Source: Thermospira aquatica
Lineage (GTDB): Bacteria > Spirochaetota > Brevinematia > Brevinematales > Thermospiraceae
Direction of reading: 5' to 3'
Assembly (NCBI RefSeq): GCF_023525255.1
Contig: NZ_CP073355.1
Coordinates: 248,001-312,000, forward strand
DNA length: 64,000 nt
A program made the translations under genes and the position numbers. The notes under the pieces are model-generated. The model saw only the letters and a list, made by a program, of their open reading frames with translations, was not told the DNA's origin and did not search any database. Shown here piece after piece: positions 1-64,000 of this stretch (positions are counted from its first letter, which is position 1; every line of letters begins with the position of its first letter).

Positions 1-1860
1 TGCCAGGCGAAATGCCGAAGTGGCAATATCAAGATAACTCTGCCATTCACTTTTCCGTAAGGGGAGCCTCTCCCGAAGAGCTGCCTCATCCACCTGGATG
101 ATACGGATATTCTTTTGTTGGAGCTCTTCTATCTCTTCTCGAAGAGCCAGAGCTATCTGGTACGCTACCTCCTTGAGGGAAATATCCTCCCTGCAAAACG
201 ACCAATTGATGATCGTGATCGGCCCGGTAAGAATGGCTTTGACAGGTTTTGTGGTAAGAGACTGCGCATAGGTAATCCACTCTACCGTCATTGAGGAAAC
301 TCGAGTCACATCACCATACAAAAGAGGGGGTTTTGTCGTTCTGGATCCATATGACTGAACCCATCCATTCTTTGTGGTAGTCATGCCTTTCAAAAAAGAG
401 GCAAAATACTCTACCATATCGTTACGTTCGTATTCCCCATGAACGAGAACATCGATGCCGAGTTCCTCCTGGGTTTTGATGCACGAGGCGATCATTTTCT
501 TTATTTCTTGTTTGTAGGTTTCTTCAGAGAGCACGTTTTCCTGAAATCCTTTTCGAAGTTTTCTTAATTCAGGCGTTTGTGGAAAGGATCCTATCGTCGT
601 CGTGGGAAGAGGAGCAAGATTGAGAACCTCCTTCTGCAGAGGGAGCCTTTGTTCGACGGGCAGAGCCCGCTGGAAGTCCTTTTCTGAGAGGGCAGAAAGC
701 TTTTGCAGGCAGAGAGAATCCCTGTCCCTTGCTGTGAGCTTGCTTATCATCTCTCTATTTTTTTGAAAAATGGGATGATCCTGGTAGTGAAGAATATCCC
801 CAAGAAGAGCAAGTTGACGGATCTCTTCTACCTTTTCTAAGGCAAAGCATACCCCATTTTCTATCTCCTCCGGAAAACTTTCTCCCTCTATAGTATACGG
901 CACATGGAGAAGAGAGCATGCCGAGGAGAGAACAATATTCTCCCTGGGAAGATATGAAGCGATCCTGCCAAGAAGCGAAAGAGCCTTTTCATAGTTCGTT
1001 CGCCATACGTTTTTCCCCGCAACTATCCCGCAGAGCAACATCTTTTCCGGAGGGAAACCAAACTTTTCAATAAGAGAGAGATTCTCGCTCCCTTCCACAA
1101 AATCAAGCCCTATTCCCTTCACAGGGAGCTGGACAAGTTCTTCGTAGATATCTCTCACATCCCCAAAGTAGGTTTGAAGAAAGAGACGTTCTCCATACGA
1201 TGAGAGAGACTCATAAAAAGCAAGAAAAAGCTCTTTTTCCCTGTTTGTCATATCAAAAACAAGAGCCGGTTCATCCAGCTGGACATCCCCTGGAATACGT
1301 TTCAAGAGATTATGGTAGGCTTGAAGCAGCTTTTGTTGCCACTCGTGTTCTGGAACATCCTCAATGATACTTAACCGGGCAAACGTATAGGGTCCAGGGA
1401 TCACCCATCGCCTATTTGGATTTTGTTTTACCAGCGTGCTCTTGTACTCAAGAAAGAAAAGATCAGCTTCCCAGGTGGTTTCAGGGGAGATTTTTGGTCT
1501 TACGCAGTGATAGTTTGTGGAAAACCATTTTTTCATTGGCCAGGCTTTGATATCAACACTCTTTTCCTGAAAACCACGGGCAAGAGCAAAGTATTTTCCC
1601 AGATGGGAAAGTGAAGACTTTTGAACCTGATCAGGAAGAACACCAAGTAAAAAACTCGTCTCAAGCATGTGATCGTAGAGAGCAAAATCAATAGGCACGA
1701 AATCAAGATCCTTCATCATACCAAAATGCTGCTGCTGAATATTCTGTGCCTCTTGAAGAATCTCTTCTTCAGAAATCTTTCCAGCCCAAAAAATTTCAAG
1801 GGCTTTTTTCCATTCTCTATTTTTCCCAATACGCGGGAATCCTGTAACCGTAGTCTTCAT
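1..1860 (-). CDS. metE: Cobalamin-independent methionine synthase MetE (3' end cut by window)
   Basis: Transfers the methyl group of 5-methyltetrahydrofolate-polyglutamate to homocysteine, the last step of methionine synthesis, in the cytoplasm. The frame is open from ATG at 1860 down to base 1, giving about 620 residues of the usual 750 or so. It begins MKTTVTGFPRIGKNREWK, the normal MetE N-terminus, and contains TIGSFPQT and a GEYERNDMVEYF segment typical of the catalytic barrel. The zinc-ligand region near the C-terminus lies outside the window. An AGGAGG site precedes the ATG. A cobalamin riboswitch lies upstream, which fits B12-dependent repression of the B12-free enzyme. Confidence 0.95.
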   Translation of the reverse strand, partial: MKTTVTGFPRIGKNREWKKALEIFWAGKISEEEILQEAQNIQQQHFGMMKDLDFVPIDFALYDHMLETSFLLGVLPDQVQKSSLSHLGKYFALARGFQEKSVDIKAWPMKKWFSTNYHCVRPKISPETTWEADLFFLEYKSTLVKQNPNRRWVIPGPYTFARLSIIEDVPEHEWQQKLLQAYHNLLKRIPGDVQLDEPALVFDMTNREKELFLAFYESLSSYGERLFLQTYFGDVRDIYEELVQLPVKGIGLDFVEGSENLSLIEKFGFPPEKMLLCGIVAGKNVWRTNYEKALSLLGRIASYLPRENIVLSSACSLLHVPYTIEGESFPEEIENGVCFALEKVEEIRQLALLGDILHYQDHPIFQKNREMISKLTARDRDSLCLQKLSALSEKDFQRALPVEQRLPLQKEVLNLAPLPTTTIGSFPQTPELRKLRKGFQENVLSEETYKQEIKKMIASCIKTQEELGIDVLVHGEYERNDMVEYFASFLKGMTTTKNGWVQSYGSRTTKPPLLYGDVTRVSSMTVEWITYAQSLTTKPVKAILTGPITIINWSFCREDISLKEVAYQIALALREEIEELQQKNIRIIQVDEAALRERLPLRKSEWQSYLDIATSAFRLA

Positions 1861-1989
1861 AGAACAATCCTCCTTGTGATGAAAAAAAGATGAAAAGACA
1901 CCAACAAAGTTTTAGAACCACGCAAGAAATGAAAATAGAACAATGTTACGAATCAGTTGAAAAGACTCTCATAGCCGAACCCTCCGTTC

Positions 1990-2147
1990 AAAGATTTTCA
2001 GGCAAGTCTCCTGGCTTGGCTTCACCCTACTCTTCGCACCTTCCCGGTTTCCCAGTGGTTTCTTGCGAATTTCGTCCACCTCACAGTAGCGGGGGCTGCA
2101 CCGGATTTCCACCGGATTTCCTTTATTAAGGCAAAAGCCACCTGAAT
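1990..2147 (-). ncRNA. Cobalamin (B12) riboswitch in the metE leader
   Basis: Reading the minus strand, the segment contains the conserved core GCAGCCCCCGCTACTGT (2093-2109), preceded by GGTGGAAATCCGGTG, and the B12 box AAGCCAGGAGACTTGCCT (2000-2017). These are the hallmarks of cobalamin riboswitches. It starts almost at the predicted transcription start and ends about 125 bases before metE. No clear terminator hairpin is visible between it and metE, so control may be translational. Ends are approximate. Confidence 0.93.
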
Positions 2148-2153
2148 AGAGCT

Positions 2154-2182
2154 ATTGTACGAGAAAAAGAAATAAAAATCAA
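2154..2182 (-). promoter_or_regulatory. Sigma-70 promoter of the metE riboswitch transcript
   Basis: On the minus strand TTGATT (2182-2177) is followed after exactly 17 bases by TACAAT (2159-2154). Transcription would begin near 2147, directly at the start of the riboswitch. Confidence 0.7.
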
Positions 2183-2430
2183 ATTTTCGAAAATCATGTC
2201 TTCTCTTCTTGATCACCTTTTTCCATTTCTTAGCCAGGTTGGTATGAAGTGAAACGCCCCTCTTTTCAAAACTCCCGCAGCCCCTTCGCAAGAAAAATGA
2301 TGTTTTCTCATAGTATTTTACCCAAAATGGAGAAACATTGTTTCGTAAACCTATACAAACAAGAATCTTTCTTGCAAAAAGTTTTTTGGAGAATAATAGC
2401 ATGAAATCTTCAATATTCATATATTTTTAC
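2183..2430. other. Gene-free spacer between the metE and ABC-transporter promoters
   Basis: Between two divergent promoters. I see no ORF with a ribosome site, no strong hairpin and no repeat here. The nominal reading frame on the minus strand across this stretch runs into the riboswitch and has no ribosome site. Confidence 0.5.
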
Positions 2431-2459
2431 TTGACAAGATTTTTTTTCTTCAGTATACT
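2431..2459 (+). promoter_or_regulatory. Sigma-70 promoter of the ABC transporter operon
   Basis: TTGACA (2431-2436), a 17-base spacer, then TATACT (2454-2459), close to the full consensus. Expected start is near 2466, so the ATG at 2497 is the natural start of the first gene. Confidence 0.85.
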
Positions 2460-2496
2460 ATAAGTGTATTACTTTTATAGAACAGTAGGAAAGTTT

Positions 2497-3339
2497 ATGA
2501 TCTGTCTGGAAAACGTCCGTTACTATCTTCCAAAGCAAAATTTTTTACTTCAAGATGTTTCATTACAGCTTGAGCCAGGTCACGTCTATGGTTTGTTAGG
2601 ACACAACGGAGCAGGAAAAACAACCCTGCTCAGATTAATGGCAGGTCTTATTCGCCGTTTTGATGGCAAAGCCACCGTAGATGGTGTGGATATCCGGCAA
2701 AGGCCGGTCAATTATCTTCAACGTCTTTCATTTGTTGCAGAAAAACCCTACACTCCCCCCTTAAAAATCTATGAATTTCTCGATCTTTACGCCCCTCTCT
2801 ATCCATCTTTCGATGTAAAACTTTTTCATACATTGGCCAAAACAATGGATCTCAATCCTTATGAATATTTAGGCAAGCTATCGTTTGGGTATTTGAAGCG
2901 CTTCTATCTCGCGTTTTCCCTGGCAACGCAAGCGGAATACCTTTTCTGGGATGAGCCAACAAACGGTCTTGATATCACTACCAAACATATTCTCAGAAAA
3001 CACATAGCGTCGCAAGTAAAAGAACATCAAACAATGGTCATAGCAACCCACCACATCGAAGAAGTAGAGCCCCTTCTCGATGCGATAGTTATCCTGCATT
3101 ATGGGGAGGTGATTTTTTCTGCCTCTTTAGAAGAATGCGAAAGGCTTTTTAGCTATAAAGTCACCAATGATGAATCTCTCGTCAAAAAAGCCCTCTATGC
3201 TGAAGCTACCCCAATGGGATATCAGGTGCTTCTGAAACGAGAAGACGATGAGGAAACGAGAATTCCTCTCTCTTTTTTATTTGAGGCAAGTATACGACAG
3301 GTAGGACTTTTTCGAGAGTTAGGGAGAAGATCACAATGA
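2497..3339 (+). CDS. ABC transporter ATP-binding protein
   Basis: Nucleotide-binding subunit of about 280 residues. Walker A GHNGAGKT lies at about residues 35-42, a degenerate signature LSFGYLKR at 128-135 and Walker B YLFWDEPTNGLD at 148-159, followed by a TTHH-like switch (ATHHIEEVE). The start at 2497 is preferred over an upstream GTG at 2464 because it follows AGGAAAG and because the promoter puts the transcript start near 2466. The stop overlaps the next start as ATGA, so it is coupled to the permease gene. The family resembles YtrB/CcmA-type exporters; substrate unknown. Confidence 0.9.
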   Translation: MICLENVRYYLPKQNFLLQDVSLQLEPGHVYGLLGHNGAGKTTLLRLMAGLIRRFDGKATVDGVDIRQRPVNYLQRLSFVAEKPYTPPLKIYEFLDLYAPLYPSFDVKLFHTLAKTMDLNPYEYLGKLSFGYLKRFYLAFSLATQAEYLFWDEPTNGLDITTKHILRKHIASQVKEHQTMVIATHHIEEVEPLLDAIVILHYGEVIFSASLEECERLFSYKVTNDESLVKKALYAEATPMGYQVLLKREDDEETRIPLSFLFEASIRQVGLFRELGRRSQ

Positions 3340-4121
3340 ATCTCAAACGAGTATGGCGTCTGTTTGTCATAGATTTTCGGCTTCTTTATAAACGGTTTCT
3401 CTGGATGCTTCTGTTGATAGCTTTAGTCTTTCTGGTGATGTCTTTTATCCTTGGATGGCTCCGTTATATACAAATTTTACCTCAAGAAATGCAACAAACA
3501 TTTCATCTTGGCGGGGATATGCTACTTTTTGGCTTTCTCTGGTGTTTATTGTCTTCTTTCTCTTTTTGGGACTTGCACAACCAACCAGAAGGGTTTTATC
3601 TTTTGCTGCCTGCTAGCCAAAACGAAAAGTTTCTCAGCAAAATATTAGGCTCTTTGATAATCTATCCCTTTCTTGCTTTTGGAACACTTTTTGTGTACTC
3701 TCTTTTCATCATGCTTCTCATTTACTATCTCACAGGATCTTTGATACCGGTTTTTCTGCCCTTTTATGGATGGATTTGGAAATGGTACCTCTTTTTTCTT
3801 GTTCTTCAGGCTTGGTTTTTCTGGGGCTCAGCGGTTTTTCCTCATCTTCCCTTTGTGAAAACAGCTTTCCTCATCTTTGGAGCATCGATCTTGATATCCC
3901 TTCTCTCTACCCCCATTTTTCAGCTTCTCTTTGGTACGGTGGTTTCGTGGAATGGCATTGTCCTTTACTCTACTCAGGGTATTGTCCCCCCGTCATTAGC
4001 CAAAAGTATCTTCTGGCTACTCCTTATGATTGGGAAGATAGGGTTCTATATATCGGGCTTTTTAGGTTACTGGCTTGCCTACCGTTCATTTTGTAAACAT
4101 GAGGTCTCCTATGGAGTTTGA
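3336..4121 (+). CDS. ABC transporter permease-like membrane protein
   Basis: About 261 residues with roughly six strongly hydrophobic segments and a charged N-terminus (MNLKRVWRLF), as expected for an ABC-2-like membrane subunit. It overlaps the ATPase gene by four bases and the GntR gene by eleven, so the three are one operon. No conserved motif identifies a substrate. Assignment as partner of the ATPase rests on topology and coupling. Confidence 0.75.
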   Translation: MNLKRVWRLFVIDFRLLYKRFLWMLLLIALVFLVMSFILGWLRYIQILPQEMQQTFHLGGDMLLFGFLWCLLSSFSFWDLHNQPEGFYLLLPASQNEKFLSKILGSLIIYPFLAFGTLFVYSLFIMLLIYYLTGSLIPVFLPFYGWIWKWYLFFLVLQAWFFWGSAVFPHLPFVKTAFLIFGASILISLLSTPIFQLLFGTVVSWNGIVLYSTQGIVPPSLAKSIFWLLLMIGKIGFYISGFLGYWLAYRSFCKHEVSYGV

Positions 4122-4503
4122 TTCCGGACAACCAATCTACCTTCAGATAGCTGATTTGGTATGTGATTCGATTTTGCGTGGTGTCTGGAAACCTGGAGAA
4201 CGAATTCCTTCCATCCGGGACATGGCATCCCAAATATCGGTAAACCCCAATACAGTGGTAAAAGCGTACAATTACCTGGAAAGTCAGAAAATCATCCTCA
4301 ACCAGCGAGGTATTGGTTTTTTCGTCTCAGATCAGGGATATGCTCATGTGCTCCGTCTCAAACAGGAGCTCTTCATCTCAAAAGAATGCCCTCGATTCTT
4401 CCGTCAGATGAATCTCGTAGGCATTTCGTGGGAAAATCTCCAAAAACTCTACGAAGAGTTTCAACAAAACGAAAAGGAGACAGAGAGAAAGTCTATCTCT
4501 TGA
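4111..4503 (+). CDS. GntR-family (YtrA-like) transcriptional regulator
   Basis: A 130-residue protein with an N-terminal winged helix: QPIYLQIADLVCDSILRG, then KPGERIPSIRDMA and NPNTVVKAYNYLE, the classic GntR DNA-binding pattern. The short C-terminal tail is that of the YtrA subfamily, which commonly regulates linked ABC transporter operons. The ATG at 4111 has GAGG seven bases upstream; an in-frame ATG at 4099 is a less likely start. The 3' end overlaps the convergent hprK by 11 bases. Probably autoregulates this operon (inference). Confidence 0.9.
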   Translation: MEFDSGQPIYLQIADLVCDSILRGVWKPGERIPSIRDMASQISVNPNTVVKAYNYLESQKIILNQRGIGFFVSDQGYAHVLRLKQELFISKECPRFFRQMNLVGISWENLQKLYEEFQQNEKETERKSIS

Positions 4504-5458
4504 GTAATCCCAGAAGCTTTTGATCGAGTTCTTCGGCGGAGTTTCTTCCAAGCCGACGCATAATCTCCCGATACGCAGCAAGTTCAATCAAAAGTGGCAA
4601 GTTGCGACCATTGGAAACAGGAATAGTACGTTTAGGAATCTCCACATCAAGAATACGTTCAAATCGTTCATCAATACCCAACCTATCGTACTGATAACGT
4701 GTATCCCATTCGTGTAACTCAACGATAAGTCCAATGCTTTCACTTTTCTGGATCCGTCCTTCCCCATAATACTGTGAAATATTGATAATCCCCACACCTC
4801 GAATCTCAAGAAAAGCACCAAGATGAATAGTAGGTTCCCCTACAAGATCATACCCCTCAATTTTACTGAGACGACGAATCTTCACCAGATCATCAGCAAT
4901 AAACTTATGCCCACGATCAACAAGTCCCAGCGTAACCTCACTCTTCCCAATGCCACTCTTGCCAATGATGAGAACACCTATACCATACACTGAGACAAGG
5001 TTTCCATGAATATTGACACTGGGAGCAAAATAATCGGTAAGAAATCGCGTCACAAAAGGAATAAACTGCTTGGTGGGAAGTTTTGTACGTAACAGTGGTA
5101 CCTGATAACGCTCACACATTGTTACCAAAGATTGTGGTGGTTCCTGTCCATGGGTAACGACAACCGCCGGCACCTTGTAGTGAAAGAGTTTTTCGAGATT
5201 CGTGAGGTCTTTTTGCACTTCGAGCTTTTTGATGTAGGCAATCTCCCCCCTGCCCATAATGAGAACACGTTCCCCCTGAAAACACTCAAAAAATCCGGCC
5301 AGGGGAAGCCCCGGCCGGTCAATTTCTTCACTCGTAATGGTTTGCTGCAATGTTTCCCGCGAAGAGAGAAGTTCAAGCCCCAGAGCAAGATTTTGTTCTT
5401 CGTTGATTTTGAGAAGCTCTTCAACCGTGAGTACCCGGGAAACAGGCTGACTTTCCAT
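4493..5458 (-). CDS. hprK: HPr kinase/phosphorylase
   Basis: Phosphorylates and dephosphorylates a regulatory serine on HPr, linking sugar status to gene control. The 321-residue protein has the usual two-part layout: a variable N-terminal domain, then NIHGNL (conserved His at 151), the P-loop GKSGIGKS at 166-173 and the HprK signature LEIRGVGIIN at 217-226. It is the last gene of a minus-strand operon behind fliA and a truncated HPF gene, with four bases between the HPF stop and its ATG. No HPr gene or PTS gene is in the window. Confidence 0.96.
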   Translation of the reverse strand: MESQPVSRVLTVEELLKINEEQNLALGLELLSSRETLQQTITSEEIDRPGLPLAGFFECFQGERVLIMGRGEIAYIKKLEVQKDLTNLEKLFHYKVPAVVVTHGQEPPQSLVTMCERYQVPLLRTKLPTKQFIPFVTRFLTDYFAPSVNIHGNLVSVYGIGVLIIGKSGIGKSEVTLGLVDRGHKFIADDLVKIRRLSKIEGYDLVGEPTIHLGAFLEIRGVGIINISQYYGEGRIQKSESIGLIVELHEWDTRYQYDRLGIDERFERILDVEIPKRTIPVSNGRNLPLLIELAAYREIMRRLGRNSAEELDQKLLGLLKR

Positions 5459-5462
5459 GTCT

Positions 5463-5603
5463 TTACTCTGCGGGAATCTCTTTGTGATTGGAACGATGGT
5501 GTTCCTTCATTTTTTTATCTTTGAATTTCTTGATTTCTTTTTCAATTTTGTCAGTAACACTATCACAAGCCGCTTCCCACGTTGGTTGAGTATCCATAAC
5601 CAT
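5463..5603 (-). CDS. Truncated ribosome hibernation promoting factor (C-terminal part only)
   Basis: A 46-residue frame with its own AGGAGG site, beginning MVMDTQPTWEAACDSV and ending HKEIPAE. The segment TWEAACDSVTDKIEKEIKK followed by FKDKKMKEHH resembles the last helix of short HPF/YfiA proteins (DMYAAIDGLIDKLARQLNK, then KDK). The beta-sheet half that carries most ribosome contacts is absent, and the stop of fliA lies only 24 bases upstream. In other spirochaetes an hpf gene often precedes hprK, so a deletion that kept the C-terminus is likely. Whether it is translated or useful is unknown. Confidence 0.7.
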   Translation of the reverse strand: MVMDTQPTWEAACDSVTDKIEKEIKKFKDKKMKEHHRSNHKEIPAE

Positions 5604-5627
5604 AATTGTCCTCCTTTTGTTTTAAGC

Positions 5628-6431
5628 TTATTTTGAAGAAAAGCCCTCTTTTATCTGGGAAAGTCTACTTCGCAGGATATGAATAGCTTTCGTATGGAGC
5701 TGGGATACACGGGATTCGGTAACATTGAGAATGGTCCCTATCTCTTTGAGAGTGAGTCCCTCATAGTAATAGAGAATCAACACCTGCTGTTCTCGTTCTG
5801 GAAGCTCCATAAGTGCTTTAGCAATCATTTTTTTGATTTCTTGTTTTTCAGCAACCACATCCGGATTGTAGGCATCAGAACTTTCGAGGGTTTCCTCGAT
5901 AGAAGTCGGAGAACTTTCCGTACCGTCATTGATGTACCAGCTTTCATCCATGGAAACAAGATTATTACCGCTTACACGCAGAAGAAGGGCATGAAAATCC
6001 TCAAGTGGCATATCCATGGCTTCTGCTATCTCTTCATCAGTTGGAGGTCTGCCTAGTTTACCTTCAAGTTCTGTAATAGCCCTTTCAATTTCTTTGGATT
6101 TTTGTCGAACCGAACGGGGAAGCCAATCAATCGCTCGAAGTTGATCAAAAATAGCCCCTCGAATACGGGTAACTGCATACGTCTTGAACTTAATCTCACG
6201 AGAGGGATCAAATTTATCAATAGCATCAATAAGCCCAAGAATACCATAACTCACGAGATCATTATATTCCACAGAACTAGGCACATTCATAGCAACACGA
6301 CCCGCAACATACTTCACAAGAGGTGCATATTTCTCGATGAAATAATTACGTATCAGCTCATCATGGGTTTGAATGTATTGTTCCCATAACTCTTCTTCTG
6401 AAAGGTTATCGAACTGTTCGTATCCCTTCAT
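5628..6431 (-). CDS. fliA: RNA polymerase sigma factor FliA/WhiG (sigma-28)
   Basis: Directs RNA polymerase to motility promoters. The 267-residue protein has region 2 (YAPLVKYVAGRVA, DLVSYGILGLIDAIDKFD, KTYAVTRIRGAIFDQLR), region 3 (WLPRSVRQKSKEIERA) and a region 4 helix-turn-helix (LTLKEIGTILNVTESRVSQL), the FliA/WhiG arrangement. It leads the operon fliA, truncated hpf, hprK. A 12-bp perfect palindrome overlaps its ribosome site region. A matching sigma-28 promoter is found elsewhere in the window (37249-37275). Confidence 0.96.
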   Translation of the reverse strand: MKGYEQFDNLSEEELWEQYIQTHDELIRNYFIEKYAPLVKYVAGRVAMNVPSSVEYNDLVSYGILGLIDAIDKFDPSREIKFKTYAVTRIRGAIFDQLRAIDWLPRSVRQKSKEIERAITELEGKLGRPPTDEEIAEAMDMPLEDFHALLLRVSGNNLVSMDESWYINDGTESSPTSIEETLESSDAYNPDVVAEKQEIKKMIAKALMELPEREQQVLILYYYEGLTLKEIGTILNVTESRVSQLHTKAIHILRSRLSQIKEGFSSK

Positions 6432-6432
6432 C

Positions 6433-6444
6433 GATAGCGCTATC
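6433..6444. promoter_or_regulatory. Perfect 12-bp palindrome at the fliA translation start
   Basis: GATAGCGCTATC is its own reverse complement and ends two bases before the fliA ATG, between the GAGG site and the start codon. It could be a protein site or an RNA element affecting initiation; neither is shown. Confidence 0.5.
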
Positions 6445-6813
6445 CTCTTTACTCAAAATTTTGCCGGTCTTTCCTGCCTTTAATTATAAGGGTTTTCTTT
6501 CTTTTTTACAAGTATTTTTCTAAAAAAAAGTTTAATTTTTTCTATCTCTGAAGAAAAGTTAAAAACGAAAAGAATTTTCCATAAAAACATGAAAGACACC
6601 TCTCAAACCCAATGTGTTTCTTAAACTCCCAAAAAAGTTAAAAAACTTATTGACACAACAGTAAGAGCATTTTTATCCTCTTTATCTCCCAACATACAAG
6701 TCATTCTGAGTACTAAAAAACGAGAAATGACAATTTGGCTTGATAAACAGGGATTGCTTGTTTTTTCCTCCCTTTGCCTGGTCTTTCGTACTCCTTGAGA
6801 GATTTTCACAACA
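6445..6813. other. Gene-free divergent region between fliA and the OmpA-like gene
   Basis: Holds the fliA promoter at 6483-6511 and a possible second rightward promoter, TTGACA at 6650-6655 with TATCCT at 6674-6679 (18-base spacer). The rest is A+T-rich, with no credible ORF or RNA gene that I can recognise. Confidence 0.5.
6483..6511 (-). promoter_or_regulatory. Sigma-70 promoter of the fliA-hprK operon
   Basis: On the minus strand TTGTAA (6511-6506), 17 bases, then TATAAT (6488-6483). The fliA ATG follows about 45 bases after the expected start. Confidence 0.75.
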
Positions 6814-6842
6814 TTGCGAATTTTTTCCTCCCTCGCTATAAT
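6814..6842 (+). promoter_or_regulatory. Sigma-70 promoter of the large OmpA-like gene
   Basis: TTGCGA (6814-6819), 17-base spacer, TATAAT (6837-6842). The expected start near 6849 leaves a very short leader that is mostly the GAGGAGG ribosome site (6851-6857). Confidence 0.75.
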
Positions 6843-6863
6843 AAAAAAACGAGGAGGAGAATA

Positions 6864-9800
6864 ATGAGATTTTTTATACGTGTTTTTTTTCTTGTGATAC
6901 TCCATGGTGGAGTCTTTGCACTTCCTGCAGGAAGTGAGAAGAGTTTCTCCGGACTTGGGGTAGATGGACAAGCCATAGGATTTACGGGGATAAGTGCTGA
7001 TAGCTTCTCTTGCTGGGCAAACCCAGCCCTCTACGACATCACCCGTCTCCAAACAGGGGGCAGCATCGAGGGAATGGCGGAAAACCTGGTGTATCGTTTT
7101 TTTGGAGGAGTGCCCACCCCTCTGGGACAAATTGGAGCAAGACTCTCGTATGATAAAACCCTTCACAATCTTCTCCAGTTTGAACTCCTCTGGAGTCGGA
7201 CCATTTCCCGATGGTTTTCTCTCGGCATCAAACTCAATACCGGCATGATGTTGGGACAGGGATTTTTCTCTCTCGATATCGGAGCGGTGCAACGAGGGGG
7301 GGAGGGCTCAGGCATAGGTTTTTATAACTGGGACTACGCCCTTGTTCTCAAAAACATAGGAAGCTCTGTTTCTCTTTTCCAGGATATTCCCTGGAAACCC
7401 TTTATGGTAAGTGTCGGGGGTGGATTTTCACCTCTTCGTTTCGGATGGTACAATCTACGACTTCAGAGTGATGTATCCCTGTCTTTTTCTCCCTTTTTTA
7501 CCCTCGTGGGTATGGGTATGAAACATACCTTCTGGGATGCCTTTTCTCTCTCGGCTGGCTACCAACTTCCGCTGGGAACAGTGGTTCCGTTTTCTCCCAC
7601 AACGAGCGCCGGGATAGGACTTGTGGGAGGAGTGGCTCTCGATAAAGAGAAGACCAATCTTATCATGCGTTTTGGGAAAACCCCCTCAGCTTCGTATACC
7701 GAGGTAGCCCTGTGGTACAGCATCCAGATGAATCCCGCTCTCTCTCATAACCTGATGGTCAATGTATCGTGGGGACAGTACGACGACAAACCACCGGTAA
7801 TCTCTTCCCTCCCTGTAGTTTTCTTCTCCCCCAATCTTGATGGGATCAAAGATGAAGCCATTTTTCCTCTTCCTATCGTCGATAATGATAAACTCTCCGG
7901 TTGGGAGGTGGAAATTGTGGACAGTACCGGCAAAGTTGTCCGACGTTTCGAAAGCTGGCAATCCCTCGAAACAAAAACTCTCTCCTTGAAAAACATTGTT
8001 AAAAGAATTATCACCCCTGACCGAGGAATAGAAATCCCGCCAAGCATCAAGTGGGATGGAAGAAATGACAAAGGAGAAAAACTGCCTGATGGAACCTATC
8101 GCTACCGTATACGTGCCCGTGACATCACAGGAAATGAAACGGCTTCTTCGTGGCAAAGTGTCGTCCTTGATACAGAAAAGCGGGATTTTCACCTTGAAAC
8201 CTCGAGTACGGTCTTCTCTCCCAACGGGGATGGAAACCTCGAAACCATAGAGATTTCTTTCAAAAATGTTCAGTCACTCCCTCAGGATAGACTTGTTTTT
8301 GTCGTAGAGGATGCAAGTGGAAAAGAGGTATCCCGAACCGTGTGGACAAATGAAGATGGTCTTCCACCGATGATTGTCTGGAAAGGCGAGGCAAATGGGA
8401 ATCTTCTTCCCGAGGGCGTGTATCGTCTTGTCCTTCGTCTTGAAAGCGATGCCGGCAACACTATGGAGACCAATACCTCTGTACAACTGGTGAGAACAAT
8501 GGAAACCGCATCTCTTGTTCTCTCTAAAAATGCCTTCTCTGCTCGTAAAGAAGAGGTGGTGACCATAACCCCGCAGGTAAGTAGTACCAATCTCCTAAAA
8601 AAATGGCTCCTGACCATTCAGAACGAAAAGGACCAAGTGGTCAGAGAAATAGGAGGAAGCTCCCCTCTCCCCTCTTTACTTCCGTGGGATGGCCGAGATA
8701 ATCAGGGAACTATCGTTTCTGATGGTATCTACACAGCCACCCTTCAGCTTTTCTACGAAAGCGGCAACCAGCCCAAAAGTTCTGCTCTTCCTATCACCAT
8801 CGATAACACTTCCCCTGTTGTCAATGTCAAACTTCCGTATACGATATTTTCACCCCTCCCTGATTCAAAACAGCGAACGCTTCCTATCAGCCTTGATATC
8901 AAGGCAGCCTCCAACGATATCCTCACGCTTACGATTGTGGATGAAACAGGGAGTCCCGTGTTCTACGAACAAAAGCCAGCTGAAGAGTGGGAAAAAAGCA
9001 TCGAATGGACGGGTTTAAATCCAAAACTTGAGCCCCTCCCCGAAGGCCGTTATGCGTTGGTAGTAGAAGCAGAGGATGCCGTAGGGAACCGTTTTCAGAC
9101 GAATATCTCTCCGATTGTTCTTCGAACAGGGCGAGAGCGTCTCTCAGTAAGCACAGCCTCTGCCTTTGTTTCCCCTAGACTCACCCCAACCGCTCGCTTT
9201 ACCCTGGAAGGAAACCCTCAGGGCATCAAAAATCTTGAATTCGTTATCCGTGACGAGAGTAACCGGGAAAGGTATCGTCTCTTCACAAATATTTGGCTTT
9301 CCATTATTGATGTTCCTCTGAATAATCTTCCCGATAATTACTACACTTATCAGGCAAAAGCCCTCTACGAGGATGGCCAGAATCCTCAAAGCCCTGAAAG
9401 GCGACTGGAGATTGATAGCATTCCGCCAAAACTCGGTGCCTCGGTGGATATCCCTGCCTTTTCCCCCAACAACGACGGCCGAAGGGATAGTTTGGTCGTC
9501 AGATTTAGCCCGGAGGGGAGATCAAACGATGTTTTTTCGATGGCTATCTACAACGAAAAAGGAGAAATCGTCCGCTCTACCGAGTGGCGCGGGCCTGTGC
9601 AGAGAGAGTTTCTCTGGAATGGAAAAGATAACACCGGTAAAGAGCTTTCTGAGGGAACGTACCATCTCAGCTTCACCAGCCGGGATAACGCATCGAACGT
9701 AACCAGAGAATGGATCTCCAACGTCTACCTTGCAAAAACGTATCCCGAACTTTCGTTTGAGGTAAATGACATCGCTATCGTTCCCGGAAAACGTCCGCTC

Positions 9801-10814
9801 GTCGTGAGAGGAACAGTCACAGAAACCAATCGGATTGAACGAAACGAATTTCAAATTCTCAATCAAAAGGGAGAAACTGTCTATCAGCAGGCTCTCAACA
9901 GGTGGAGCAACCTCTGGACATGGGATGGCAAAACAACCCAGGGAATAGCACCTGATGGATACTACACCATCCGATGGGGACTCTCTTACCTCGACGGAAA
10001 TGCTCTTCAGGCAGAGCTTGAGGATATAATAGTGGATAGTCAACCACCAAAAGTGGAACTCTTCTTTTCTCCCGTGGTCTTTACCCCTGATGGTGATGGA
10101 GAAAATGATACCCTTTCTCTCCGAGCCACGTTGTGGGATTTAGCTGGACTTGAACATGCAAGCCTAAGCATCCTCAAAATACGGGAAAATCTCCCTCCTC
10201 TTCCCGTAAAAAGGTGGGAGTGGCAGTTTGAGGATGAACCATCGCTTTTTGAAAAAACGTGGGACTGGAACGGCCTCGGAGACGACGGAGAACTTGTAGA
10301 ATCCGTCCAGGACTATATGATTGAGATAGTAACACGTGACATCCTCGGCCACACCAATCGCTACCAGACAAACTTTACCACAGGGGTTTTGATTGAAAAA
10401 CTTCCCGAAGGACTCCGTATACGTATCAGTAGTGTCCGTTTTGCGCTCAATTCTGCCCGGTTAACAAGCCAAAGCCAAGAAATTCTTGGTAAAATGGTAA
10501 GTGTATTCCAGCGATTACTGAGTCAACCGGAACGGTATGGACTCACCTCAGACTTTTTCATAGAGGTTTCCGGTCATACAGACGACCTGCCTGGTCCTAC
10601 GCCCGATTTCAACACAAAACTCTCCGAAAAGCGAGCAAAAGCGGTGTATGACTACCTCGTAAGCCAGGGGATTCCTGCTGACAAACTCACATGGGCTGGA
10701 TATGGTGAAAAACGACCCTACAAACCTATAAAACCGGAAATGTCCAAAGAACAACGGGATGAGCTGAGATCAAGAAACCGGCGTGTGGAGTTTTTCATCC
10801 GAAAAAGAAAATAA
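6864..10814 (+). CDS. Giant envelope protein with FlgD/Ig-like repeats and OmpA C-terminal domain
   Basis: 1316 residues with a Sec signal peptide (MRFFIRVFFLVILHGGVFAL). The first 300 residues or so look like a small beta-barrel. They are followed by at least six FlgD/CHU-type Ig-like modules, recognisable by the recurring pattern SPNxDGxxD ... WDGRNDKG ... DGTYRYRI, at roughly 100-residue spacing. The last 130 residues are an OmpA/MotB peptidoglycan-binding domain (FALNSARLTSQSQEIL, VSGHTDDLPGP, LSEKRAKAVYDYL, GYGEKRP, RNRRVEFFI). The start at 6864 follows GAGGAGG. It probably spans from the outer membrane to peptidoglycan. Specific role unknown. Confidence 0.88.
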   Translation: MRFFIRVFFLVILHGGVFALPAGSEKSFSGLGVDGQAIGFTGISADSFSCWANPALYDITRLQTGGSIEGMAENLVYRFFGGVPTPLGQIGARLSYDKTLHNLLQFELLWSRTISRWFSLGIKLNTGMMLGQGFFSLDIGAVQRGGEGSGIGFYNWDYALVLKNIGSSVSLFQDIPWKPFMVSVGGGFSPLRFGWYNLRLQSDVSLSFSPFFTLVGMGMKHTFWDAFSLSAGYQLPLGTVVPFSPTTSAGIGLVGGVALDKEKTNLIMRFGKTPSASYTEVALWYSIQMNPALSHNLMVNVSWGQYDDKPPVISSLPVVFFSPNLDGIKDEAIFPLPIVDNDKLSGWEVEIVDSTGKVVRRFESWQSLETKTLSLKNIVKRIITPDRGIEIPPSIKWDGRNDKGEKLPDGTYRYRIRARDITGNETASSWQSVVLDTEKRDFHLETSSTVFSPNGDGNLETIEISFKNVQSLPQDRLVFVVEDASGKEVSRTVWTNEDGLPPMIVWKGEANGNLLPEGVYRLVLRLESDAGNTMETNTSVQLVRTMETASLVLSKNAFSARKEEVVTITPQVSSTNLLKKWLLTIQNEKDQVVREIGGSSPLPSLLPWDGRDNQGTIVSDGIYTATLQLFYESGNQPKSSALPITIDNTSPVVNVKLPYTIFSPLPDSKQRTLPISLDIKAASNDILTLTIVDETGSPVFYEQKPAEEWEKSIEWTGLNPKLEPLPEGRYALVVEAEDAVGNRFQTNISPIVLRTGRERLSVSTASAFVSPRLTPTARFTLEGNPQGIKNLEFVIRDESNRERYRLFTNIWLSIIDVPLNNLPDNYYTYQAKALYEDGQNPQSPERRLEIDSIPPKLGASVDIPAFSPNNDGRRDSLVVRFSPEGRSNDVFSMAIYNEKGEIVRSTEWRGPVQREFLWNGKDNTGKELSEGTYHLSFTSRDNASNVTREWISNVYLAKTYPELSFEVNDIAIVPGKRPLVVRGTVTETNRIERNEFQILNQKGETVYQQALNRWSNLWTWDGKTTQGIAPDGYYTIRWGLSYLDGNALQAELEDIIVDSQPPKVELFFSPVVFTPDGDGENDTLSLRATLWDLAGLEHASLSILKIRENLPPLPVKRWEWQFEDEPSLFEKTWDWNGLGDDGELVESVQDYMIEIVTRDILGHTNRYQTNFTTGVLIEKLPEGLRIRISSVRFALNSARLTSQSQEILGKMVSVFQRLLSQPERYGLTSDFFIEVSGHTDDLPGPTPDFNTKLSEKRAKAVYDYLVSQGIPADKLTWAGYGEKRPYKPIKPEMSKEQRDELRSRNRRVEFFIRKRK

Positions 10815-10818
10815 AGTC

Positions 10819-10850
10819 TCCCTGGATTATCCTTGATGATAATCCAGGGA
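10819..10850 (+). terminator. Terminator-like hairpin after the OmpA-like gene
   Basis: Perfect 13-bp arms (TCCCTGGATTATC and its complement) with a 6-base loop starting five bases after the stop codon. Only a short T stretch follows (10862-10866), so termination efficiency is uncertain. Confidence 0.7.
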
Positions 10851-11056
10851 CTCAATATATGATTTTTCTTTGCAAGAAAACCTCCTCAGAAGGCTTTACC
10901 TGAGTCATTCTGAGGAGGAGATTAAACTTTTTAAAGTATCCCATGTTTTCTGCAAAGAGGAGAAATCAAGCACCATAAAAAGTTGTTATCTCATCACAGT
11001 CCAGGAAGAATGAAAAGACTGTGAAAAGCTATACGAGCCACCAAAACTCGAGTTTC

Positions 11057-11110
11057 CACTGCGATAAGGTAATAGCAAGTTTTCTCTCCTAACTGTAACA
11101 AGAAAATAGG
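11057..11110 (-). repeat. Two copies of the dispersed 20-bp repeat (decayed array)
   Basis: Minus-strand copies GCTATTACCTTATCGCAGTG (11076-11057) and CCTATTTTCTTGTTACAGTT (11110-11091), starting 34 bases apart, the same period as the array at 51547. Weaker matches at 10982-11001 and 11017-11036 continue the spacing. Confidence 0.7.
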
Positions 11111-11149
11111 AGTTTTGAAACACTCAAGCGGGTGGAAAAAAAGATATTA

Positions 11150-11163
11150 GTTAAACGTTTAAC
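11150..11163. promoter_or_regulatory. LacI-family-like operator palindrome
   Basis: GTTAAACGTTTAAC is a perfect 14-bp palindrome with the central CG typical of LacI/GalR operators. No LacI-family gene is in the window, and no promoter of an adjacent gene is obvious beside it. Confidence 0.45.
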
Positions 11164-11283
11164 CAAAGCTTTCTCTTTTTTTCTTTGAGCTTTTGAGCTA
11201 AGAAGTAACCTTCAAGGTATGCCCTTCTTCGCCTAAAAAGACTATTCGAACATGCCTTCTTAAGAAAATAAAAACATGCAATC

Positions 11284-12015
11284 TTAAACTCTTTCTACCA
11301 CAGCAACAAGAAGAGGGGAATCAGCAAATAGAGGAGTAAAAGAAAAATCTCCATAAAGATCAATCCTCACATCAAGACCATCAAAACAAAAGAGAAGCTC
11401 ATCTTTCTCCAGCGGATAAAGCCATAACCGACTTTCATAAGATTTTTGCAAAGACTTGTCTAACAAACAGCCACGAAACTCTACCCTTTTTCCGTGATAG
11501 GCATAAAAACGCTCAAAAATACAGTGCTCACTCTCAATGAGAGGCAAAGACTCGACTTTCCTGTGCACAAGAGTATCATAATGTAAGATTTGAATGATCA
11601 ATCTTCCCTGAGGTTTCAAAGCGCCATAGCACAATCGACAAAACTTTTGAATACTTTCATAAGAATCCAGATGCACAAGAGTATTCCCAAGACAGGTAAT
11701 GAGATGAAATGCCTCCCCCAAGTCTCCTATCGCCATCATATCCATCTGTTTTACTTCTATTTTTGGGTTATTTCGAGTTTTTTCTCTAGCTTGAAGAACC
11801 ATAGCGGGATCAAGATCTAGAGCGACAACCCTTGACACTTCTTCTTTTGAGCCAAGAAACGAAGCTAGTTCTCCTGTGGCACTACCAATGTCAAGAACTG
11901 TCGTGTTATCTCTAAGCCAGTGTGTAACGAAACCTTTGAGTTCCTCGCTAAGAGGAAAAATCTCATCATACCATTTTGCAAGTATCTCATAAAATAAACC
12001 GGAAGTTTTTTCCAT
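11284..12015 (-). CDS. Class I SAM-dependent methyltransferase
   Basis: 243 residues with a Rossmann methyltransferase core: motif I VLDIGSATGELASFL, motif II with acidic end VVALDLDPAMV, and a post-motif ITCLGNTLVHL, the UbiE/Methyltransf_25 pattern. GGAGGT precedes its ATG. It lies downstream of the hydrogenase operon in the same direction but beyond a strong terminator (12072-12102), so it is probably transcribed separately or by readthrough. Substrate cannot be told from sequence. Confidence 0.88.
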   Translation of the reverse strand: MEKTSGLFYEILAKWYDEIFPLSEELKGFVTHWLRDNTTVLDIGSATGELASFLGSKEEVSRVVALDLDPAMVLQAREKTRNNPKIEVKQMDMMAIGDLGEAFHLITCLGNTLVHLDSYESIQKFCRLCYGALKPQGRLIIQILHYDTLVHRKVESLPLIESEHCIFERFYAYHGKRVEFRGCLLDKSLQKSYESRLWLYPLEKDELLFCFDGLDVRIDLYGDFSFTPLFADSPLLVAVVERV

Positions 12016-12071
12016 AGTAAAAGATACCTCCTTCAGCTATTCTTCTTACTTTTTAGCAAAAATCTGTTATA

Positions 12072-12102
12072 AAAAAGGGAGTGCATGGCGCACTCCCTTT
12101 TT
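12072..12102 (-). terminator. Rho-independent terminator of the hnd operon
   Basis: A stem of about 13 bp around GGGAGTGC with flanking A and T tracts just after the hndD stop. Because both sides carry A/T tracts it could act in both directions. Confidence 0.85.
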
Positions 12103-12106
12103 TATT

Positions 12107-13858
12107 TTATCTATTGTACAATGGTCTCTCGTGATAGTGTGTATGGAGAAGTTCGTGACTCTTCTTAGAAAGAGGTTTGCCAAGATACTCTTTGTAGAGC
12201 TGCTGCACCATGGGATTCTGGTGGGAACAACGGATTTCACTCTGTTTATCATCCTGGTAAATACCTCTAGCACGTTTAGCACGAATCTCATCGGTTGCTC
12301 CATAAGGCTGACCACCACCGCCGACACATCCACCACGGCAAGCCATCACTTCAATAAAGTGATACGGGGGCTCTTTTCCTGCAGCGAGGGCTGATTTTAC
12401 CTCTTCCAGAACATACTGAACATTGGCAAGACCATGAGCTACCGCGATATTCACTTTGGTGCCCTGAATATCAATAGTAGCCTTTTTAATACCCTCCAGA
12501 CCTCTTGTTTCCTCCAGGTCAACCTTGCCCAGCTCTTTGCCAGTAATGAAATAGTAAGCGGTGCGAAGAGCAGCTTCCATTACTCCACCCGTTGCACCAA
12601 AAATTACTCCTGCGCCGGTATAATCCCCCAAAATATGATCAGGATCCGAATCAGGAAGATTGAGAAAATCAATACCAGAAGACTTGATCATTCGTGTAAA
12701 CTCACGTGTAGTCAATACGACATCAATATCCTGACACCCACTGGCTTTCATCTCCTCAGAACGGCTAATCTCATATTTTTTTGCCGTACAAGGCATAATA
12801 GAGACACCATAGACATCACAAGCCTTCAGCCCTTTTTTCTCTGCATAGTACGTCTTGGTAAGAGCTCCCACCATCTCGTGAGGAGATTTTGCGGTAGAGA
12901 AATGAGGAATCATATCGGGATAGTACTTCTCGAGATAATCTACCCATGCCGGACAACACGTTGTAATGAGAGGGATGGGGCCTTTTTTATGAACAAAACG
13001 CTCCACAAATTCACTTGCTTCTTCCATAATAGTCATATCCGCACCAAAATTGGTGTCAAAAACTGCATCAAACCCCAAACGTTTCAAAACACTGTAAATC
13101 TTTTTGGTAAGAATGGTTCCGGGCTCCAGTCCAAACGCTTCACCCACAGCCACACGAACAGCAGGAGCAATCTGAACGACTTTGTGCTTTTTGGGATCCT
13201 GAAGAGCCTGCCACACTGCAGGTGTCTCGTCTTTCTCATAAAGAGCACCAACAGGACAGTGCGCGGTACACTGACCACATTTCACACATGGGCTATCAAT
13301 AAGCTTGACATCAGCTGCAGGGGCAATACGCATGTTATACCCCCGTCCGATAAACTCGAGTGCCCATACGTTCTGCATTACCTGACACACCTCAACACAA
13401 CGCCCACATTTGACACACTTGGCAGGGTTGATAGTAAGAGCAGGAGAAGAATCGTCTACCGGGTGTTCTACTATCATATTGGTAAAAGGTACCTCTCGGA
13501 TACCAAAATCCTCTGACAGTTTCTGAAGTTCACAATTCCCATTTCTCGGACAGCGAAGACAATCATTGGGATGGTTGGAGAGGATGAGTTCAAGTACTGT
13601 TTTTCGAACCTCGTACAGCTCAGGATCATGGGTGACAATCTCCATCCCTGGTTCAGCCTTCGTCGCACAGGCACGAATCATCTTGGGGTTATTTTTGATC
13701 TTGACAATACAGAGCCCACAAGCGGCTGTTGGAGGAAGATCTGGATGGTTACAAAGCTTGGGAATATTTACCTGTGCTTTCTTGGCTGCCTCTAAAATAG
13801 TTGTTCCCCTGGGAACTTCAACGGCCATGTCATTAACTTTTATCTGAATCATTTCCAT
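12107..13858 (-). CDS. hndD: [FeFe]-hydrogenase catalytic subunit HndD
   Basis: Reduces protons to H2 using electrons from NAD(P)H and ferredoxin. The 583-residue protein has an N-terminal [2Fe-2S] domain (Cys 36, 47, 50, 64), a His-Cys3 cluster (HPNDCLRCPRNGNC, 96-109), two [4Fe-4S] clusters (CVKCGRCVEVC at 148, CVKCGQCTAHC at 191) and the three H-cluster motifs TTCCPAW (299-305), MPCTAKKYE (355-363) and FIEVMACRGGCVGGGGQ near residue 500. AAGGAGGT precedes the ATG. It is the last gene of the hnd operon. Maturation genes hydEFG are not in the window. Confidence 0.96.
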   Translation of the reverse strand: MEMIQIKVNDMAVEVPRGTTILEAAKKAQVNIPKLCNHPDLPPTAACGLCIVKIKNNPKMIRACATKAEPGMEIVTHDPELYEVRKTVLELILSNHPNDCLRCPRNGNCELQKLSEDFGIREVPFTNMIVEHPVDDSSPALTINPAKCVKCGRCVEVCQVMQNVWALEFIGRGYNMRIAPAADVKLIDSPCVKCGQCTAHCPVGALYEKDETPAVWQALQDPKKHKVVQIAPAVRVAVGEAFGLEPGTILTKKIYSVLKRLGFDAVFDTNFGADMTIMEEASEFVERFVHKKGPIPLITTCCPAWVDYLEKYYPDMIPHFSTAKSPHEMVGALTKTYYAEKKGLKACDVYGVSIMPCTAKKYEISRSEEMKASGCQDIDVVLTTREFTRMIKSSGIDFLNLPDSDPDHILGDYTGAGVIFGATGGVMEAALRTAYYFITGKELGKVDLEETRGLEGIKKATIDIQGTKVNIAVAHGLANVQYVLEEVKSALAAGKEPPYHFIEVMACRGGCVGGGGQPYGATDEIRAKRARGIYQDDKQSEIRCSHQNPMVQQLYKEYLGKPLSKKSHELLHTHYHERPLYNR

Positions 13859-13870
13859 AGCTTACCTCCT

Positions 13871-15658
13871 TTAGCTTTTTATCACCGCGCCAAACTTACA
13901 CACGGTATAACAGTTGCCACACTTGATACACTTTGCCTGATCGATGGTATGAGGTTTGCGCTTCTCACCAGAAATACAGTTCACAGGACACTTCATAGCA
14001 CAAAGCCCACACCCTATACATTTTTGAGGATCGATTACGTAGCTCACAAGTTCTTTACAACTTCCTGAAGTACACTTCTTCTCTACAATATGCTGACGAT
14101 ACTCATGCTCAAAGTAGCGAAGAGTAGAAAGTACTGGATTGGGTGCTGTCTGTCCAAGACCACAGAGCGAAGCCTTCTGCATAGCACGACCAATCTGCTT
14201 AAGTTTTTCGATATCTTCCAGTTCACCTTTTCCTTTTGAAATCTTGTCAAGAATATTGTGCATCTGTCTTCCACCAATACGACAGGGAGAACACTTTCCA
14301 CATGACTCATCCACAGTAAACTCCAGATAGAACTTGGCAATATCGATCATACAATCATCTTCATCCATCACAATGAGACCACCAGATCCCATAATCGACC
14401 CAAGTTTCTGAAGGTTCTCATAGTCGATGGGTGTATCAAGATACTCTGCAGGAATCACACCCCCCGAGGGTCCACCAGACTGTACTGCCTTGAATTTCTT
14501 TCCTCCCTTAATACCACCACCAATATCAAAAATCACCTCTCTCAAGGTGGTCCCCATAGGTACTTCGATCAAACCAGAGTTGTTCACCTTTCCTGTGAGG
14601 GCAAACACCTTGGTTCCCTTGGAGGTTTCTGTTCCAATCTGAGAAAACCACTTGCCACCTTTGAGAATAATCACGGGAATACTTGCCCACGTTTCTACGT
14701 TGTTGATCACGGTAGGTTTACCCCAGAGTCCACTCACAGCAGGGAAGGGAGGACGGGGTCTAGGCATACCACGGTTGCCCTCGATAGAAGCAAGCAGAGC
14801 TGTTTCCTCACCACAGACAAAAGCCCCTGCCCCAAGACGAATTTCAATATCAAAATCAAATCCACTGCCCAGAATATCTTTCCCCAACAGCCCAAGCTCA
14901 CGAGCCTGCTCAATAGCCTTTTCCAGACGCTTGATCGCAAGGGGATACTCAGCGCGAATATAAACATATCCTTGATGCGCCCCTACCGTATAGCCACAGA
15001 TAGTCATAGCCTCAATGATCGAATGGGGATCACCCTCGATAGTACTACGATCCATGTATGCGCCAGGGTCTCCCTCATCAGCGTTACAAACAACATATTT
15101 TACATCTGACTCTACATCCTTGGTAAAAACCCACTTCCGCCATGTGGGAAATCCAGCTCCTCCACGACCACGAAGTCCGGATACTTTCAACTCTTCGATC
15201 ACATCATCCGGCTTCATTTCAAACAGTACCTTTTCCAGGGCCTTGTATCCATCACGAGCGATATATTCATTGATATTTTCCGGATCAATAACACCACAGT
15301 TACGAAGCACAATACGAAACTGCTTCTGATAAAAAGGAATATTCTCGATCTTGACATTTTTGTGACTTTCATCGTACTGATAGACAAGATCCTTGACGGG
15401 ACGCCCCTTCAGAAGATGTTCCTGAACAATTCTATCAGCATCCTCTGGTTTTACGTCAACATAAAACGTCTCATCGGGGAGCACTTTCACAATAGGACCC
15501 TTCTCACAGAGCCCAAAACACCCTGTTTTGACGAGCTGTATCTCGTTCTGAAGACCAAGCTCCGTCATCTTTTTCTGCATCTGATCAAAAATAACACTGG
15601 ATTTGTTGGATTCACAACCTGTTCCACCACAAACCAGAACGAAACCTCTATACGCCAT
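13871..15658 (-). CDS. hndC: NAD(P)H-binding diaphorase subunit HndC (NuoF-like)
   Basis: 595 residues combining a thioredoxin-like [2Fe-2S] N-terminus (VCGGTGCESNKSS), the NuoF core with flavin and NADH sites (GLRGRGGAGFPTWRKW, CNADEGDPGAYMDR, GAGAYVCGEETAL-like GAGAFVCGEETALLAS), the cluster motif ESCGKCSPCRIG, and a C-terminal pair of [4Fe-4S] motifs (CIGCGLCAMKCPVNC, CIKCGNCYTVCK). This is the flavin-containing bifurcation subunit of trimeric and tetrameric hydrogenases. It sits 12 bases upstream of hndD and 11 bases downstream of hndB. Confidence 0.96.
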   Translation of the reverse strand: MAYRGFVLVCGGTGCESNKSSVIFDQMQKKMTELGLQNEIQLVKTGCFGLCEKGPIVKVLPDETFYVDVKPEDADRIVQEHLLKGRPVKDLVYQYDESHKNVKIENIPFYQKQFRIVLRNCGVIDPENINEYIARDGYKALEKVLFEMKPDDVIEELKVSGLRGRGGAGFPTWRKWVFTKDVESDVKYVVCNADEGDPGAYMDRSTIEGDPHSIIEAMTICGYTVGAHQGYVYIRAEYPLAIKRLEKAIEQARELGLLGKDILGSGFDFDIEIRLGAGAFVCGEETALLASIEGNRGMPRPRPPFPAVSGLWGKPTVINNVETWASIPVIILKGGKWFSQIGTETSKGTKVFALTGKVNNSGLIEVPMGTTLREVIFDIGGGIKGGKKFKAVQSGGPSGGVIPAEYLDTPIDYENLQKLGSIMGSGGLIVMDEDDCMIDIAKFYLEFTVDESCGKCSPCRIGGRQMHNILDKISKGKGELEDIEKLKQIGRAMQKASLCGLGQTAPNPVLSTLRYFEHEYRQHIVEKKCTSGSCKELVSYVIDPQKCIGCGLCAMKCPVNCISGEKRKPHTIDQAKCIKCGNCYTVCKFGAVIKS

Positions 15659-15669
15659 GGTATCCTCCC

Positions 15670-16059
15670 TTACTTCATGATGTCAGCGGCTGGTTTATCC
15701 ATCACATGCTCGCTCACCAATTTTTTGTGGATTACATGCTCTTCAAGGATCTTGCGTGCAACATCGGCTGTAACCTTGCCATAAATTGTTTGAGGCATAT
15801 CGGGCATAATGACTTCAACAGTAGGTTCCACGTAGCAGTAACCCATACACCCTGTTTGTTTCACCACCACATCTTTGAGTCCAAGTTTTTCGATATTTTC
15901 AACAAAGGATTTCAAAGTATCACGAGCCCCAGCTGCAATTCCACACGTTCCCATTCCCACGATAATAATCGTGGACTTATTCTCAACCTCACGTTTCTCT
16001 ATCTCCGTTTTGCTTTGTTCACGAAGTTTTCTCAACTCTTCAAGCGTGATTTTTGCCAT
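15670..16059 (-). CDS. hndB: [2Fe-2S] ferredoxin-like subunit HndB
   Basis: 129 residues with a thioredoxin-like ferredoxin fold: GMGTCGIAAGARDTL, then TGCMGYCYVEPTVEV, giving the four expected cysteines. The charged N-terminal helix (EELRKLREQSKTEIEKRE) is usual for HndB. It transfers electrons within the hydrogenase complex. AAAGGAGG precedes the ATG. Its start overlaps the 3' end of the GHKL ATPase gene by 20 bases. Confidence 0.93.
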   Translation of the reverse strand: MAKITLEELRKLREQSKTEIEKREVENKSTIIIVGMGTCGIAAGARDTLKSFVENIEKLGLKDVVVKQTGCMGYCYVEPTVEVIMPDMPQTIYGKVTADVARKILEEHVIHKKLVSEHVMDKPAADIMK

Positions 16060-16606
16060 ATACTTCCTCCTTTAATTCTTCTTCCAGTTTTGTAATATAA
16101 AACTTTGCCCAGGAAAGAGACTCAGCCGTTTCAAATCCGCCAACAGCCTCTCGAAGCTCGCTCCTCACTACACGGTACGATCTTTCCCCTAGTTTACGAT
16201 GGATCAACATTTCATACTCTCCATCAAATCCCATCACCTGAACAAAAAGCAATACAAGATCACCCACTGGGGGCATGTCTACATGAGATTTTGGAAGCAC
16301 AAGAGCTACCGACGTTCCTTCATCCTTACGCGAATCAAGCAGAAACTCTCCCCCAACTGTCTCACAGAGTTGCTTAGCAAAAGGAAGCCCCAGTCCAACT
16401 TTGCGTTTTGCGTGCTTCTCTCCATTGGTGTAGAAGGGATCTACGGCTTGCTTCATTTCATCCGGCGTCATCCCAACACCGTTATCTCCTATACAGCAGG
16501 TAAGCGTCTCTTTCTCCTCCAGGTAATCCAGAGTCACCAGAGAAGCCTTTGCCTCAATCGCATTCTGCACCAGGTCGTAGAGGATATCTGTCAGTGTGGC
16601 GTGCAT
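16040..16606 (-). CDS. GHKL-type ATP-binding protein in the hydrogenase operon
   Basis: 188 residues with a histidine-kinase-like ATPase fold: N box LYDLVQNAIEAKA, G1 box DNGVGMTPDEM and G2 box GLGLPFAKQL. There is no dimerisation/phospho-His domain and no sensor region, and a C-terminal extension of about 70 residues follows. It lies three bases after the hndA stop and overlaps hndB, so it belongs to the operon. Similar stand-alone ATPases occur in hydrogenase operons of anaerobic bacteria, but their role (regulation or assembly) is not established to my knowledge. Confidence 0.85.
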   Translation of the reverse strand: MHATLTDILYDLVQNAIEAKASLVTLDYLEEKETLTCCIGDNGVGMTPDEMKQAVDPFYTNGEKHAKRKVGLGLPFAKQLCETVGGEFLLDSRKDEGTSVALVLPKSHVDMPPVGDLVLLFVQVMGFDGEYEMLIHRKLGERSYRVVRSELREAVGGFETAESLSWAKFYITKLEEELKEEVYGKNHA

Positions 16607-16609
16607 ATA

Positions 16610-17092
16610 CTACTTGCTATACCGGGCAATAATATCTGGAAGCTGCTCTTTGGTCAAACGACCATACACCTCACCATCTACTGTCAGCACTGGTGCCAGT
16701 CCACAACATCCAAGACAGCGAACAGCCTGCAAAGAAAACTGTCCATCCTCCGTTGTTCCATTGACACCAACGCCTAGCTGAACCTCAAGTTCCTTAATGA
16801 GATCTTCTCCCCCTTTGAGGTAGCATGCTGTCCCCATACAAACAGAGATGGTGTGCTTACCGGGTTTTACCAGGCGAAAGAAATGATAAAAAGTCACCAC
16901 TCCATAGATTTTTGCCAAAGGCACATCCAGCATACGAGATAAAGACAGAGCCACATCCCGAGGAATATACCCATACTCCTCCTGAACACGGTGCAGAATC
17001 ATGATAAGGTTTCCCGGTCTTGCTTTCCACTCATTGATAAAAGCCAAAAGTTCAGCGGAAAGCTGCACCTCTTTTTCCTTTGTCTCAAACAT
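16610..17092 (-). CDS. hndA: NuoE-like [2Fe-2S] subunit HndA
   Basis: 160 residues starting MFETKEKEVQLS, with the NuoE thioredoxin-like fold and four cluster cysteines in CMGTACYLKGG and CLGCCGLAPV, plus the helical MILHRVQEEYGYIPRD segment. ATG at 17092 is chosen because AGGAGGAG lies just upstream; an ATG at 17119 is possible but has no site. First gene of the operon hndA, GHKL ATPase, hndB, hndC, hndD, with a promoter at 17159-17187. Confidence 0.95.
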   Translation of the reverse strand: MFETKEKEVQLSAELLAFINEWKARPGNLIMILHRVQEEYGYIPRDVALSLSRMLDVPLAKIYGVVTFYHFFRLVKPGKHTISVCMGTACYLKGGEDLIKELEVQLGVGVNGTTEDGQFSLQAVRCLGCCGLAPVLTVDGEVYGRLTKEQLPDIIARYSK

Positions 17093-17158
17093 GTATCTCC
17101 TCCTTTCTCTTGATTTCATTAACTATAAAGCAAAGAAAACCTTAAAATATTTAGCATT

Positions 17159-17187
17159 ACTATAAGTAAAAGAAAAAAAAATCACAA
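17159..17187 (-). promoter_or_regulatory. Sigma-70 promoter of the hnd operon
   Basis: On the minus strand TTGTGA (17187-17182), 17 bases, then TATAGT (17164-17159). The leader is about 60 bases with no obvious regulatory fold. Confidence 0.65.
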
Positions 17188-17245
17188 AAAACCACCTTTT
17201 TATACTCAATAAAAAGAGAATATTATATATAATAATGTTCCAAAA

Positions 17246-17274
17246 AAGAAGACCCGGGAAACCCGGGTCTTCTT
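17246..17274 (-). terminator. Rho-independent terminator of the CsgG-like/outer-membrane gene
   Basis: Perfect 13-bp arms (AAGAAGACCCGGG and complement) with a 3-base loop. Read on the minus strand the stem is followed by a run of six T. Confidence 0.92.
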
Positions 17275-17287
17275 GAGTACCTACGAT

Positions 17288-18808
17288 TTATAACCGGAAG
17301 ATAATCTCCACTCCCCCAAACACTCCTGTGGTACTCAGCGTACCGTTCCAGTCTGTAAAATGTGGTTTTACAAAGACGGATTCTCCTGATTGATCGCTTC
17401 CTGTATCTTCCCTGAAATAGAGTCCTGCCATCTGATAAAAACTCCAGTGAAAGCCACCGAAAAACCGCAGCTTCACCGATTGATTAAACTGGATATTGTA
17501 CGAAACAAAAGGTTGAAGGGCAAAATCAAACCAGTTAAGCGAAACCTTTACAGGATAGGAGAAATCCTTACCCTCAATCGTAAGTCCCCACTCATTAGGA
17601 AGCTCCATAACATCTTTTGCTCCAATGGAAATAGCAAACTTTGTTCCCACTACCAGGCTCGTATTCCGCATGTACCATTCATAAGCAGGCCCGATGGTCA
17701 AATAAAGCATAAAGGGATCAACAAACCCCATCCCAAAACCTGTTTCCCACAGCCAGCTATATCCTGACTCAAGATCAAGCTGCATCATCAAAGCGGGGGC
17801 AAATCCATTGAGAGAACTAAAAGAAAGTTGTGTATTATTCAGATCGGGAAGAGAAGGATACGAAAGCGTCGCTTTTGCAGGAACCCCAAAAGGCATGGGG
17901 CCAAAACTTATCCCAAACCTTCTCCCTGCCTTGGGTGCCTCGATCAGCTGATCCCCCGGCTTAGGAGAACCAAAAATGATGTGTCCATACGAATATTCAT
18001 CACTTACATAGCTTACACGGATAAGCCCTGTTCGCCGCTTTTCCGTGAAACGCCCCATGACAGTAACTTCTTCCTCAATAGCAAACTCATATCCCGGACT
18101 GATCCCCAGGTTTTTCCCGAGCTCAAGGTACGCAAAATTCCCATCGACGCGAAGAACACCTGTTTTGATCTTAAACTCCTCGACATTCCGTAGATAATAG
18201 GCAAGCCCTTCCATCGCATCGTTCACAGCCTTCTGGTAAGCCTCGTTGGCACTATTGCGAGAGATTGCTTCTCCCCTGTTATCATAGGTTGAGAGGAGGT
18301 TACCAGCTGTATCGATGATCTTAATAGAAACATTCACCGTCGCTTTGTGCTCTTTCACAATACGAATCTCATACCCTCCCCCTTTTTTGGGTTGCGGGAT
18401 CTGAATATCATAACTCTTAGAATCAAATCCATTAATAGAAGGAATAAACACAAAAACCGAATTCACCAGACGTTCCATCTCACTTGCAGGAATCACAGCT
18501 ATTCCCAGATCCTCATCGCGATACTGAGGGTTCTGAAGAGCAGCCTGTTTTTTCAGTTCGCGGATACGTTCAATAAACCTCTGGGCTGTCGTCCCATCCA
18601 GACGATACTGATACCCAATAACCTGAAACCGTTTCATGGAAGCAATAGTTGCAATCATCCTATCATCAAAATACATATATGCCGAGCTGGGAAGATTGTA
18701 CGAACTATACACCGACATCACGGCTACCTCTTTTCGCTGGGAAACTTCTGCTCCAAAAACAAAAGAAGTAAGAAAAAGTCCAAAACACCAAAGTATAAAC
18801 CTTTTCAT
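17288..18808 (-). CDS. Exported protein: CsgG/FlgT-like N-terminal part with outer-membrane barrel-like C-terminus
   Basis: 506 residues with a signal peptide (MKRFILWCFGLFLTSFVFGA). Residues to about 190 alternate helix and strand and include conserved-looking VAVMSVYSS, a VSIKIIDTAGNLLSTYD strand pair and NSANEAYQKAVNDAMEGLAYYL, as in CsgG/TolB-type periplasmic proteins. A short domain follows (GVLRVDGNFAYLELGKNLGISPG), resembling the FlgT C-terminal pattern. The last 200 residues are rich in aromatic beta-strands and end in VEIIFRL, a barrel-like end. Start chosen at the ATG after GGAGG. Function unknown; the domain calls are tentative. Confidence 0.65.
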   Translation of the reverse strand: MKRFILWCFGLFLTSFVFGAEVSQRKEVAVMSVYSSYNLPSSAYMYFDDRMIATIASMKRFQVIGYQYRLDGTTAQRFIERIRELKKQAALQNPQYRDEDLGIAVIPASEMERLVNSVFVFIPSINGFDSKSYDIQIPQPKKGGGYEIRIVKEHKATVNVSIKIIDTAGNLLSTYDNRGEAISRNSANEAYQKAVNDAMEGLAYYLRNVEEFKIKTGVLRVDGNFAYLELGKNLGISPGYEFAIEEEVTVMGRFTEKRRTGLIRVSYVSDEYSYGHIIFGSPKPGDQLIEAPKAGRRFGISFGPMPFGVPAKATLSYPSLPDLNNTQLSFSSLNGFAPALMMQLDLESGYSWLWETGFGMGFVDPFMLYLTIGPAYEWYMRNTSLVVGTKFAISIGAKDVMELPNEWGLTIEGKDFSYPVKVSLNWFDFALQPFVSYNIQFNQSVKLRFFGGFHWSFYQMAGLYFREDTGSDQSGESVFVKPHFTDWNGTLSTTGVFGGVEIIFRL

Positions 18809-18826
18809 AGTTCCTCCTTCATTATG

Positions 18827-18846
18827 ACTCTTTCCTCTGAAAGAGT
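18827..18846. promoter_or_regulatory. Inverted repeat over the transcription start of the CsgG-like gene
   Basis: ACTCTTTC-CTCT-GAAAGAGT, 8-bp arms. It covers the expected start and three bases of the -10 box, so it could be an operator or a 5' stem in the mRNA. Confidence 0.45.
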
Positions 18847-18872
18847 ATAGCACAAGAAAGAAAAAATTTCAA
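18844..18872 (-). promoter_or_regulatory. Sigma-70 promoter of the CsgG-like gene
   Basis: On the minus strand TTGAAA (18872-18867), 17 bases, TATACT (18849-18844). Confidence 0.8.
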
Positions 18873-19049
18873 TTAAAAAAGAAAAATTAGCTACTCTATT
18901 TTTTATGAAGAAGACCCTTTTCCCCATTTTCTTGTGATGAGAAAAAGATGCTTTTCATTCTCAAAGAAAGAAAAGAGAAAAGGTAAAAGGACTAAAAAAA
19001 CACCCAATGGTAACTTTTGGAAAACTGGATAAAAAAGTTTGTAAAAATT

Positions 19050-19079
19050 TTGAGATATTTTTGCATTTTGCTTTATACT
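19050..19079 (+). promoter_or_regulatory. Sigma-70 promoter of the GH13 gene
   Basis: TTGAGA (19050-19055), 18 bases, TATACT (19074-19079), with AAAGGA shortly before the ATG at 19104. Confidence 0.65.
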
Positions 19080-19103
19080 ATAAAAAATCGAAAGGACAAA
19101 GAC

Positions 19104-20387
19104 ATGCTGCTAGAAACAACGAGTATCTATCAGATTTTTCTCAGAAATCTTACAGCTCGAGGGGATTTCCTCTCAGCTCTTCCCCATCTTGAGCATGTGA
19201 AAAAACTGGGTTTTTCGTGGGTGTACCTTACGCCGATCCATCCCATCGGTGAAATCTCTCGCAAGGGAAGCCTCGGCAGCCCCTATGCCATTCGTGACTA
19301 CCGTGAGATTAACCCAGAACTTGGGACCCTTCAGGACTTTCGAACATTCATTCAGACAGCGCACGACTTGGGCCTCAAGGTCATGATCGATGTGGTATAC
19401 AACCATTCTTCTCCCGATGCCTATCTCGCCCAGAAGCATCACGAATGGTATCTGCGTGACAAAAAGGGCTCCTTTACCCGAAAATTTGACGACTGGAGTG
19501 ATATTATAGATTTCGACTTCTCTTCTTCTCCAGCCCTGTGGGACGAACTGATTGAGACCCTTATCCAGTGGCGAGATGAGGGCGTAGATGGATTCCGCTG
19601 TGATGTTGCTTCTCTTGTCCCCATAGAATTCTGGAAGGAAGCCAGACGACGTGTCAACCAACCCATCGATGGGGGGAGAGAAACCTATCCCATCCTCTGG
19701 CTTGCTGAGCAGGTGCACCCACAATTTTTGCTTCACGTACGCCAAAAGGGGTTTCTCTGCCACGGTGGTCCGGAACTTCACCAGGCTTTTGACCTCACCT
19801 ATGACTATGATGGATTTGAACGACTTGAAGCCTATTGGGGTGGGGAAGAATCCTTAAAACCATTCATCGACTATCTCTATACCCAGCAAACAGTGTATCC
19901 AGCCGGCACAACGAAAACAAGATTTCTCGAAAATCACGATCAAAAACGTGCCGCCTGGCGTTTTGGAAGGGGAAACCTTCTTAAGCACTGGACAGTCTTT
20001 TACCAACTCCTCCCCGGCACCACCTTTGTCTACATGGGACAGGAATATGCGATACCAGAGTATCCCTCCCTCTTTGAACGTATGCCTGTACCATGGGAAA
20101 CAAAAGATAGTACGTTTTTTGAGTTTTTTCAAGCGTGTTTTTCCCTTACACAGAAGATCAAAGAGCATAGCTTGCTCTGCTCGGTCAAACTTATCGGGGA
20201 TGGTATAGTCTGGCTGGAACGTCGTGGGACAAAACACTACGGGGCTTTTCTCAACCTGGTCGGAAAACGAGGGGATTTCACCCTTCCGTTTCCCATTCGA
20301 GGGATAGACTGCTTTCACGGAAAGACCCTCTCTCTCGAAGGAAAAATCCCACTTCCCGAAGACCCCCTCGTGGTAGAGCTTGAATAA
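19104..20387 (+). CDS. Glycoside hydrolase family 13 (alpha-amylase-type) enzyme
   Basis: 427 residues with the GH13 barrel motifs in order: DVVYNH (96-101), GFRCDVAS with nucleophile Asp167, WLAEQVHP with acid Glu202 and FLENHDQ with Asp279. There is no signal peptide, so it acts in the cytoplasm on imported or stored alpha-glucans or oligosaccharides. At this length it is shorter than secreted amylases and has only a brief C-terminal beta-domain. The start at 19104 follows AAAGGA and the promoter; upstream in-frame codons precede the transcription start. Exact specificity cannot be read. It is convergent with the following lipoprotein gene. Confidence 0.92.
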   Translation: MLLETTSIYQIFLRNLTARGDFLSALPHLEHVKKLGFSWVYLTPIHPIGEISRKGSLGSPYAIRDYREINPELGTLQDFRTFIQTAHDLGLKVMIDVVYNHSSPDAYLAQKHHEWYLRDKKGSFTRKFDDWSDIIDFDFSSSPALWDELIETLIQWRDEGVDGFRCDVASLVPIEFWKEARRRVNQPIDGGRETYPILWLAEQVHPQFLLHVRQKGFLCHGGPELHQAFDLTYDYDGFERLEAYWGGEESLKPFIDYLYTQQTVYPAGTTKTRFLENHDQKRAAWRFGRGNLLKHWTVFYQLLPGTTFVYMGQEYAIPEYPSLFERMPVPWETKDSTFFEFFQACFSLTQKIKEHSLLCSVKLIGDGIVWLERRGTKHYGAFLNLVGKRGDFTLPFPIRGIDCFHGKTLSLEGKIPLPEDPLVVELE

Positions 20388-20400
20388 ACCTTCAGCCTCT

Positions 20401-20949
20401 TTACTCGAGAAGCCCTTGATAGACCTTTCCAAGCTCTTGAGCATGACGGTAAATAACCCGTATCCAGTTCGAAGAAACGAGAGGCCGAAGTGTTTCGTAC
20501 TGCGTAAGACGTTTTTTCATCATGGAGGCAAGGGCGAGCCTTTGTTCTCGCTCTTTACTTTCCGGAAGACTCTCAAGAGCAACAATAGTATCCTCTATCT
20601 GGCGAGCGATAACGGCAGGAGATCTTCCTCCTAAACTCTCAGAAAAGGAGAGGTAGGTATAATGGAGGGAAATATTCGAAAACACCTCAATATAAGACTC
20701 CACCGTGTCAAAATGCTGCGTCACCACCTTACAAAATAACGCATTTGTGACTAAATCCTTGTGAAGGAGAGGAATAAGAGCCCCATCCAAAAACCCCCTT
20801 GAAGCAATAAGAGAAACCCGATCTCTATAAAACGGTCGTACATCCTCCCACACTCGAAGAAAATCCCTCACCGCCTTTTCCTCTTCACGCTGCACACATC
20901 CTAAAAAACTCAAAACCACCCCCAACAACAAAAGCCAACGTCTTCTCAT
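20401..20949 (-). CDS. Lipoprotein of unknown function
   Basis: About 182 residues starting MRRRWLLLLGVVLSFLGC, a lipoprotein signal peptide with lipobox LSFLGC. The mature part is helical and charged (EEEKAVRDFLRVWEDVRP, ESLPESKEREQRLALASMMKK) with no family I recognise. An ATG five codons upstream (20964) directly follows the T tract of the terminator at 20973-21001, so initiation is ambiguous and neither start has a strong ribosome site. It may depend on readthrough from the upstream lipoprotein gene. Confidence 0.75.
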   Translation of the reverse strand: MRRRWLLLLGVVLSFLGCVQREEEKAVRDFLRVWEDVRPFYRDRVSLIASRGFLDGALIPLLHKDLVTNALFCKVVTQHFDTVESYIEVFSNISLHYTYLSFSESLGGRSPAVIARQIEDTIVALESLPESKEREQRLALASMMKKRLTQYETLRPLVSSNWIRVIYRHAQELGKVYQGLLE

Positions 20950-20972
20950 ATATTTTCTTACCATAAAAAAAC

Positions 20973-21001
20973 AGAGAAGAAGGGTTTTCCCCTTCTTCTC
21001 T
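20973..21001 (-). terminator. Rho-independent terminator between two lipoprotein genes
   Basis: 12-bp arms AGAGAAGAAGGG and complement with a 4-5 base loop; on the minus strand a T run follows. It ends the 108-residue lipoprotein gene. Confidence 0.88.
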
Positions 21002-21012
21002 CACGCTCACTT

Positions 21013-21339
21013 TTATTTTATCTTCTGCACTCTAATGGTTCGCGTACTAATAGAGAACTGCCCCAAGAGCATCGAAATAAAAAAGTCGATAATAGAATAC
21101 TCCGTAGAAATAGCCACCTCAGAACCATCGGGGTAGGCAGCCAACAGAGGAGCCGTCGAATTGTCACCAAGTGGCACTAAACCCCAGAGAACATACCACA
21201 CCATCTTTTGCTGGTCAGGAGAAGTAATAGACTGGCTGCTAATAAGGATCTTTTTTCCCTCAGGAGCTCTAACTATCACCTTTCCACAACCAGATACCAC
21301 AAATACTACCAGGACCACGAGCGCGATAAGTCTTTTCAT
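21013..21339 (-). CDS. Small lipoprotein of unknown function
   Basis: 108 residues starting MKRLIALVVLVVFVVSGCGK, a clear lipoprotein signal with lipobox VVSGC. The short mature region (KVIVRAPEGKKILISSQS, then a hydrophobic YVLWGLVPLGD) looks like a compact beta-structured envelope lipoprotein; I do not recognise the family. It has GAGGAGG and a perfect-consensus promoter, so high expression is likely. The insertion sequence ends only ten bases upstream of that promoter. Confidence 0.85.
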   Translation of the reverse strand: MKRLIALVVLVVFVVSGCGKVIVRAPEGKKILISSQSITSPDQQKMVWYVLWGLVPLGDNSTAPLLAAYPDGSEVAISTEYSIIDFFISMLLGQFSISTRTIRVQKIK

Positions 21340-21380
21340 ACTTTTCCTCCTCTTTTAAAATTTTGGTTTTTCTATTTATT

Positions 21381-21409
21381 ATTATACTTCCTTTCCTGGT
21401 AAATGTCAA
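21381..21409 (-). promoter_or_regulatory. Perfect-consensus sigma-70 promoter of the small lipoprotein gene
   Basis: On the minus strand TTGACA (21409-21404), exactly 17 bases, TATAAT (21386-21381). Confidence 0.9.
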
Positions 21410-21418
21410 GTTTTCGAA

Positions 21419-21478
21419 TTGCTTCATAATAAAAGTACTCGAAAAGGGAACGTTGCTTCAAAATAAAAAAGTACTTTA
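21419..21478 (+). repeat. Left IS end: two tandem copies of the terminal repeat
   Basis: Copies begin at 21419 (TTGCTTCATAATAAAAGTAC) and 21453 (TTGCTTCAAAATAAAAAAGT), 34 bases apart. Confidence 0.85.
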
Positions 21479-21533
21479 AATTTGTGTAAAATAATCCAGT
21501 TCAAAGAACTGGAGGTACAAGGTGGAGTTAGCG

Positions 21534-22751
21534 ATGTTTGAAAGGAGACCTATTTACAGGGAAACGGCAAAACAATATCAAAAAGCCAGCAAAAAGGAGA
21601 AAAAGGAGATACTGGATTACTTTGTGAGGATAACAGGCCTAAAAAATCGAAACTATGCCGCCAGGCTCTTGAGGCAGCACGGAAAAACCATCTATGTAGG
21701 CAAAAAAAATTACCTTAAAGCCGACATAGCCAAAAAGGGCAAAAGACCTGGCAGAAAGAAAAAATTCGGCGAAGAGGAACTAAAAATGCTAAAACAGGTC
21801 TGGGAAATTGAAAACTACATGTGTGGCAAACGCTTAAAGCCGATTCTCAATGAAGTTTTAGATAATCTCTTAGCAAACGGACATCTCCACGGTTCTCCAC
21901 AGGCTATAGAAAACTTGCGCCATATAAGTGCCTCAAGTATTGACCGACTTTTGAAGCATGAGCGTAAAAAGCTTGAGATAAAAGGACGAAAAGGTACAAA
22001 GCCTGGAACGCTATTAAAGCAACAAATAGCTATACGCACGTGGGCAGAGTGGGATGAAAATTGCCCTGGGTTCATGGAGATTGATCTGGTAGCCCATGAG
22101 GGAGGAAATAGCCGGGGAGATTTTGCTCAAACATTAAATATGGTGGATGTTTGGAGCGGTTGGACAGAACTTGTGGCAATCAAAAACAAGGCTTCAAAAT
22201 GGGTAAGAGAAGCCATAGAAAAAGTCAAAGGAAGACTTCCTTTTGATTTACGGGGAATTGATTCTGATACCGGTGCTGAATTTATTAATCATCCTCTGCG
22301 TGATTGGTGTGAGAAGCACCAGATAAAATTTACAAGGCTCCCGTTCCAATGATAACTGCTACGTTGAGCAGAAAAACTATTCCATAGTCCGCCAGAATGT
22401 TGGATACTTCCGCTAGATACCGAGGAAGAAGTATACTACTTGAACCGACTCTATGCGTATCTCAGGCTTTATGCCAACTTTTTTCAACCGGTTATGAAAA
22501 TGACAGAGAAAAAGAGAATCGGAAGCAAGGTGCAAAAGAAGCATGATGATATTAAAACTCCCTACCAACGGCTTTTAGAAAGCTCTTATGTAAGTGAGGC
22601 ACAAAAGGAACGCCTAACAAGGCTTTATAAGGCTCTCGATTTGTTTCACCTAAGACAAAAAATTACGGCTTGCCAGAGAAAACTTTTCAGCCTTCAAAAG
22701 AAAAAGAATGTAAAAAACAAAAATTTGGAGGAAACTGTATGGAATTTTTGA
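21534..22751 (+). pseudogene. DDE (rve-type) transposase, frameshifted
   Basis: The first frame (from about 21522/21534) gives an N-terminal helix-turn-helix region (DYFVRITGLKNRNYAARLLR), then a catalytic core with EIDLVAHEGG and DSDTGAEFINHPLRDWC, and stops at 22352. A +1 frame continues with NDNCYVEQKNYSIVRQNVGY, which carries the third acidic residue, and stops near 22414. The original frame resumes with DTEEEVYYLNRLYAYL to 22751. Two frameshifts therefore separate the catalytic residues and the gene should be inactive. A 7-bp hairpin (CCAGTTC-AAA-GAACTGG, 21496-21512) overlaps a GGAGG site. Confidence 0.88.
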
Positions 22752-22764
22752 GTACTTTTTTTTA

Positions 22765-22808
22765 TGAGGCAATGATTCGAATTTCGAGTACTTTTTTATT
22801 TGACGCAA
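22765..22808 (-). repeat. Right IS end: two tandem copies of the terminal repeat
   Basis: Minus-strand copies begin at 22808 (TTGCGTCAAATAAAAAAGTA) and 22772 (TTGCCTCATAAAAAAAAGTA), 36 bases apart, mirroring the left end. Confidence 0.85.
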
Positions 22809-24505
22809 CGGGGAGTTTTTTTAAAATTTTTTTCTCCCTTACAAATACAAAAATCTTTTGATACTTTTTTAGGTGTCTTTTCAAATTCCTCTGACATAAT
22901 CTCTATCCTCACTACTTTTGCATAAGCAGGAAGCATTTCGTTAAGTTTTTTTCGATTCTCCTCCATAATGGAGACAATCTGTTGTTCAGTAAGCTTTTCC
23001 TGATCAATTCGATCCATATCGGGATACACGAGAGCGACAAGCTGATGTTCCCGGGATACAACGAGAGATTCCTGAACATAGGGCAGAACATTGAGTTTGG
23101 CCTCAATCTCCTCTGGATAAATGTTCTGACCTGATGGACCGAGAAGCATCGTTTTACATCGTCCGTTAATGTAAATAAAACCCTTCTCATCAATATAGCC
23201 CATGTCTCCTGTATGCAGCCAACCATCCTCATCAAAAACCTCTTTGGTAGCATCAGGATTCTTGTAATAACCAGACATAACATTTGCTCCACGTACCATA
23301 ATTTCTCCTGATGTGTCTCCGGGATGAAGAGGAACAATTTTAACCTCCATCCTGTCTACCACCCGCCCTACTGAGTGTGGGGCATATTCCTTCCATGGGC
23401 TGTAGCTAATGAGAGGACCACACTCTGTCATCCCATATCCAACCGTAAAGGGAAACTCCACTGACCGAAGAAAAGCTTCCACTTCCGGGCTAAAGGCAGC
23501 ACCACCTATCACGACTTCGCGAAAATTTCCCCCAAAGGTAGCAACAAGCTGATCCCGTACCTTTTTTTTGATGGCTGCATTGACACCGGGAACAAATCGC
23601 AAAAGACGCAGTACTGGCTTATCAAGAGCTGGCTTGATCTTTTTGTAGTACATCTTCTCAATGATAAGTGGTACAGAAAGGATGAGAGAAGGTTTTACCT
23701 TGGCAAAAGCCTCAATAAGTACCGTAGGAGTGGGGGTTCTGGAGAGAAAGTTGATATGACACCCGGTAAAAAATGGAAAGAGAAACTCAAAAGCACACCC
23801 AAAAGAGTGCGCTACCGGCAAAAAGGAAAGAATCGTCTCTCCGGGAAAGAGAGGCATGGTATCCCTGGCATACTTTATATTGGACATGAGATGAGAACAC
23901 GAAAGACAGACACCTTTTGAAAAACCTGTGGTTCCTGATGTGTACACGAGAGAGGCAAAATCATGTGTCCCCACTTTTGGGAGCTGAAAAGTATTCCTGT
24001 CAACCAAGAGAGAGTGAGCATATTCACGGATGCTTTTCTTGAGTGTTTTTTTCTTTTGCCAGAGTATCTCCATATCCTCCAGGGAAATAACAACCTCAAG
24101 GTATTTTAGTTCTGCTGGATCAATGGCCTCAAAAAGCGACGGAAGCGCAAAAAGGACTCGACTCTCAGAATGATTTAACAGATGCACAAGATCAGCAGGA
24201 TGAAAATCAGGCAAAAGCGGCACATTCACCGCCCCATAACTGATAGCAGCCAGGTAGCTTACTGCCCAATTTGCCGAATTTCTACCCAAAATAGCTATAC
24301 GATCCCCGCGTTTGATTTTCGCATCCCCAAAAAATTGGTGGATAGCAAGAAACATTCGGGCACATTCCCCATACGTATAATGGGTTTTGCCACCATAGTC
24401 AGAAACAGCCATCAGATCCCAGTTTTGTTTGAGAGATTTTTCAAGTTCTTCAACAAAGTTTAACTCACACCTCAAGTGTTCTGGAAGGTGGAATTTTGGT
24501 CTCAT
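22796..24505 (-). CDS. AMP-dependent synthetase/ligase (long-chain acyl-CoA synthetase-like), C-terminus frameshifted
   Basis: 569 residues. Activates a carboxylic acid, probably a fatty acid, with ATP. Motifs: LVYTSGTTGFSKGV (AMP-binding signature), GYGMTECGP, GWLHTGDMGY and the hinge region INGRCKTMLLGPSGQNIYPEEIE. Near the end the sequence reads EFEKTPKKVSK and then DFCIC; restoring one A gives KRFLYL and a stop at 22839-22841, the normal ending of this family. As it stands the frame runs on for 15 or so residues and stops inside the IS end. AAGGAG precedes the ATG. It is the last gene of the operon with apgM, pgsA and the S55 peptidase. Confidence 0.92.
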   Translation of the reverse strand: MRPKFHLPEHLRCELNFVEELEKSLKQNWDLMAVSDYGGKTHYTYGECARMFLAIHQFFGDAKIKRGDRIAILGRNSANWAVSYLAAISYGAVNVPLLPDFHPADLVHLLNHSESRVLFALPSLFEAIDPAELKYLEVVISLEDMEILWQKKKTLKKSIREYAHSLLVDRNTFQLPKVGTHDFASLVYTSGTTGFSKGVCLSCSHLMSNIKYARDTMPLFPGETILSFLPVAHSFGCAFEFLFPFFTGCHINFLSRTPTPTVLIEAFAKVKPSLILSVPLIIEKMYYKKIKPALDKPVLRLLRFVPGVNAAIKKKVRDQLVATFGGNFREVVIGGAAFSPEVEAFLRSVEFPFTVGYGMTECGPLISYSPWKEYAPHSVGRVVDRMEVKIVPLHPGDTSGEIMVRGANVMSGYYKNPDATKEVFDEDGWLHTGDMGYIDEKGFIYINGRCKTMLLGPSGQNIYPEEIEAKLNVLPYVQESLVVSREHQLVALVYPDMDRIDQEKLTEQQIVSIMEENRKKLNEMLPAYAKVVRIEIMSEEFEKTPKKVSKDFCICKGEKNFKKTPRCVK

Positions 24506-24552
24506 ATCTTCTACTCCTTTTCAAGATTTTAGCACCTCCAACTCTTTTCAAT

Positions 24553-25770
24553 TTATTGAAAGAGTAACCTCATCAATTCGTCTTTTTTGAGGCCGGTATA
24601 TTTTCCCTGCAAAGCTGTCCTTTCACTGTAGGTTTTGACCAGAGGATTTGGCCTCACCCCTTCCCCCCAGAGCATAAACGGCACAGGGGTACGCGTATGT
24701 TTACGGAGTTTGACCGGCACAGGATGATCAGGGAGGATTACACCGCGCCATGGTTCTCCATCAAATGTTTCCCGATAAAGCTCTAAAAAAGTTCCTATCA
24801 ACCGACTATCGGCTTCTTCGATAGCGCGAATCTTGAGATCAAGATCCCCGAGGTGTCCACATTCATCAATGGCCTCAAGATGGACATAGACAAAATCATG
24901 GTCTTTCAAAAGCTCGACAGCAGTTCTTGCCTTGTTTTCGTAGTTGGTATCTATCCATCCTGTAGCTCCTTCAGGGCGACGTACAGTCATATTCCCCAGC
25001 CGTCCCAATCCCAAAATCACATCCACCGCTGCCACAATGGCCCCTCGTTTTCCATACATCTCTTCAAAGGACGGAACATCCGGTTTTCCCCCTCCTGACC
25101 ACGGCCAGATCATGTTTGCTTCGTTTTTTCCTGTTTCACGACGTCGCTGGTTAATGGGATGGGAAGAAAGAAGCTTATGCGCCCGGTACATCAGAGAAAG
25201 AAGGGTCTCTTCAGTGTATTTTGCGCTTTCATCTGCAGCCTTCGGAAGGATCTTTTCCCACTCCATCCCATGAGAAGAGTCCGGTTTCTCATAGAGAATA
25301 TGAGGCGAAAACTCCTTTCCCTTGAGATAAAGAAGATGGCGATAACTTACCCCTTTCTGAAAACGAATCTTTTCGCTTCCCAACTCCTGCTGAAGAAAGG
25401 TAATAAGCTCTTCGGCCTCTTCATCCTCGATATGTCCTGCAGAATAGTCTTCCAGAAGTCCATCCTTGACGGTAATGAGATTAAGCCGAAAGGCTATCGT
25501 TTCCTCATCAAGCGGAATACCCATCCCGTAGCTCTCGATTGGTCCCCTCCCGGTATAAGAGTTTGACAAGTCCCACCCCAACAACGACATATTGGCTACA
25601 TCAGAGGAGGTAGGAAAACCTTCAGGAAGAGTGAGAAATGTGCCAAACTCAGCCTCGCTGGCAAGCTTATCCATCACCGGTGTTCTAGCATATTCAAGGG
25701 GGGTCATCCCACCCAGTTCGGGAAGTACTTCATCTGCCATCCCATCAAGAAGAAATACAACATACTTCAT
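24553..25770 (-). CDS. apgM: Cofactor-independent phosphoglycerate mutase, archaeal (ApgM) type
   Basis: Interconverts 3- and 2-phosphoglycerate without 2,3-bisphosphoglycerate. The 405-residue protein has the alkaline-phosphatase-superfamily layout of ApgM: VVFLLDGMADE at the N-terminus, the Ser nucleophile region GFPTSSDVANMSLLG, GRGPIESYGMGI, and C-terminal metal ligands in HLEAIDECGHLGD and LPDHPVP. Length matches the family. Its ATG (after AGGGG) lies three bases past the pgsA stop. A short inverted repeat (24541-24565) spans its stop codon. Confidence 0.92.
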   Translation of the reverse strand: MKYVVFLLDGMADEVLPELGGMTPLEYARTPVMDKLASEAEFGTFLTLPEGFPTSSDVANMSLLGWDLSNSYTGRGPIESYGMGIPLDEETIAFRLNLITVKDGLLEDYSAGHIEDEEAEELITFLQQELGSEKIRFQKGVSYRHLLYLKGKEFSPHILYEKPDSSHGMEWEKILPKAADESAKYTEETLLSLMYRAHKLLSSHPINQRRRETGKNEANMIWPWSGGGKPDVPSFEEMYGKRGAIVAAVDVILGLGRLGNMTVRRPEGATGWIDTNYENKARTAVELLKDHDFVYVHLEAIDECGHLGDLDLKIRAIEEADSRLIGTFLELYRETFDGEPWRGVILPDHPVPVKLRKHTRTPVPFMLWGEGVRPNPLVKTYSERTALQGKYTGLKKDELMRLLFQ

Positions 25771-25773
25771 AGT

Positions 25774-26364
25774 TTACCCCTGTGAATTCTTAGATTCAAT
25801 GAAATAACGTATATAATTTATCACATACGCCAAACCAGAGAAAACCAAAAGCCCTACAACAAGCCACAAGAGATACCTGTTTACCGTCGAGAGCCAGGGG
25901 AAAGCCTCTCCCCACCGAGTTCCCGCAAACAAAAAACTACAATAGAAAAAACCGAGCATAAAGGTGGTAAGCTTCCCCACCACGAGGGGAAGAAACACAT
26001 ACCGATACATATTGAGCGCATAAATAGCTCCAAGAGCAATAATAATATCCCTCATCGCCACCACAGCAAAAAACACAAACGGAATCTCCTGCTGAATGTA
26101 CAGCACCGTCGCCAATGTCACGGCGAGCAGTTTATCCCCTATAGGATCAAGGATTGTCCCCACCAGACTCTGAAGTTGAAAGGTTCGGGCAATCCATCCA
26201 TCCAGAAAATCGGTCACATACGCAACTGCCACCAAAAGAAACACATACAAACGCATATGAGGATAACGCAAAAGATATAAAACAGGAAAAACAAGAACAA
26301 TCCTTAAAAGTGAAAGTACATTCGGAAGTGTCCAGAAACGCTCAGAAAGCTTTGTCTCTGTCAT
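25774..26364 (-). CDS. pgsA: CDP-diacylglycerol-glycerol-3-phosphate 3-phosphatidyltransferase
   Basis: Makes phosphatidylglycerol phosphate at the inner membrane. The 196-residue protein carries the complete CDP-alcohol phosphotransferase motif D-x2-DG-x2-AR-x8-G-x3-D-x3-D, seen as DFLDGWIAR then G-TIL-D-PIG-D, and four or five hydrophobic segments. It overlaps the end of the upstream S55 peptidase gene by four bases. The related enzymes PssA and cardiolipin synthase share the motif, but length and N-terminus (WTLPNVLSLLRI) favour PgsA. Confidence 0.92.
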   Translation of the reverse strand: MTETKLSERFWTLPNVLSLLRIVLVFPVLYLLRYPHMRLYVFLLVAVAYVTDFLDGWIARTFQLQSLVGTILDPIGDKLLAVTLATVLYIQQEIPFVFFAVVAMRDIIIALGAIYALNMYRYVFLPLVVGKLTTFMLGFFYCSFLFAGTRWGEAFPWLSTVNRYLLWLVVGLLVFSGLAYVINYIRYFIESKNSQG

Positions 26365-28070
26365 GAGCCGCTCCTTCCATTAGTGGATTGTATCGTGATA
26401 GGGAGGAGTATCACCTCATCGGGCAGAACAAAAGGAACATCCCTATTTGTTCCAAGCAAATGAAACCCTCTCTTTTCTTTGCCAACACTTGGCCCTCCAT
26501 CAAGCCATTCTCCATACTGACGAGGAAGTCCAGGTATCTCTCCCCGGGCCGTTCTCTGCGAGGAAAAAGGCAAAAGCACACCACACCACAACTGTGAAAG
26601 CGTTGCAGGGTATGCTGCCTTTTCCTTATAATACTGAAGAACATCCCTGTAAGTGAAAATCTCCAGAGAGGCCTTGGATTCCTTTTCTATATATGCCCGT
26701 ACACTCTGCGGATTACCAAGGATAATTTGATACTTCCCCGGTACAAGATATGCCGGAAGAACAATCTCAAAACGCTCCCTATAGGTCCGCGAAAAATTAT
26801 CCCTCAAAACACACGAGATCTGCATCGTCTCCCCCACCTGGAAGGTAGACCTTTCGATCCATGCCCGTTCTACAAATCCTCTTCGCCCTACAGGTTGTTT
26901 CTTGAGAACTATCCGGAGATTCTCTATACGAACATTTTCCCTATCCTGACCCTGAACAAGAGACAAAAACTCCCAGACATCACTCACCAACCTTCCAAAA
27001 GTCACAGCATCTCGATCATAAAAAGAGTTCATAGACCAGGTAAGCGTATTGGTCTTTCTCTCATAGAGCACTTTTGCTTCAAGCAAAAGATCAATCACAT
27101 GTTGCTCTGCACTACCCAGTGTCGATTCGAGGAGAGAAAAAAACGCAACCATGGTAAAATAGGCCTGATAAAGAGGACTCCTCACCACCCTGTAATGGTA
27201 GGTGTTGGTACCTCCTGGTTCATAAAGCGTGGTCTCAACAGGGAGCATATCTGGTTTTTTTCCAACCCTTCCCTCAACGGCAAAAGCCCCATCATACACC
27301 ACACTACCAAGTTCTTGACCGGCTGTGCCCAGTTTAAACGAAACCGTATACGAAGGCATTACCCCGTAGATATACGCTCGAGAAAAGGGGGCTTCTATCT
27401 GGCCAGATTGAAACAAAGGATGCCCAAACATCCATACTTTCTCACCTTCTACCGCTGTAACCGTTCCAATAGCCTGAATCCTCACATCCCCATCAACAAG
27501 ATGGACAGCTACAGCATCTCCCGGTCTCAGAGAAGAGGGCATATCTTTCTCTACCCCTTTTCCTCCAGCCATAGGGAGAAAAGACACTTGCCGGGATACC
27601 TGATTGGAGAGAAATCCCAAAAAATCCCCCCTCCCATCACTCCAGAGATACAGGGGAAAAGAAGAGAATACCGCTCTCTTTGTAGACGAAAAGGGTTTGG
27701 TAACACGAAAAGAAGTCCCCACCATAAGCTCAGCCGGGGTAATACCACAAAGAGCTTCCTTTGCAAACGACCAGGCATAGGCAACTGCCCCTACAAGTCG
27801 GTTACTGATATAAACAGGACTCCCGCTCATCCCTGCAATGATGCCAGTCTGCTCCAGATTTTGACCGGAGAGTCTGGCAAGAATGAGAGTATCCTCCGGG
27901 GTTGTGCCCCGCATTACATCGACAATCTCCACCTCAAAGGCTTCAGACTCCCATCCAGAAAACACAGAGTATCCTACACCTCGCATACCCCGAGAGATTT
28001 CTGTCGTAGACATCATATCAAGGGCATACCCACACACGAACCAGAGAGAAAACAACAGATACTTTTTCAT
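26361..28070 (-). CDS. SpoIVB-type (S55) serine peptidase, exported
   Basis: 569 residues with a signal peptide (MKKYLLFSLWFVCGYAL). The N-terminal third matches the S55 domain: MRGVGYSVFSGWESEAFEVEI (a fragment of it), then GIIAGMSGSPVYI with the candidate catalytic serine, and GAVAYAWSFAKEALCGITP. The C-terminal two thirds are beta-rich and unassigned. In sporulating bacteria this domain activates a sigma factor, but here there are no sporulation genes, so the substrate is unknown. The promoter at 28078-28106 puts the transcript start at or next to the ATG and there is no ribosome site, so the mRNA is probably leaderless. Confidence 0.85.
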   Translation of the reverse strand: MKKYLLFSLWFVCGYALDMMSTTEISRGMRGVGYSVFSGWESEAFEVEIVDVMRGTTPEDTLILARLSGQNLEQTGIIAGMSGSPVYISNRLVGAVAYAWSFAKEALCGITPAELMVGTSFRVTKPFSSTKRAVFSSFPLYLWSDGRGDFLGFLSNQVSRQVSFLPMAGGKGVEKDMPSSLRPGDAVAVHLVDGDVRIQAIGTVTAVEGEKVWMFGHPLFQSGQIEAPFSRAYIYGVMPSYTVSFKLGTAGQELGSVVYDGAFAVEGRVGKKPDMLPVETTLYEPGGTNTYHYRVVRSPLYQAYFTMVAFFSLLESTLGSAEQHVIDLLLEAKVLYERKTNTLTWSMNSFYDRDAVTFGRLVSDVWEFLSLVQGQDRENVRIENLRIVLKKQPVGRRGFVERAWIERSTFQVGETMQISCVLRDNFSRTYRERFEIVLPAYLVPGKYQIILGNPQSVRAYIEKESKASLEIFTYRDVLQYYKEKAAYPATLSQLWCGVLLPFSSQRTARGEIPGLPRQYGEWLDGGPSVGKEKRGFHLLGTNRDVPFVLPDEVILLPITIQSTNGRSGS

Positions 28071-28077
28071 ACGGATT

Positions 28078-28106
28078 ATTATACATTTTTTTGAAAAAAA
28101 ATACAA
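28078..28106 (-). promoter_or_regulatory. Sigma-70 promoter giving a leaderless S55 peptidase mRNA
   Basis: On the minus strand TTGTAT (28106-28101), 17 bases, TATAAT (28083-28078). Transcription would begin at about 28071, one base before the ATG at 28070. Confidence 0.7.
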
Positions 28107-28163
28107 ACAAAAAACCTTTTCCAAACAACTTTATCCCATCTCTTCTCTGCCACAAAAAGGAAA

Positions 28164-28188
28164 GACCACCTGCGGGAAACAGGTGGCC
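28164..28188 (-). terminator. Terminator of flaA
   Basis: Stem GACCACCTG/CAGGTGGCC (one mismatch at the base) with a 7-base loop; read on the minus strand a T-rich tract follows. It lies between flaA and the divergent-facing S55 promoter region. Confidence 0.75.
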
Positions 28189-28226
28189 TAGGGAGGGGGA
28201 AGCTTTTATAGGAGGTTTCTTGAGGA

Positions 28227-29150
28227 CTATTTGTCCACTATTGGATCCTTATTCAGTTGCATGCGGTATTTCTCTTGCTGGTAGAGATACAGATCCTCAA
28301 CCAGGCGCATCTCTTCCAGTTTCTGGCGACGTTTTGCCCGGGTGGTAATAATCTGCCAGACTTCCTCATCGTTGATATCCTCAACCACGTCGCTGTCTAC
28401 AACATAAGGGGTATACTCCATATCAATCGACTTTATATAGGTGACAAAATCCCCTCCTATCTGATCGGCATACCGATAGATAATGATAGCATCCAGGACA
28501 AGGTAAGGTACATCCTTAGGATACAACGGCTCACGGCGCAAAATCTTCGCATTAAATCTCTCACTAAAATTCGGGTTGACATACATGAGTTTTCTCCAAC
28601 CTTCAAAGTTAAGCCAGCCAACAAAAAACTCTTTGTATTCCTCATTCTTGTCACGAAAACGGACACTCGCTCCATAGGGATAATTTCGGCCGCTGATCCA
28701 CATAGAGACAGAACGCACCTCCGAAACATTGGGCATCACCCCGTTGGAGATATTCATATAACGCCCTTCATCATCATAAATTTTGATAGGAAAAGGTGGT
28801 TGAAGAAGAGCATTTGCATTGTTTTTCCATGTGGGAAAATGAATTCTCGCCCCAATTACTGTCCCAAACCGCTTACTCTCGACAGGCTTACAGTAGCTCT
28901 GAAACCGATTCTGATCGAGATTTGCAGACTCATTCAACTTAACGGTCCAGCTTTCAAGAAGAAAATCTTTATAGCCAAAGACAATTCGCGGCTGCCCATC
29001 GATGTTGGTAATATAACTTTCTTCTGGCCCTTCAAACTGGAGCTTAATCCGCTGATCATACTCTGAAAAGTCTATCACGTTTCGACTAATAACCCCATAC
29101 GCACTCAGAGCCGAAACCAGTAGAAAGGAAACTATCAGTTCTCTCCTCAT
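28227..29150 (-). CDS. flaA: Flagellar filament outer layer protein FlaA
   Basis: Sheath protein of the spirochaete periplasmic flagellum. The 307-residue precursor starts MRRELIVSFLLVSALSAYG, a Sec signal peptide. The mature part is beta-rich and shows FlaA-like features: VRSVSMWISGRNYPYGASV, FVGWLNFEGWRKL, VLDAIIIYRYADQIGGDFVTYIKSI and a charged helical C-terminus. ATG at 29150 follows AAGGAG; an in-frame start 27 codons upstream lacks a site. Gene stands alone with its own terminator. A TATAAT lies at 29205-29210, and a weak sigma-28-like site overlaps it. Confidence 0.85.
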   Translation of the reverse strand: MRRELIVSFLLVSALSAYGVISRNVIDFSEYDQRIKLQFEGPEESYITNIDGQPRIVFGYKDFLLESWTVKLNESANLDQNRFQSYCKPVESKRFGTVIGARIHFPTWKNNANALLQPPFPIKIYDDEGRYMNISNGVMPNVSEVRSVSMWISGRNYPYGASVRFRDKNEEYKEFFVGWLNFEGWRKLMYVNPNFSERFNAKILRREPLYPKDVPYLVLDAIIIYRYADQIGGDFVTYIKSIDMEYTPYVVDSDVVEDINDEEVWQIITTRAKRRQKLEEMRLVEDLYLYQQEKYRMQLNKDPIVDK

Positions 29151-29181
29151 AACCCACTCCTTTTCTTCGTTGACACAAAAA

Positions 29182-29210
29182 GCATCGGAAAAAAACAAAA
29201 AAGCATTATA
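29182..29210 (-). promoter_or_regulatory. Possible flaA promoter region
   Basis: On the minus strand TATAAT (29210-29205) lacks a good -35. Alternatively TAATGCTT (29208-29201), 11 bases, TCCGATGC (29189-29182) is a partial match to the sigma-28 pattern. Which is used cannot be decided from sequence. Confidence 0.35.
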
Positions 29211-29350
29211 TTTTGATACGTGTTTTTTCATGTTTTTTCTGGTATCAAATTCGAGTTATCCTTAAAAAAAACAAATTTATCTCTATGAATTTCAATAAAA
29301 TAAAAGAGATTACAAAATTCCAGTTTTGAAGGGGTAAACTGCTTAAAAAC

Positions 29351-29379
29351 TTGACTATTTTTTGTTTTTGCATTTAAAT
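29351..29379 (+). promoter_or_regulatory. Probable promoter of ilvBNC
   Basis: TTGACT (29351-29356), 17 bases, TTAAAT (29374-29379), a moderate match. The short leader shows no T-box or leader peptide. Confidence 0.5.
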
Positions 29380-29411
29380 AATGGTACTCGAAAAAGAGTG
29401 GAGGTGAAAAC

Positions 29412-31121
29412 GTGACACTATCAGGTGCACAGATTCTCGTTGAGTGCTTAAAACGAGAAGGAGTCAAGGTTATCTTTGGATATCCGGGTGGAGTGGTTAT
29501 CCCCCTGTTTGACGTGCTCTACGATGAGAGTTCTATCAAACTCATTCACGTGCGCCACGAACAGGGTGCTGCTCACGCTGCCGATGGATATGCCAGAGCT
29601 TCCGGCAAGGTCGGTGTCTGTCTCGCCACAAGTGGACCTGGCGCCACCAATCTGGTAACAGGTATCGCTACCGCTTATATGGACTCTATCCCTATGGTAG
29701 CTATCACAGGACAGGTAGCCACCTCGATGATCGGGAGTGATGCCTTCCAGGAAGTGGATATTACCGGTATTACGCGCCCCATCACCAAGCACAATTTCCT
29801 CGTAAAGGACGTTCATGACCTCGCCAGAATTGTAAGGGAAGCTTTCTATATCGCAAGTACGGGAAGACCTGGGCCTGTGCTCATTGATGTTCCCAAGGAC
29901 GTTCTCACAACGAAAACAGAATTCATCTGGCCAGAAAAAGTGGAATTGCGAAGTTATAAACCATTTTTCAAGGTGAACCAGGGACAGATCAAGAAGGCCG
30001 TAGAACTGCTGGAAAAATCTCAACGTCCTATTATCTACTACGGTGGCGGTGTGATCGCAGGAAACGCAGGATCTTTACTTACTGAGTTTGCGAGGAAACA
30101 TCGTATCCCTGTGACCTCAACCCTGTTGGGGCTCGGCGCTTATCCTGCTGATGTAAGTGATCCCCTCTATCTTGGCATGCTTGGCATGCATGGTACCGTC
30201 TATGCCAACTATGCTATCCATCACTCTGATCTGATCCTTGCCATTGGGGCCAGGTTTGACGACCGTGTCACCGGCAAGATTGATGAATTTGCCCCTCATG
30301 CCAAGACTATTCACATAGACATTGATCCCTCATCCATTAGCAAAAATGTTGTGGTGCACGTGCCCATCGTTGGGGATGTTAAAGACGCTCTCACTGAGCT
30401 CCTCAAACAAGAATTCTCTATACGGACAGAGAGCTGGCTCAAGCAAATCGCAGAGTGGAAAAACGCCAATCCCCTCACCTATCAGAATAACAACCAGATT
30501 ATCAAACCCCAGTATGTGATCGAAACCCTTTCCAAACTCACCAATGGTGATGCTATTATCTCCACAGAGGTAGGCCAACACCAGATGTGGGTGGCCCAGT
30601 ATTATGGCTTTCGAAAACCCAGAAGTTTTCTCAGCTCGGGAGGATTGGGAACGATGGGGTTTGGATTTCCTGCCGGTATTGGTGCCCAACTTGCTCGTCC
30701 CGATAAACCAACCATCGTGGTAGCAGGAGACGGATCGCTTCAGATGAACATCCAGGAGATGGCAACAGCTCGTTACTACGATGTTCCTGTCAAGGTCATC
30801 GTGCTCAACAATACCTACCTTGGTATGGTTCGCCAGTGGCAGGAGCTTTTCTACAACAAGCGTTACTCGGCGGTAAAACTTGCCAAGGTTACCTGCGACG
30901 GAAAAGAATGTTACTACCCTGACTTTGTAAAGGTTGCTGAGGCGTATGGCTGGTGGGCTTCCCGTGTCATCAATCCTTCCGATGTTGAACAAGCCATTAA
31001 GGATCTCCTTGCTCAAGAGGGACCGGCACTCCTTGACGTCATCATCGAGCAAGAGGAAAACGTCTTCCCCATGGTACCTGCAGGCGCCAATCTGACACAA
31101 ATGATAGGAGGGCTTGCCTAA
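29412..31121 (+). CDS. ilvB: Acetolactate synthase large subunit
   Basis: Condenses pyruvate to acetolactate (or with 2-oxobutyrate) in valine, leucine and isoleucine synthesis. 569 residues with the catalytic Glu region RHEQGAAHAADGYARASG, FAD-type middle domain, and ThDP motif GDGSLQMNIQEMATARYY ending in LNN. The GTG start at 29412 follows GGAGGTGA. It overlaps ilvN by one base (TAATG). Biosynthetic rather than catabolic form, judged by the FAD-type domain and linked ilvN. Confidence 0.97.
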   Translation: MTLSGAQILVECLKREGVKVIFGYPGGVVIPLFDVLYDESSIKLIHVRHEQGAAHAADGYARASGKVGVCLATSGPGATNLVTGIATAYMDSIPMVAITGQVATSMIGSDAFQEVDITGITRPITKHNFLVKDVHDLARIVREAFYIASTGRPGPVLIDVPKDVLTTKTEFIWPEKVELRSYKPFFKVNQGQIKKAVELLEKSQRPIIYYGGGVIAGNAGSLLTEFARKHRIPVTSTLLGLGAYPADVSDPLYLGMLGMHGTVYANYAIHHSDLILAIGARFDDRVTGKIDEFAPHAKTIHIDIDPSSISKNVVVHVPIVGDVKDALTELLKQEFSIRTESWLKQIAEWKNANPLTYQNNNQIIKPQYVIETLSKLTNGDAIISTEVGQHQMWVAQYYGFRKPRSFLSSGGLGTMGFGFPAGIGAQLARPDKPTIVVAGDGSLQMNIQEMATARYYDVPVKVIVLNNTYLGMVRQWQELFYNKRYSAVKLAKVTCDGKECYYPDFVKVAEAYGWWASRVINPSDVEQAIKDLLAQEGPALLDVIIEQEENVFPMVPAGANLTQMIGGLA

Positions 31122-31594
31122 TGCATTACACACTTTCAGTTCTGGTAGAAAACCAGTTTGGGGTCCTTGCACGTATTGCTGGTCTTTTTTCTGCCCGGGG
31201 ATTCAATATTGTAAGCCTTTCTGTTGCAGAAACAGAAGACCCAACGATATCTGTTATGACGATTGTTGTTGATGGCGATAACCGTGTCGTGGACCAGGTC
31301 AAAAAACAACTCAATAAACTCATTGAGGTTATCAAAGTCCGTGATCTCACAGATGAAGAATACGTGGAAAGAGAACTTGCTCTCATTAAAGTTGGTGTCA
31401 ATGCCGCCAAGAGACGAGAGATTATCGAAATCGCTGATGTATTCAAGGGTAAGGTGGTAGACATTTCTCACACCACGATCACTATTGAGGTTACCGGATC
31501 AGAGGAAAAAGTTGATGCCATCATTGAGCTTCTCAAAAGCTACGGTATCATTGAAATGGCAAGAACCGGAAAGATTGCACTCCTAAGAGGATAG
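31121..31594 (+). CDS. ilvN: Acetolactate synthase regulatory (small) subunit
   Basis: 157 residues: an N-terminal ACT domain (LSVLVENQFGVLARIAGLFSARGFNI) that binds valine for feedback inhibition, and the C-terminal ALS_ss domain (EIADVFKGKVVDISHTTIT, KSYGIIEMARTGKIALLRG). Usual length is about 160. Coupled to ilvB by a one-base overlap and followed 26 bases later by ilvC. Confidence 0.96.
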   Translation: MHYTLSVLVENQFGVLARIAGLFSARGFNIVSLSVAETEDPTISVMTIVVDGDNRVVDQVKKQLNKLIEVIKVRDLTDEEYVERELALIKVGVNAAKRREIIEIADVFKGKVVDISHTTITIEVTGSEEKVDAIIELLKSYGIIEMARTGKIALLRG

Positions 31595-31617
31595 TTTTAA
31601 ATTTTTAAGGAGGATAG

Positions 31618-32637
<1,020 letters not shown>

Positions 32638-32642
32638 CACAC

Positions 32643-32669
32643 TGGCCATCTGGTAAAACCAGGTGGCCA
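32643..32669 (+). terminator. Rho-independent terminator of ilvBNC
   Basis: Arms TGGCCATCTGGT and ACCAGGTGGCCA with a 3-base loop, followed by TGTTTTTCTT. Confidence 0.9.
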
Positions 32670-32686
32670 TGTTTTTCTTAATGTAT

Positions 32687-33301
32687 ATGAGAGATGCAAA
32701 AACTCAGGTACGTGCGTTTTTTCTGGCAAGTAGTGCACTTCTCGCTTTCTTGGGACTATTTTCCTGCATGAACGGGAAACGAGATGAATCTTACGAGAGT
32801 GTTGTGTGGACCAATAGCTGGCTCCAAATACGCAAAAAAGAACTCGCCCTTCCCCTCGAGATCCGTACCATTGCCCTTTCTTTCTCTTTTCCAGAGAGTT
32901 GGCAACCATGGAAACCTACCATTGAAGATGCCCTCACTCGAGAACTTTTTTCCTTCCAGCGTATCGTCGACAACAAAATCCCTCAGGCTCAAGTAGTCAT
33001 CGAGCTTCTTCCTCTCCGTTCCCAGATGATACCTCCAGAGAAAAAGATTTACGAAATCCGTGGAACATTTTCTCTCTTTATAGGAGATCATCTCTTTCGT
33101 TCGAATGTGGTTATCTTTGATCGTGTCTTTGCCTATACCAATGTCAACGAAGACACCGTATACAACCACCTTATCTTGCGATGGGCACAGTATGCCGCAG
33201 AAAACATTCACTACGGATGGAGTGTTTCTCAAGACTTCTCCTCTATCCCCGTGTTAGGAGGCAGTAATGAAACGCCTGTTTCTTATCCACGGACCCAATG
33301 A
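32687..33301 (+). CDS. LptE-like lipoprotein
   Basis: About 204 residues with a lipoprotein signal (MRDAKTQVRAFFLASSALLA and lipobox LFSC). The mature part has LptE-like features: an N-terminal strand LEIRTIALSF, then EDALTRELFSFQRIVDN, repeated beta strands and a C-terminal helix ILRWAQYAAENIH. LptE genes commonly lie directly before holA, as here (35-base overlap). LptE helps insert lipopolysaccharide into the outer membrane. Start is uncertain: ATG at 32687 or GTG at 32711 are both possible; earlier ATGs lie in the terminator. Similarity is weak, so the call leans on context. Confidence 0.55.
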   Translation: MRDAKTQVRAFFLASSALLAFLGLFSCMNGKRDESYESVVWTNSWLQIRKKELALPLEIRTIALSFSFPESWQPWKPTIEDALTRELFSFQRIVDNKIPQAQVVIELLPLRSQMIPPEKKIYEIRGTFSLFIGDHLFRSNVVIFDRVFAYTNVNEDTVYNHLILRWAQYAAENIHYGWSVSQDFSSIPVLGGSNETPVSYPRTQ

Positions 33302-34149
33302 GGTTCTCCGTCGGCAATACGAAAAAGAGTATGTGGAGAAATACGCTTCCCTGGAAAAGACCATCGTCTATACCTCAGAAAAAGAACCCTCTGACTTTGT
33401 AAGTAACGCCAGTTCAGACTTTATCTTTGGAGGAGGTGAGTTTTTTGTCCTCAAAAACTGGGATGAACTCAAAGAACATGCCCTTCATGAATGGGAAAAA
33501 GCCCTTTTGAGTATTCTTTCCATGGAGAGTCCCCATCTTTTCCTTCTCTCCGCAGAAAAGGTAAGTAAAAAATTTCTCTCGATGGTAGATCCCTATGCCG
33601 AGATCCGTGAATGCAAGCCCCTCTACGGAAGAGATATCATCGCTTTTATCCGCCAACAGTTTCAAAACCACCAGATCAAGGCCGAAGAAGAGGTGTACGA
33701 GTTTCTCCTTGACCTCAGCAATCAATCCCTCGAGGAAATTGACCGCATGCTTCACATTCTCATCCCCGCTGTTGACAAAAAGAGTAGCCTGACGCTACGT
33801 TTCTGCGAGGAGCTTCTCGCACCATCTACCAATTACTCTATTTTTGACCTTATTTTTTTTACGCATACTTGCCTTGCTCGGTTTGGAGTCGTTCGTTCCC
33901 ATGATTTATCGCACCTGCCGTCTCCTCTGGAGTTACAAAACAAGAGAGAACACACCCCTTGAAACCTGGGCAAAGGAGGTCTCCATTTCCCTTTTTGAGG
34001 CAAAAAGAATCAAAGAATACGACCAAAAAACCTCCCTCAAACAAATCAGTCGCTGGTTTGAACATATTGCCTACCTGGAAGAAATCTCAAAAAGCGCACC
34101 CGAAGAAGTTGCAGAAAACCTTTTTGAAGCGTTTTTGATGGAGGAGTGA
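33267..34149 (+). CDS. holA: DNA polymerase III delta subunit HolA, broken by a frameshift
   Basis: Clamp-loader subunit that opens the beta clamp. The first frame (33267-33962) gives the N-terminal AAA-like half (MKRLFLIHGPNEVLRRQYEKE, then RECKPLYGRDIIAFIRQQ) up to NYSIFDLIFF. The family then expects a conserved helical C-terminal domain, which lies in the other frame from about 33850: FLRILALLGLESFVPMIYRT to EAFLMEE, stopping at 34149. The junction is a run of eight T at 33850-33858. Correcting by one base yields a normal protein of about 290 residues. As holA is essential, this is most likely slippage or a sequence error. AGGAGG precedes the ATG. Confidence 0.85.
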
Positions 34150-34976
34150 TGCAAAGAGAAGGATTTAACAAACTCTCCGTTTCCCAGAAAGTTCGTAAAC
34201 TCTCCACCTTGGCCAGGGAAAGTGCCCGAAACCCCACCAAACAACAACTCTTCTGGGAATGTACCGGATGGATAGCAACTGATCCTCATCCAAGGCTTCG
34301 AAAAGCCTTTCTTCTCATCGAAAAGACAAAACCAGACCTTCTCCCCTCCCCCCATCTCTGGTTTCATCTCTCGTACGAGCTTCTTGCCCTTAATAACGAA
34401 ACTCGATCAGAAGAGGATTTTCTTTCCCCTGTATTTGATAGAGAGGATCCTCTTTACCGCTGGGAGAGCGTTGTCATCCTCGCCGATATACGTTCTCCCT
34501 TCAATGTCGGAAGTATCATCCGTACCGCAGAAGCCTTTGGCTGGTCAGAAGCCTGCCTCTGCGGTATTACCCCATCTGTATCCAACCCCAGAGTGGCAAA
34601 GACCGCTATGGGCACCCATGAGTGGATAATAATACGAGAATTTGAAACCGTTCCACAAGCCATTGCATACTATAAAAATCATGGATATACTATCGCTGCC
34701 CTTGAGGTAATCCCTCAGAGCACCCCTCTCTGGGACACTACCCTTCCTGAAAAAACCGCTCTCATCATGGGCAACGAAGAATTCGGCATCCCTGAAGAAA
34801 CCCTCGCCCTGGTTGACCAGATCGTGTATATCCCCTTGTACGGGAGAAAACTCTCTCTCAATGTAGCAAACGCCTTCGCCATAACGACAGCTGTCCTTAC
34901 CCGGCAGTGGTCCCTCCAAAGGGAAAAAACAAAAACACAAAAAACTCCCCATCAGACCCTTGAGAACGACTCATAA
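34149..34976 (+). CDS. SpoU/TrmH-family RNA 2'-O-methyltransferase
   Basis: 275 residues. The C-terminal SPOUT domain has the three family motifs: ILADIRSPFNVGSIIRTAEAFG, ALIMGNEEFGIPEE and IPLYGRKLSLNVANAFAITT. An N-terminal helical extension of about 110 residues precedes it. Methylates the ribose of tRNA or rRNA; the exact target is unclear. ATG at 34149 shares a base with the holA stop (TGATG). The last 80 bases overlap the convergent PAS-like gene. Confidence 0.9.
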   Translation: MQREGFNKLSVSQKVRKLSTLARESARNPTKQQLFWECTGWIATDPHPRLRKAFLLIEKTKPDLLPSPHLWFHLSYELLALNNETRSEEDFLSPVFDREDPLYRWESVVILADIRSPFNVGSIIRTAEAFGWSEACLCGITPSVSNPRVAKTAMGTHEWIIIREFETVPQAIAYYKNHGYTIAALEVIPQSTPLWDTTLPEKTALIMGNEEFGIPEETLALVDQIVYIPLYGRKLSLNVANAFAITTAVLTRQWSLQREKTKTQKTPHQTLENDS

Positions 34977-35511
34977 AAAGAGAATATCGCCCCTTGTCAG
35001 AGTATACCAGAAAAAAGCCATCCTTTTCCTCAATCGCCCATTCCTTTAAAGCGGTGAAGATATTTTTCCCCAAAAGATCACGGGAAAAAAAAGAAAAAGC
35101 CGCCTGGTTTTGATAAAGCACCTTTTTAAAGAGATTGGTCACCACCACGGGATAGTCCATACTACGGACTACCCCCTCAACCCTGCTAAACGAAAACTCA
35201 TCCGGATGAAAATGCCACCGAAACTCTTTGTAAGAAATCAACGTCATCTCCCCTGTCTCAAGAAAAAGTACAGGAATTTTCGTATGAGGAGAGGGATCTT
35301 TACTGAGCAAAAACTCCTCCATCTGCGGTACACTCAATCGTTGCACAAGATCCAGAACAGAAAGATGTGTCTCATCAAGATGGCGTTCAATATCCCTTTT
35401 GAACACCATACCCTCGTACTCCATCCCCCGAAACACAAGAATCCCCCGCACATGGGGCGCCTGATAAAAAAGTGCAAGAAGTTCCTTAAGGGAAGGAATA
35501 TCCTTTCTCAT
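34897..35511 (-). CDS. Uncharacterised protein with a PAS-like segment
   Basis: 204 residues, no signal peptide. Residues from about 125 on (DYPVVVTNLFKKVLYQNQAAFSFF, shortened, then LLGKNIFTALKEW) resemble a PAS fold; the N-terminal part (HVRGILVFRGMEYEGMVFKRDI) is unassigned. AGGGG precedes the ATG. It follows the DUF4340 gene by four bases in one operon and its 3' end overlaps trmH-like coding by 80 bases on the other strand. I do not recognise a specific family or function. Confidence 0.65.
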   Translation of the reverse strand: MRKDIPSLKELLALFYQAPHVRGILVFRGMEYEGMVFKRDIERHLDETHLSVLDLVQRLSVPQMEEFLLSKDPSPHTKIPVLFLETGEMTLISYKEFRWHFHPDEFSFSRVEGVVRSMDYPVVVTNLFKKVLYQNQAAFSFFSRDLLGKNIFTALKEWAIEEKDGFFLVYSDKGRYSLFMSRSQGSDGEFFVFLFFPFGGTTAG

Positions 35512-35515
35512 ACCC

Positions 35516-36460
35516 CTAACGCCTGAACTGGGATGCCTGGGTAATCCACTTCGTGGTCACTTCCCCCTCGGAAACCACAAATATCCCCTGCCTTTCCCCT
35601 GAGTAAGCATACAAGAACCCCTCCTCTCCCTTATCACTTACCCAGAGAGTGTTACTTCGACCTTCACCCACAAATACCACCCCATAGCGAGGAGTAACAA
35701 GAGAGTACTGCCTGAGAAAAGAGGGCGTCACCTCTGTGGTGAGAAAATGATCTATTTGAAAGGGATAAAAATCAAGAAGCACCGACTTCACCGAAAAATT
35801 CGTAAGCATCCTCTTCTCTGGAAAAACCATCGCCCATCCCGAAAGATTCGTCACAATCTCCACTACCCGCTTTCCCTCAAAGAAAAACACCACTTTCTCG
35901 AGATGATCAAAGGGAATATCAAAAATATCCGGCCAGCGATACGCTCCCTGAGGCTGGGTTACATCCACCAGGTTATAGGTTGCAGTTTGATAGTTGGTTT
36001 CCGTTCCATTGATCCGCAGATAGAAATAATTCTGGCCCGGCGTAACATTTCCGATATCAAGGGTATACTCCTCCCCTCGACGGTTACTCAACACAAAACG
36101 GTAAACATACGGAGAAAAACCATAATTTTCCCACTCGGAGGCTTCACGTATAACAAAGGCTTGTTCCGTTTTCACACGTGAGAGGGTATCCAGCATCCGG
36201 TGAAAAAGCTCCGGGTGGACCTTTTCACGCACCGGCGAAACCATATACCACTCTTCCCCATATCTCTCAAAAGCCGTATACTCTCTCGTATTCGTCTGGT
36301 TGTGCCATCGGGCCACAAAAACCACATCATCTGTATCCCACGAAAGCAATCTTATGTGGGGCTCTTTTGAACGCTTCGGTCGCGTAAAAAAATACCCGCC
36401 TCCCACTAAAACCAGAACTACCAGCCATACAAGAAGAGAATAAGAAGATCTACGCGCCAT
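35516..36460 (-). CDS. DUF4340-type membrane-anchored protein
   Basis: 314 residues with one N-terminal membrane anchor (SYSLLVWLVVLVLVGGGYFF) and a periplasmic beta-rich body. DUF4340 features include FERYGEEWYMVSPVREKVHP, LSRVKTEQAFVIREASEWENYGF-like spacing (EWENYGF) and repeats of strands. Such proteins often accompany ABC-2 type exporters of the GldFG kind, but none is beside it here. The start at 36460 follows AAGGAG. Confidence 0.75.
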   Translation of the reverse strand: MARRSSYSLLVWLVVLVLVGGGYFFTRPKRSKEPHIRLLSWDTDDVVFVARWHNQTNTREYTAFERYGEEWYMVSPVREKVHPELFHRMLDTLSRVKTEQAFVIREASEWENYGFSPYVYRFVLSNRRGEEYTLDIGNVTPGQNYFYLRINGTETNYQTATYNLVDVTQPQGAYRWPDIFDIPFDHLEKVVFFFEGKRVVEIVTNLSGWAMVFPEKRMLTNFSVKSVLLDFYPFQIDHFLTTEVTPSFLRQYSLVTPRYGVVFVGEGRSNTLWVSDKGEEGFLYAYSGERQGIFVVSEGEVTTKWITQASQFRR

Positions 36461-36518
36461 AGCATCTCCTTTTTGGGTATTCACGTATCAAGTTTCACCT
36501 CAATTCCCACAAGTTTTT

Positions 36519-37190
36519 TTACTTCCCCAGAGGAAGGGTATTCACAGGAGACGGCATCGGAGCATTCACACTTCTCTGAATCTGATAAGCCTCTCGAAGC
36601 TGCATCACATAACGAGCAGCCCATTCCTGGAGTTTTCGATTGCCGATCTCCTGCTGAATAAACTGCTTCATCTGAGAAGCCGGAATATTCATTTTGGAGA
36701 GCTGGGCCTTATTCTGTTCATAGAAGGCATTGATCTCAGCATCGGTAGGAAGAAAAACAGAGGTATCCGAAGGAAGATGCTTTCTCAAATAGAGCTGATA
36801 CACCGCCTGGCGAACAGAAGCCTGGATCAAAAATCTTGTTTCAGGGGTATCAAAACTCTTATCCTTTAAGGCTTCAAGCAATACAACATACTGATTAATA
36901 AACTCTTCAAGTAATTGCGCCTTGAGTTCCGGACTATTCATAAGCTGCGCCCTCTGATTGGCAGGAACCTGTTCGAGAAAAAGTTGTATTCCTCGGTCCA
37001 GATCCTCTTGAGTAATCACATACTGACCAACTTTTGCCACCCAGTTTGTTGATTTTACAGAAGGAAGCGGATAAAACATGGTAAGGGCGAGGTCTTTTTT
37101 CTGTATACTTACGAAAAATGGGATCAACCCGCCTCCCAGTCCCACTATAAAACCAATCAATACCCCAAGCCACAGTGGTATTTTTTGCAT
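36519..37190 (-). CDS. SurA_N-type periplasmic chaperone-like protein
   Basis: 223 residues with an N-terminal membrane anchor (WLGVLIGFIVGLGGGLIPFF). The body is the SurA N-terminal chaperone fold: VAKVGQYVITQEDLDRGIQL, QLLEEFINQYVVLLEAL, ASVRQAVYQLYLRKHL, and the AEINAFYEQNKAQL linker. No PPIase domain follows. AAGGAG precedes the ATG. First gene of a minus-strand operon with DUF4340 and PAS-like genes, and likely acts on envelope proteins. Confidence 0.8.
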   Translation of the reverse strand: MQKIPLWLGVLIGFIVGLGGGLIPFFVSIQKKDLALTMFYPLPSVKSTNWVAKVGQYVITQEDLDRGIQLFLEQVPANQRAQLMNSPELKAQLLEEFINQYVVLLEALKDKSFDTPETRFLIQASVRQAVYQLYLRKHLPSDTSVFLPTDAEINAFYEQNKAQLSKMNIPASQMKQFIQQEIGNRKLQEWAARYVMQLREAYQIQRSVNAPMPSPVNTLPLGK

Positions 37191-37248
37191 ACATTACTCC
37201 TTGTTTGTTTTTTTCAGAGAAAAATTGTAATCAAAAGAGAGAAAAAAA

Positions 37249-37275
37249 TCAAGTTTTTAGCCACTATGCCGATAA
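37249..37275 (+). promoter_or_regulatory. Sigma-28 (FliA) promoter
   Basis: TCAAGTTT (37249-37256), an 11-base spacer and GCCGATAA (37268-37275). The consensus is TAAAGTTT-N11-GCCGATAA, so the -10 is perfect and the -35 matches in 7 of 8. It reads into the gene at 37303. Confidence 0.85.
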
Positions 37276-37302
37276 ACTGATATCGAAATGGGAGGACATT
37301 TT

Positions 37303-37773
37303 ATGCGAAAAACATGGTTTCTTATTCTGATACCGGTACTTTTTCTTTTGTCAGCTACCAAAGGATTAGACTATTCCGATCCTGTCCTTGTTGTGGATGC
37401 GGCATGTATCTTTCTGATGAAAGGAGACTACGAGTATCTGCTCCTACTCACGGAAGAAAATGAAAAAAAGAAAACCCTCATCATTCTCTCCAATCTTCAG
37501 AGTAACAAAAATGCCAAAGCCTGGCTCAAGGAAGAAATGGATAAACTCGGTGGTTACGAAATCGTCAATGCCGAACTCTACACCAACAACAGCCAGCAAT
37601 ACGCCGTTGTTTCCACCAGATGGCTCATCAAAAACACCTCACAAGAAATAAGCGAATTCGCCACTCCCGAGGAAAAAGCAAAAATCAAACCCAATATTGT
37701 CACCTCGGTGGATTACCTTCTCAAAAAAATCGACGGCAAATGGAAAATTGTTTCCACAAAAATCCGACAGTAA
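37303..37773 (+). CDS. Small exported protein under FliA control
   Basis: 156 residues with a signal peptide (MRKTWFLILIPVLFLLSATKG). The mature part alternates helix and strand (DPVLVVDAACIFLMKGDYEYL, trimmed, and YLLKKIDGKWKIVSTKIRQ at the end), a pattern seen in DUF4878/NTF2-like lipoproteins and secreted proteins. GGAGG lies 8 bases before the ATG. The sigma-28 promoter upstream suggests a motility-linked periplasmic role; nothing more specific can be said. Confidence 0.8.
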   Translation: MRKTWFLILIPVLFLLSATKGLDYSDPVLVVDAACIFLMKGDYEYLLLLTEENEKKKTLIILSNLQSNKNAKAWLKEEMDKLGGYEIVNAELYTNNSQQYAVVSTRWLIKNTSQEISEFATPEEKAKIKPNIVTSVDYLLKKIDGKWKIVSTKIRQ

Positions 37774-37800
37774 AATGTATATCCTCATGGTAAAAAAGAA

Positions 37801-37828
37801 AAAAGAGAAGGCTTCGGCCTTCTCTTTT
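37801..37828. terminator. Strong bidirectional terminator
   Basis: Arms AAAAGAGAAGGC and GCCTTCTCTTTT (12 bp) with a TTCG loop and T tracts on both sides. It can end the gene at 37303-37773 and the FapA operon from the other strand. Confidence 0.92.
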
Positions 37829-37904
37829 TTTATAAAGACAAAAAATGAAAAAAAGAAAAAACGTTTAACGGAAAATATTCCACCTCTACACAAGACACGA
37901 AAAA

Positions 37905-38774
37905 CTAAGCATACTTTTTTCGTCTCATATACTCATCAAAATCACCAAGAATAAGGATCCCCTTTTTGTAGACGATCACATTACGATATCGGGTGGTAAG
38001 TTCAAGTTTCTGATTATCAATGGCAAGAGAGACATTTTCATAGACCGTGTCGTGAATAAGAATCGTCCGCTCCAGTTCATTCTCTTTTTGAGATTGTTCC
38101 CAGAGAGCCTTGCGCTGTGTCTGGACATGAGCCAGGCGCAAACATACCTCCTGATAGAGTTTCACCTGCTGAGCAAGCTCCTGTTTTTTCGCAAGAGGAA
38201 GTTGTTTCACCTTCTCGCCAAGAATTCGAATCACCTGAATAGTTTTCTCGTAACGTTCCTTCTCTGCCTGGAGTTTTTTTTCTACCTCAGCCAACTTTTG
38301 ACTCTGGAGAAACATCTCCGATTGACGAAAATTGGTGAGCCTTGCAATGGTAAAAAAACCCTTTTCATTCCCCAGAAAATTCGTCTCAACCTCGATGCCA
38401 GCTTCTGCTGTTCCTCCAACAATAGCTCCCCTTCCCTCTTTACACACAATGGTTTCCCTTGCTACCAGGTGAGCCTCAATAGCCTCTATGAGAATATATA
38501 TAGACTTTTTCGCCCGAAGCGTGGCGTTTCTTACCTTACTCACGGTAATATTGCCTGCCGCTACCAGAGAAGATTGGTAGCCATTCACTGTCCCGTGAAC
38601 CGTAATACTCCCCTTATGAGAAAAAATCCTGGATTGTTCCACATCCCCTATCACGACAACATTGCCGATAGCCTCAACCTGATTCCCAATTCCCACATTT
38701 CCCCGTATTTCCACATCATCTTCTATCACCATTGGCGCACCGTGAGGTGGGAGTGCAGAGTTAATGATATGCAT
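37905..38774 (-). CDS. FapA-domain (DUF342) protein
   Basis: 289 residues. The first 140 or so form FapA-type beta-helix repeats (VEIRGNVGIGNQVEAIGNVVV, trimmed; KGSITVHGTVNGYQSSLVAAG, trimmed; VGGTAEAGIEVETNFLG). A long coiled coil follows (KLAEVEKKLQAEKERYEKT). FapA proteins occur in many bacteria with flagellar or polymer functions, but no mechanism is established. It is the last gene of the fliS operon, eight bases after the GAF gene. AGGAG precedes the ATG. Confidence 0.82.
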   Translation of the reverse strand: MHIINSALPPHGAPMVIEDDVEIRGNVGIGNQVEAIGNVVVIGDVEQSRIFSHKGSITVHGTVNGYQSSLVAAGNITVSKVRNATLRAKKSIYILIEAIEAHLVARETIVCKEGRGAIVGGTAEAGIEVETNFLGNEKGFFTIARLTNFRQSEMFLQSQKLAEVEKKLQAEKERYEKTIQVIRILGEKVKQLPLAKKQELAQQVKLYQEVCLRLAHVQTQRKALWEQSQKENELERTILIHDTVYENVSLAIDNQKLELTTRYRNVIVYKKGILILGDFDEYMRRKKYA

Positions 38775-38782
38775 GATATCTC

Positions 38783-40201
38783 CTACACCAACGAGGTCAA
38801 TCTATTCAGATAAGAGAGCATATTCTGACCTTCATCGGGATAACTGGCAAAAGAGATCTGCACCTGAATAGGAATATCCCCCTGATGAGAGAATATCTCC
38901 CCCACAAGATGATGGAGGGTGTCGCTATACGTTTCCACTTCAGAGAGAGGAACTCCAGTAAAGATCAAGAGAAAACGTTCCAGATCGTAGTGTATCCACT
39001 GTGAAAGCGAAGGAAAAGCATCAACGATTCTCTGTTCCAGAGTCTGAATAAGAGAAAGCGTCTGTTCTTCAGAATAAAACTCGGGATACTTTGAGAGATT
39101 ATTGAGTTTCATGTAGAGCAGACTCATTCCCACGCCAAACTCGTTTGCTTTTTGAGCCTCATTTTTCAAAGTCGTAAAAAGGTTATCAAAAGGATTATGA
39201 ACAGATTTTTCCCTGATCCACTGGGAAAGCAGAAGTGGAGGAGCTATCTGAGAGGCAATGATAGCAAGAAGATTCAATGTTTCCGTGGAAACCTCTCGTA
39301 AAGGTTCGTTTTCTATAGAAGTGACTATCAAAGCCCCCACACGACGCTTCATTGTCGCAAGAGGAAGAAAGATATACGGGGAAGAAGACCATGAAGATGT
39401 CGAAAGAAGTCTGGGCTGATTGTCACTAAAACACGCCTCCTCTTCAGGAGAAATTATATACATCTGCCCTGGAGAAAAAGCCGGTAGCTGGTAAGAAGAG
39501 GTTACTCTGGCTTTATTCCCATGAAAAGAAAGTAAAAGTGAAGATGTTACCCCAAAACCTGTGGCCAGAGTCTCCTGCAAAAGAGAAGTAATAAGTTCAA
39601 AGTCGTCGCTGGAATTGATCAGGGTGCTAATCTCATAAAGAGCGGAAAGCTGTTTCAGTCTCCGATCGAGATCTTCATACGCCCTCTGAAGAGATGTGTA
39701 AAGATGGGCATTCTCCAGAGCGCTGCCTGCCAGAGAAGCTACTGCCTGGATAAAGTGTTTATCCTCTTCCTGATAGGTCCCTTCGCCCTTCGGTCCAAGA
39801 AGAAAAAAGCCATTCCATCCATTCTTACTTGAAAGAGGCACCAGGATATAGCCATGTTTCAAAGAGCGAAAAAAACCCTCGCCACGAAAATCCTCTTGTA
39901 TTCCCCCTGAAAAGAGCGTTTCAAGAGAGAAATCTACACACTCATCCACACCCTCCATCCCTTGTTGTTGGGCAAGAATGTATGAGGTATCTTTTTTTTG
40001 GTATATGGCTATCTCGGAAAGCTGGAACTGCCCCATCAGGGTAAAAAGCAAGATCTGCAAAAGCTCTTCGCTATTGAGGGTAGCACTAAGTTCTTTGTTA
40101 ATCTCGAGAAGAGTTTGAAGTTCAAGCAGTTTCTTTTCAAAATTCACCGCAGGTGGCTGAAGAACAAAACGATAATACCTCGCTTTTTCTTTGAGTCCCA
40201 T
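38783..40201 (-). CDS. GAF-domain protein with a degenerate GGDEF-like C-terminus
   Basis: 472 residues, cytoplasmic. Two GAF-like sensor domains (about residues 20-170 and 185-330; second begins LSALYEISTLINSSDDFELI) are followed by a domain with the GGDEF outline: LLYMKLNNLSKYPEFYS, then YDLERFLLIFTG where GGDEF should be, and VQISFASYPDEG. The signature residues are missing, so cyclic-di-GMP synthesis is unlikely. Third gene of the fliS operon. Confidence 0.75.
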   Translation of the reverse strand: MGLKEKARYYRFVLQPPAVNFEKKLLELQTLLEINKELSATLNSEELLQILLFTLMGQFQLSEIAIYQKKDTSYILAQQQGMEGVDECVDFSLETLFSGGIQEDFRGEGFFRSLKHGYILVPLSSKNGWNGFFLLGPKGEGTYQEEDKHFIQAVASLAGSALENAHLYTSLQRAYEDLDRRLKQLSALYEISTLINSSDDFELITSLLQETLATGFGVTSSLLLSFHGNKARVTSSYQLPAFSPGQMYIISPEEEACFSDNQPRLLSTSSWSSSPYIFLPLATMKRRVGALIVTSIENEPLREVSTETLNLLAIIASQIAPPLLLSQWIREKSVHNPFDNLFTTLKNEAQKANEFGVGMSLLYMKLNNLSKYPEFYSEEQTLSLIQTLEQRIVDAFPSLSQWIHYDLERFLLIFTGVPLSEVETYSDTLHHLVGEIFSHQGDIPIQVQISFASYPDEGQNMLSYLNRLTSLV

Positions 40202-40209
40202 ATCCTGTC

Positions 40210-42330
40210 CTATAAACCCAATTTACCCATAATCTTCATATAAAGATCATAATACTCAGATTGAGCGAATTCTTTAATCTTATCTTCCGGGAGATCTGAT
40301 AAAAGGTTATCCAGATACTGAAGCACCTTGCGAAGCTCTTCACGGGTTGACCCACTCAAGGCATCAAGATTGGTTTCGATAACCTGTCGTCGATCAAACT
40401 CCTCTGAGCCCGCAGCAGGCATGTACGCTTCGCCAACCAATGGTTCAGAAATCTCCTCCTCGCCTGTCATACCCAGATCTTCAAGCGACACTTCTACCGT
40501 CTCTGCTTCCGCTAAAGGAGGTAACTCCGTCTCTTTCTCTGATTCTTCTTGTTCCTCCATACTTTCCAAAGACTCAAGATCCGGTTCTGCAACTTCAATG
40601 AGTTGATTAAGATCCTGCTGTTTCAGATCTTCTATCTTTTCCTCCTCCGCAACGATAGAATCAAAACTCTCCAGTGAGAGAGGCACCTCTGTCTCTACAG
40701 GAATATCCACCCTCTCAAGATCGGACACAGCCTCTTCTTCACCAACTGAAGCAATCTCATGTACTGGCTCCGCGGAGACCTCGGACACTCCTCTATCCAT
40801 TTCGGATGCGGTAACTTCAGAGGTACCCACCTCCATCGTGAGAGCTGGTTCTTCCGTAACCTCAATATTATTGAGCTCATCAAGAGAAAGGGCGATAGGT
40901 TCATTCTCATCTTCAACATTAGGCTGAAGATCTGGTATAGCTGAGAGATCAAACTGAAAAGGTACTTCTTCTTGCTCTGATGCGGGTGCTTCTTCGGATA
41001 TATCAGAGATCAAGGGGGCTGATTCCCTTTCTATAACTACAGGTTCAGCTTCTACCATTTCCACAGTCTCAGGCAGAGTCTCCTCAACAACAGAAACAGG
41101 TTCACCCATCTCTGCAAAAGGAGTTTCTTCAAGAACAATGGGTTCAAGCTGAATCTCTTCTGCCGCAAGATCAAATGCTTGGGTTGGTTCCTCACGTTGG
41201 AGTAACGGCTCCTCCATCACGGTATCAAGTTTTTCAAGATCAGGTAATGGAACCTCTTTTTCGCGTTCTGGAAGAGGGTTCGTCTCTCGCAAAACCTCTG
41301 TTGGTTCTGAAGCATACACCGTCTCTTGAGGAGAAAAACCCTTATCTTCCACTATCAACTCAAAATTCTCCTCCAAAGGAACTTGGTTCTTGTCTGTTTC
41401 AACAAAAACAACCTCTCCCTGCGGTTCTATGGCTTCAGGAGACACAAGAAATTCCTCCGGTACACTTTCACTCTCAACAGGAAGAACCGTTTCCTTACCA
41501 ACTTCCTCAGAAACTACCTCTATTCCACCTACCATATCCCCATAAAGAAGCTGATCAAGCTCATCCCCAGAAACACTTACAATCTCATCTTCTTCATTCA
41601 CCGAAAGCGGTGGTTTGGGTTGCTCTTTTCCTACCACGGGGGACTCTTCTTTGAAGATAGGTTCAGCAACATTCTCCTCTCGTATTGGGGTTTCTTCTAT
41701 GGGAGGTTCTTCCTGCTCAAGAAGGTTGATGGTTTCATCTTTCGCGATCGTAGGAATCTCCACCTCTCCCGAAGACTCTACCGGATTTTCACTGGAAATA
41801 CCCCCGAATTCAAGCTCATCCACATTCAGAGACTCTATCGCCGGCGCTTCTGCAAGTCCAGAAATCATAGGCTCTTCCGGAGAAACCTGTTTTGATTCTT
41901 CTACAACGGAAGAACCACCAGGAGCTACTTGAGGTTGGATTGATTGGATACCACCCTCTAACCCACCTGATGGACTCATAACACTCAGATTCTCCGTTTG
42001 AATAGTGATTGAAGGAGCGGAAATCGTCAACTCTTCTGGTTTAAGCGAAACATCTCCTGTCATGGAGCCCATGCCCGAGGTTGCGCCACCTCCTCCCTCA
42101 CCCTGGGGCATTTCCCCCATTGCCCCGCCTCCTCCTCCAAAAGTAGCCGTGTTGATCTGGATGTTTTCTATATTCCCAACACTCCCTACTTCCATAGAGC
42201 CCACTTCTCCACCAAATTCCTCAGGAAGAGGTTCTTCGAACTCACGAATATCTATATCATCCAGCGTAATGGTTTCGATATCCATGTCTAGTTCAAAATC
42301 ATCAATGATCTCATGACTCCCCTCTGGCAT
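40210..42330 (-). CDS. Large acidic low-complexity protein of the fliS operon
   Basis: 706 residues, extremely rich in Glu, Val, Pro and Ser, with a glycine-rich stretch near residues 60-90 (FGGGGGAMGEMPQGEGGGG). No signal peptide or membrane segment. Only the last 60 residues look folded: ETNLDALSGSTREELRKVLQ, then YLDNLLSDLPEDKIKEFAQS, then YDLYMKIMGKLGL. The body is probably disordered. AAGGAG precedes the ATG; fliS lies 20 bases upstream. A flagellar role is inferred from context only. Confidence 0.8.
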   Translation of the reverse strand: MPEGSHEIIDDFELDMDIETITLDDIDIREFEEPLPEEFGGEVGSMEVGSVGNIENIQINTATFGGGGGAMGEMPQGEGGGGATSGMGSMTGDVSLKPEELTISAPSITIQTENLSVMSPSGGLEGGIQSIQPQVAPGGSSVVEESKQVSPEEPMISGLAEAPAIESLNVDELEFGGISSENPVESSGEVEIPTIAKDETINLLEQEEPPIEETPIREENVAEPIFKEESPVVGKEQPKPPLSVNEEDEIVSVSGDELDQLLYGDMVGGIEVVSEEVGKETVLPVESESVPEEFLVSPEAIEPQGEVVFVETDKNQVPLEENFELIVEDKGFSPQETVYASEPTEVLRETNPLPEREKEVPLPDLEKLDTVMEEPLLQREEPTQAFDLAAEEIQLEPIVLEETPFAEMGEPVSVVEETLPETVEMVEAEPVVIERESAPLISDISEEAPASEQEEVPFQFDLSAIPDLQPNVEDENEPIALSLDELNNIEVTEEPALTMEVGTSEVTASEMDRGVSEVSAEPVHEIASVGEEEAVSDLERVDIPVETEVPLSLESFDSIVAEEEKIEDLKQQDLNQLIEVAEPDLESLESMEEQEESEKETELPPLAEAETVEVSLEDLGMTGEEEISEPLVGEAYMPAAGSEEFDRRQVIETNLDALSGSTREELRKVLQYLDNLLSDLPEDKIKEFAQSEYYDLYMKIMGKLGL

Positions 42331-42350
42331 ACCATGCTCCTTGTCTCGTT

Positions 42351-42758
42351 TTATCCCAGAAGATTTAAATTCTTCTGCTCATCTCGTACATCTCCTCTCT
42401 GTTGCGCAAGCAAGGTTTCCCATGCTTCCTTGAGAGTATTTAAAAGCTTCGTTACTTCGTCAATAATCGTCGTATCTTTCGCCACATTGGCCTCTATCAG
42501 ACGACGATTCATATACATATAAAGGCTATACAAATTTTGGGCTATCTCCCCTGCCTCAAAATTCAACGAACTGATCAGCTCAAGAACAATATCCTGCGCT
42601 TTCAAAAGATTATTATGAGCAAGATCAAGTTTTTTATCGCGAATAGCTTCTTTTGCCATGCCCAGAAAACGAATAGCCCCCTGGTAGAGCATAACTACCA
42701 GCTTGAGTCCACTCGCTGTCTCAATATCTACCTCTTTGTAGCTTTGATAGCCTTCCAT
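42351..42758 (-). CDS. fliS: Flagellin export chaperone FliS
   Basis: 135 residues with the FliS four-helix pattern: YKEVDIETASGLKLVVMLYQGAI (trimmed), AIRDKKLDLAHNNLLKAQDIV, ELISSLNFEAGEIAQNLYSLYMY (trimmed) and RRLIEANVAKDTTIIDEV. Binds flagellin in the cytoplasm and prevents early polymerisation. AAGGAGC precedes the ATG. First gene of the operon fliS, acidic protein, GAF protein, FapA. Flagellin and fliD are not in the window. Confidence 0.94.
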   Translation of the reverse strand: MEGYQSYKEVDIETASGLKLVVMLYQGAIRFLGMAKEAIRDKKLDLAHNNLLKAQDIVLELISSLNFEAGEIAQNLYSLYMYMNRRLIEANVAKDTTIIDEVTKLLNTLKEAWETLLAQQRGDVRDEQKNLNLLG

Positions 42759-42791
42759 GACCTGCTCCTTATCTTCAAGGTTCTCTTATTT

Positions 42792-42818
42792 CAATCGGCA
42801 TTTAGGGCTTATTTCTTG
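42792..42818 (-). promoter_or_regulatory. Weak sigma-28-like promoter upstream of fliS
   Basis: On the minus strand CAAGAAAT (42818-42811), 11 bases, GCCGATTG (42799-42792). The -10 matches 6 of 8; the -35 is poor. Confidence 0.4.
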
Positions 42819-42860
42819 AAAAAAAATCATCAAAAAAATACCGCTTTCTGAAGATAAAAA

Positions 42861-42881
42861 AGGGCCGCCCCTTGCGGCCCT
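42861..42881 (-). terminator. Rho-independent terminator after tRNA-Arg
   Basis: Arms AGGGCCGC/GCGGCCCT with a 5-base loop; on the minus strand six T follow. Confidence 0.9.
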
Positions 42882-42887
42882 CTCACA

Positions 42888-42961
42888 TGCGCCCAAGAGG
42901 AGTCGAACCTCTGGCCTTCGGCTCCGGAGGCCGACGCTCTATCCAACTGAGCTATGGGCGC
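42888..42961 (-). tRNA. tRNA-Arg (anticodon CCG)
   Basis: Full cloverleaf on the minus strand: acceptor GCGCCCA/TGGGCGC, D arm AGCTCAGTTGGATAGAGC, anticodon loop CTCCGGA with anticodon CCG (codon CGG), T arm AGAGGTTCGACTCCTCT, discriminator A at 42888. CCA is not encoded. Its first ten bases overlap the end of the preceding coding region. Confidence 0.97.
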
Positions 42962-45900
42962 TTTAAGGTGTATACTTCCATCAATGTTCCATTCGCTCTG
43001 GCCCGGAGAGCCATCTCCTTGGCTATATGTAACAAGGTTTCTGCCTCTTCAGCACACGTGTGGTAATCCACCACCCCAATATGACAATGTATTTCCATCG
43101 TCTTGCGAGTCTTTTCGGCGGGGATAAGTTTCTGCACATCCTTTAGTTCGTTCAGAGGGTCGAGAAAAAATGCCTCAAGGCGCTTAACAAACTTCTCAAC
43201 ACTTTCAACCCGACTCTCTGGGAAAAGAATTACCACACCGCCTTCCATCATGTAGCCCACCATATCCACTTCGCGTACACTCCGCTCAAGATACTGACGG
43301 AAACGTTTGAGGAAAAAATTACTCAAGTTTTCCCCATATTTTTCACGGAAGTGGAAAAAATTCTCCAGCATCACATACGCCACAGCAAAATTACGAAGTT
43401 TCCTTCCATAACGTTCAGTACGCGCACTTTCCCGGCGCATTTGCTGGACAATCTCTTCTCCCTTATAGAAACCGGTAGTTATATCATAATTCAAAAAGCG
43501 AAGATTGTCAAGTAGTTTTTTATAATAAACCTGAACAGCCAGATATTCTCCCAGCATCGCGAGAAGTTCCTCCTGTTCAAGACTCATGGGAAACGATTCA
43601 TTCCACAAAAGAATAAGTGCCCCTTCCCATATATAACGCCTCCGAAGGGGAACAAGATAGATATTTGCCTTAAATGGCACAAGATTTTCCCAGTAGGGCT
43701 GCGAAACAAGATTAATCACCCTTTGTTCAGGTTTTATCTCACGGTAAATCTTCTCCATCACAAAAAGAGGATCAAATACCCGTGTGTCATTAACCGAAGC
43801 AACATGCTGCCAATGAAAATCCTCTAACAGCAGAAAAAAAGCAGACGATACAGGTAAATAGGTCACCACAATGGAAAGAATCTTTTGAAAGAGATGGGTG
43901 GAAAGGGAAGTGCTTGCCATAATGCTGTAAATCTGTCTCAAAAAGTGCATACGAACCAGATTTTGCTCAAGTGATTGGAGGATTGACACCTCTTCCGCTA
44001 CCATGAGACACTCCTCTCGATTCCAGAAAATGCTTACCGGAGAAAGAGAGGGCAAATTTTCGATCAAAGAAACCAAACTCGATGATATCAAATCCTGTTC
44101 TTTCAAGCGAGAGATAACTGAGCTAAACATAGCCCGTTCCGACGACCCCTCCTCAAATACTTCATAAAAAAGAGCACAGATATGCCGCCAGAGAAGCCAA
44201 AGTGATGGACGATACTCCGCCATCACAAGAATCAATTTTTGGAGAATACTCTTGAGCTCCTCCTTCCTCTTCTCCTCTCGATAGAAATACGCCTGAACTA
44301 AAAGCCAGAGAATATCCTCATAGGCTGAGTGAGACTGTGTTTCTATAAGCCCCTTCACTCTCTGGTAGATACCAAAAAGACGAAGATTCTGATGGGTCTG
44401 TGCATAACATATGCCCAGATAACACCCTAGCTCGTGGTTGGAATGATAGGGAAGATGAATAAGCCCCGTTTTTCGTCTCATCTCTTCGACAGTAATAAAA
44501 ATAGTTATAGCCTCTTCGTATTGACCTGTACCAACAAGCATTACTCCCACATTCACCAACGTAAGAAGAATCTCCGTGATGTTTCCCAGTGTACGCATGG
44601 CATAGATATTTTGCTGAAGAAAACCTGCAGCTTCTTCATATTTTTCGGCAAGAATATACCCATATGCTATACCGTTTCTTATCTGCGCTAATTCTACCGG
44701 ATTCTGGAACCGTTCCTTGATATCAAGGCTTTTTCGATAATATCCAAAAGCCTCATCATGGTTTCCCAAAATAGAATGGACCATGGCCAGATTATGATAG
44801 GCAGCGGCTAGCCTTGCTTCATTGCCTAACTTCTCTGCAAGCGCAATCATTTCCTCACACACCCGGAAAAGGATCTCTCTTTTTGCTACCACAAAACACG
44901 CCTGAATATTTTCCATGAAATAAACTCCCAAAATATACGCCTTCATGTTGAGAAATCCTAACCTCTCCGCCTCGGCGAGTACCTGCTGCACAAGGATCTC
45001 AAGATCCCGATTCCATCGCCCCTGATAGTTCCCTGAAATCAGAAGATAATAGAAAAGATACCCATACGTTTCTGCCATACTCTGAGAATACCCATGATGG
45101 TAAACAACATAGATATGTTTGTATGCCTGTTCCATATCCCCCTGGGCAAGATAACTGAGAGCAAGATAAAACTGGAAATGCCTGGTATGCTCTTCGCTGT
45201 TAATATCAAAGCTTTTTTCTAAGCCACTGTGAAAAGCCTCGATGGCTTTCTGAAATTCGCGGCGGTAGTAGTGTGCCATACCACGGAGAAAAAAATATGT
45301 AATCTCATCTTCCGGCAGATAAACCTCACTTCGAATCTTATCCAACAAAAATAACGTCTCTTCAAAGTGAAAAAAGTACAAAAGGACTCTTCCATAAGAA
45401 AAAATCTCTGGTAAAGGAGGAAGGTTCTCCTCCGCCGAAGGAGGCATTTCCTCTCCCTCAAGTTCGTAAGCCACCCCTTGTTGAACGAGTTCCTCCCAAA
45501 AATCTTCAAAATACGAAAAACTTCCCAAACTTTTTCTCACCACTAATACAAGTTTGAGATTGCTACTTCCCTCTTTTAAGAACTCTTTTATGAAATGCTG
45601 CATTTTCAAGGAAAGGTACTGGGCATCCTCAATAACCCATACCATAGGAGAAGGAACAAGTAAACGAAGCTGAGAAAAAAGCGTCTCTTCAAGGCGAAGT
45701 TTTTCAAAACTCAGTTCCTCCAAAAAAAGCATCTCCCGTCTCATTACGCCGCCACCATACATCGCCTCAAAAAGCCCCCGATGCAAGCTGTAAACTCCAC
45801 TTTCATCCAGAAAACCAGCAAGATCTTTTTTCGACTCCGCAAAACGATCCTTTAAAAACGAGAATAAAGGAGCATACGGCTCCAAAAAAAGACGGGGACA

Positions 45901-46053
45901 GCGACTTACGTACATGGGAACGCCCTCTTCGGTGGCTTTTTGTTCGATTGCCTTTTTTGCGCTCTCTAAAGAGGGAGTTCGAACTGCCCAGAGATTTGAT
46001 TGAGCCCATCTCGTATACAAGAGATCTCGCCATTCTCCCACCGTTAATGGCAT
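42952..46053 (-). CDS. Large TPR protein with degenerate AAA and GGDEF-like ends
   Basis: 1033 residues, cytoplasmic. Residues to about 190 resemble the ATPase part of AAA_16/MalT-like regulators: Walker B-like [11 protein letters not shown] is present but no P-loop (GxxxxGKT) is found. A long TPR region follows (for example [20 protein letters not shown]). Then comes a GAF-like domain, and last a GGDEF-like domain ([20 protein letters not shown]) where the signature is replaced by [12 protein letters not shown]. Both enzyme domains look inactive. GAGGAGG precedes the ATG. The stop codon lies inside the tRNA-Arg gene. It ends the lipase/glycerol operon. Confidence 0.8.
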
Positions 46054-46418
46054 ACATTTTCCTCCTCAACAAACCACGTTGTTACAAGATCTATCCCGTT
46101 TCCAAAGGGATTTTGAGCGACGATTTCTTCTACTCTCACTGGAGCCCGAACAACGAGTTTCCGACAGAGTTTTGCCCACTCAAATATTTCCCTCCTGGGA
46201 ACAGGGGCTGACGTGACCACCGGAACAAGGGGTGTTTTCCCCCCGGTGACACGTACCAATGATGTAAATAATCGGCGAGGGTCATTCACTTCTTGAATAG
46301 CAAACTCCTCCCCCATACGACAACTATTGCCCTTCACAGAAATCAAAACATCCCCATTCATTTCCACTTGAAGAAGACATCCCCTGGGACAACGAAGACA
46401 GTATATCTCATGCATCAT
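46044..46418 (-). CDS. DUF1667 protein of the glycerol operon
   Basis: 124 residues. Matches DUF1667: CLRCPRGCLLQV, VKGNSCRMGEEFA, RRLFTSLVRVTGGKTPLVPV and the C-terminal GIDLVTTW. Four cysteines suggest a bound metal or Fe-S cluster. In many anaerobes this small protein is encoded after GlpA- and GlpB-like genes; its job is unknown but probably electron transfer. ATG at 46418 follows GGGAG. It overlaps its neighbours on both sides by about ten bases. Confidence 0.85.
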   Translation of the reverse strand: MMHEIYCLRCPRGCLLQVEMNGDVLISVKGNSCRMGEEFAIQEVNDPRRLFTSLVRVTGGKTPLVPVVTSAPVPRREIFEWAKLCRKLVVRAPVRVEEIVAQNPFGNGIDLVTTWFVEEENVCH

Positions 46419-47676
46419 AGTCCATCTCCCAGACAAGACTTTTTGGTGGATACTGAAGCCAGTGAGACACCGGTGAAGGTTCTATGTGCACATGGATCAT
46501 CTCTGCGGGACGAGCATAGGGAAAACGCTTCTCATAAAAAACCCTTTTCTCACTTTTGAGTCTTAAAGTAACAGAACTCTCACAGGGAGTGCTCACCCGA
46601 AGGAAAAAAGAAAGTGATTTTTCGCTCCCTTCGCCGAGAAACACCCGTTGAGGAACAACACTCCGGATAGGGGCTCGCCAATGCACAGAGAGAGACGGTT
46701 CCTGCCATCCTGCCAGACTTCTGGCAAACCTGGCTGCTGATCTTCCTGCATTCTCCCCATCTTGAGACACATCATCTACCAGATCGTAGATGTGTACCAC
46801 ATTCCCTGCGGCAAAAACACCATACACGGAAGTCTGCCCATGCTGATCCACCACAGGCCCACCTATCACAGGGTCGAGAACCACCCCTATCCGCCGGCTC
46901 AGCTCATTCTCAGGAATAAGCCCCACAGAGAGAAGAAGGGTATCACATGCCACCCATTCGCTTTTTGATTTGTCAGCACAGAAATTTTCATCCACAGGGG
47001 AGATCTCTACCCCCTCAACACGCTCATAACCATCAATCCTTGTCACTGTATGACTCAAAAAAAGGGGGATCCCAAAATCCTGCAAACACTGCACGTAATT
47101 TCTTCGTAGTCCGGTGAGGTAAGGAAGGGCTTCCACCACTCGAACAACCTCTCCACCCTCAAGCGTAATCCGACGGGCCATGATCATCCCAATATCCCCT
47201 GATCCCAGAATGACAAACCTCTTTCCTGGCATCCATCCCTCGCGATTGATCATCCTCTGAACCGTCCCGGCAGTATACACCCCGGCAGGGTGAGTCCCGG
47301 GGATATTGAGTTGAGAACGCGTACGTTCTCGGCACCCCATCGCTAGAACAATACTCCTTGCTTCCACCTCTTCATATCCACGGGTAGAGAGGACAGTGAC
47401 CCGTCTCGAAGGAGAAATATCCATCACAAAGCTTTCAAGCCAGACATCAATGCTGCGTTTTTCTATCTCCTGGACAAAATAGTAGGCATACAGAGGTCCC
47501 GGGAGATCCTTTTTGAATCGCCTTGCCCCGAAACCCGCATGGATACACTGCGGGAGAATGCCCCCCAGTTCAGAATTTCTCTCAAGAAGAAGAACCGTCG
47601 CACCCTCATCATAGGCCGCAATGGCTGCTGCCATTCCTGCAGGTCCAGCCCCAATCACCACCACATCATACCTCAT
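46408..47676 (-). CDS. FAD/NAD(P)-dependent oxidoreductase (GlpB-like partner)
   Basis: 422 residues. Two dinucleotide-binding motifs: VVVIGAGPAGMAAAIAA at the N-terminus for FAD and VILGSGDIGMIMARR for NAD(P), with ASGCRER-like AMGCRERTRSQ and the closing VYGVFAAGNVVHIYDLVDD. It has the shape of NADH-oxidase/thioredoxin-reductase-like proteins that accompany anaerobic glycerol-3-phosphate dehydrogenase. Probably passes electrons from GlpA to NAD(P) or a quinone. AGGGGAG precedes the ATG; it overlaps the GlpA-like gene by 11 bases. Confidence 0.88.
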   Translation of the reverse strand: MRYDVVVIGAGPAGMAAAIAAYDEGATVLLLERNSELGGILPQCIHAGFGARRFKKDLPGPLYAYYFVQEIEKRSIDVWLESFVMDISPSRRVTVLSTRGYEEVEARSIVLAMGCRERTRSQLNIPGTHPAGVYTAGTVQRMINREGWMPGKRFVILGSGDIGMIMARRITLEGGEVVRVVEALPYLTGLRRNYVQCLQDFGIPLFLSHTVTRIDGYERVEGVEISPVDENFCADKSKSEWVACDTLLLSVGLIPENELSRRIGVVLDPVIGGPVVDQHGQTSVYGVFAAGNVVHIYDLVDDVSQDGENAGRSAARFARSLAGWQEPSLSVHWRAPIRSVVPQRVFLGEGSEKSLSFFLRVSTPCESSVTLRLKSEKRVFYEKRFPYARPAEMIHVHIEPSPVSHWLQYPPKSLVWEMDYDA

Positions 47677-49123
47677 GATGTTCTCCCCTTACACTTCCAA
47701 ACACAAACCGAGAAGATCCCCCCTTCTTGGTAACCTCTTCCACGGCAACACCTGTTTCCCGAGAGAGGATTTCAATCACCCTCGGAAAATCAAATCCCCC
47801 CTGGCATCTCCCCGTTCCCAACCACGTCCGCCTTTTCAGGGCATCATACGTCCTGGCCGGGATAGGTCCATGAATCTCGGCTAAAATATCCCCCTCTGTA
47901 ATCTCTTCACAACGGCATACAATCCGCCCATACGCTGGTGAAAGAGCCACCCTTTGGCGTCTCTCCTCCGGTGAAAGGTGCTTGAGAAGCCTGCGCGGTT
48001 CCCTTATAGGATTAAAATCTGGCTTGAGTTCAAAGTTTTCTCCCTTTTCTTTGAGAAGTTCCACCACATACTCAGCAATAGCCGGTGCAGAGGCATACCC
48101 TGGAGAATCTATACCACAGATATTGATAAAACCAGGCACCTCCCCCACTTCGATAAGAAAATCCTTCGTCGGCATCAGTGTTGCCCGAAGTCCCGCATAC
48201 TGGGCAATAATCCAGCGCACATCCCAACCAGGCACCAGTCTTTTCCCTCCCTGGATAGCCTCACGCAAACCCTCTTCGGTGGTAAAAAGGGAAAATTTAT
48301 CACTAACATTCTCCGAAGTAGGACCAACGAGGGTATTCCCATGAATGGTGGTCGTAACAAGAATCCCCTTTCCCTTTTCCGTAGGACAGGGGAAAACCAC
48401 TTTGTCCCAGCTGAAACTGTTCCTGTCCAGCACCACATATTGCCCCCTTCGGGGAACAATGTGAAAATCCGGATGAACCCCGGCTTTGTGCATGATCTCA
48501 TCAGCAAAGATTCCTGCTGCGTTGACCACCCAACGGGCATAAAAATCCCCCCGATTGGTGCGTACGCCACATATTTTACCCTCTTCCCAGAGAAAATCCT
48601 CAAAACGCGTCTCAAGAAGAAGCTTCATGCCGTTCACGACAGCATTTTCACAGGCAAAAAAATTTGCCTGAAAGGGATCAATAATCCCTGCTGTAGGGGC
48701 AAAAAGACTCCCACGCGCCTGCGGAGAAATGCCGGGAAGTCGCTGCTTGGTTTCCTCTTCTGAGAGGAGCCGAAGACCGGGAACACCGTTTTGTCTGCCT
48801 TGCTCAAGAAGTTTTTCCAGTGTTTTTTTTTCCTCTTCGGAAAGAGCAACAACATAACTCCCTGTTCTGCGAAAAGGGATAAAAAGCTCGGCTGCAAGAT
48901 GATCCCAGAGAGCATTCCCTCGAACATTGAGTTTCGCCTTGAAACTGCCAGGTTGAGGATCATAGCCGGCATGCACGATCGCTGAGTTAGCAGCACTTGT
49001 CCCCATCCCTACATCCACATGTTTTTCAATCATAAGGACACTTTTATTGTGCCTCGCCAGTTCCCTACCCAGAAGAGACCCTACAATCCCGCTACCAATG
49101 ATAAGAAAATCGTATACCATCAT
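47666..49123 (-). CDS. glpA: Glycerol-3-phosphate dehydrogenase, GlpA-like, with [2Fe-2S] BFD domain
   Basis: Oxidises glycerol-3-phosphate to dihydroxyacetone phosphate. 485 residues: FAD-binding DAO domain (FLIIGSGIVGSLLGREL, AANSAIVHAGYDPQPGS, GIDSPGYASAPAIAEYV) and a C-terminal BFD-like domain with cysteines in IVCRCEEITEGD and GTGRCQGGFD. The ATG at 49123 overlaps the glpK stop as ATGA. The related family of 2-hydroxyglutarate oxidases has the same core, but the BFD domain and glp context favour GlpA. Confidence 0.9.
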   Translation of the reverse strand: MMVYDFLIIGSGIVGSLLGRELARHNKSVLMIEKHVDVGMGTSAANSAIVHAGYDPQPGSFKAKLNVRGNALWDHLAAELFIPFRRTGSYVVALSEEEKKTLEKLLEQGRQNGVPGLRLLSEEETKQRLPGISPQARGSLFAPTAGIIDPFQANFFACENAVVNGMKLLLETRFEDFLWEEGKICGVRTNRGDFYARWVVNAAGIFADEIMHKAGVHPDFHIVPRRGQYVVLDRNSFSWDKVVFPCPTEKGKGILVTTTIHGNTLVGPTSENVSDKFSLFTTEEGLREAIQGGKRLVPGWDVRWIIAQYAGLRATLMPTKDFLIEVGEVPGFINICGIDSPGYASAPAIAEYVVELLKEKGENFELKPDFNPIREPRRLLKHLSPEERRQRVALSPAYGRIVCRCEEITEGDILAEIHGPIPARTYDALKRRTWLGTGRCQGGFDFPRVIEILSRETGVAVEEVTKKGGSSRFVFGSVRGEHHEV

Positions 49124-50613
49124 TCCACCCAGTTGAACGTACGTGTGACTGCTTTTTTCCATCCTCGGTAGAGAGCTTCTCGCGTGGCAGCATCGAGACG
49201 AGGTTGCCAGCGTTTTTCTATCTGCCAGTGAGAACGAAGTTCTTTTTTATCCTGCCAATATTTTATAGCAAGCCCTGCTGCATACGCTGCTCCCAGAGCT
49301 GTTGTTTCAGTGACACGGGGACGAACCACATCAATCCCGAGAATATCACTCTGAAACTGCATGAGTGGTTCGCTTACCACCATCCCACCATCGACACGGA
49401 GTTCCTTGAGGTTGATGTGAGCATCTTCCATCATGGCGTCAAAAATCTCTCGTGTCTGGTAGGCTGTTGCCTCAAGAATCGCCCTCGCAAGATGGTAACG
49501 GTTTGTATAGTGGGTAAGCCCTACCACCACCCCACGGGCATCACTTCTCCAATAAGGGGCAAAAAGCCCCGAAAAAGCCGGGACAATGTAGATTCCCCCA
49601 CTATCCTCTACCTTCATGGCAAGTTCATCGATCTGGGGAGCCTTTTCTATCAGACCGAGTTTATCTCTTGCCCACTGGATAAGCGCCCCCGCAATAGCCA
49701 CCGAACCCTCCATGGCATACACAGCATTTTCTCCGTGAATACGGTATCCCACGGTAGTGAGTATCCCACGAGTGGAAAAAACCACCTTTTCGCCAATATT
49801 CACCAGCAGAAAGCATCCCGTACCATACGTATTTTTGGCCTCTCCTACTTCGTAACACGTCTGTCCAAAAAGTGCCGCCTGTTGATCACCGAGCACCGCC
49901 GTCACAGGAATACTCTCTCCTAAGATCTCGCGAGAAAGTTTTCCATAAGCCTCAGGATGAGAAGAATCCACCACCTCCGGAAGAATCTCCATGGGAATCC
50001 CCAACACTTCACACATCTCTTCATCCCAACAGAGTCTCCTAATATCAAAAAGAAGGGTGCGACTCGCGTTTGTCACATCAGTGACATGACACCCCGTAAG
50101 CTTGTACACAAGCCAGCTGTCAATCGTCCCAAAGGCTATCTCTTTCTTTTTAGCCCTTTCAAAAAGCCCGGGAATATGATCAAAAAGCCACCGGATCTTC
50201 GGACCAGAAAAATACGTCGCCAGGGGAAGTCCTGTTTTTTGCTGAAAACGATAGATACCCTCGTCCCCTGCAAGTTTTTCACAGATCTCAGCGGTACGGG
50301 TATCCTGCCATACAATGGCATTGTGGACCGGTTTTCCTGTCTTTTTATCCCAGAGAATAGTAGTCTCCCGCTGATTGGTAATGCCAATAGCCTTTAGCTG
50401 CTGAGGATTAATTCCTCCTTTTTCTAAAGCTTCCCGCATCACCTCAACACTACGCGAAAATATCTCCTCAGGATCATGTTCCACAAACCCTGGCTGAGGA
50501 TAGATCTGGCGGTGTTCCTTCTGAGCGACGGAGACGATGTGTCCCTCTCTATCAAAAACCACAAAACGAGTACTGGTTGTCCCCTGATCAAGAGCGCCAA
50601 CATACTCAGCCAT
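49120..50613 (-). CDS. glpK: Glycerol kinase
   Basis: Phosphorylates glycerol to glycerol-3-phosphate. 497 residues, typical length, with ALDQGTTSTRFVVFD, the FGGY signature regions TNQRETTILWDKKTG and YGTGCFLLVNIGEKV, and GGMVVSEPLMQFQSDIL. A strong site (AGGAGG) lies before the ATG. Coupled to the upstream lipase gene by an eight-base overlap and to glpA by four bases. Confidence 0.97.
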   Translation of the reverse strand: MAEYVGALDQGTTSTRFVVFDREGHIVSVAQKEHRQIYPQPGFVEHDPEEIFSRSVEVMREALEKGGINPQQLKAIGITNQRETTILWDKKTGKPVHNAIVWQDTRTAEICEKLAGDEGIYRFQQKTGLPLATYFSGPKIRWLFDHIPGLFERAKKKEIAFGTIDSWLVYKLTGCHVTDVTNASRTLLFDIRRLCWDEEMCEVLGIPMEILPEVVDSSHPEAYGKLSREILGESIPVTAVLGDQQAALFGQTCYEVGEAKNTYGTGCFLLVNIGEKVVFSTRGILTTVGYRIHGENAVYAMEGSVAIAGALIQWARDKLGLIEKAPQIDELAMKVEDSGGIYIVPAFSGLFAPYWRSDARGVVVGLTHYTNRYHLARAILEATAYQTREIFDAMMEDAHINLKELRVDGGMVVSEPLMQFQSDILGIDVVRPRVTETTALGAAYAAGLAIKYWQDKKELRSHWQIEKRWQPRLDAATREALYRGWKKAVTRTFNWVE

Positions 50614-51364
50614 GGTGTCCTCCTATCCTTTTTAAAAACTCCACAGAACGTTCAAAAATGATATGTTTATCATAGTCCTGGGTAGCCACATGATAGGAAT
50701 TTTCCAGCCAGATCACCTCTTTCACTGAAGAACTCACCCGCGAGATGGTTTTCTCCACATTGCTTACGGGGAGAACATGGTCTTCTCGCGATTTAAAGAT
50801 AAGAAGAGGTTGGGTAATCTGAGAGAGGCGCTCACTTACCATCTTTTGTAATCGGCGAACCTGGTACACTCCATTGACAGGAGTCCTGTCGTAAGCAATT
50901 TCACGAATATTGGGATCCTTGATATCTGAAGAGATCGCCGGCACACTGGGAAGAACAAAGCGCAAGATTGGCACCAAGGGAAGAAGTGGGTGAGGGTAAA
51001 ACTCAAGGGCATGATTCACCAAGACGATCGCCTTAATCTCCGGATGCTCCTCAGCCATCGCAAGTGCCAAAAGTCCCCCCATCGAGAGCCCCGCCACGTA
51101 CATGGTTCGCACACGAGATTTGAGAAGATGATAGGCATCTTCCACATCGAGAAGCCAGTCTTCTACCCGATAACGGTTGACATCCTGCCAGCGTGTTCCA
51201 TGACCAGAAAGCCTTGGAGATTCCACATGATACCCCGATTTAGCCAGATACTCCCCCCACTCTCGAATACTCGTTGTGCTCCCTGTAAACCCATGGATAA
51301 GAAGAACCCCTTCATCCCCCTTTCCCTGAAATGAAAACGGTTCAAAACCTGGAAGAATTCTCAT
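50606..51364 (-). CDS. Alpha/beta hydrolase, monoacylglycerol lipase/carboxylesterase type
   Basis: 252 residues of the Est30/bMGL type. Oxyanion-hole HGFTGS, nucleophile GLSMGG, acid in FKSREDHVLP and catalytic His in NSYHVATQD. No signal peptide, so it is cytoplasmic. ATG at 51364 follows GAGGAGG. As first gene before glpK and glpA it probably frees glycerol from monoacylglycerols, feeding the pathway; the fatty acid could go to the acyl-CoA synthetase elsewhere in the window (inference). A carboxylesterase of other specificity cannot be excluded. Confidence 0.88.
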   Translation of the reverse strand: MRILPGFEPFSFQGKGDEGVLLIHGFTGSTTSIREWGEYLAKSGYHVESPRLSGHGTRWQDVNRYRVEDWLLDVEDAYHLLKSRVRTMYVAGLSMGGLLALAMAEEHPEIKAIVLVNHALEFYPHPLLPLVPILRFVLPSVPAISSDIKDPNIREIAYDRTPVNGVYQVRRLQKMVSERLSQITQPLLIFKSREDHVLPVSNVEKTISRVSSSVKEVIWLENSYHVATQDYDKHIIFERSVEFLKRIGGHHG

Positions 51365-51391
51365 ACTACCCCTCCTCTCACTCTTTGATTT

Positions 51392-51419
51392 ATTATACCA
51401 CAAATCATAAAAATGGCAA
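51392..51419 (-). promoter_or_regulatory. Sigma-70 promoter of the lipase/glycerol operon
   Basis: On the minus strand TTGCCA (51419-51414), 16 bases, TATAAT (51397-51392). Confidence 0.75.
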
Positions 51420-51546
51420 GCCATAGAATAAAAAAATTTTCAATATTATTGTAAAAAATCACCTGGAAAGCTTCAAAAAATGCCCCCGTTTGACATCCTT
51501 TTGATAAAAAAGAGATGGAATGATGGAAAGGAAAAGAAAAACCTGT

Positions 51547-51820
51547 GCTCTTCCCTTGTCGCAGTGTCTCTCGTATGGGGGATATTACCCTGTCGCAGTG
51601 AAAAGCAAGATCACCAGCTATTCCCATGTTGCAGTAAGAGAGTGAAAATGGAAGCTATTTCCATGTTGCAGTCAAAAAACTCTCCCATGCTATTACCCTG
51701 TCGCAGTGCGAATTTCAGACCAAAACTGCAACAAGGGAAGAGCCTCTCCCCCTACAGCCACAATGTCGCAACGAAAAATATGCCTTCCTGTTTCCGGCAA
51801 GCTCTTCCCTTATCGCAGTA
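51547..51820 (+). repeat. Array of 20-bp repeats with a 34-37 bp period
   Basis: Copies: 51547-51566 GCTCTTCCCTTGTCGCAGTG; 51581-51600 GATATTACCCTGTCGCAGTG; 51617-51636 GCTATTCCCATGTTGCAGTA; 51654-51673 GCTATTTCCATGTTGCAGTC; 51689-51708 GCTATTACCCTGTCGCAGTG; 51724-51743 an inverted copy; 51801-51820 GCTCTTCCCTTATCGCAGTA; a decayed copy near 51753-51772. Starts are 34, 36, 37, 35 and 35 apart. The 14-17 bases between copies are all different. One copy is inverted. Function unknown. Confidence 0.9.
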
Positions 51821-51890
51821 AGCACAAAAAATCCCCCACTCTTCCTTTCTTGCAAGAGAACAAGTTTATGCTCGTTGAGTAAAGAAATTT

Positions 51891-51946
51891 CTCGAGACGA
51901 GTGGGGTGGTCACCTCGATAAGCCCCGTCGGGGCTACTCGGTGACC
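51891..51946. repeat. REP-like nested palindrome
   Basis: CTCG-AGA-CGAG (51891-51901), then an outer stem GGTCACC (51908-51914)/GGTGACC (51940-51946) enclosing AGCCCC-GTC-GGGGCT (51921-51935). The GC-rich nested form in an A+T-rich neighbourhood resembles repetitive extragenic palindromes. Confidence 0.6.
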
Positions 51947-52110
51947 GAAAAACCTTCGACTCTTACACTCTCACAGTGAGCCTCGTGTATTCCACATGCA
52001 CCAAAGCTTTCCCTACCAGCAAATGAAAAAAGTAAGACAATAAAAAAAAACATCCTAAGATCACCCCTCTACTCTCTGCTTCCCACAAAAAATTCTTTCC
52101 CTGCTACGGT

Positions 52111-52139
52111 TTGCAAGAAGTTTCTTCTTGCTTTACAAT
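52111..52139 (+). promoter_or_regulatory. Sigma-70 promoter of manC with a palindrome in the spacer
   Basis: TTGCAA (52111-52116), 17 bases, TACAAT (52134-52139). The palindrome GCAAGAAG-TTT-CTTCTTGC (52113-52131) fills the space between the two boxes, where a repressor would block polymerase. Confidence 0.75.
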
Positions 52140-52169
52140 AAAAGAAGAAACAGATGAAGGAGACAAACA

Positions 52170-53515
52170 ATGATTTCTGTTATTCTTGCAGGCGGAAGCG
52201 GTACACGACTCTGGCCTTATTCAAGACAGAATTTTCCCAAACAGTTTCTTACTCTCACAGGAGACAAAAGCCTTCTTCAGATGACAGCGGAACGTTTAAG
52301 CAGCATTTCCTCTCCTGAAAACATTTATGTAGTAGCAGGAGAGCAGTACCGCTTTACCATTGCCGATCATCTCTGCCAGCTCTTTGGTTGCGAATTTCAC
52401 AATATGATTCTCGAACCCATGGGAAGAAACACTGCCCCAGCCATAGCTCTCACCGTAAAATACCTTCTTGAAAAAGGCTACGATACAGAAACACTAGTTT
52501 TCTTTTCCCCTTCGGATCATGTGATAGAACCAGTAAAAGCCTTTCGTGATGCTGTGCTCTCTGTTGAAAAAGAAGCTCAAGACCACATTGTCACTTTCGG
52601 GATTGTTCCTGAGATGGTTATGGATATTGAGCTCGGAAATGAGGTTTTGTTGAAAAACCCTCCAGAGAGACCGCCCAAAAATATCTTGAGAGTGGCAACT
52701 ACATGTGGAATGCAGGGATGTTTTTGTTCTCTCTCAAGGTGATCCTTGAGGCTTTCAAAAAACATATGCCTGCCCTTTATGAGGCCATCACCTCTCAGAG
52801 TTATCAGGAAATGATCAAAAATTACAGTGAACTTGAAAGTATCTCAATAGACTACGGTGTGATGGAAAAAGCCTCCAACATCCTTTGTTATACCCTCAGT
52901 GTCTCGTGGAATGATGTGGGCTCATGGGATTCTGTGTATGAACTCTTTACCCCCGACGAAAATGGCAATGCCACAAGTGGCGATGTCTTTTGTCTTGATA
53001 CGAAAAAAAGCCTCGTGCTTTCCAGTAAACACCTCACCGCTCTCATTGGAGTAAACGATCTTGTTGTCGTCGAAACAGAAGATGCCATCCTTATAGCCAA
53101 CCGTCATCAAACCCAGAAGGTCAAAGACATGGTGCAGCTTTTAACAAGCCACAAAAGACCAGAGGTTTCAGAACATGTAACTGTCTATCGACCATGGGGA
53201 TCGTACACAGTCCTTGAAGAAGCTCCTCGCTACAAGATAAAAAAAATCGTGGTCAATGTGGGAGCAGCTCTCAGTCTCCAGCGCCACCAGCACCGAAGTG
53301 AACACTGGATTGTGGTCAAAGGAACCGCTCTTGTAGAAATTGACGGCAAGGAACAGTTTGTTCATGAAAACGAGAGTGTCTATGTGCCAAAATCCACCCT
53401 TCACAGGCTTTCAAATCCAGGGAAAATCCCCCTTGAAATGATAGAGGTCCAGAACGGCGAATACCTGGGTGAAGATGATATTGAACGATTTAATGACAAC
53501 TACGGGAGATCCTGA
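52170..53515 (+). pseudogene. manC: Mannose-1-phosphate guanylyltransferase/mannose-6-phosphate isomerase (ManC type), frameshifted
   Basis: Would make GDP-mannose. The first frame has the pyrophosphorylase start VILAGGSGTRLWPYSR and FPKQFL, DHVI and TFGIVP, then loses homology near 52615. From about 52634 another frame gives GFVEKPSRETAQKYLESGNY, WNAGMFLFS, NDVGSWDS and a C-terminal cupin isomerase domain (YRPWGSYTVLEE, LSLQRHQHRSEHWIVV) to 53515. Between them GYGY and IELGNE lie in different frames, so at least three small indels fall within about 60 bases. AAGGAG and a good promoter precede the ATG. Either decayed or a sequence-quality problem. Confidence 0.85.
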
Positions 53516-53520
53516 TTTCG

Positions 53521-55203
53521 ATGAAAGGGAGATATCTCCTTTTTATTTTCCTGCTATGGAGTACTTCAGGATGGGGTAGAGTGTTTTTTGTTGGATCTCA
53601 TCCCGCTCTTTCGATTGTCGCTTTTCCCCAGGATTTGACACAATGGGAGAAGCCTTTTTTTGCGGTAGGGATTTCCTATCAGAGTTTGCCATGGTGGGGA
53701 GATATGGACAACCCAACCAATCGCCCCAATGAAGGCTACACCTCAACCGAGGAAAATATTTACTTTCCACCCCAGGAAGGAGAAGAACAGTCCTATTTCC
53801 AGACCTATGGAACAACCCATCTGGTAGGTGTCACTGTCCAGTCCTTTTCCCGTCCGGAGAAAAATCTTTTCTTGTGGGGAAAATTGAGCTACCTCCCTCG
53901 TTTTATGGTGCTCTCTGCTGAAGGAAACCTCCGAGGAGAAACGAATACCGAGGTCCATTTCATCCCTTTCTCCTATAGCGCCAGCCACCTTTTCAATGCT
54001 CTTTCCCTTGAAGGAATAGTGGCAAGTATATATCAGGGCATCCCTCTCGGTCTCAAGATGGGTTTCTCCTACGAAAATACAGGAAAGATAGAACACTCCT
54101 TTAACGCAACGGTCAATGGGACACATATCTCTTCTGAAAGGCTTTTGTGGGGATGGACAACCGTTGGCTGCAATCATATCTTTGGCTATCCCCACATTAA
54201 CGGAGATGCCTGGTTTCAGAATAGCTATCTGACAGGACCTGTCTGGCAGTGGGATATTCAGGCTGGAATAAGTATACCCCAAATCCGTTTTGGAAATCGT
54301 TTTCGCCTTTTGGGCTCTTTGCAACAGGAAACCACCTGGCAAATGGACACCAATGCTACCACCCTTCTCGAAACCAATTTTAGTGGAAACTATACCCCCT
54401 CTCTTTATCTCTATAAAACTGATGGATGGCTTAACCGTACCTACGCCAATGTTACTTGGAAGGATGGTGGCATCTGGAAATTGAACACCCTCTTTTTCCT
54501 GGGGCTCGACAGTTCTCTTACCATTCGTGTCCTCTCCAATGATCTTGCCTCGGAAGGTTGGGGCAAGACAAAAAACAGCGGCATTCTCATTGAAGTAAAC
54601 CCCAACGTCTCCATCAAACCATCCAAACAGATGCTTATGGATCTCGCCCTCCTCATCAGCGGAGAATGGCACAGAACAGAAAAACGAGGTTCATACTACA
54701 ATCCTTTGATGGGAACGAGCCGCGAAAGCTGGCAAAACTCCACTCCCGTGATAGGTCCCGAATACAGCTGGGAGGGATTTTCGTATGTGGACACCACAGC
54801 TTTTCATCTGGGAGTAGATATGATTTTCTATCTTCCCCTTTACGGAAACAAAGATCGCCAGATAGGTCTGGTACTCAATGTATTTGAAAACACGCAGTTT
54901 AGTTGGCTTTCAAAGTACTACGGGACCAACCGATTCACCCAACAAGAAACTTCATTCGATATTGTGGCGATTCGGTCCACCTTTCGCAGAGAGGCATGGC
55001 TCCATACGATGGTGGGCATTCAATACCGACAACCACCCTACCAGGTAAGATGTGAGTTCCTCTCTCCTCTGCTCTATAGCCTTGCAGCATCCCAGAAACT
55101 TCAAACAGCCGCAGGCGAAAAGCTTTACGAAGCAAAAAAATCACAAAACTGGGCTGTTCAGGAAGGACTCGCTCTCCGGATAACGGTTGCCCATGAGTTT
55201 TAA
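53521..55203 (+). CDS. Putative outer-membrane beta-barrel protein
   Basis: 560 residues with a signal peptide (MKGRYLLFIFLLWSTSGWG). The rest is rich in aromatic residues, Gly and Asn in alternating strand patterns and ends in LALRITVAHEF with a terminal Phe, as in outer-membrane barrels. I recognise no family. It begins five bases after the manC stop; the ribosome site (GGGAG at about 53504) is weakly placed, so translation may be coupled to manC. Likely a barrel, perhaps with a role in surface structure, but function is not readable. Confidence 0.7.
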   Translation: MKGRYLLFIFLLWSTSGWGRVFFVGSHPALSIVAFPQDLTQWEKPFFAVGISYQSLPWWGDMDNPTNRPNEGYTSTEENIYFPPQEGEEQSYFQTYGTTHLVGVTVQSFSRPEKNLFLWGKLSYLPRFMVLSAEGNLRGETNTEVHFIPFSYSASHLFNALSLEGIVASIYQGIPLGLKMGFSYENTGKIEHSFNATVNGTHISSERLLWGWTTVGCNHIFGYPHINGDAWFQNSYLTGPVWQWDIQAGISIPQIRFGNRFRLLGSLQQETTWQMDTNATTLLETNFSGNYTPSLYLYKTDGWLNRTYANVTWKDGGIWKLNTLFFLGLDSSLTIRVLSNDLASEGWGKTKNSGILIEVNPNVSIKPSKQMLMDLALLISGEWHRTEKRGSYYNPLMGTSRESWQNSTPVIGPEYSWEGFSYVDTTAFHLGVDMIFYLPLYGNKDRQIGLVLNVFENTQFSWLSKYYGTNRFTQQETSFDIVAIRSTFRREAWLHTMVGIQYRQPPYQVRCEFLSPLLYSLAASQKLQTAAGEKLYEAKKSQNWAVQEGLALRITVAHEF

Positions 55204-55207
55204 AAAG

Positions 55208-55236
55208 TTGCAAAAATTTTTTCTCTCATTTATAAT
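55208..55236 (+). promoter_or_regulatory. Sigma-70 promoter of the acidic lipoprotein gene
   Basis: TTGCAA (55208-55213), 17 bases, TATAAT (55231-55236). Confidence 0.85.
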
Positions 55237-55283
55237 CATAACAAAAAATTTTCAAAAAATCGGATTGGAAAGGAGGAAAACTT

Positions 55284-56132
55284 ATGAAACGTCTCATCGT
55301 GTTGGTATTTGGTATGGTTCTTTTGGTGTTTGGTTGCGGAAGCAAGAAAGAAGAGCTCTACTATCCCAAAACCCATTTCACCAAGATGACCCTTGATCAG
55401 GCAGACAAAAAGGTTGTCTATCTCGACTGGGGAACACCCCTCGTTTATGCTGGTTCGATGCAGACAAATCTAGAAGAGAGCAAAGGCAAAACCAATGAGG
55501 AGATCTATGTCCTGGTCATCAACAACAACACCAAAGATAAAGGATGGGTAAATCTCGCCTCTGTGGTAAAAAATCCTCTTGCCAAGGCTACACTTCTTAA
55601 CACCAGCCAGATATACAAAACACCCAGTGAGATTTCTCGAGACTTCTTTACCATGACAGCGCCAATGATTGGATATGTGGTGGAAGTTCAAAATGACTGG
55701 GCACGTGTTCAATGGTATATGAGTGCGTACAAAGTCTTTACCGGAAAGACTGAATGGACAAGCTACGAATGGGTTAAACTCAATGCTATCTCAACCAATG
55801 CCAAAGATGCTGATCTTCTCGCTATTCTCTATACCACTTACAGAAAGCTCCCTGACTGGAAAACAAAATGGTCTACTCTCACTGATGAAAAACAAAAACA
55901 AGCCCTGAGTAACGAGATAGACAAAGAAATCATCTATCTGGAAAATGTGATAAAAACCTTTGGTGGAGTTGGTGGTCCAGTACTCACCACCACATATGCC
56001 AATGATGTTGTTACTTCCTTAAATAACCTTCTTTACCCTGCAGAGGAATCCTACGAAGAAGATGAGTATTACGAGGAAAGTGATTACGAAGAAGATGAGT
56101 ATTACGAGGAAAGTGATGAGGAAGAGTACTAG
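55284..56132 (+). CDS. Lipoprotein with acidic repeated C-terminal tail
   Basis: 282 residues. Lipoprotein signal MKRLIVLVFGMVLLVFGCGS with lipobox VFGC. The middle has SH3-like strands (KVVYLDWGTPLVYAG, GYVVEVQNDWARVQW), then helices, and the tail consists of Tyr/Glu/Asp only: two copies of YEEDEYYEESD plus EEEY. The tail is coded by a 33-bp tandem repeat. GGAGG precedes the ATG and a strong terminator follows. Possibly binds cations or a basic partner in the periplasm; that is speculation. Confidence 0.82.
   Translation: MKRLIVLVFGMVLLVFGCGSKKEELYYPKTHFTKMTLDQADKKVVYLDWGTPLVYAGSMQTNLEESKGKTNEEIYVLVINNNTKDKGWVNLASVVKNPLAKATLLNTSQIYKTPSEISRDFFTMTAPMIGYVVEVQNDWARVQWYMSAYKVFTGKTEWTSYEWVKLNAISTNAKDADLLAILYTTYRKLPDWKTKWSTLTDEKQKQALSNEIDKEIIYLENVIKTFGGVGGPVLTTTYANDVVTSLNNLLYPAEESYEEDEYYEESDYEEDEYYEESDEEEY
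56052..56117 (+). repeat. Two tandem 33-bp repeats coding the acidic tail
   Basis: Two identical units, 56052-56084 and 56085-56117, each coding YEEDEYYEESD. Identity at DNA level suggests recent duplication. Confidence 0.92.
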
Positions 56133-56150
56133 ATTTAAATGGTAAACTTG

Positions 56151-56170
56151 AGGCGTCCTTCGGGACGCCT
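56151..56170 (+). terminator. Rho-independent terminator of the acidic lipoprotein gene
   Basis: AGGCGTCC-TTCG-GGACGCCT followed by TTCTATTTTG. Confidence 0.9.
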
Positions 56171-56196
56171 TTCTATTTTGTCTACCCTGGTATTAT

Positions 56197-56225
56197 TTGC
56201 CTTCTTTTGATTTTTATGCTACAAT
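56197..56225 (+). promoter_or_regulatory. Sigma-70 promoter of the sppA-mazG operon
   Basis: TTGCCT (56197-56202), 17 bases, TACAAT (56220-56225). Confidence 0.75.
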
Positions 56226-56247
56226 ATTAGGAGAAAAAGAGGTGACC

Positions 56248-57186
56248 ATGACACAAAAATTCTCATTCTGGTTTACCCTCAGTCTGTGGGGGATCTCTCT
56301 CGTCATTGCTACCATTGCTCTCACAAAAGGCACATCTTCCCGCCAGCTTTCTTCTTCTGTTCTCACTGGAAGAATTGCTATTGTAGAAATATTTGGTCCC
56401 ATAGTGTATGAGAGTGAAAACACCACCCTGCCAGGCATAAGACAAGGAGGTGTTCTCTCCTGGATAGAAGAACTTGAAGAGGCCGCGAATGATCCCACAA
56501 CGGCTGCCGTTGTCCTCCGGATCAATTCTCCCGGGGGTACCATAGGAGCTACGCAGGAACTCCATGCCGCCATCAAACGCCTCAGAGAAAAAGGTAAAGT
56601 CGTTGTTGCTTCATTTGGCGATATAGCCGCTTCTGGAGGATACTATATTGCCACGGCATGTCATGCTATTGTAAGCCTCCCTGGAACCCTCACCGGAAGT
56701 ATTGGTGTTATTATTCAAGGATATCAATACGATGAACTGATGCGAAAATTGGGTATCAAAGCCACCGTATTCAAATCGGGCTCCAACAAGGACATCCTTG
56801 CAGGATACCGTGAGATGACCACAGAAGAAAAAGCCATCCTCACTACTCTTGTAAAAAACACGTATGAACAGTTCCTTCAAGCCATTGTAGAGGGGAGAGA
56901 TATCTCTCGTAATGAACTTCTCCCCCTCGCAGACGGAAGAATTTTCACAGGAGAACAGGCCCTGCGCGTAAAACTCGTTGATAAGCTTGGGAGTTTCTAC
57001 GATGCTATCGCTTTAGCTAAAGACATGGCCAAGCTTCCTGCCAGTGCCCCCATCTACTATACCTCCGAAGAAAAGCTTACCCTGCGCAGACTCTTACGAA
57101 GATTATCCTTCCACTCTCCAAACATCTTACCAAACAATCTGTCAGAATTCACGCAAACAAAACTCTGGTATTATAGTTCGTTTTAA
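56248..57186 (+). CDS. sppA: Signal peptide peptidase SppA (S49 family)
   Basis: 312 residues with one N-terminal membrane anchor (FWFTLSLWGISLVIATIAL). Catalytic Ser129 in DIAASGGYYIA and Lys181 in GSNKDILAGY give the Ser/Lys dyad of the short SppA form, with the expected spacing of 52 residues; NSPGG at 93-97 is also typical. Degrades cleaved signal peptides in the inner membrane. ATG at 56248 follows GAGG. First gene of a tight operon with a SurA-like gene, ribH, nusB and mazG. Confidence 0.93.
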   Translation: MTQKFSFWFTLSLWGISLVIATIALTKGTSSRQLSSSVLTGRIAIVEIFGPIVYESENTTLPGIRQGGVLSWIEELEEAANDPTTAAVVLRINSPGGTIGATQELHAAIKRLREKGKVVVASFGDIAASGGYYIATACHAIVSLPGTLTGSIGVIIQGYQYDELMRKLGIKATVFKSGSNKDILAGYREMTTEEKAILTTLVKNTYEQFLQAIVEGRDISRNELLPLADGRIFTGEQALRVKLVDKLGSFYDAIALAKDMAKLPASAPIYYTSEEKLTLRRLLRRLSFHSPNILPNNLSEFTQTKLWYYSSF

Positions 57187-57195
57187 GGAGACACT

Positions 57196-58230
57196 ATGAA
57201 ACGATGGCTCATTATCGCTCTTACACTCACAACCCAGCTACTTGTTGCAAGAGAAACGCTTATTTCTATTATAGCTACAGTTAATAATAATCCCATCACT
57301 CTGTATGATGTGCAACGCTACAATCAATTCATTTTTGAAAACTCGGGAGGACAAATCACCAATAGCATTCAGGATGGTCTCCAGAGCTGGTTTACGCTCT
57401 ATATCCTCCGATCCCTTGCAGAAAAAGATAAACGTTACCAACTCGCACCTGGCGAAATACAGGATGCCCTTCTCCCGTACGTCAAGATGACCAACGAGAA
57501 CCCTCAGCTTGCCTCACTTTTTACCCGTTATCGAGATCTCCTCGAGATGCGCGTAGAGGTCAATCTTTATATTCAAAAGTTGACTTTCTTTGATGAAGAA
57601 TTCAAACGAAGTATGTACCAGGGAATCGACGAACAAAAGGCAAAAGCCTTTTATGAAACCAACAAAACAAATTTTCTCGCTCCCCCAAGAGTGAGTCTAA
57701 TGGTTTTCGCCGCCCCCTACCCGAAAAATGCCTCTCTCACCGAACTCGAAAACCTTGAAAAAAGTTTCAATGCCATAGCTAAAGAAGCTGCAAAAACCAC
57801 CAACGCTCCTGCCATTATTGAAAAATACAAAAAATCTATTTCCTTTACCCCTTACTCTGGAACATCTCCCCTCACCAATGCTCAGGATCTTTTCGTGGGA
57901 GGATATCCGGAAGAGATTCTTGGTCTTGCAATTGAGCCCACCTACTACAAGCAATACCTTGACAAAGGAAAAGTTTTCGGTCCACAGGTTATTCAGTTTC
58001 GAAAAGACAAGAAAAAATACCTCCTTGTCATGCGTGTGCTTGCCAGAGAGGAGTCCCGCATCCTTTCCTATGAAGAAGTCAAAAATTATATCTACACTAT
58101 CCTTCAAAACCAACAGGTTGAAAAAGCTATCGATGAGTGGTGTGCCTCACAGATCAAAAACCGAAAAGTCATCGTTGAGATAAAAGACAAAAATTATCAA
58201 GGAGCGCTCGATGCCTATCTACGAAGGTAA
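57196..58230 (+). CDS. SurA-like periplasmic folding factor
   Basis: 344 residues with a signal peptide (MKRWLIIALTLTTQLLVA). The N-terminal half matches the SurA chaperone domain (IIATVNNNPITLYDVQRYNQ, EKDKRYQLAPGEI, RDLLEMRVEVNLYIQKL). After AFYETNKTNFLAPPRV a PPIase-like region follows (VSLMVFAAPYP, GGYPEEILGLA, YLLVMRVLARE), less conserved than in parvulins. It probably helps fold outer-membrane proteins. AAGGAG precedes the ATG. It overlaps ribH by 20 bases. Confidence 0.8.
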   Translation: MKRWLIIALTLTTQLLVARETLISIIATVNNNPITLYDVQRYNQFIFENSGGQITNSIQDGLQSWFTLYILRSLAEKDKRYQLAPGEIQDALLPYVKMTNENPQLASLFTRYRDLLEMRVEVNLYIQKLTFFDEEFKRSMYQGIDEQKAKAFYETNKTNFLAPPRVSLMVFAAPYPKNASLTELENLEKSFNAIAKEAAKTTNAPAIIEKYKKSISFTPYSGTSPLTNAQDLFVGGYPEEILGLAIEPTYYKQYLDKGKVFGPQVIQFRKDKKKYLLVMRVLAREESRILSYEEVKNYIYTILQNQQVEKAIDEWCASQIKNRKVIVEIKDKNYQGALDAYLRR

Positions 58231-58684
58231 ACTTACCGCAAAGGGCATGCGCCTGGCCCTGGTCGTGGGCAAATTTAATTCTTTCATAGGCGACAAACTG
58301 GTAAGCGGTGCTCTCAATGCCTTTGAACAACTCGAGGGCGACCCCAATGCTGTTGATATTTATAAGGTCCCCGGAAGTTATGAAATTCCCGGCGTCGTCC
58401 GAAGATTACTCGAGGCAAAAAAACATGATGCCATCATCGCGTTAGGGGTTATCATCCGTGGCCAAACCCCTCACTTTGAGTATGTCTCGGGCAACACCTC
58501 CAAAGCCCTGATGGAAATGGCAAGTGAGGGCAAAATCCCTGTCATATTTGGTATAATTACAGCTGATGACGTCGAACAGGCCATTGACCGCGCCGGCGTC
58601 AAAAACGGCAACAAGGGTTACGAGGCTGTTCTCACAGCCGTAGAAATGGCCAACCTCTACAAACAGATGAACCATGGAAAATAA
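58211..58684 (+). CDS. ribH: 6,7-dimethyl-8-ribityllumazine synthase
   Basis: Penultimate step of riboflavin synthesis. 157 residues, typical size: ALVVGKFNSFIGDKLVSGAL, VPGSYEIPGVVRRL, ALGVIIRGQTPHFEYV with the catalytic His, and FGIITADDVEQAIDRAG. GGAG precedes the ATG. Overlaps both neighbours (20 and 11 bases). Other rib genes are not in the window. Confidence 0.96.
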   Translation: MPIYEGKLTAKGMRLALVVGKFNSFIGDKLVSGALNAFEQLEGDPNAVDIYKVPGSYEIPGVVRRLLEAKKHDAIIALGVIIRGQTPHFEYVSGNTSKALMEMASEGKIPVIFGIITADDVEQAIDRAGVKNGNKGYEAVLTAVEMANLYKQMNHGK

Positions 58685-59156
58685 GGTTTTTGTTCGAACA
58701 ACCGGCAAGGAACTTTCGTTTCTTGGCCTGTATGCCTATGATATAGGTAGTCATCCTCTCCCGGAGATTCTTGATATGTCATGGCTCAAAGACCTCTACG
58801 CTTATGACAAAGAAGAAGGCTGGCTTCCCAACCTTGCTCCCTCCGATAGAGGAATCTTTCGCCATGCGGAAGAAATCCTGCGAGGCGTTCTCAACGAACT
58901 ACCCACCCTTGATCAAGAGATTGCCCCTCTCGTGAAAAACAGACCCTTTGAAAGGATCCTTGCTGTAGACAAAGCCATCCTGAGGCTCGGTGCCTATCTG
59001 ATTATCTTCGACAGAACCATACCAAGTGAGGCTATTTTTAGCCTATGCGGCGAATTTGCCGATCTCTACGGAGAAGACGAAACCCCTTCTTACATTCAAG
59101 GCATTCTGGGAAGCCTCGCCAAAAAGTGGAGAACACCTCAAAAAGGAGAGGGTTAA
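58674..59156 (+). CDS. nusB: Transcription antitermination factor NusB
   Basis: 160 residues, all-helical. Family features: LSFLGLYAYDIG at the N-terminus in place of the usual ALQALYQ segment, then ILAVDKAILRLGAYLIIF and PSEAIFSLCGEFADLYGEDE, the conserved C-terminal part. Forms part of the rRNA antitermination complex with NusE. The ribH-nusB adjacency is common in bacteria and supports the call. Confidence 0.9.
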   Translation: MENKVFVRTTGKELSFLGLYAYDIGSHPLPEILDMSWLKDLYAYDKEEGWLPNLAPSDRGIFRHAEEILRGVLNELPTLDQEIAPLVKNRPFERILAVDKAILRLGAYLIIFDRTIPSEAIFSLCGEFADLYGEDETPSYIQGILGSLAKKWRTPQKGEG

Positions 59157-59800
59157 TGGAAGCTTTCCAGAAACTTTTACGCATCATAGAGACCCTTCGT
59201 TCTCCCGAAGGTTGTCCCTGGGATAGAGAACAGACTATTCCCTCCATGCGAACCGCCATCATTGAGGAAGCCTACGAACTGGTAGAAGCTATAGACACCC
59301 AGGATAAGGAAAACCTCAAAGAAGAAATGGGAGATCTCTTCTTCGTTGTCTGCTTTGTTGCCTATCTTGCCCAGCAAGAAAACCTTTTCACTATAGAAGA
59401 GATGATCGAAAGCGTCACTTCCAAACTCATCAGGCGCCACCCGCATGTTTTCCATGAAAAGAACACCATCACAGTTGAAAACGTCCTTCAAAACTGGGAG
59501 GCTATCAAATCCCGCGAAAAATCCACGCCCCACCATCCACTCAAGAGTATTCCCAAAAATCTCCCTGAACTCCAAAGACTTTATAAAATCCTCAATAAAA
59601 TGAAACGACTCAAGGTTTCCTGGAAGCTCGAATCTCTTCAAACCATCAGCCATGAAATCTCCAGGGCTGCTCACCATGATCCCAAAAACTTCCTCAAAGG
59701 CTTTCTTCTCTACGCCTTTGAACAGGGTCTCGATGTTCCTGCTATTATCAGAGAATTATCCCACGAACTCATTACTCATTTTGACAAGCAGACCTCCTGA
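59156..59800 (+). CDS. mazG: MazG-type nucleoside triphosphate pyrophosphohydrolase
   Basis: 214 residues. The MazG fold is seen in RSPEGCPWDREQTIPSMRTA, IIEEAYELVEAID and LKEEMGDLFFVVCFVAYLA, with the metal-binding EExxE and ExxD patterns, and a second shorter domain follows (LPELQRLYKILNKMKRL). Hydrolyses abnormal or excess NTPs. ATG at 59156 overlaps the nusB stop (TAATG), so translation is coupled. Last gene of the operon. Confidence 0.93.
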   Translation: MEAFQKLLRIIETLRSPEGCPWDREQTIPSMRTAIIEEAYELVEAIDTQDKENLKEEMGDLFFVVCFVAYLAQQENLFTIEEMIESVTSKLIRRHPHVFHEKNTITVENVLQNWEAIKSREKSTPHHPLKSIPKNLPELQRLYKILNKMKRLKVSWKLESLQTISHEISRAAHHDPKNFLKGFLLYAFEQGLDVPAIIRELSHELITHFDKQTS

Positions 59801-59893
59801 TATTCCCTGCTATTCTCACAAAAACTCAAGTTTTTAATAAAATCAGCGATATATATAATAGCAAGGACGCAAAAAAGGTTCAAGGAGGAAAAC

Positions 59894-60187
59894 ATGCGTA
59901 TCGAAGGTTTGGGTTCTCCACCCTATCTCCCGGACAAACAGGCACCAACGCCCCAAGAAAAGCAGGCTATTGAAACCAAGATAGCCGAGGTAAAACAAGA
60001 GCTCAAAAATGAAGCACAGGAAAACCTCGAAAAACAGGCGAGAAAACAAGAAGCCGAAAAGCTTTTGCGCATGAACGAGTACTACATTAAAGAACTCTTA
60101 TTCATCTTTAGTTCAAAAGGAAACGCTGAAACCATTGAAAAACTCGCCAGGCTTCTCAAAAAGCAAAAAGAGATGCTCTCCCGTTAA
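59894..60187 (+). CDS. Small coiled-coil protein of unknown function
   Basis: 97 residues, no signal peptide. A proline-rich start (SPPYLPDKQAPTPQEK) is followed by a charged helix (KIAEVKQELKNEAQENLEKQ) predicted as coiled coil and by IKELLFIFSSKGNAETIEKL. AAGGAGG lies before the ATG and TATAAT at 59854-59859 may be its -10 box. Stop overlaps the convergent DnaE-like gene by four bases. I do not recognise a family. Confidence 0.75.
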   Translation: MRIEGLGSPPYLPDKQAPTPQEKQAIETKIAEVKQELKNEAQENLEKQARKQEAEKLLRMNEYYIKELLFIFSSKGNAETIEKLARLLKKQKEMLSR

Positions 60188-62547
60188 TCCTGAACGTCGA
60201 AAACAAAAAAATCCACTACTTCAAGTCTTTCATTATTCAGTACAATACGCCAGATATAGGGTCGGTAGAGTTCAGGAGAAAACGGGGGACTTCCCTGGAA
60301 AAAGACCTGTCTCCAGCCACTCTCGTCAACCAACTCATACCACACCCCATTTCTTCCACCATGGATTCCAACGGGAACGGCAACATACACCCCAAATCGT
60401 ACATTCTCACTCTCACGAAGCCTATAACGTCGAAACGAAAGAAGTTTTTCAGCATAACGATCTAGAGGATGCTCAAAAGCATAAAGCCCTGTCACATCTG
60501 CAAAAGAAAGAGGCAAATACTCCACAGGGGTGTAGTAGTGTTTATTTGCTTCCCAGAGAGAAGCTTCATCAAAAAGACTGTCTCCTCTTGACTTCCTCTC
60601 TCCCTCGACAATCACAAGTTTGTAGCCATTATCCGGTTGAAGATCATCCAAAAGTCCAAGACGAATCCACTCCTGAAGGCTCTTTTTACCGAGGTGAGGA
60701 TGTTTGGCTAAAAAATCAAAAAGATCCCTGTAGGGTTGGGCACGCACAATTTCCTCACGAATATGGAAGGGTATACTTGTGAGATGCCGAAACCCTAACC
60801 GAACCTTTCCATCCTCAAGTTTGTCCTCCAGGTCACTATGATTTACACACACAGGAAGAATTTCCACATCCCATACCAGCCTCGCGTAGAGAAGGATACG
60901 ATTCTGCTGGTGAACATGATGAAACTGGTTCAAGCACGCTACCGTAAAAGCCGCAAAATCCTCCTGGAGACCAAGCACAAAAAGTGCAAGAGGATACCAG
61001 CGAAGCCATTCTTCCCTTCTTGGCAAAAGATATCTTCCTTCCTCCAAAATGGCATGCCAGTAACGAGAATGTTTCTCTTCTTCTGGCAGGCTCGCCTCCA
61101 GAGCACGTTTTTGCTCCACCCATTTGTCATCCTCTTTTCGCAAACTTGTCATAAAATTCCTTGCCTCATCAAGAGAAACAAATCGGGATAAATACATGAC
61201 AGCATCCTCTTGATAGAGAAAAGGCCCTTTGAGAAATGGCTTCATGCCCCTGGAAAAAAACCGCAAAACCTCTCCAAAATGGTGAAATACGTGTCTTCTA
61301 CGAAAGCTTACCCCCAACTCCAGCAAAAGAGGATGATCAAGCCATCGAAGTACAAGAGGAAAATGCCATTCTGGTGGTTTTCCCATGGCATACAACTGGC
61401 AAAGAATATCCCAGAGCCAGTGAGACTCAAAACGAAGAAACACTACCCCTTCAAAAAATAAAGCATCCCTTGTCGTTTGAATAAGCGGAATACCATCTGC
61501 CTCACCTACAAGTGAAAAACCCTCTTTCACAGGAAAAGAAGTCACCAAAAAATTGTACTCTCCCCCTCGAAAAGAAACACACCCTATATGCCCCTCGTAA
61601 CGTTTCGCCAGCCATGACCGAAGCCGCCCAGAAGTCTGAGAAGAAAAAGCCAGGATAAATCTGCCCCGACGAATCTCAAAAAGAAAAGGTTGTATCTTTT
61701 TCTTTTTTCGTTGAATATGACAAAACCACTGGCGTATATCCACAGGAACGCTTTTCACCAAAAAAGGCTCACGATACCACAAAAGCTTTCCAATCACACG
61801 CTGTGTCAACTGAGTTAGCCACTTCTCCCCACAGACACTCTTTTGAACATAGGTTTCTTTTTCAAACGACATTCCGGGAAAAGGCATCATCTTTTTCATA
61901 CTACTCAAAAGATCAGTTACTGCCTCGACAAAATCAAGATGGTTGTGAAAGAGGCTAGCCACATCCTCATAGCTCCACAAAAGATCCTCCCCCCACTTCT
62001 GGGGGACAGACGCTACCCCACGTAGAGAAAAAGCAGAAATCACCGAAACCAACCGACGGATTTTTTCTATAGGCTTTTCTTCAGTATACTGACATACAAC
62101 CCACCAGTTTTTCCCCCACACATTCTCATAGTAGTGAATGCTCTTTTCAACATGATCGTCATCCTCCTCTAACTCCTCACCCACTAACAAAAAAAGCCCC
62201 TCCCTGTATTCTTCAAGAACCCTTGGAGGAACCACTCGTTTCTTGTTTCGACAAACCCACCCCACCAATTCATAGAGATTCTGCAATCCTTTTTCATCTC
62301 TGGCAAGAAGCAACGCAGGAAAAGCCCTGGTTGTGCCAAGAGCATGAGTAAGAATTTCTACACCATAGATGGGTTTAAGTTGATAGTTGCGAGCTACTAA
62401 CCCGAGAGAAGCAAAATGCCTGGTAGAATAACGTTCACACAAACAGATAGCCTCCCATCCCCACTCACGGTAAAGAGAGGCTATCTGAGAAAGAGTGCCA
62501 TACGAAGGCCGGCTTTCAAAAGAAAGAACAAGATGCGTCCAGAGCAT
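60184..62547 (-). CDS. DnaE-like protein apparently lacking the polymerase catalytic aspartates
   Basis: 787 residues, against about 1150 for DnaE. The N-terminus follows the PHP layout (THLVLSFESRPSYGTLSQIA, KPIYGVEIL) but without its metal ligands. The middle has GPFLYQEDAVMYLSRFVSL, like the conserved YQE-motif region of the fingers. The C-terminal part matches the tandem HhH region (LGFRHLTSIPFHIREEIV, YRDLFDFLAKHPHLGKKSLQ) and AFEHPLDRYAEKL, like the GHPLD motif. No PDxDxD palm motif is found; the best-placed segment reads LELGVSF. Probably a non-catalytic polymerase relative of unknown role. Lies two bases after the LPP20-like gene. Confidence 0.7.
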   Translation of the reverse strand: MLWTHLVLSFESRPSYGTLSQIASLYREWGWEAICLCERYSTRHFASLGLVARNYQLKPIYGVEILTHALGTTRAFPALLLARDEKGLQNLYELVGWVCRNKKRVVPPRVLEEYREGLFLLVGEELEEDDDHVEKSIHYYENVWGKNWWVVCQYTEEKPIEKIRRLVSVISAFSLRGVASVPQKWGEDLLWSYEDVASLFHNHLDFVEAVTDLLSSMKKMMPFPGMSFEKETYVQKSVCGEKWLTQLTQRVIGKLLWYREPFLVKSVPVDIRQWFCHIQRKKKKIQPFLFEIRRGRFILAFSSQTSGRLRSWLAKRYEGHIGCVSFRGGEYNFLVTSFPVKEGFSLVGEADGIPLIQTTRDALFFEGVVFLRFESHWLWDILCQLYAMGKPPEWHFPLVLRWLDHPLLLELGVSFRRRHVFHHFGEVLRFFSRGMKPFLKGPFLYQEDAVMYLSRFVSLDEARNFMTSLRKEDDKWVEQKRALEASLPEEEKHSRYWHAILEEGRYLLPRREEWLRWYPLALFVLGLQEDFAAFTVACLNQFHHVHQQNRILLYARLVWDVEILPVCVNHSDLEDKLEDGKVRLGFRHLTSIPFHIREEIVRAQPYRDLFDFLAKHPHLGKKSLQEWIRLGLLDDLQPDNGYKLVIVEGERKSRGDSLFDEASLWEANKHYYTPVEYLPLSFADVTGLYAFEHPLDRYAEKLLSFRRYRLRESENVRFGVYVAVPVGIHGGRNGVWYELVDESGWRQVFFQGSPPFSPELYRPYIWRIVLNNERLEVVDFFVFDVQD

Positions 62548-62549
62548 CC

Positions 62550-64000
62550 CTACTCAAGAAGTTCTACCAATTGCCGGGAGGAAGCGTTCACAAACGCCTG
62601 GAGTACCTGTTCCTTTTTCTCAGCCGAGGCCGTAATCCTGGTATTGGCAGTTTGAAGTACCTCCTGGCTTTCCACATCCACCATCTGGAGAGAAACCTGA
62701 TAGGTTCCTACATACCGTCCCACAGACTCATTATAAGAGATTTCTGATGGTACCACACTGACAATCACCACCTGAGCCATGCCTTGACTTTTCAGAACAC
62801 CAAACACTGAAGGGTTCAGATCCACAAGACTCGTAGCATCCGGCCTCTGAGAAATTCTTTTGACCTTATAACCCTTTTTCAAAATAGCACTTTCCATTTC
62901 TGTTTCAAGAGGCTTGAGCGTTTGCCAGGAGCCATCCTGTTGTACAAGACAAAGCACCGTCGTAATCTTCTCTTGTTTTCGCAAGGAAACACTTTTAAAA
63001 CTCACCTGCACCTGGGATTTTGTCACAGCATCTCGAAGCTGAGTATACAAACCTTTGTAGGCATCACCCAGAGAGAGTAACTCGGGAAAATCTATATCTA
63101 CGACAGCTATAAGTTTATTTTCAGGAATACTACTTTTCAGGTTCTCAATCTCACAAACAAGTTGCCCTTCCTTCCCGGAAAGCGCCGAACGTGTCCACAG
63201 ACCTGTATTGCCACGTAACGTAAAGCTTACCGCAAGCCCTTCTGCAGGAATCTCTGTCTCGCCAAGATAAACCACCTGAAAAACAAGCTTACCCCCTTTG
63301 TCAGTATCCAACGTTTGGGGTATACTTACAGGCTTAATCCGTATCTTCTGAAGAAGAGAAGTAACAGCCTGAGCATAAACACCTATCTCATCCCGTCTCT
63401 CATCGACCTGAGTGGCACTCACTATGGCCTTTTGATACGCCTCGATGGCTTCTCTCACCCGACCAGACCGCGCTGCTTGCTCAGCTTTCCTCAGGTTTTC
63501 ATCCACCATGGCAAGTTTACGAGCCAGCTCGGAGAGAATACGACTACGCTCAGCCTCCATAGTAGAACGTTTGATTTTTGCCTGAACCCAAACACGGGTA
63601 TACTTGAGACCATCTTCCACCACGTCTTCCGTATACTGCTGAACAATTTCCACACCTGTCAATCGAGCTACCGAGCGAGTACGTACAGACTGCCGAAACT
63701 CCGCTTTAAGACTATCACGCGAGTCCTCGCTAATCATGCCATAACTTCGAATCTCTTTATCGACTTCGGCCTGTTCAAAAATAGTGTTGGCGATTTTTGC
63801 CTTGGCATCCGCGAGAGCCTGATCCTTAAGTTTTTCCAGTACGTCGATTCCTTCCGCATACCCCACGGTATAGAAATACTCCTTATCCTGGCTAGAAGAA
63901 GTAATCCACGAAGGTTGCTCACTTTTTCGAGCAGGAGAAGAAGTAGTACGAACACTCTGTTCTCCACACGACAACACCACCACGACTGCCGCAATCCAAA
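62550..64000 (-). CDS. LPP20-like lipoprotein (5' end cut by window)
   Basis: At least 483 residues; the frame is open to the window edge and reads WIAAVVVVLSCGEQ, the end of a lipoprotein signal peptide with lipobox VLSC, so a start lies just outside. Residues 30-170 or so match LPP20-type lipoproteins (YFYTVGYAEGIDVLEKLKDQ, AKAKIANTIFEQ, and WVQAKIKRSTMEAER). A helical segment with one TPR-like repeat (REAIEAYQKAIVSA) and beta-rich C-terminal domains follow. Exported, outer-membrane-linked in related proteins; function unknown. Confidence 0.78.
   Translation of the reverse strand, partial: WIAAVVVVLSCGEQSVRTTSSPARKSEQPSWITSSSQDKEYFYTVGYAEGIDVLEKLKDQALADAKAKIANTIFEQAEVDKEIRSYGMISEDSRDSLKAEFRQSVRTRSVARLTGVEIVQQYTEDVVEDGLKYTRVWVQAKIKRSTMEAERSRILSELARKLAMVDENLRKAEQAARSGRVREAIEAYQKAIVSATQVDERRDEIGVYAQAVTSLLQKIRIKPVSIPQTLDTDKGGKLVFQVVYLGETEIPAEGLAVSFTLRGNTGLWTRSALSGKEGQLVCEIENLKSSIPENKLIAVVDIDFPELLSLGDAYKGLYTQLRDAVTKSQVQVSFKSVSLRKQEKITTVLCLVQQDGSWQTLKPLETEMESAILKKGYKVKRISQRPDATSLVDLNPSVFGVLKSQGMAQVVIVSVVPSEISYNESVGRYVGTYQVSLQMVDVESQEVLQTANTRITASAEKKEQVLQAFVNASSRQLVELLE

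Follow-up and report, generated by a model that had tools for sequence, protein, structure and literature searches.

A conserved sigma-28-type promoter precedes a lone gene for an exported, predicted NTF2-like protein, a candidate accessory of the periplasmic flagella, in Thermospira aquatica

The flagella of spirochaetes are enclosed in the periplasm, and the lineage-specific parts that connect them with the cell wall have been described only in part. Promoters of the sigma factor FliA (sigma-28) follow, in the E. coli type, the consensus TAAAGTTT-N11-GCCGATAA. The closest described promoters are FliA class-3 promoters of other spirochaetes. In T. denticola, flaB2 is reported to have the -10 core CCGATAA and a transcript start 124 bp upstream of the gene (PMC9481697), and in L. 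interrogans sigma-28 promoters have been predicted for flaA1, flaB1, flaB4 and fliS (PMC5243855). With regard to the protein fold discussed below, the NTF2 domain of Campylobacter Pgp2 possesses a pocket which is reported to bind peptidoglycan and to direct the helical shape of the cell (PMC8038945).

In the window (the whole analysed stretch of 64,000 nucleotides, GC content 44.8%), the following features make up the locus under study; P0001 designates the encoded protein.

37249 to 37256, plus strand: sigma-28 -35 element TCAAGTTT
37268 to 37275, plus strand: sigma-28 -10 element GCCGATAA
37290 to 37296, plus strand: Shine-Dalgarno sequence GGGAGGA in front of the ATG of the P0001 gene
37303 to 37773, plus strand: P0001, an exported protein of 156 amino acids, predicted NTF2-like (ATG at 37303, stop at 37773)
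37798 to 37831, plus strand: intrinsic terminator hairpin with a UUCG loop (-21.3 kcal/mol, z -6.72)

The site shares the -10 core and the two-box layout with the promoters of T. denticola flaB2 and L. interrogans. Its boxes are separated by a spacer of 11 bp, and 15 of the 16 positions agree with the E. coli-type consensus; position 2 of the -35 box carries a C where the known sigma-28 promoters have an A. The leader is also shorter, as only 27 bp lie between the end of the -10 box (37275) and the ATG, in comparison to 124 bp for flaB2 of T. denticola and approximately 150 bp for one flaB of this genome. A long flaB leader of about 150 bp occurs in each genome of the genus (L054, L120, L122), and an inverted repeat visible by eye near the start of these leaders suggests post-transcriptional control.

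The earlier note had described a near-perfect sigma-28 promoter at exactly this position, and the scans bear this out. One site with at most one mismatch was detected in the window, while the mean in 60 dinucleotide shuffles was 0.0; with up to three mismatches allowed, it is still the only site, against a shuffle mean of 0.63. The genome scan that the note had put forward yielded the same picture, since the site in front of the P0001 gene is the sole match without mismatch to WMAAGTTT-N11-GCCGATAW in the single-contig genome of 2,515,453 bp, and thus the best N11 match of the genome; two further sites carry one mismatch. At two or fewer mismatches, 26 sites were counted in the whole genome and 11 with the reversed control pattern, so that weak matches alone mean little. 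The looser pattern AAGTTT-N10-13-CGATA gave 14 sites versus 13 for its reversed control, and the weak-site counts of the two sister genomes were 16 versus 21 (G014) and 14 versus 9 (G037). The lists of two-mismatch sites are therefore close to noise and were not used as evidence alone.

The decisive evidence for a sigma-28 promoter is its conservation across orthologues. An alignment of the upstream regions of six genomes, taken from two families, has its two longest runs of invariant columns in AAAAATCAAGTTTTT, a block of 15 consecutive columns that includes the -35 element, and, 11 bp further on, in CGATA of the -10 element. Across families, most of the intergenic region diverges, while the spacing, the position and the -10 core stay. 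Nine of 15 orthologue upstream regions scored better than their dinucleotide shuffles at P<0.05: all six aligned regions of families f1 and f3, three of four from f4 and none of five from f2 and f5. The six regions not above the shuffles belong to G066, to G099 and to the four genomes of f5 that this comparison covered; only weak boxes are present in family f5 and in two further orthologues. The -10 core YCGAT was found 15 to 42 bases upstream of 12 of 14 orthologues (a count that takes in G045 and G109, which fail the Shine-Dalgarno start filter), in comparison to 5 of 182 other genes of the same loci (Fisher P 1.1e-13, with the orthologues not being independent of each other). These control genes were script-chosen open reading frames of at least 120 amino acids, some of which may be spurious, and one of the five that carry YCGAT is flaA of G037. 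Including the window gene, the motif is present in 13 of 15 cases and absent upstream of the two orthologues in G045 and G109. Neither sister genome contains a site without mismatch, and the only site with one mismatch in each is the promoter of the P0001 orthologue.

It is conceivable that the motif arose by chance and is unused, and that a sigma-A promoter drives the P0001 gene. The region is AT-rich, and sites that resemble the motif loosely are frequent; against this stand the spacing, position and -10 core kept across families and the rarity of YCGAT in the 182 control genes, which make a chance motif very improbable. The reading as a sigma-28 promoter is strongly supported by the orthologue conservation, together with some of the genes that lie behind similar predicted sites.

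The sigma factor itself is encoded in the window, as had been claimed before:

5628 to 6431, minus strand: fliA, sigma-28 of the FliA/WhiG family (285 bits, cut-off 189.6)

Six matches to the FliA/WhiG model were obtained in the genome, and only this one lies above the cut-off.

The left neighbour of the P0001 gene (36519-37190) is transcribed away from it and the right one (37905-38774, with a FapA domain) towards it, and therefore the P0001 gene constitutes a single-gene transcription unit. The strong terminator 3' of the gene would end this transcript; the earlier note had described the gene as a lone one. The FapA gene is not located beside the P0001 orthologue even in the sister genomes. 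Of 12 window proteins that were looked for in some 10 kb surrounding the orthologues, none of the flagellar ones stayed close; flaA lies near an orthologue only in G037, at a distance of 8 kb.

P0001 had been regarded as an unknown secreted protein, and this description holds. Its N-terminus is strongly hydrophobic and of the export type; by our reading it looks cleavable in some homologues and more like an uncleaved anchor in family f3. No Pfam match better than E 0.058 and no NCBIfam match were obtained; the sequence gave no match at E<=10 to PDB sequences, and the family profile gave matches only at E>=0.2. FlaA or flagellin profiles of Pfam and NCBIfam did not match P0001 at E<=1, and no paper on this protein was found in the literature searches. 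The AlphaFold2 model, calculated with 15 sequences, reached a pLDDT of 84.7 and a pTM of 0.74. It consists of four main helices followed by four long strands with a short helix between them, and the predicted packing of the helices on a curved four-stranded antiparallel sheet corresponds to the NTF2-like fold. The best fold match is likewise NTF2-like (Foldseek probability 1.00, E 3.0e-4), as is the best hit of VIA-align (Z 12.7, rmsd 2.5, 109 residues). Among the invariant residues of the family are T50, E54, W107, Y138 and W147-K148-I149. DUF4440 and DUF4878 were matched weakly at E<=0.1 by four and one of the 15 family members, respectively (best E 0.0018 and 0.0074), and by P0001 itself not at all at this threshold.

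The NTF2 fold is widespread and does not in itself point to a function. Like the accessory domain of Pgp2, P0001 is an exported protein with helices predicted to lie on a curved four-stranded sheet; unlike Pgp2, it is free-standing and has no enzyme domain, and Pgp2 was not among the fold matches listed. The precedent of the Pgp2 NTF2 domain makes a free-standing adaptor binding peptidoglycan or glycan the leading guess for P0001.

The P0001 gene probably belongs to the late flagellar genes under sigma-28 control. The computed basis consists of the promoter and its conservation among orthologues, an N-terminus of the export type, the fold prediction and the layout as a single gene. A genuine sigma-28 promoter would give rise to a single-gene transcript for a Sec-exported NTF2-like protein, which most likely is an accessory of the periplasmic flagella; we estimate the probability of this reading at roughly 60%. 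We infer with high confidence that FliA transcribes the gene, and a role of P0001 in motility is proposed with moderate confidence, as that of a candidate. The FliA polymerase would produce the transcript late in flagellar assembly, alongside the late flagellar genes. The product would reach the periplasm, the site of the flagella in Spirochaetota, by the Sec route, fold into an NTF2-like cone and act there as an accessory of the flagella. With low confidence, its pocket might bind peptidoglycan or glycan and thereby couple the filaments to the cell wall. As a small conserved exported protein behind the best sigma-28 promoter of the genome, P0001 is a concrete candidate for a flagellar part.

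Homologues of P0001 were found in 17 of 18 genomes of the class Brevinematia. The exception, G026, is 99% complete and lacks a homologue, yet it possesses flagellin and FliA. Flagellin is present in all 18 genomes and FliA exceeds the cut-off in 17 of them; because every genome of the class carries flagellin, co-occurrence with flagella is uninformative. All five genomes of family f5 contain a second, divergent NTF2-like copy (L088-L092). Outside the class, homologues are rare. In a search of 392 sampled Spirochaetota genomes, in which at most nine first-look candidates per genome were scored, 22 genomes matched the family profile at E<=0.001, 17 of them within the class. Two credible remote relatives occur outside it, in G010 (L151, E 4.4e-13) and G021 (L152, E 3e-8), and no sigma-28 box was seen by eye upstream of either. 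Weak matches to longer open reading frames in G008, G078, G129, G220, G060, G327 and G350 were rejected as unrelated or as sharing the fold only. The earlier note had put forward a new periplasmic motility protein as a candidate and a homologue search across the spirochaetes as a check. Since the homologues are almost confined to the class, P0001 is not a general motility protein of spirochaetes as far as the searched genomes are concerned. It represents a lineage-specific family of known fold, and sigma-28 targets are already known as a kind.

The divergently transcribed left neighbour encodes a chaperone-like protein, and its predicted promoter extends into the sigma-28 site:

36519 to 37190, minus strand: SurA-N-like chaperone, divergent partner, 223 amino acids with a hydrophobic N-terminus (SurA_N_3 29.3 bits, cut-off 27.2)
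37247 to 37252, minus strand: predicted sigma-A -35 element TTGATT of the SurA-like gene, sharing 37249-37252 with the sigma-28 -35 element
37224 to 37229, minus strand: predicted sigma-A -10 element TACAAT of the SurA-like gene (17-bp spacer)

In comparison to SurA and PrsA, this protein possesses the SurA N-domain, and a SurA chain ranked first in its fold search (E 3.7e-4, with a model pLDDT of 65); it differs from them by its length of 223 amino acids, its hydrophobic N-terminus and the lack of a PPIase domain above the cut-off (Rotamase_2 15.3 bits, cut-off 27). The overlap of the -35 boxes suggests that sigma-28 and sigma-A polymerases may compete at the divergent pair, and the shared TTGATT-N17 would account for the invariant AAAAA in front of TCAAG.

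P0001 might be a folding helper, acting together with the SurA-like protein on Sec-exported sheath proteins such as FlaA, with both polymerases competing via the overlapping boxes. Every one of the 11 genomes from f1, f3 and f4 retains the divergent pairing, and in families f1 (three of three genomes) and f3 the TTGATT-N17 belonging to the chaperone gene runs into the sigma-28 -35 element. The f3 overlap is among the three best sigma-A candidates in G084 and G089, where it ties with equal-scoring ones, and can be made out by eye in G059. Family f4 shows no overlap, its two promoters being separate. In all six genomes of f2 (G099) and f5 (five genomes) that have both genes, these are situated on different contigs; in four of the six, the sequence around the gene rules out that they are adjacent, and in G099 and G104 the contigs end near the gene. 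A folding helper of this kind is hence considered unlikely. The combination of both ideas, namely a class-wide flagellar accessory that as a free-standing NTF2-like binder of peptidoglycan or glycan would connect the filaments to the cell wall and be switched by sigma-28/sigma-A competition at overlapping promoters shared with the SurA-like gene, is quite unlikely in this complete form.

Further sites of the sigma-28 type bear on the question whether P0001 belongs to the flagellum or to the envelope. In the genome scan, fliD is preceded by a site with one mismatch. Sites with two mismatches precede a DUF1577 gene, a GGDEF-PilZ gene and an open reading frame of 296 amino acids that is followed by cheR. 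Sigma-28-type sites also lie in front of a gene that we read as FliY/FliN-like and, with a 12-bp spacer, of one flaB. DUF1577 corresponds to YcgR-GAZ, and proteins of this kind have been reported in Thermospira aquatica (PMC11800159). Two such sites are located in the window:

29182 to 29208, minus strand: sigma-28-like site TAATGCTT-N11-TCCGATGC in front of flaA (likely flaA start 29150), weaker than that of P0001 and kept by flaA of G037
59826 to 59852, plus strand: second conserved sigma-28-type site, in front of an open reading frame of 97 amino acids (59894-60187), present in three of three genomes of the genus

The comparison within the genus comprised 12 of the 26 genome sites, L144 from the looser pattern and all 30 sites of the sister genomes; of the 14 genome sites left out, 13 lie inside open reading frames and one (L013) is without a fitting open reading frame behind it. 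Sites kept in all three genomes precede the P0001 gene, the 97-amino-acid open reading frame, an exported leucine-rich repeat (LRR) protein and an LptC-like protein. Sites in front of the DUF1577 gene and of a protein with TPR and SPOR matches below the curated cut-offs are kept in two of three. The same search thus provides a short list of possible sigma-28 targets in Brevinematia.

Sites similar in quality to most of those in front of the motility genes also precede exported proteins without a known flagellar role, which favours another explanation, in which the P0001 gene depends on FliA and its product serves the upkeep of the envelope or cell wall needed when the cells swim, without being part of the flagellum. 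The genus-wide sites of the LRR and LptC-like proteins (three of three each) and of the TPR/SPOR protein (two of three) would fit this explanation, as would the SurA-type chaperone core of the divergent neighbour. These three sites carry two mismatches each, which is in the range close to noise, and the promoter of P0001 is closer to the consensus than those of fliD and flaA, which suggests that the gene is closely tied to the programme of late flagellar expression. A function in envelope upkeep is therefore regarded as possible but doubtful, and an accessory of the periplasmic flagella is preferred.

Some minor observations were made on the genes behind these sites. The 97-amino-acid open reading frame matched no Pfam family, and no match to FlgM was seen; its size would be compatible with a divergent FlgM or some other small protein of motility, as would its C-terminus, which is charged and looks helical. 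The longest open reading frame of flaA (28227-29231, minus strand, in the window) probably starts too early, as the likely start is at 29150, and the additional N-terminus of the long version would contain the sigma-28-like promoter. For FliD (L002:1564-3027), the start with the best Shine-Dalgarno sequence gives an N-terminus that, by our reading, resembles a Sec signal peptide (MRRIIMAWGMLLVGALWGAS...). FliD is normally exported via the flagellar type III system, and a Sec-like start is therefore odd.

Another site with one mismatch (L003) was set aside as a gene promoter because no gene lies downstream. It is located on the opposite strand within the leader of a gene which we read as FlaA-like, and it is kept with two mismatches in both sister genomes, so that a promoter for an antisense or small RNA is possible. 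In all three genomes, the reverse strand near 1501-1527 (L003, L166, L167) mimics a sigma-28 promoter. TCCGATAG is kept in all three loci and may be the sigma-28 -10 element of the FlaA-like gene itself, whose leader forms a hairpin in L003 and L166 and another fold in L167.
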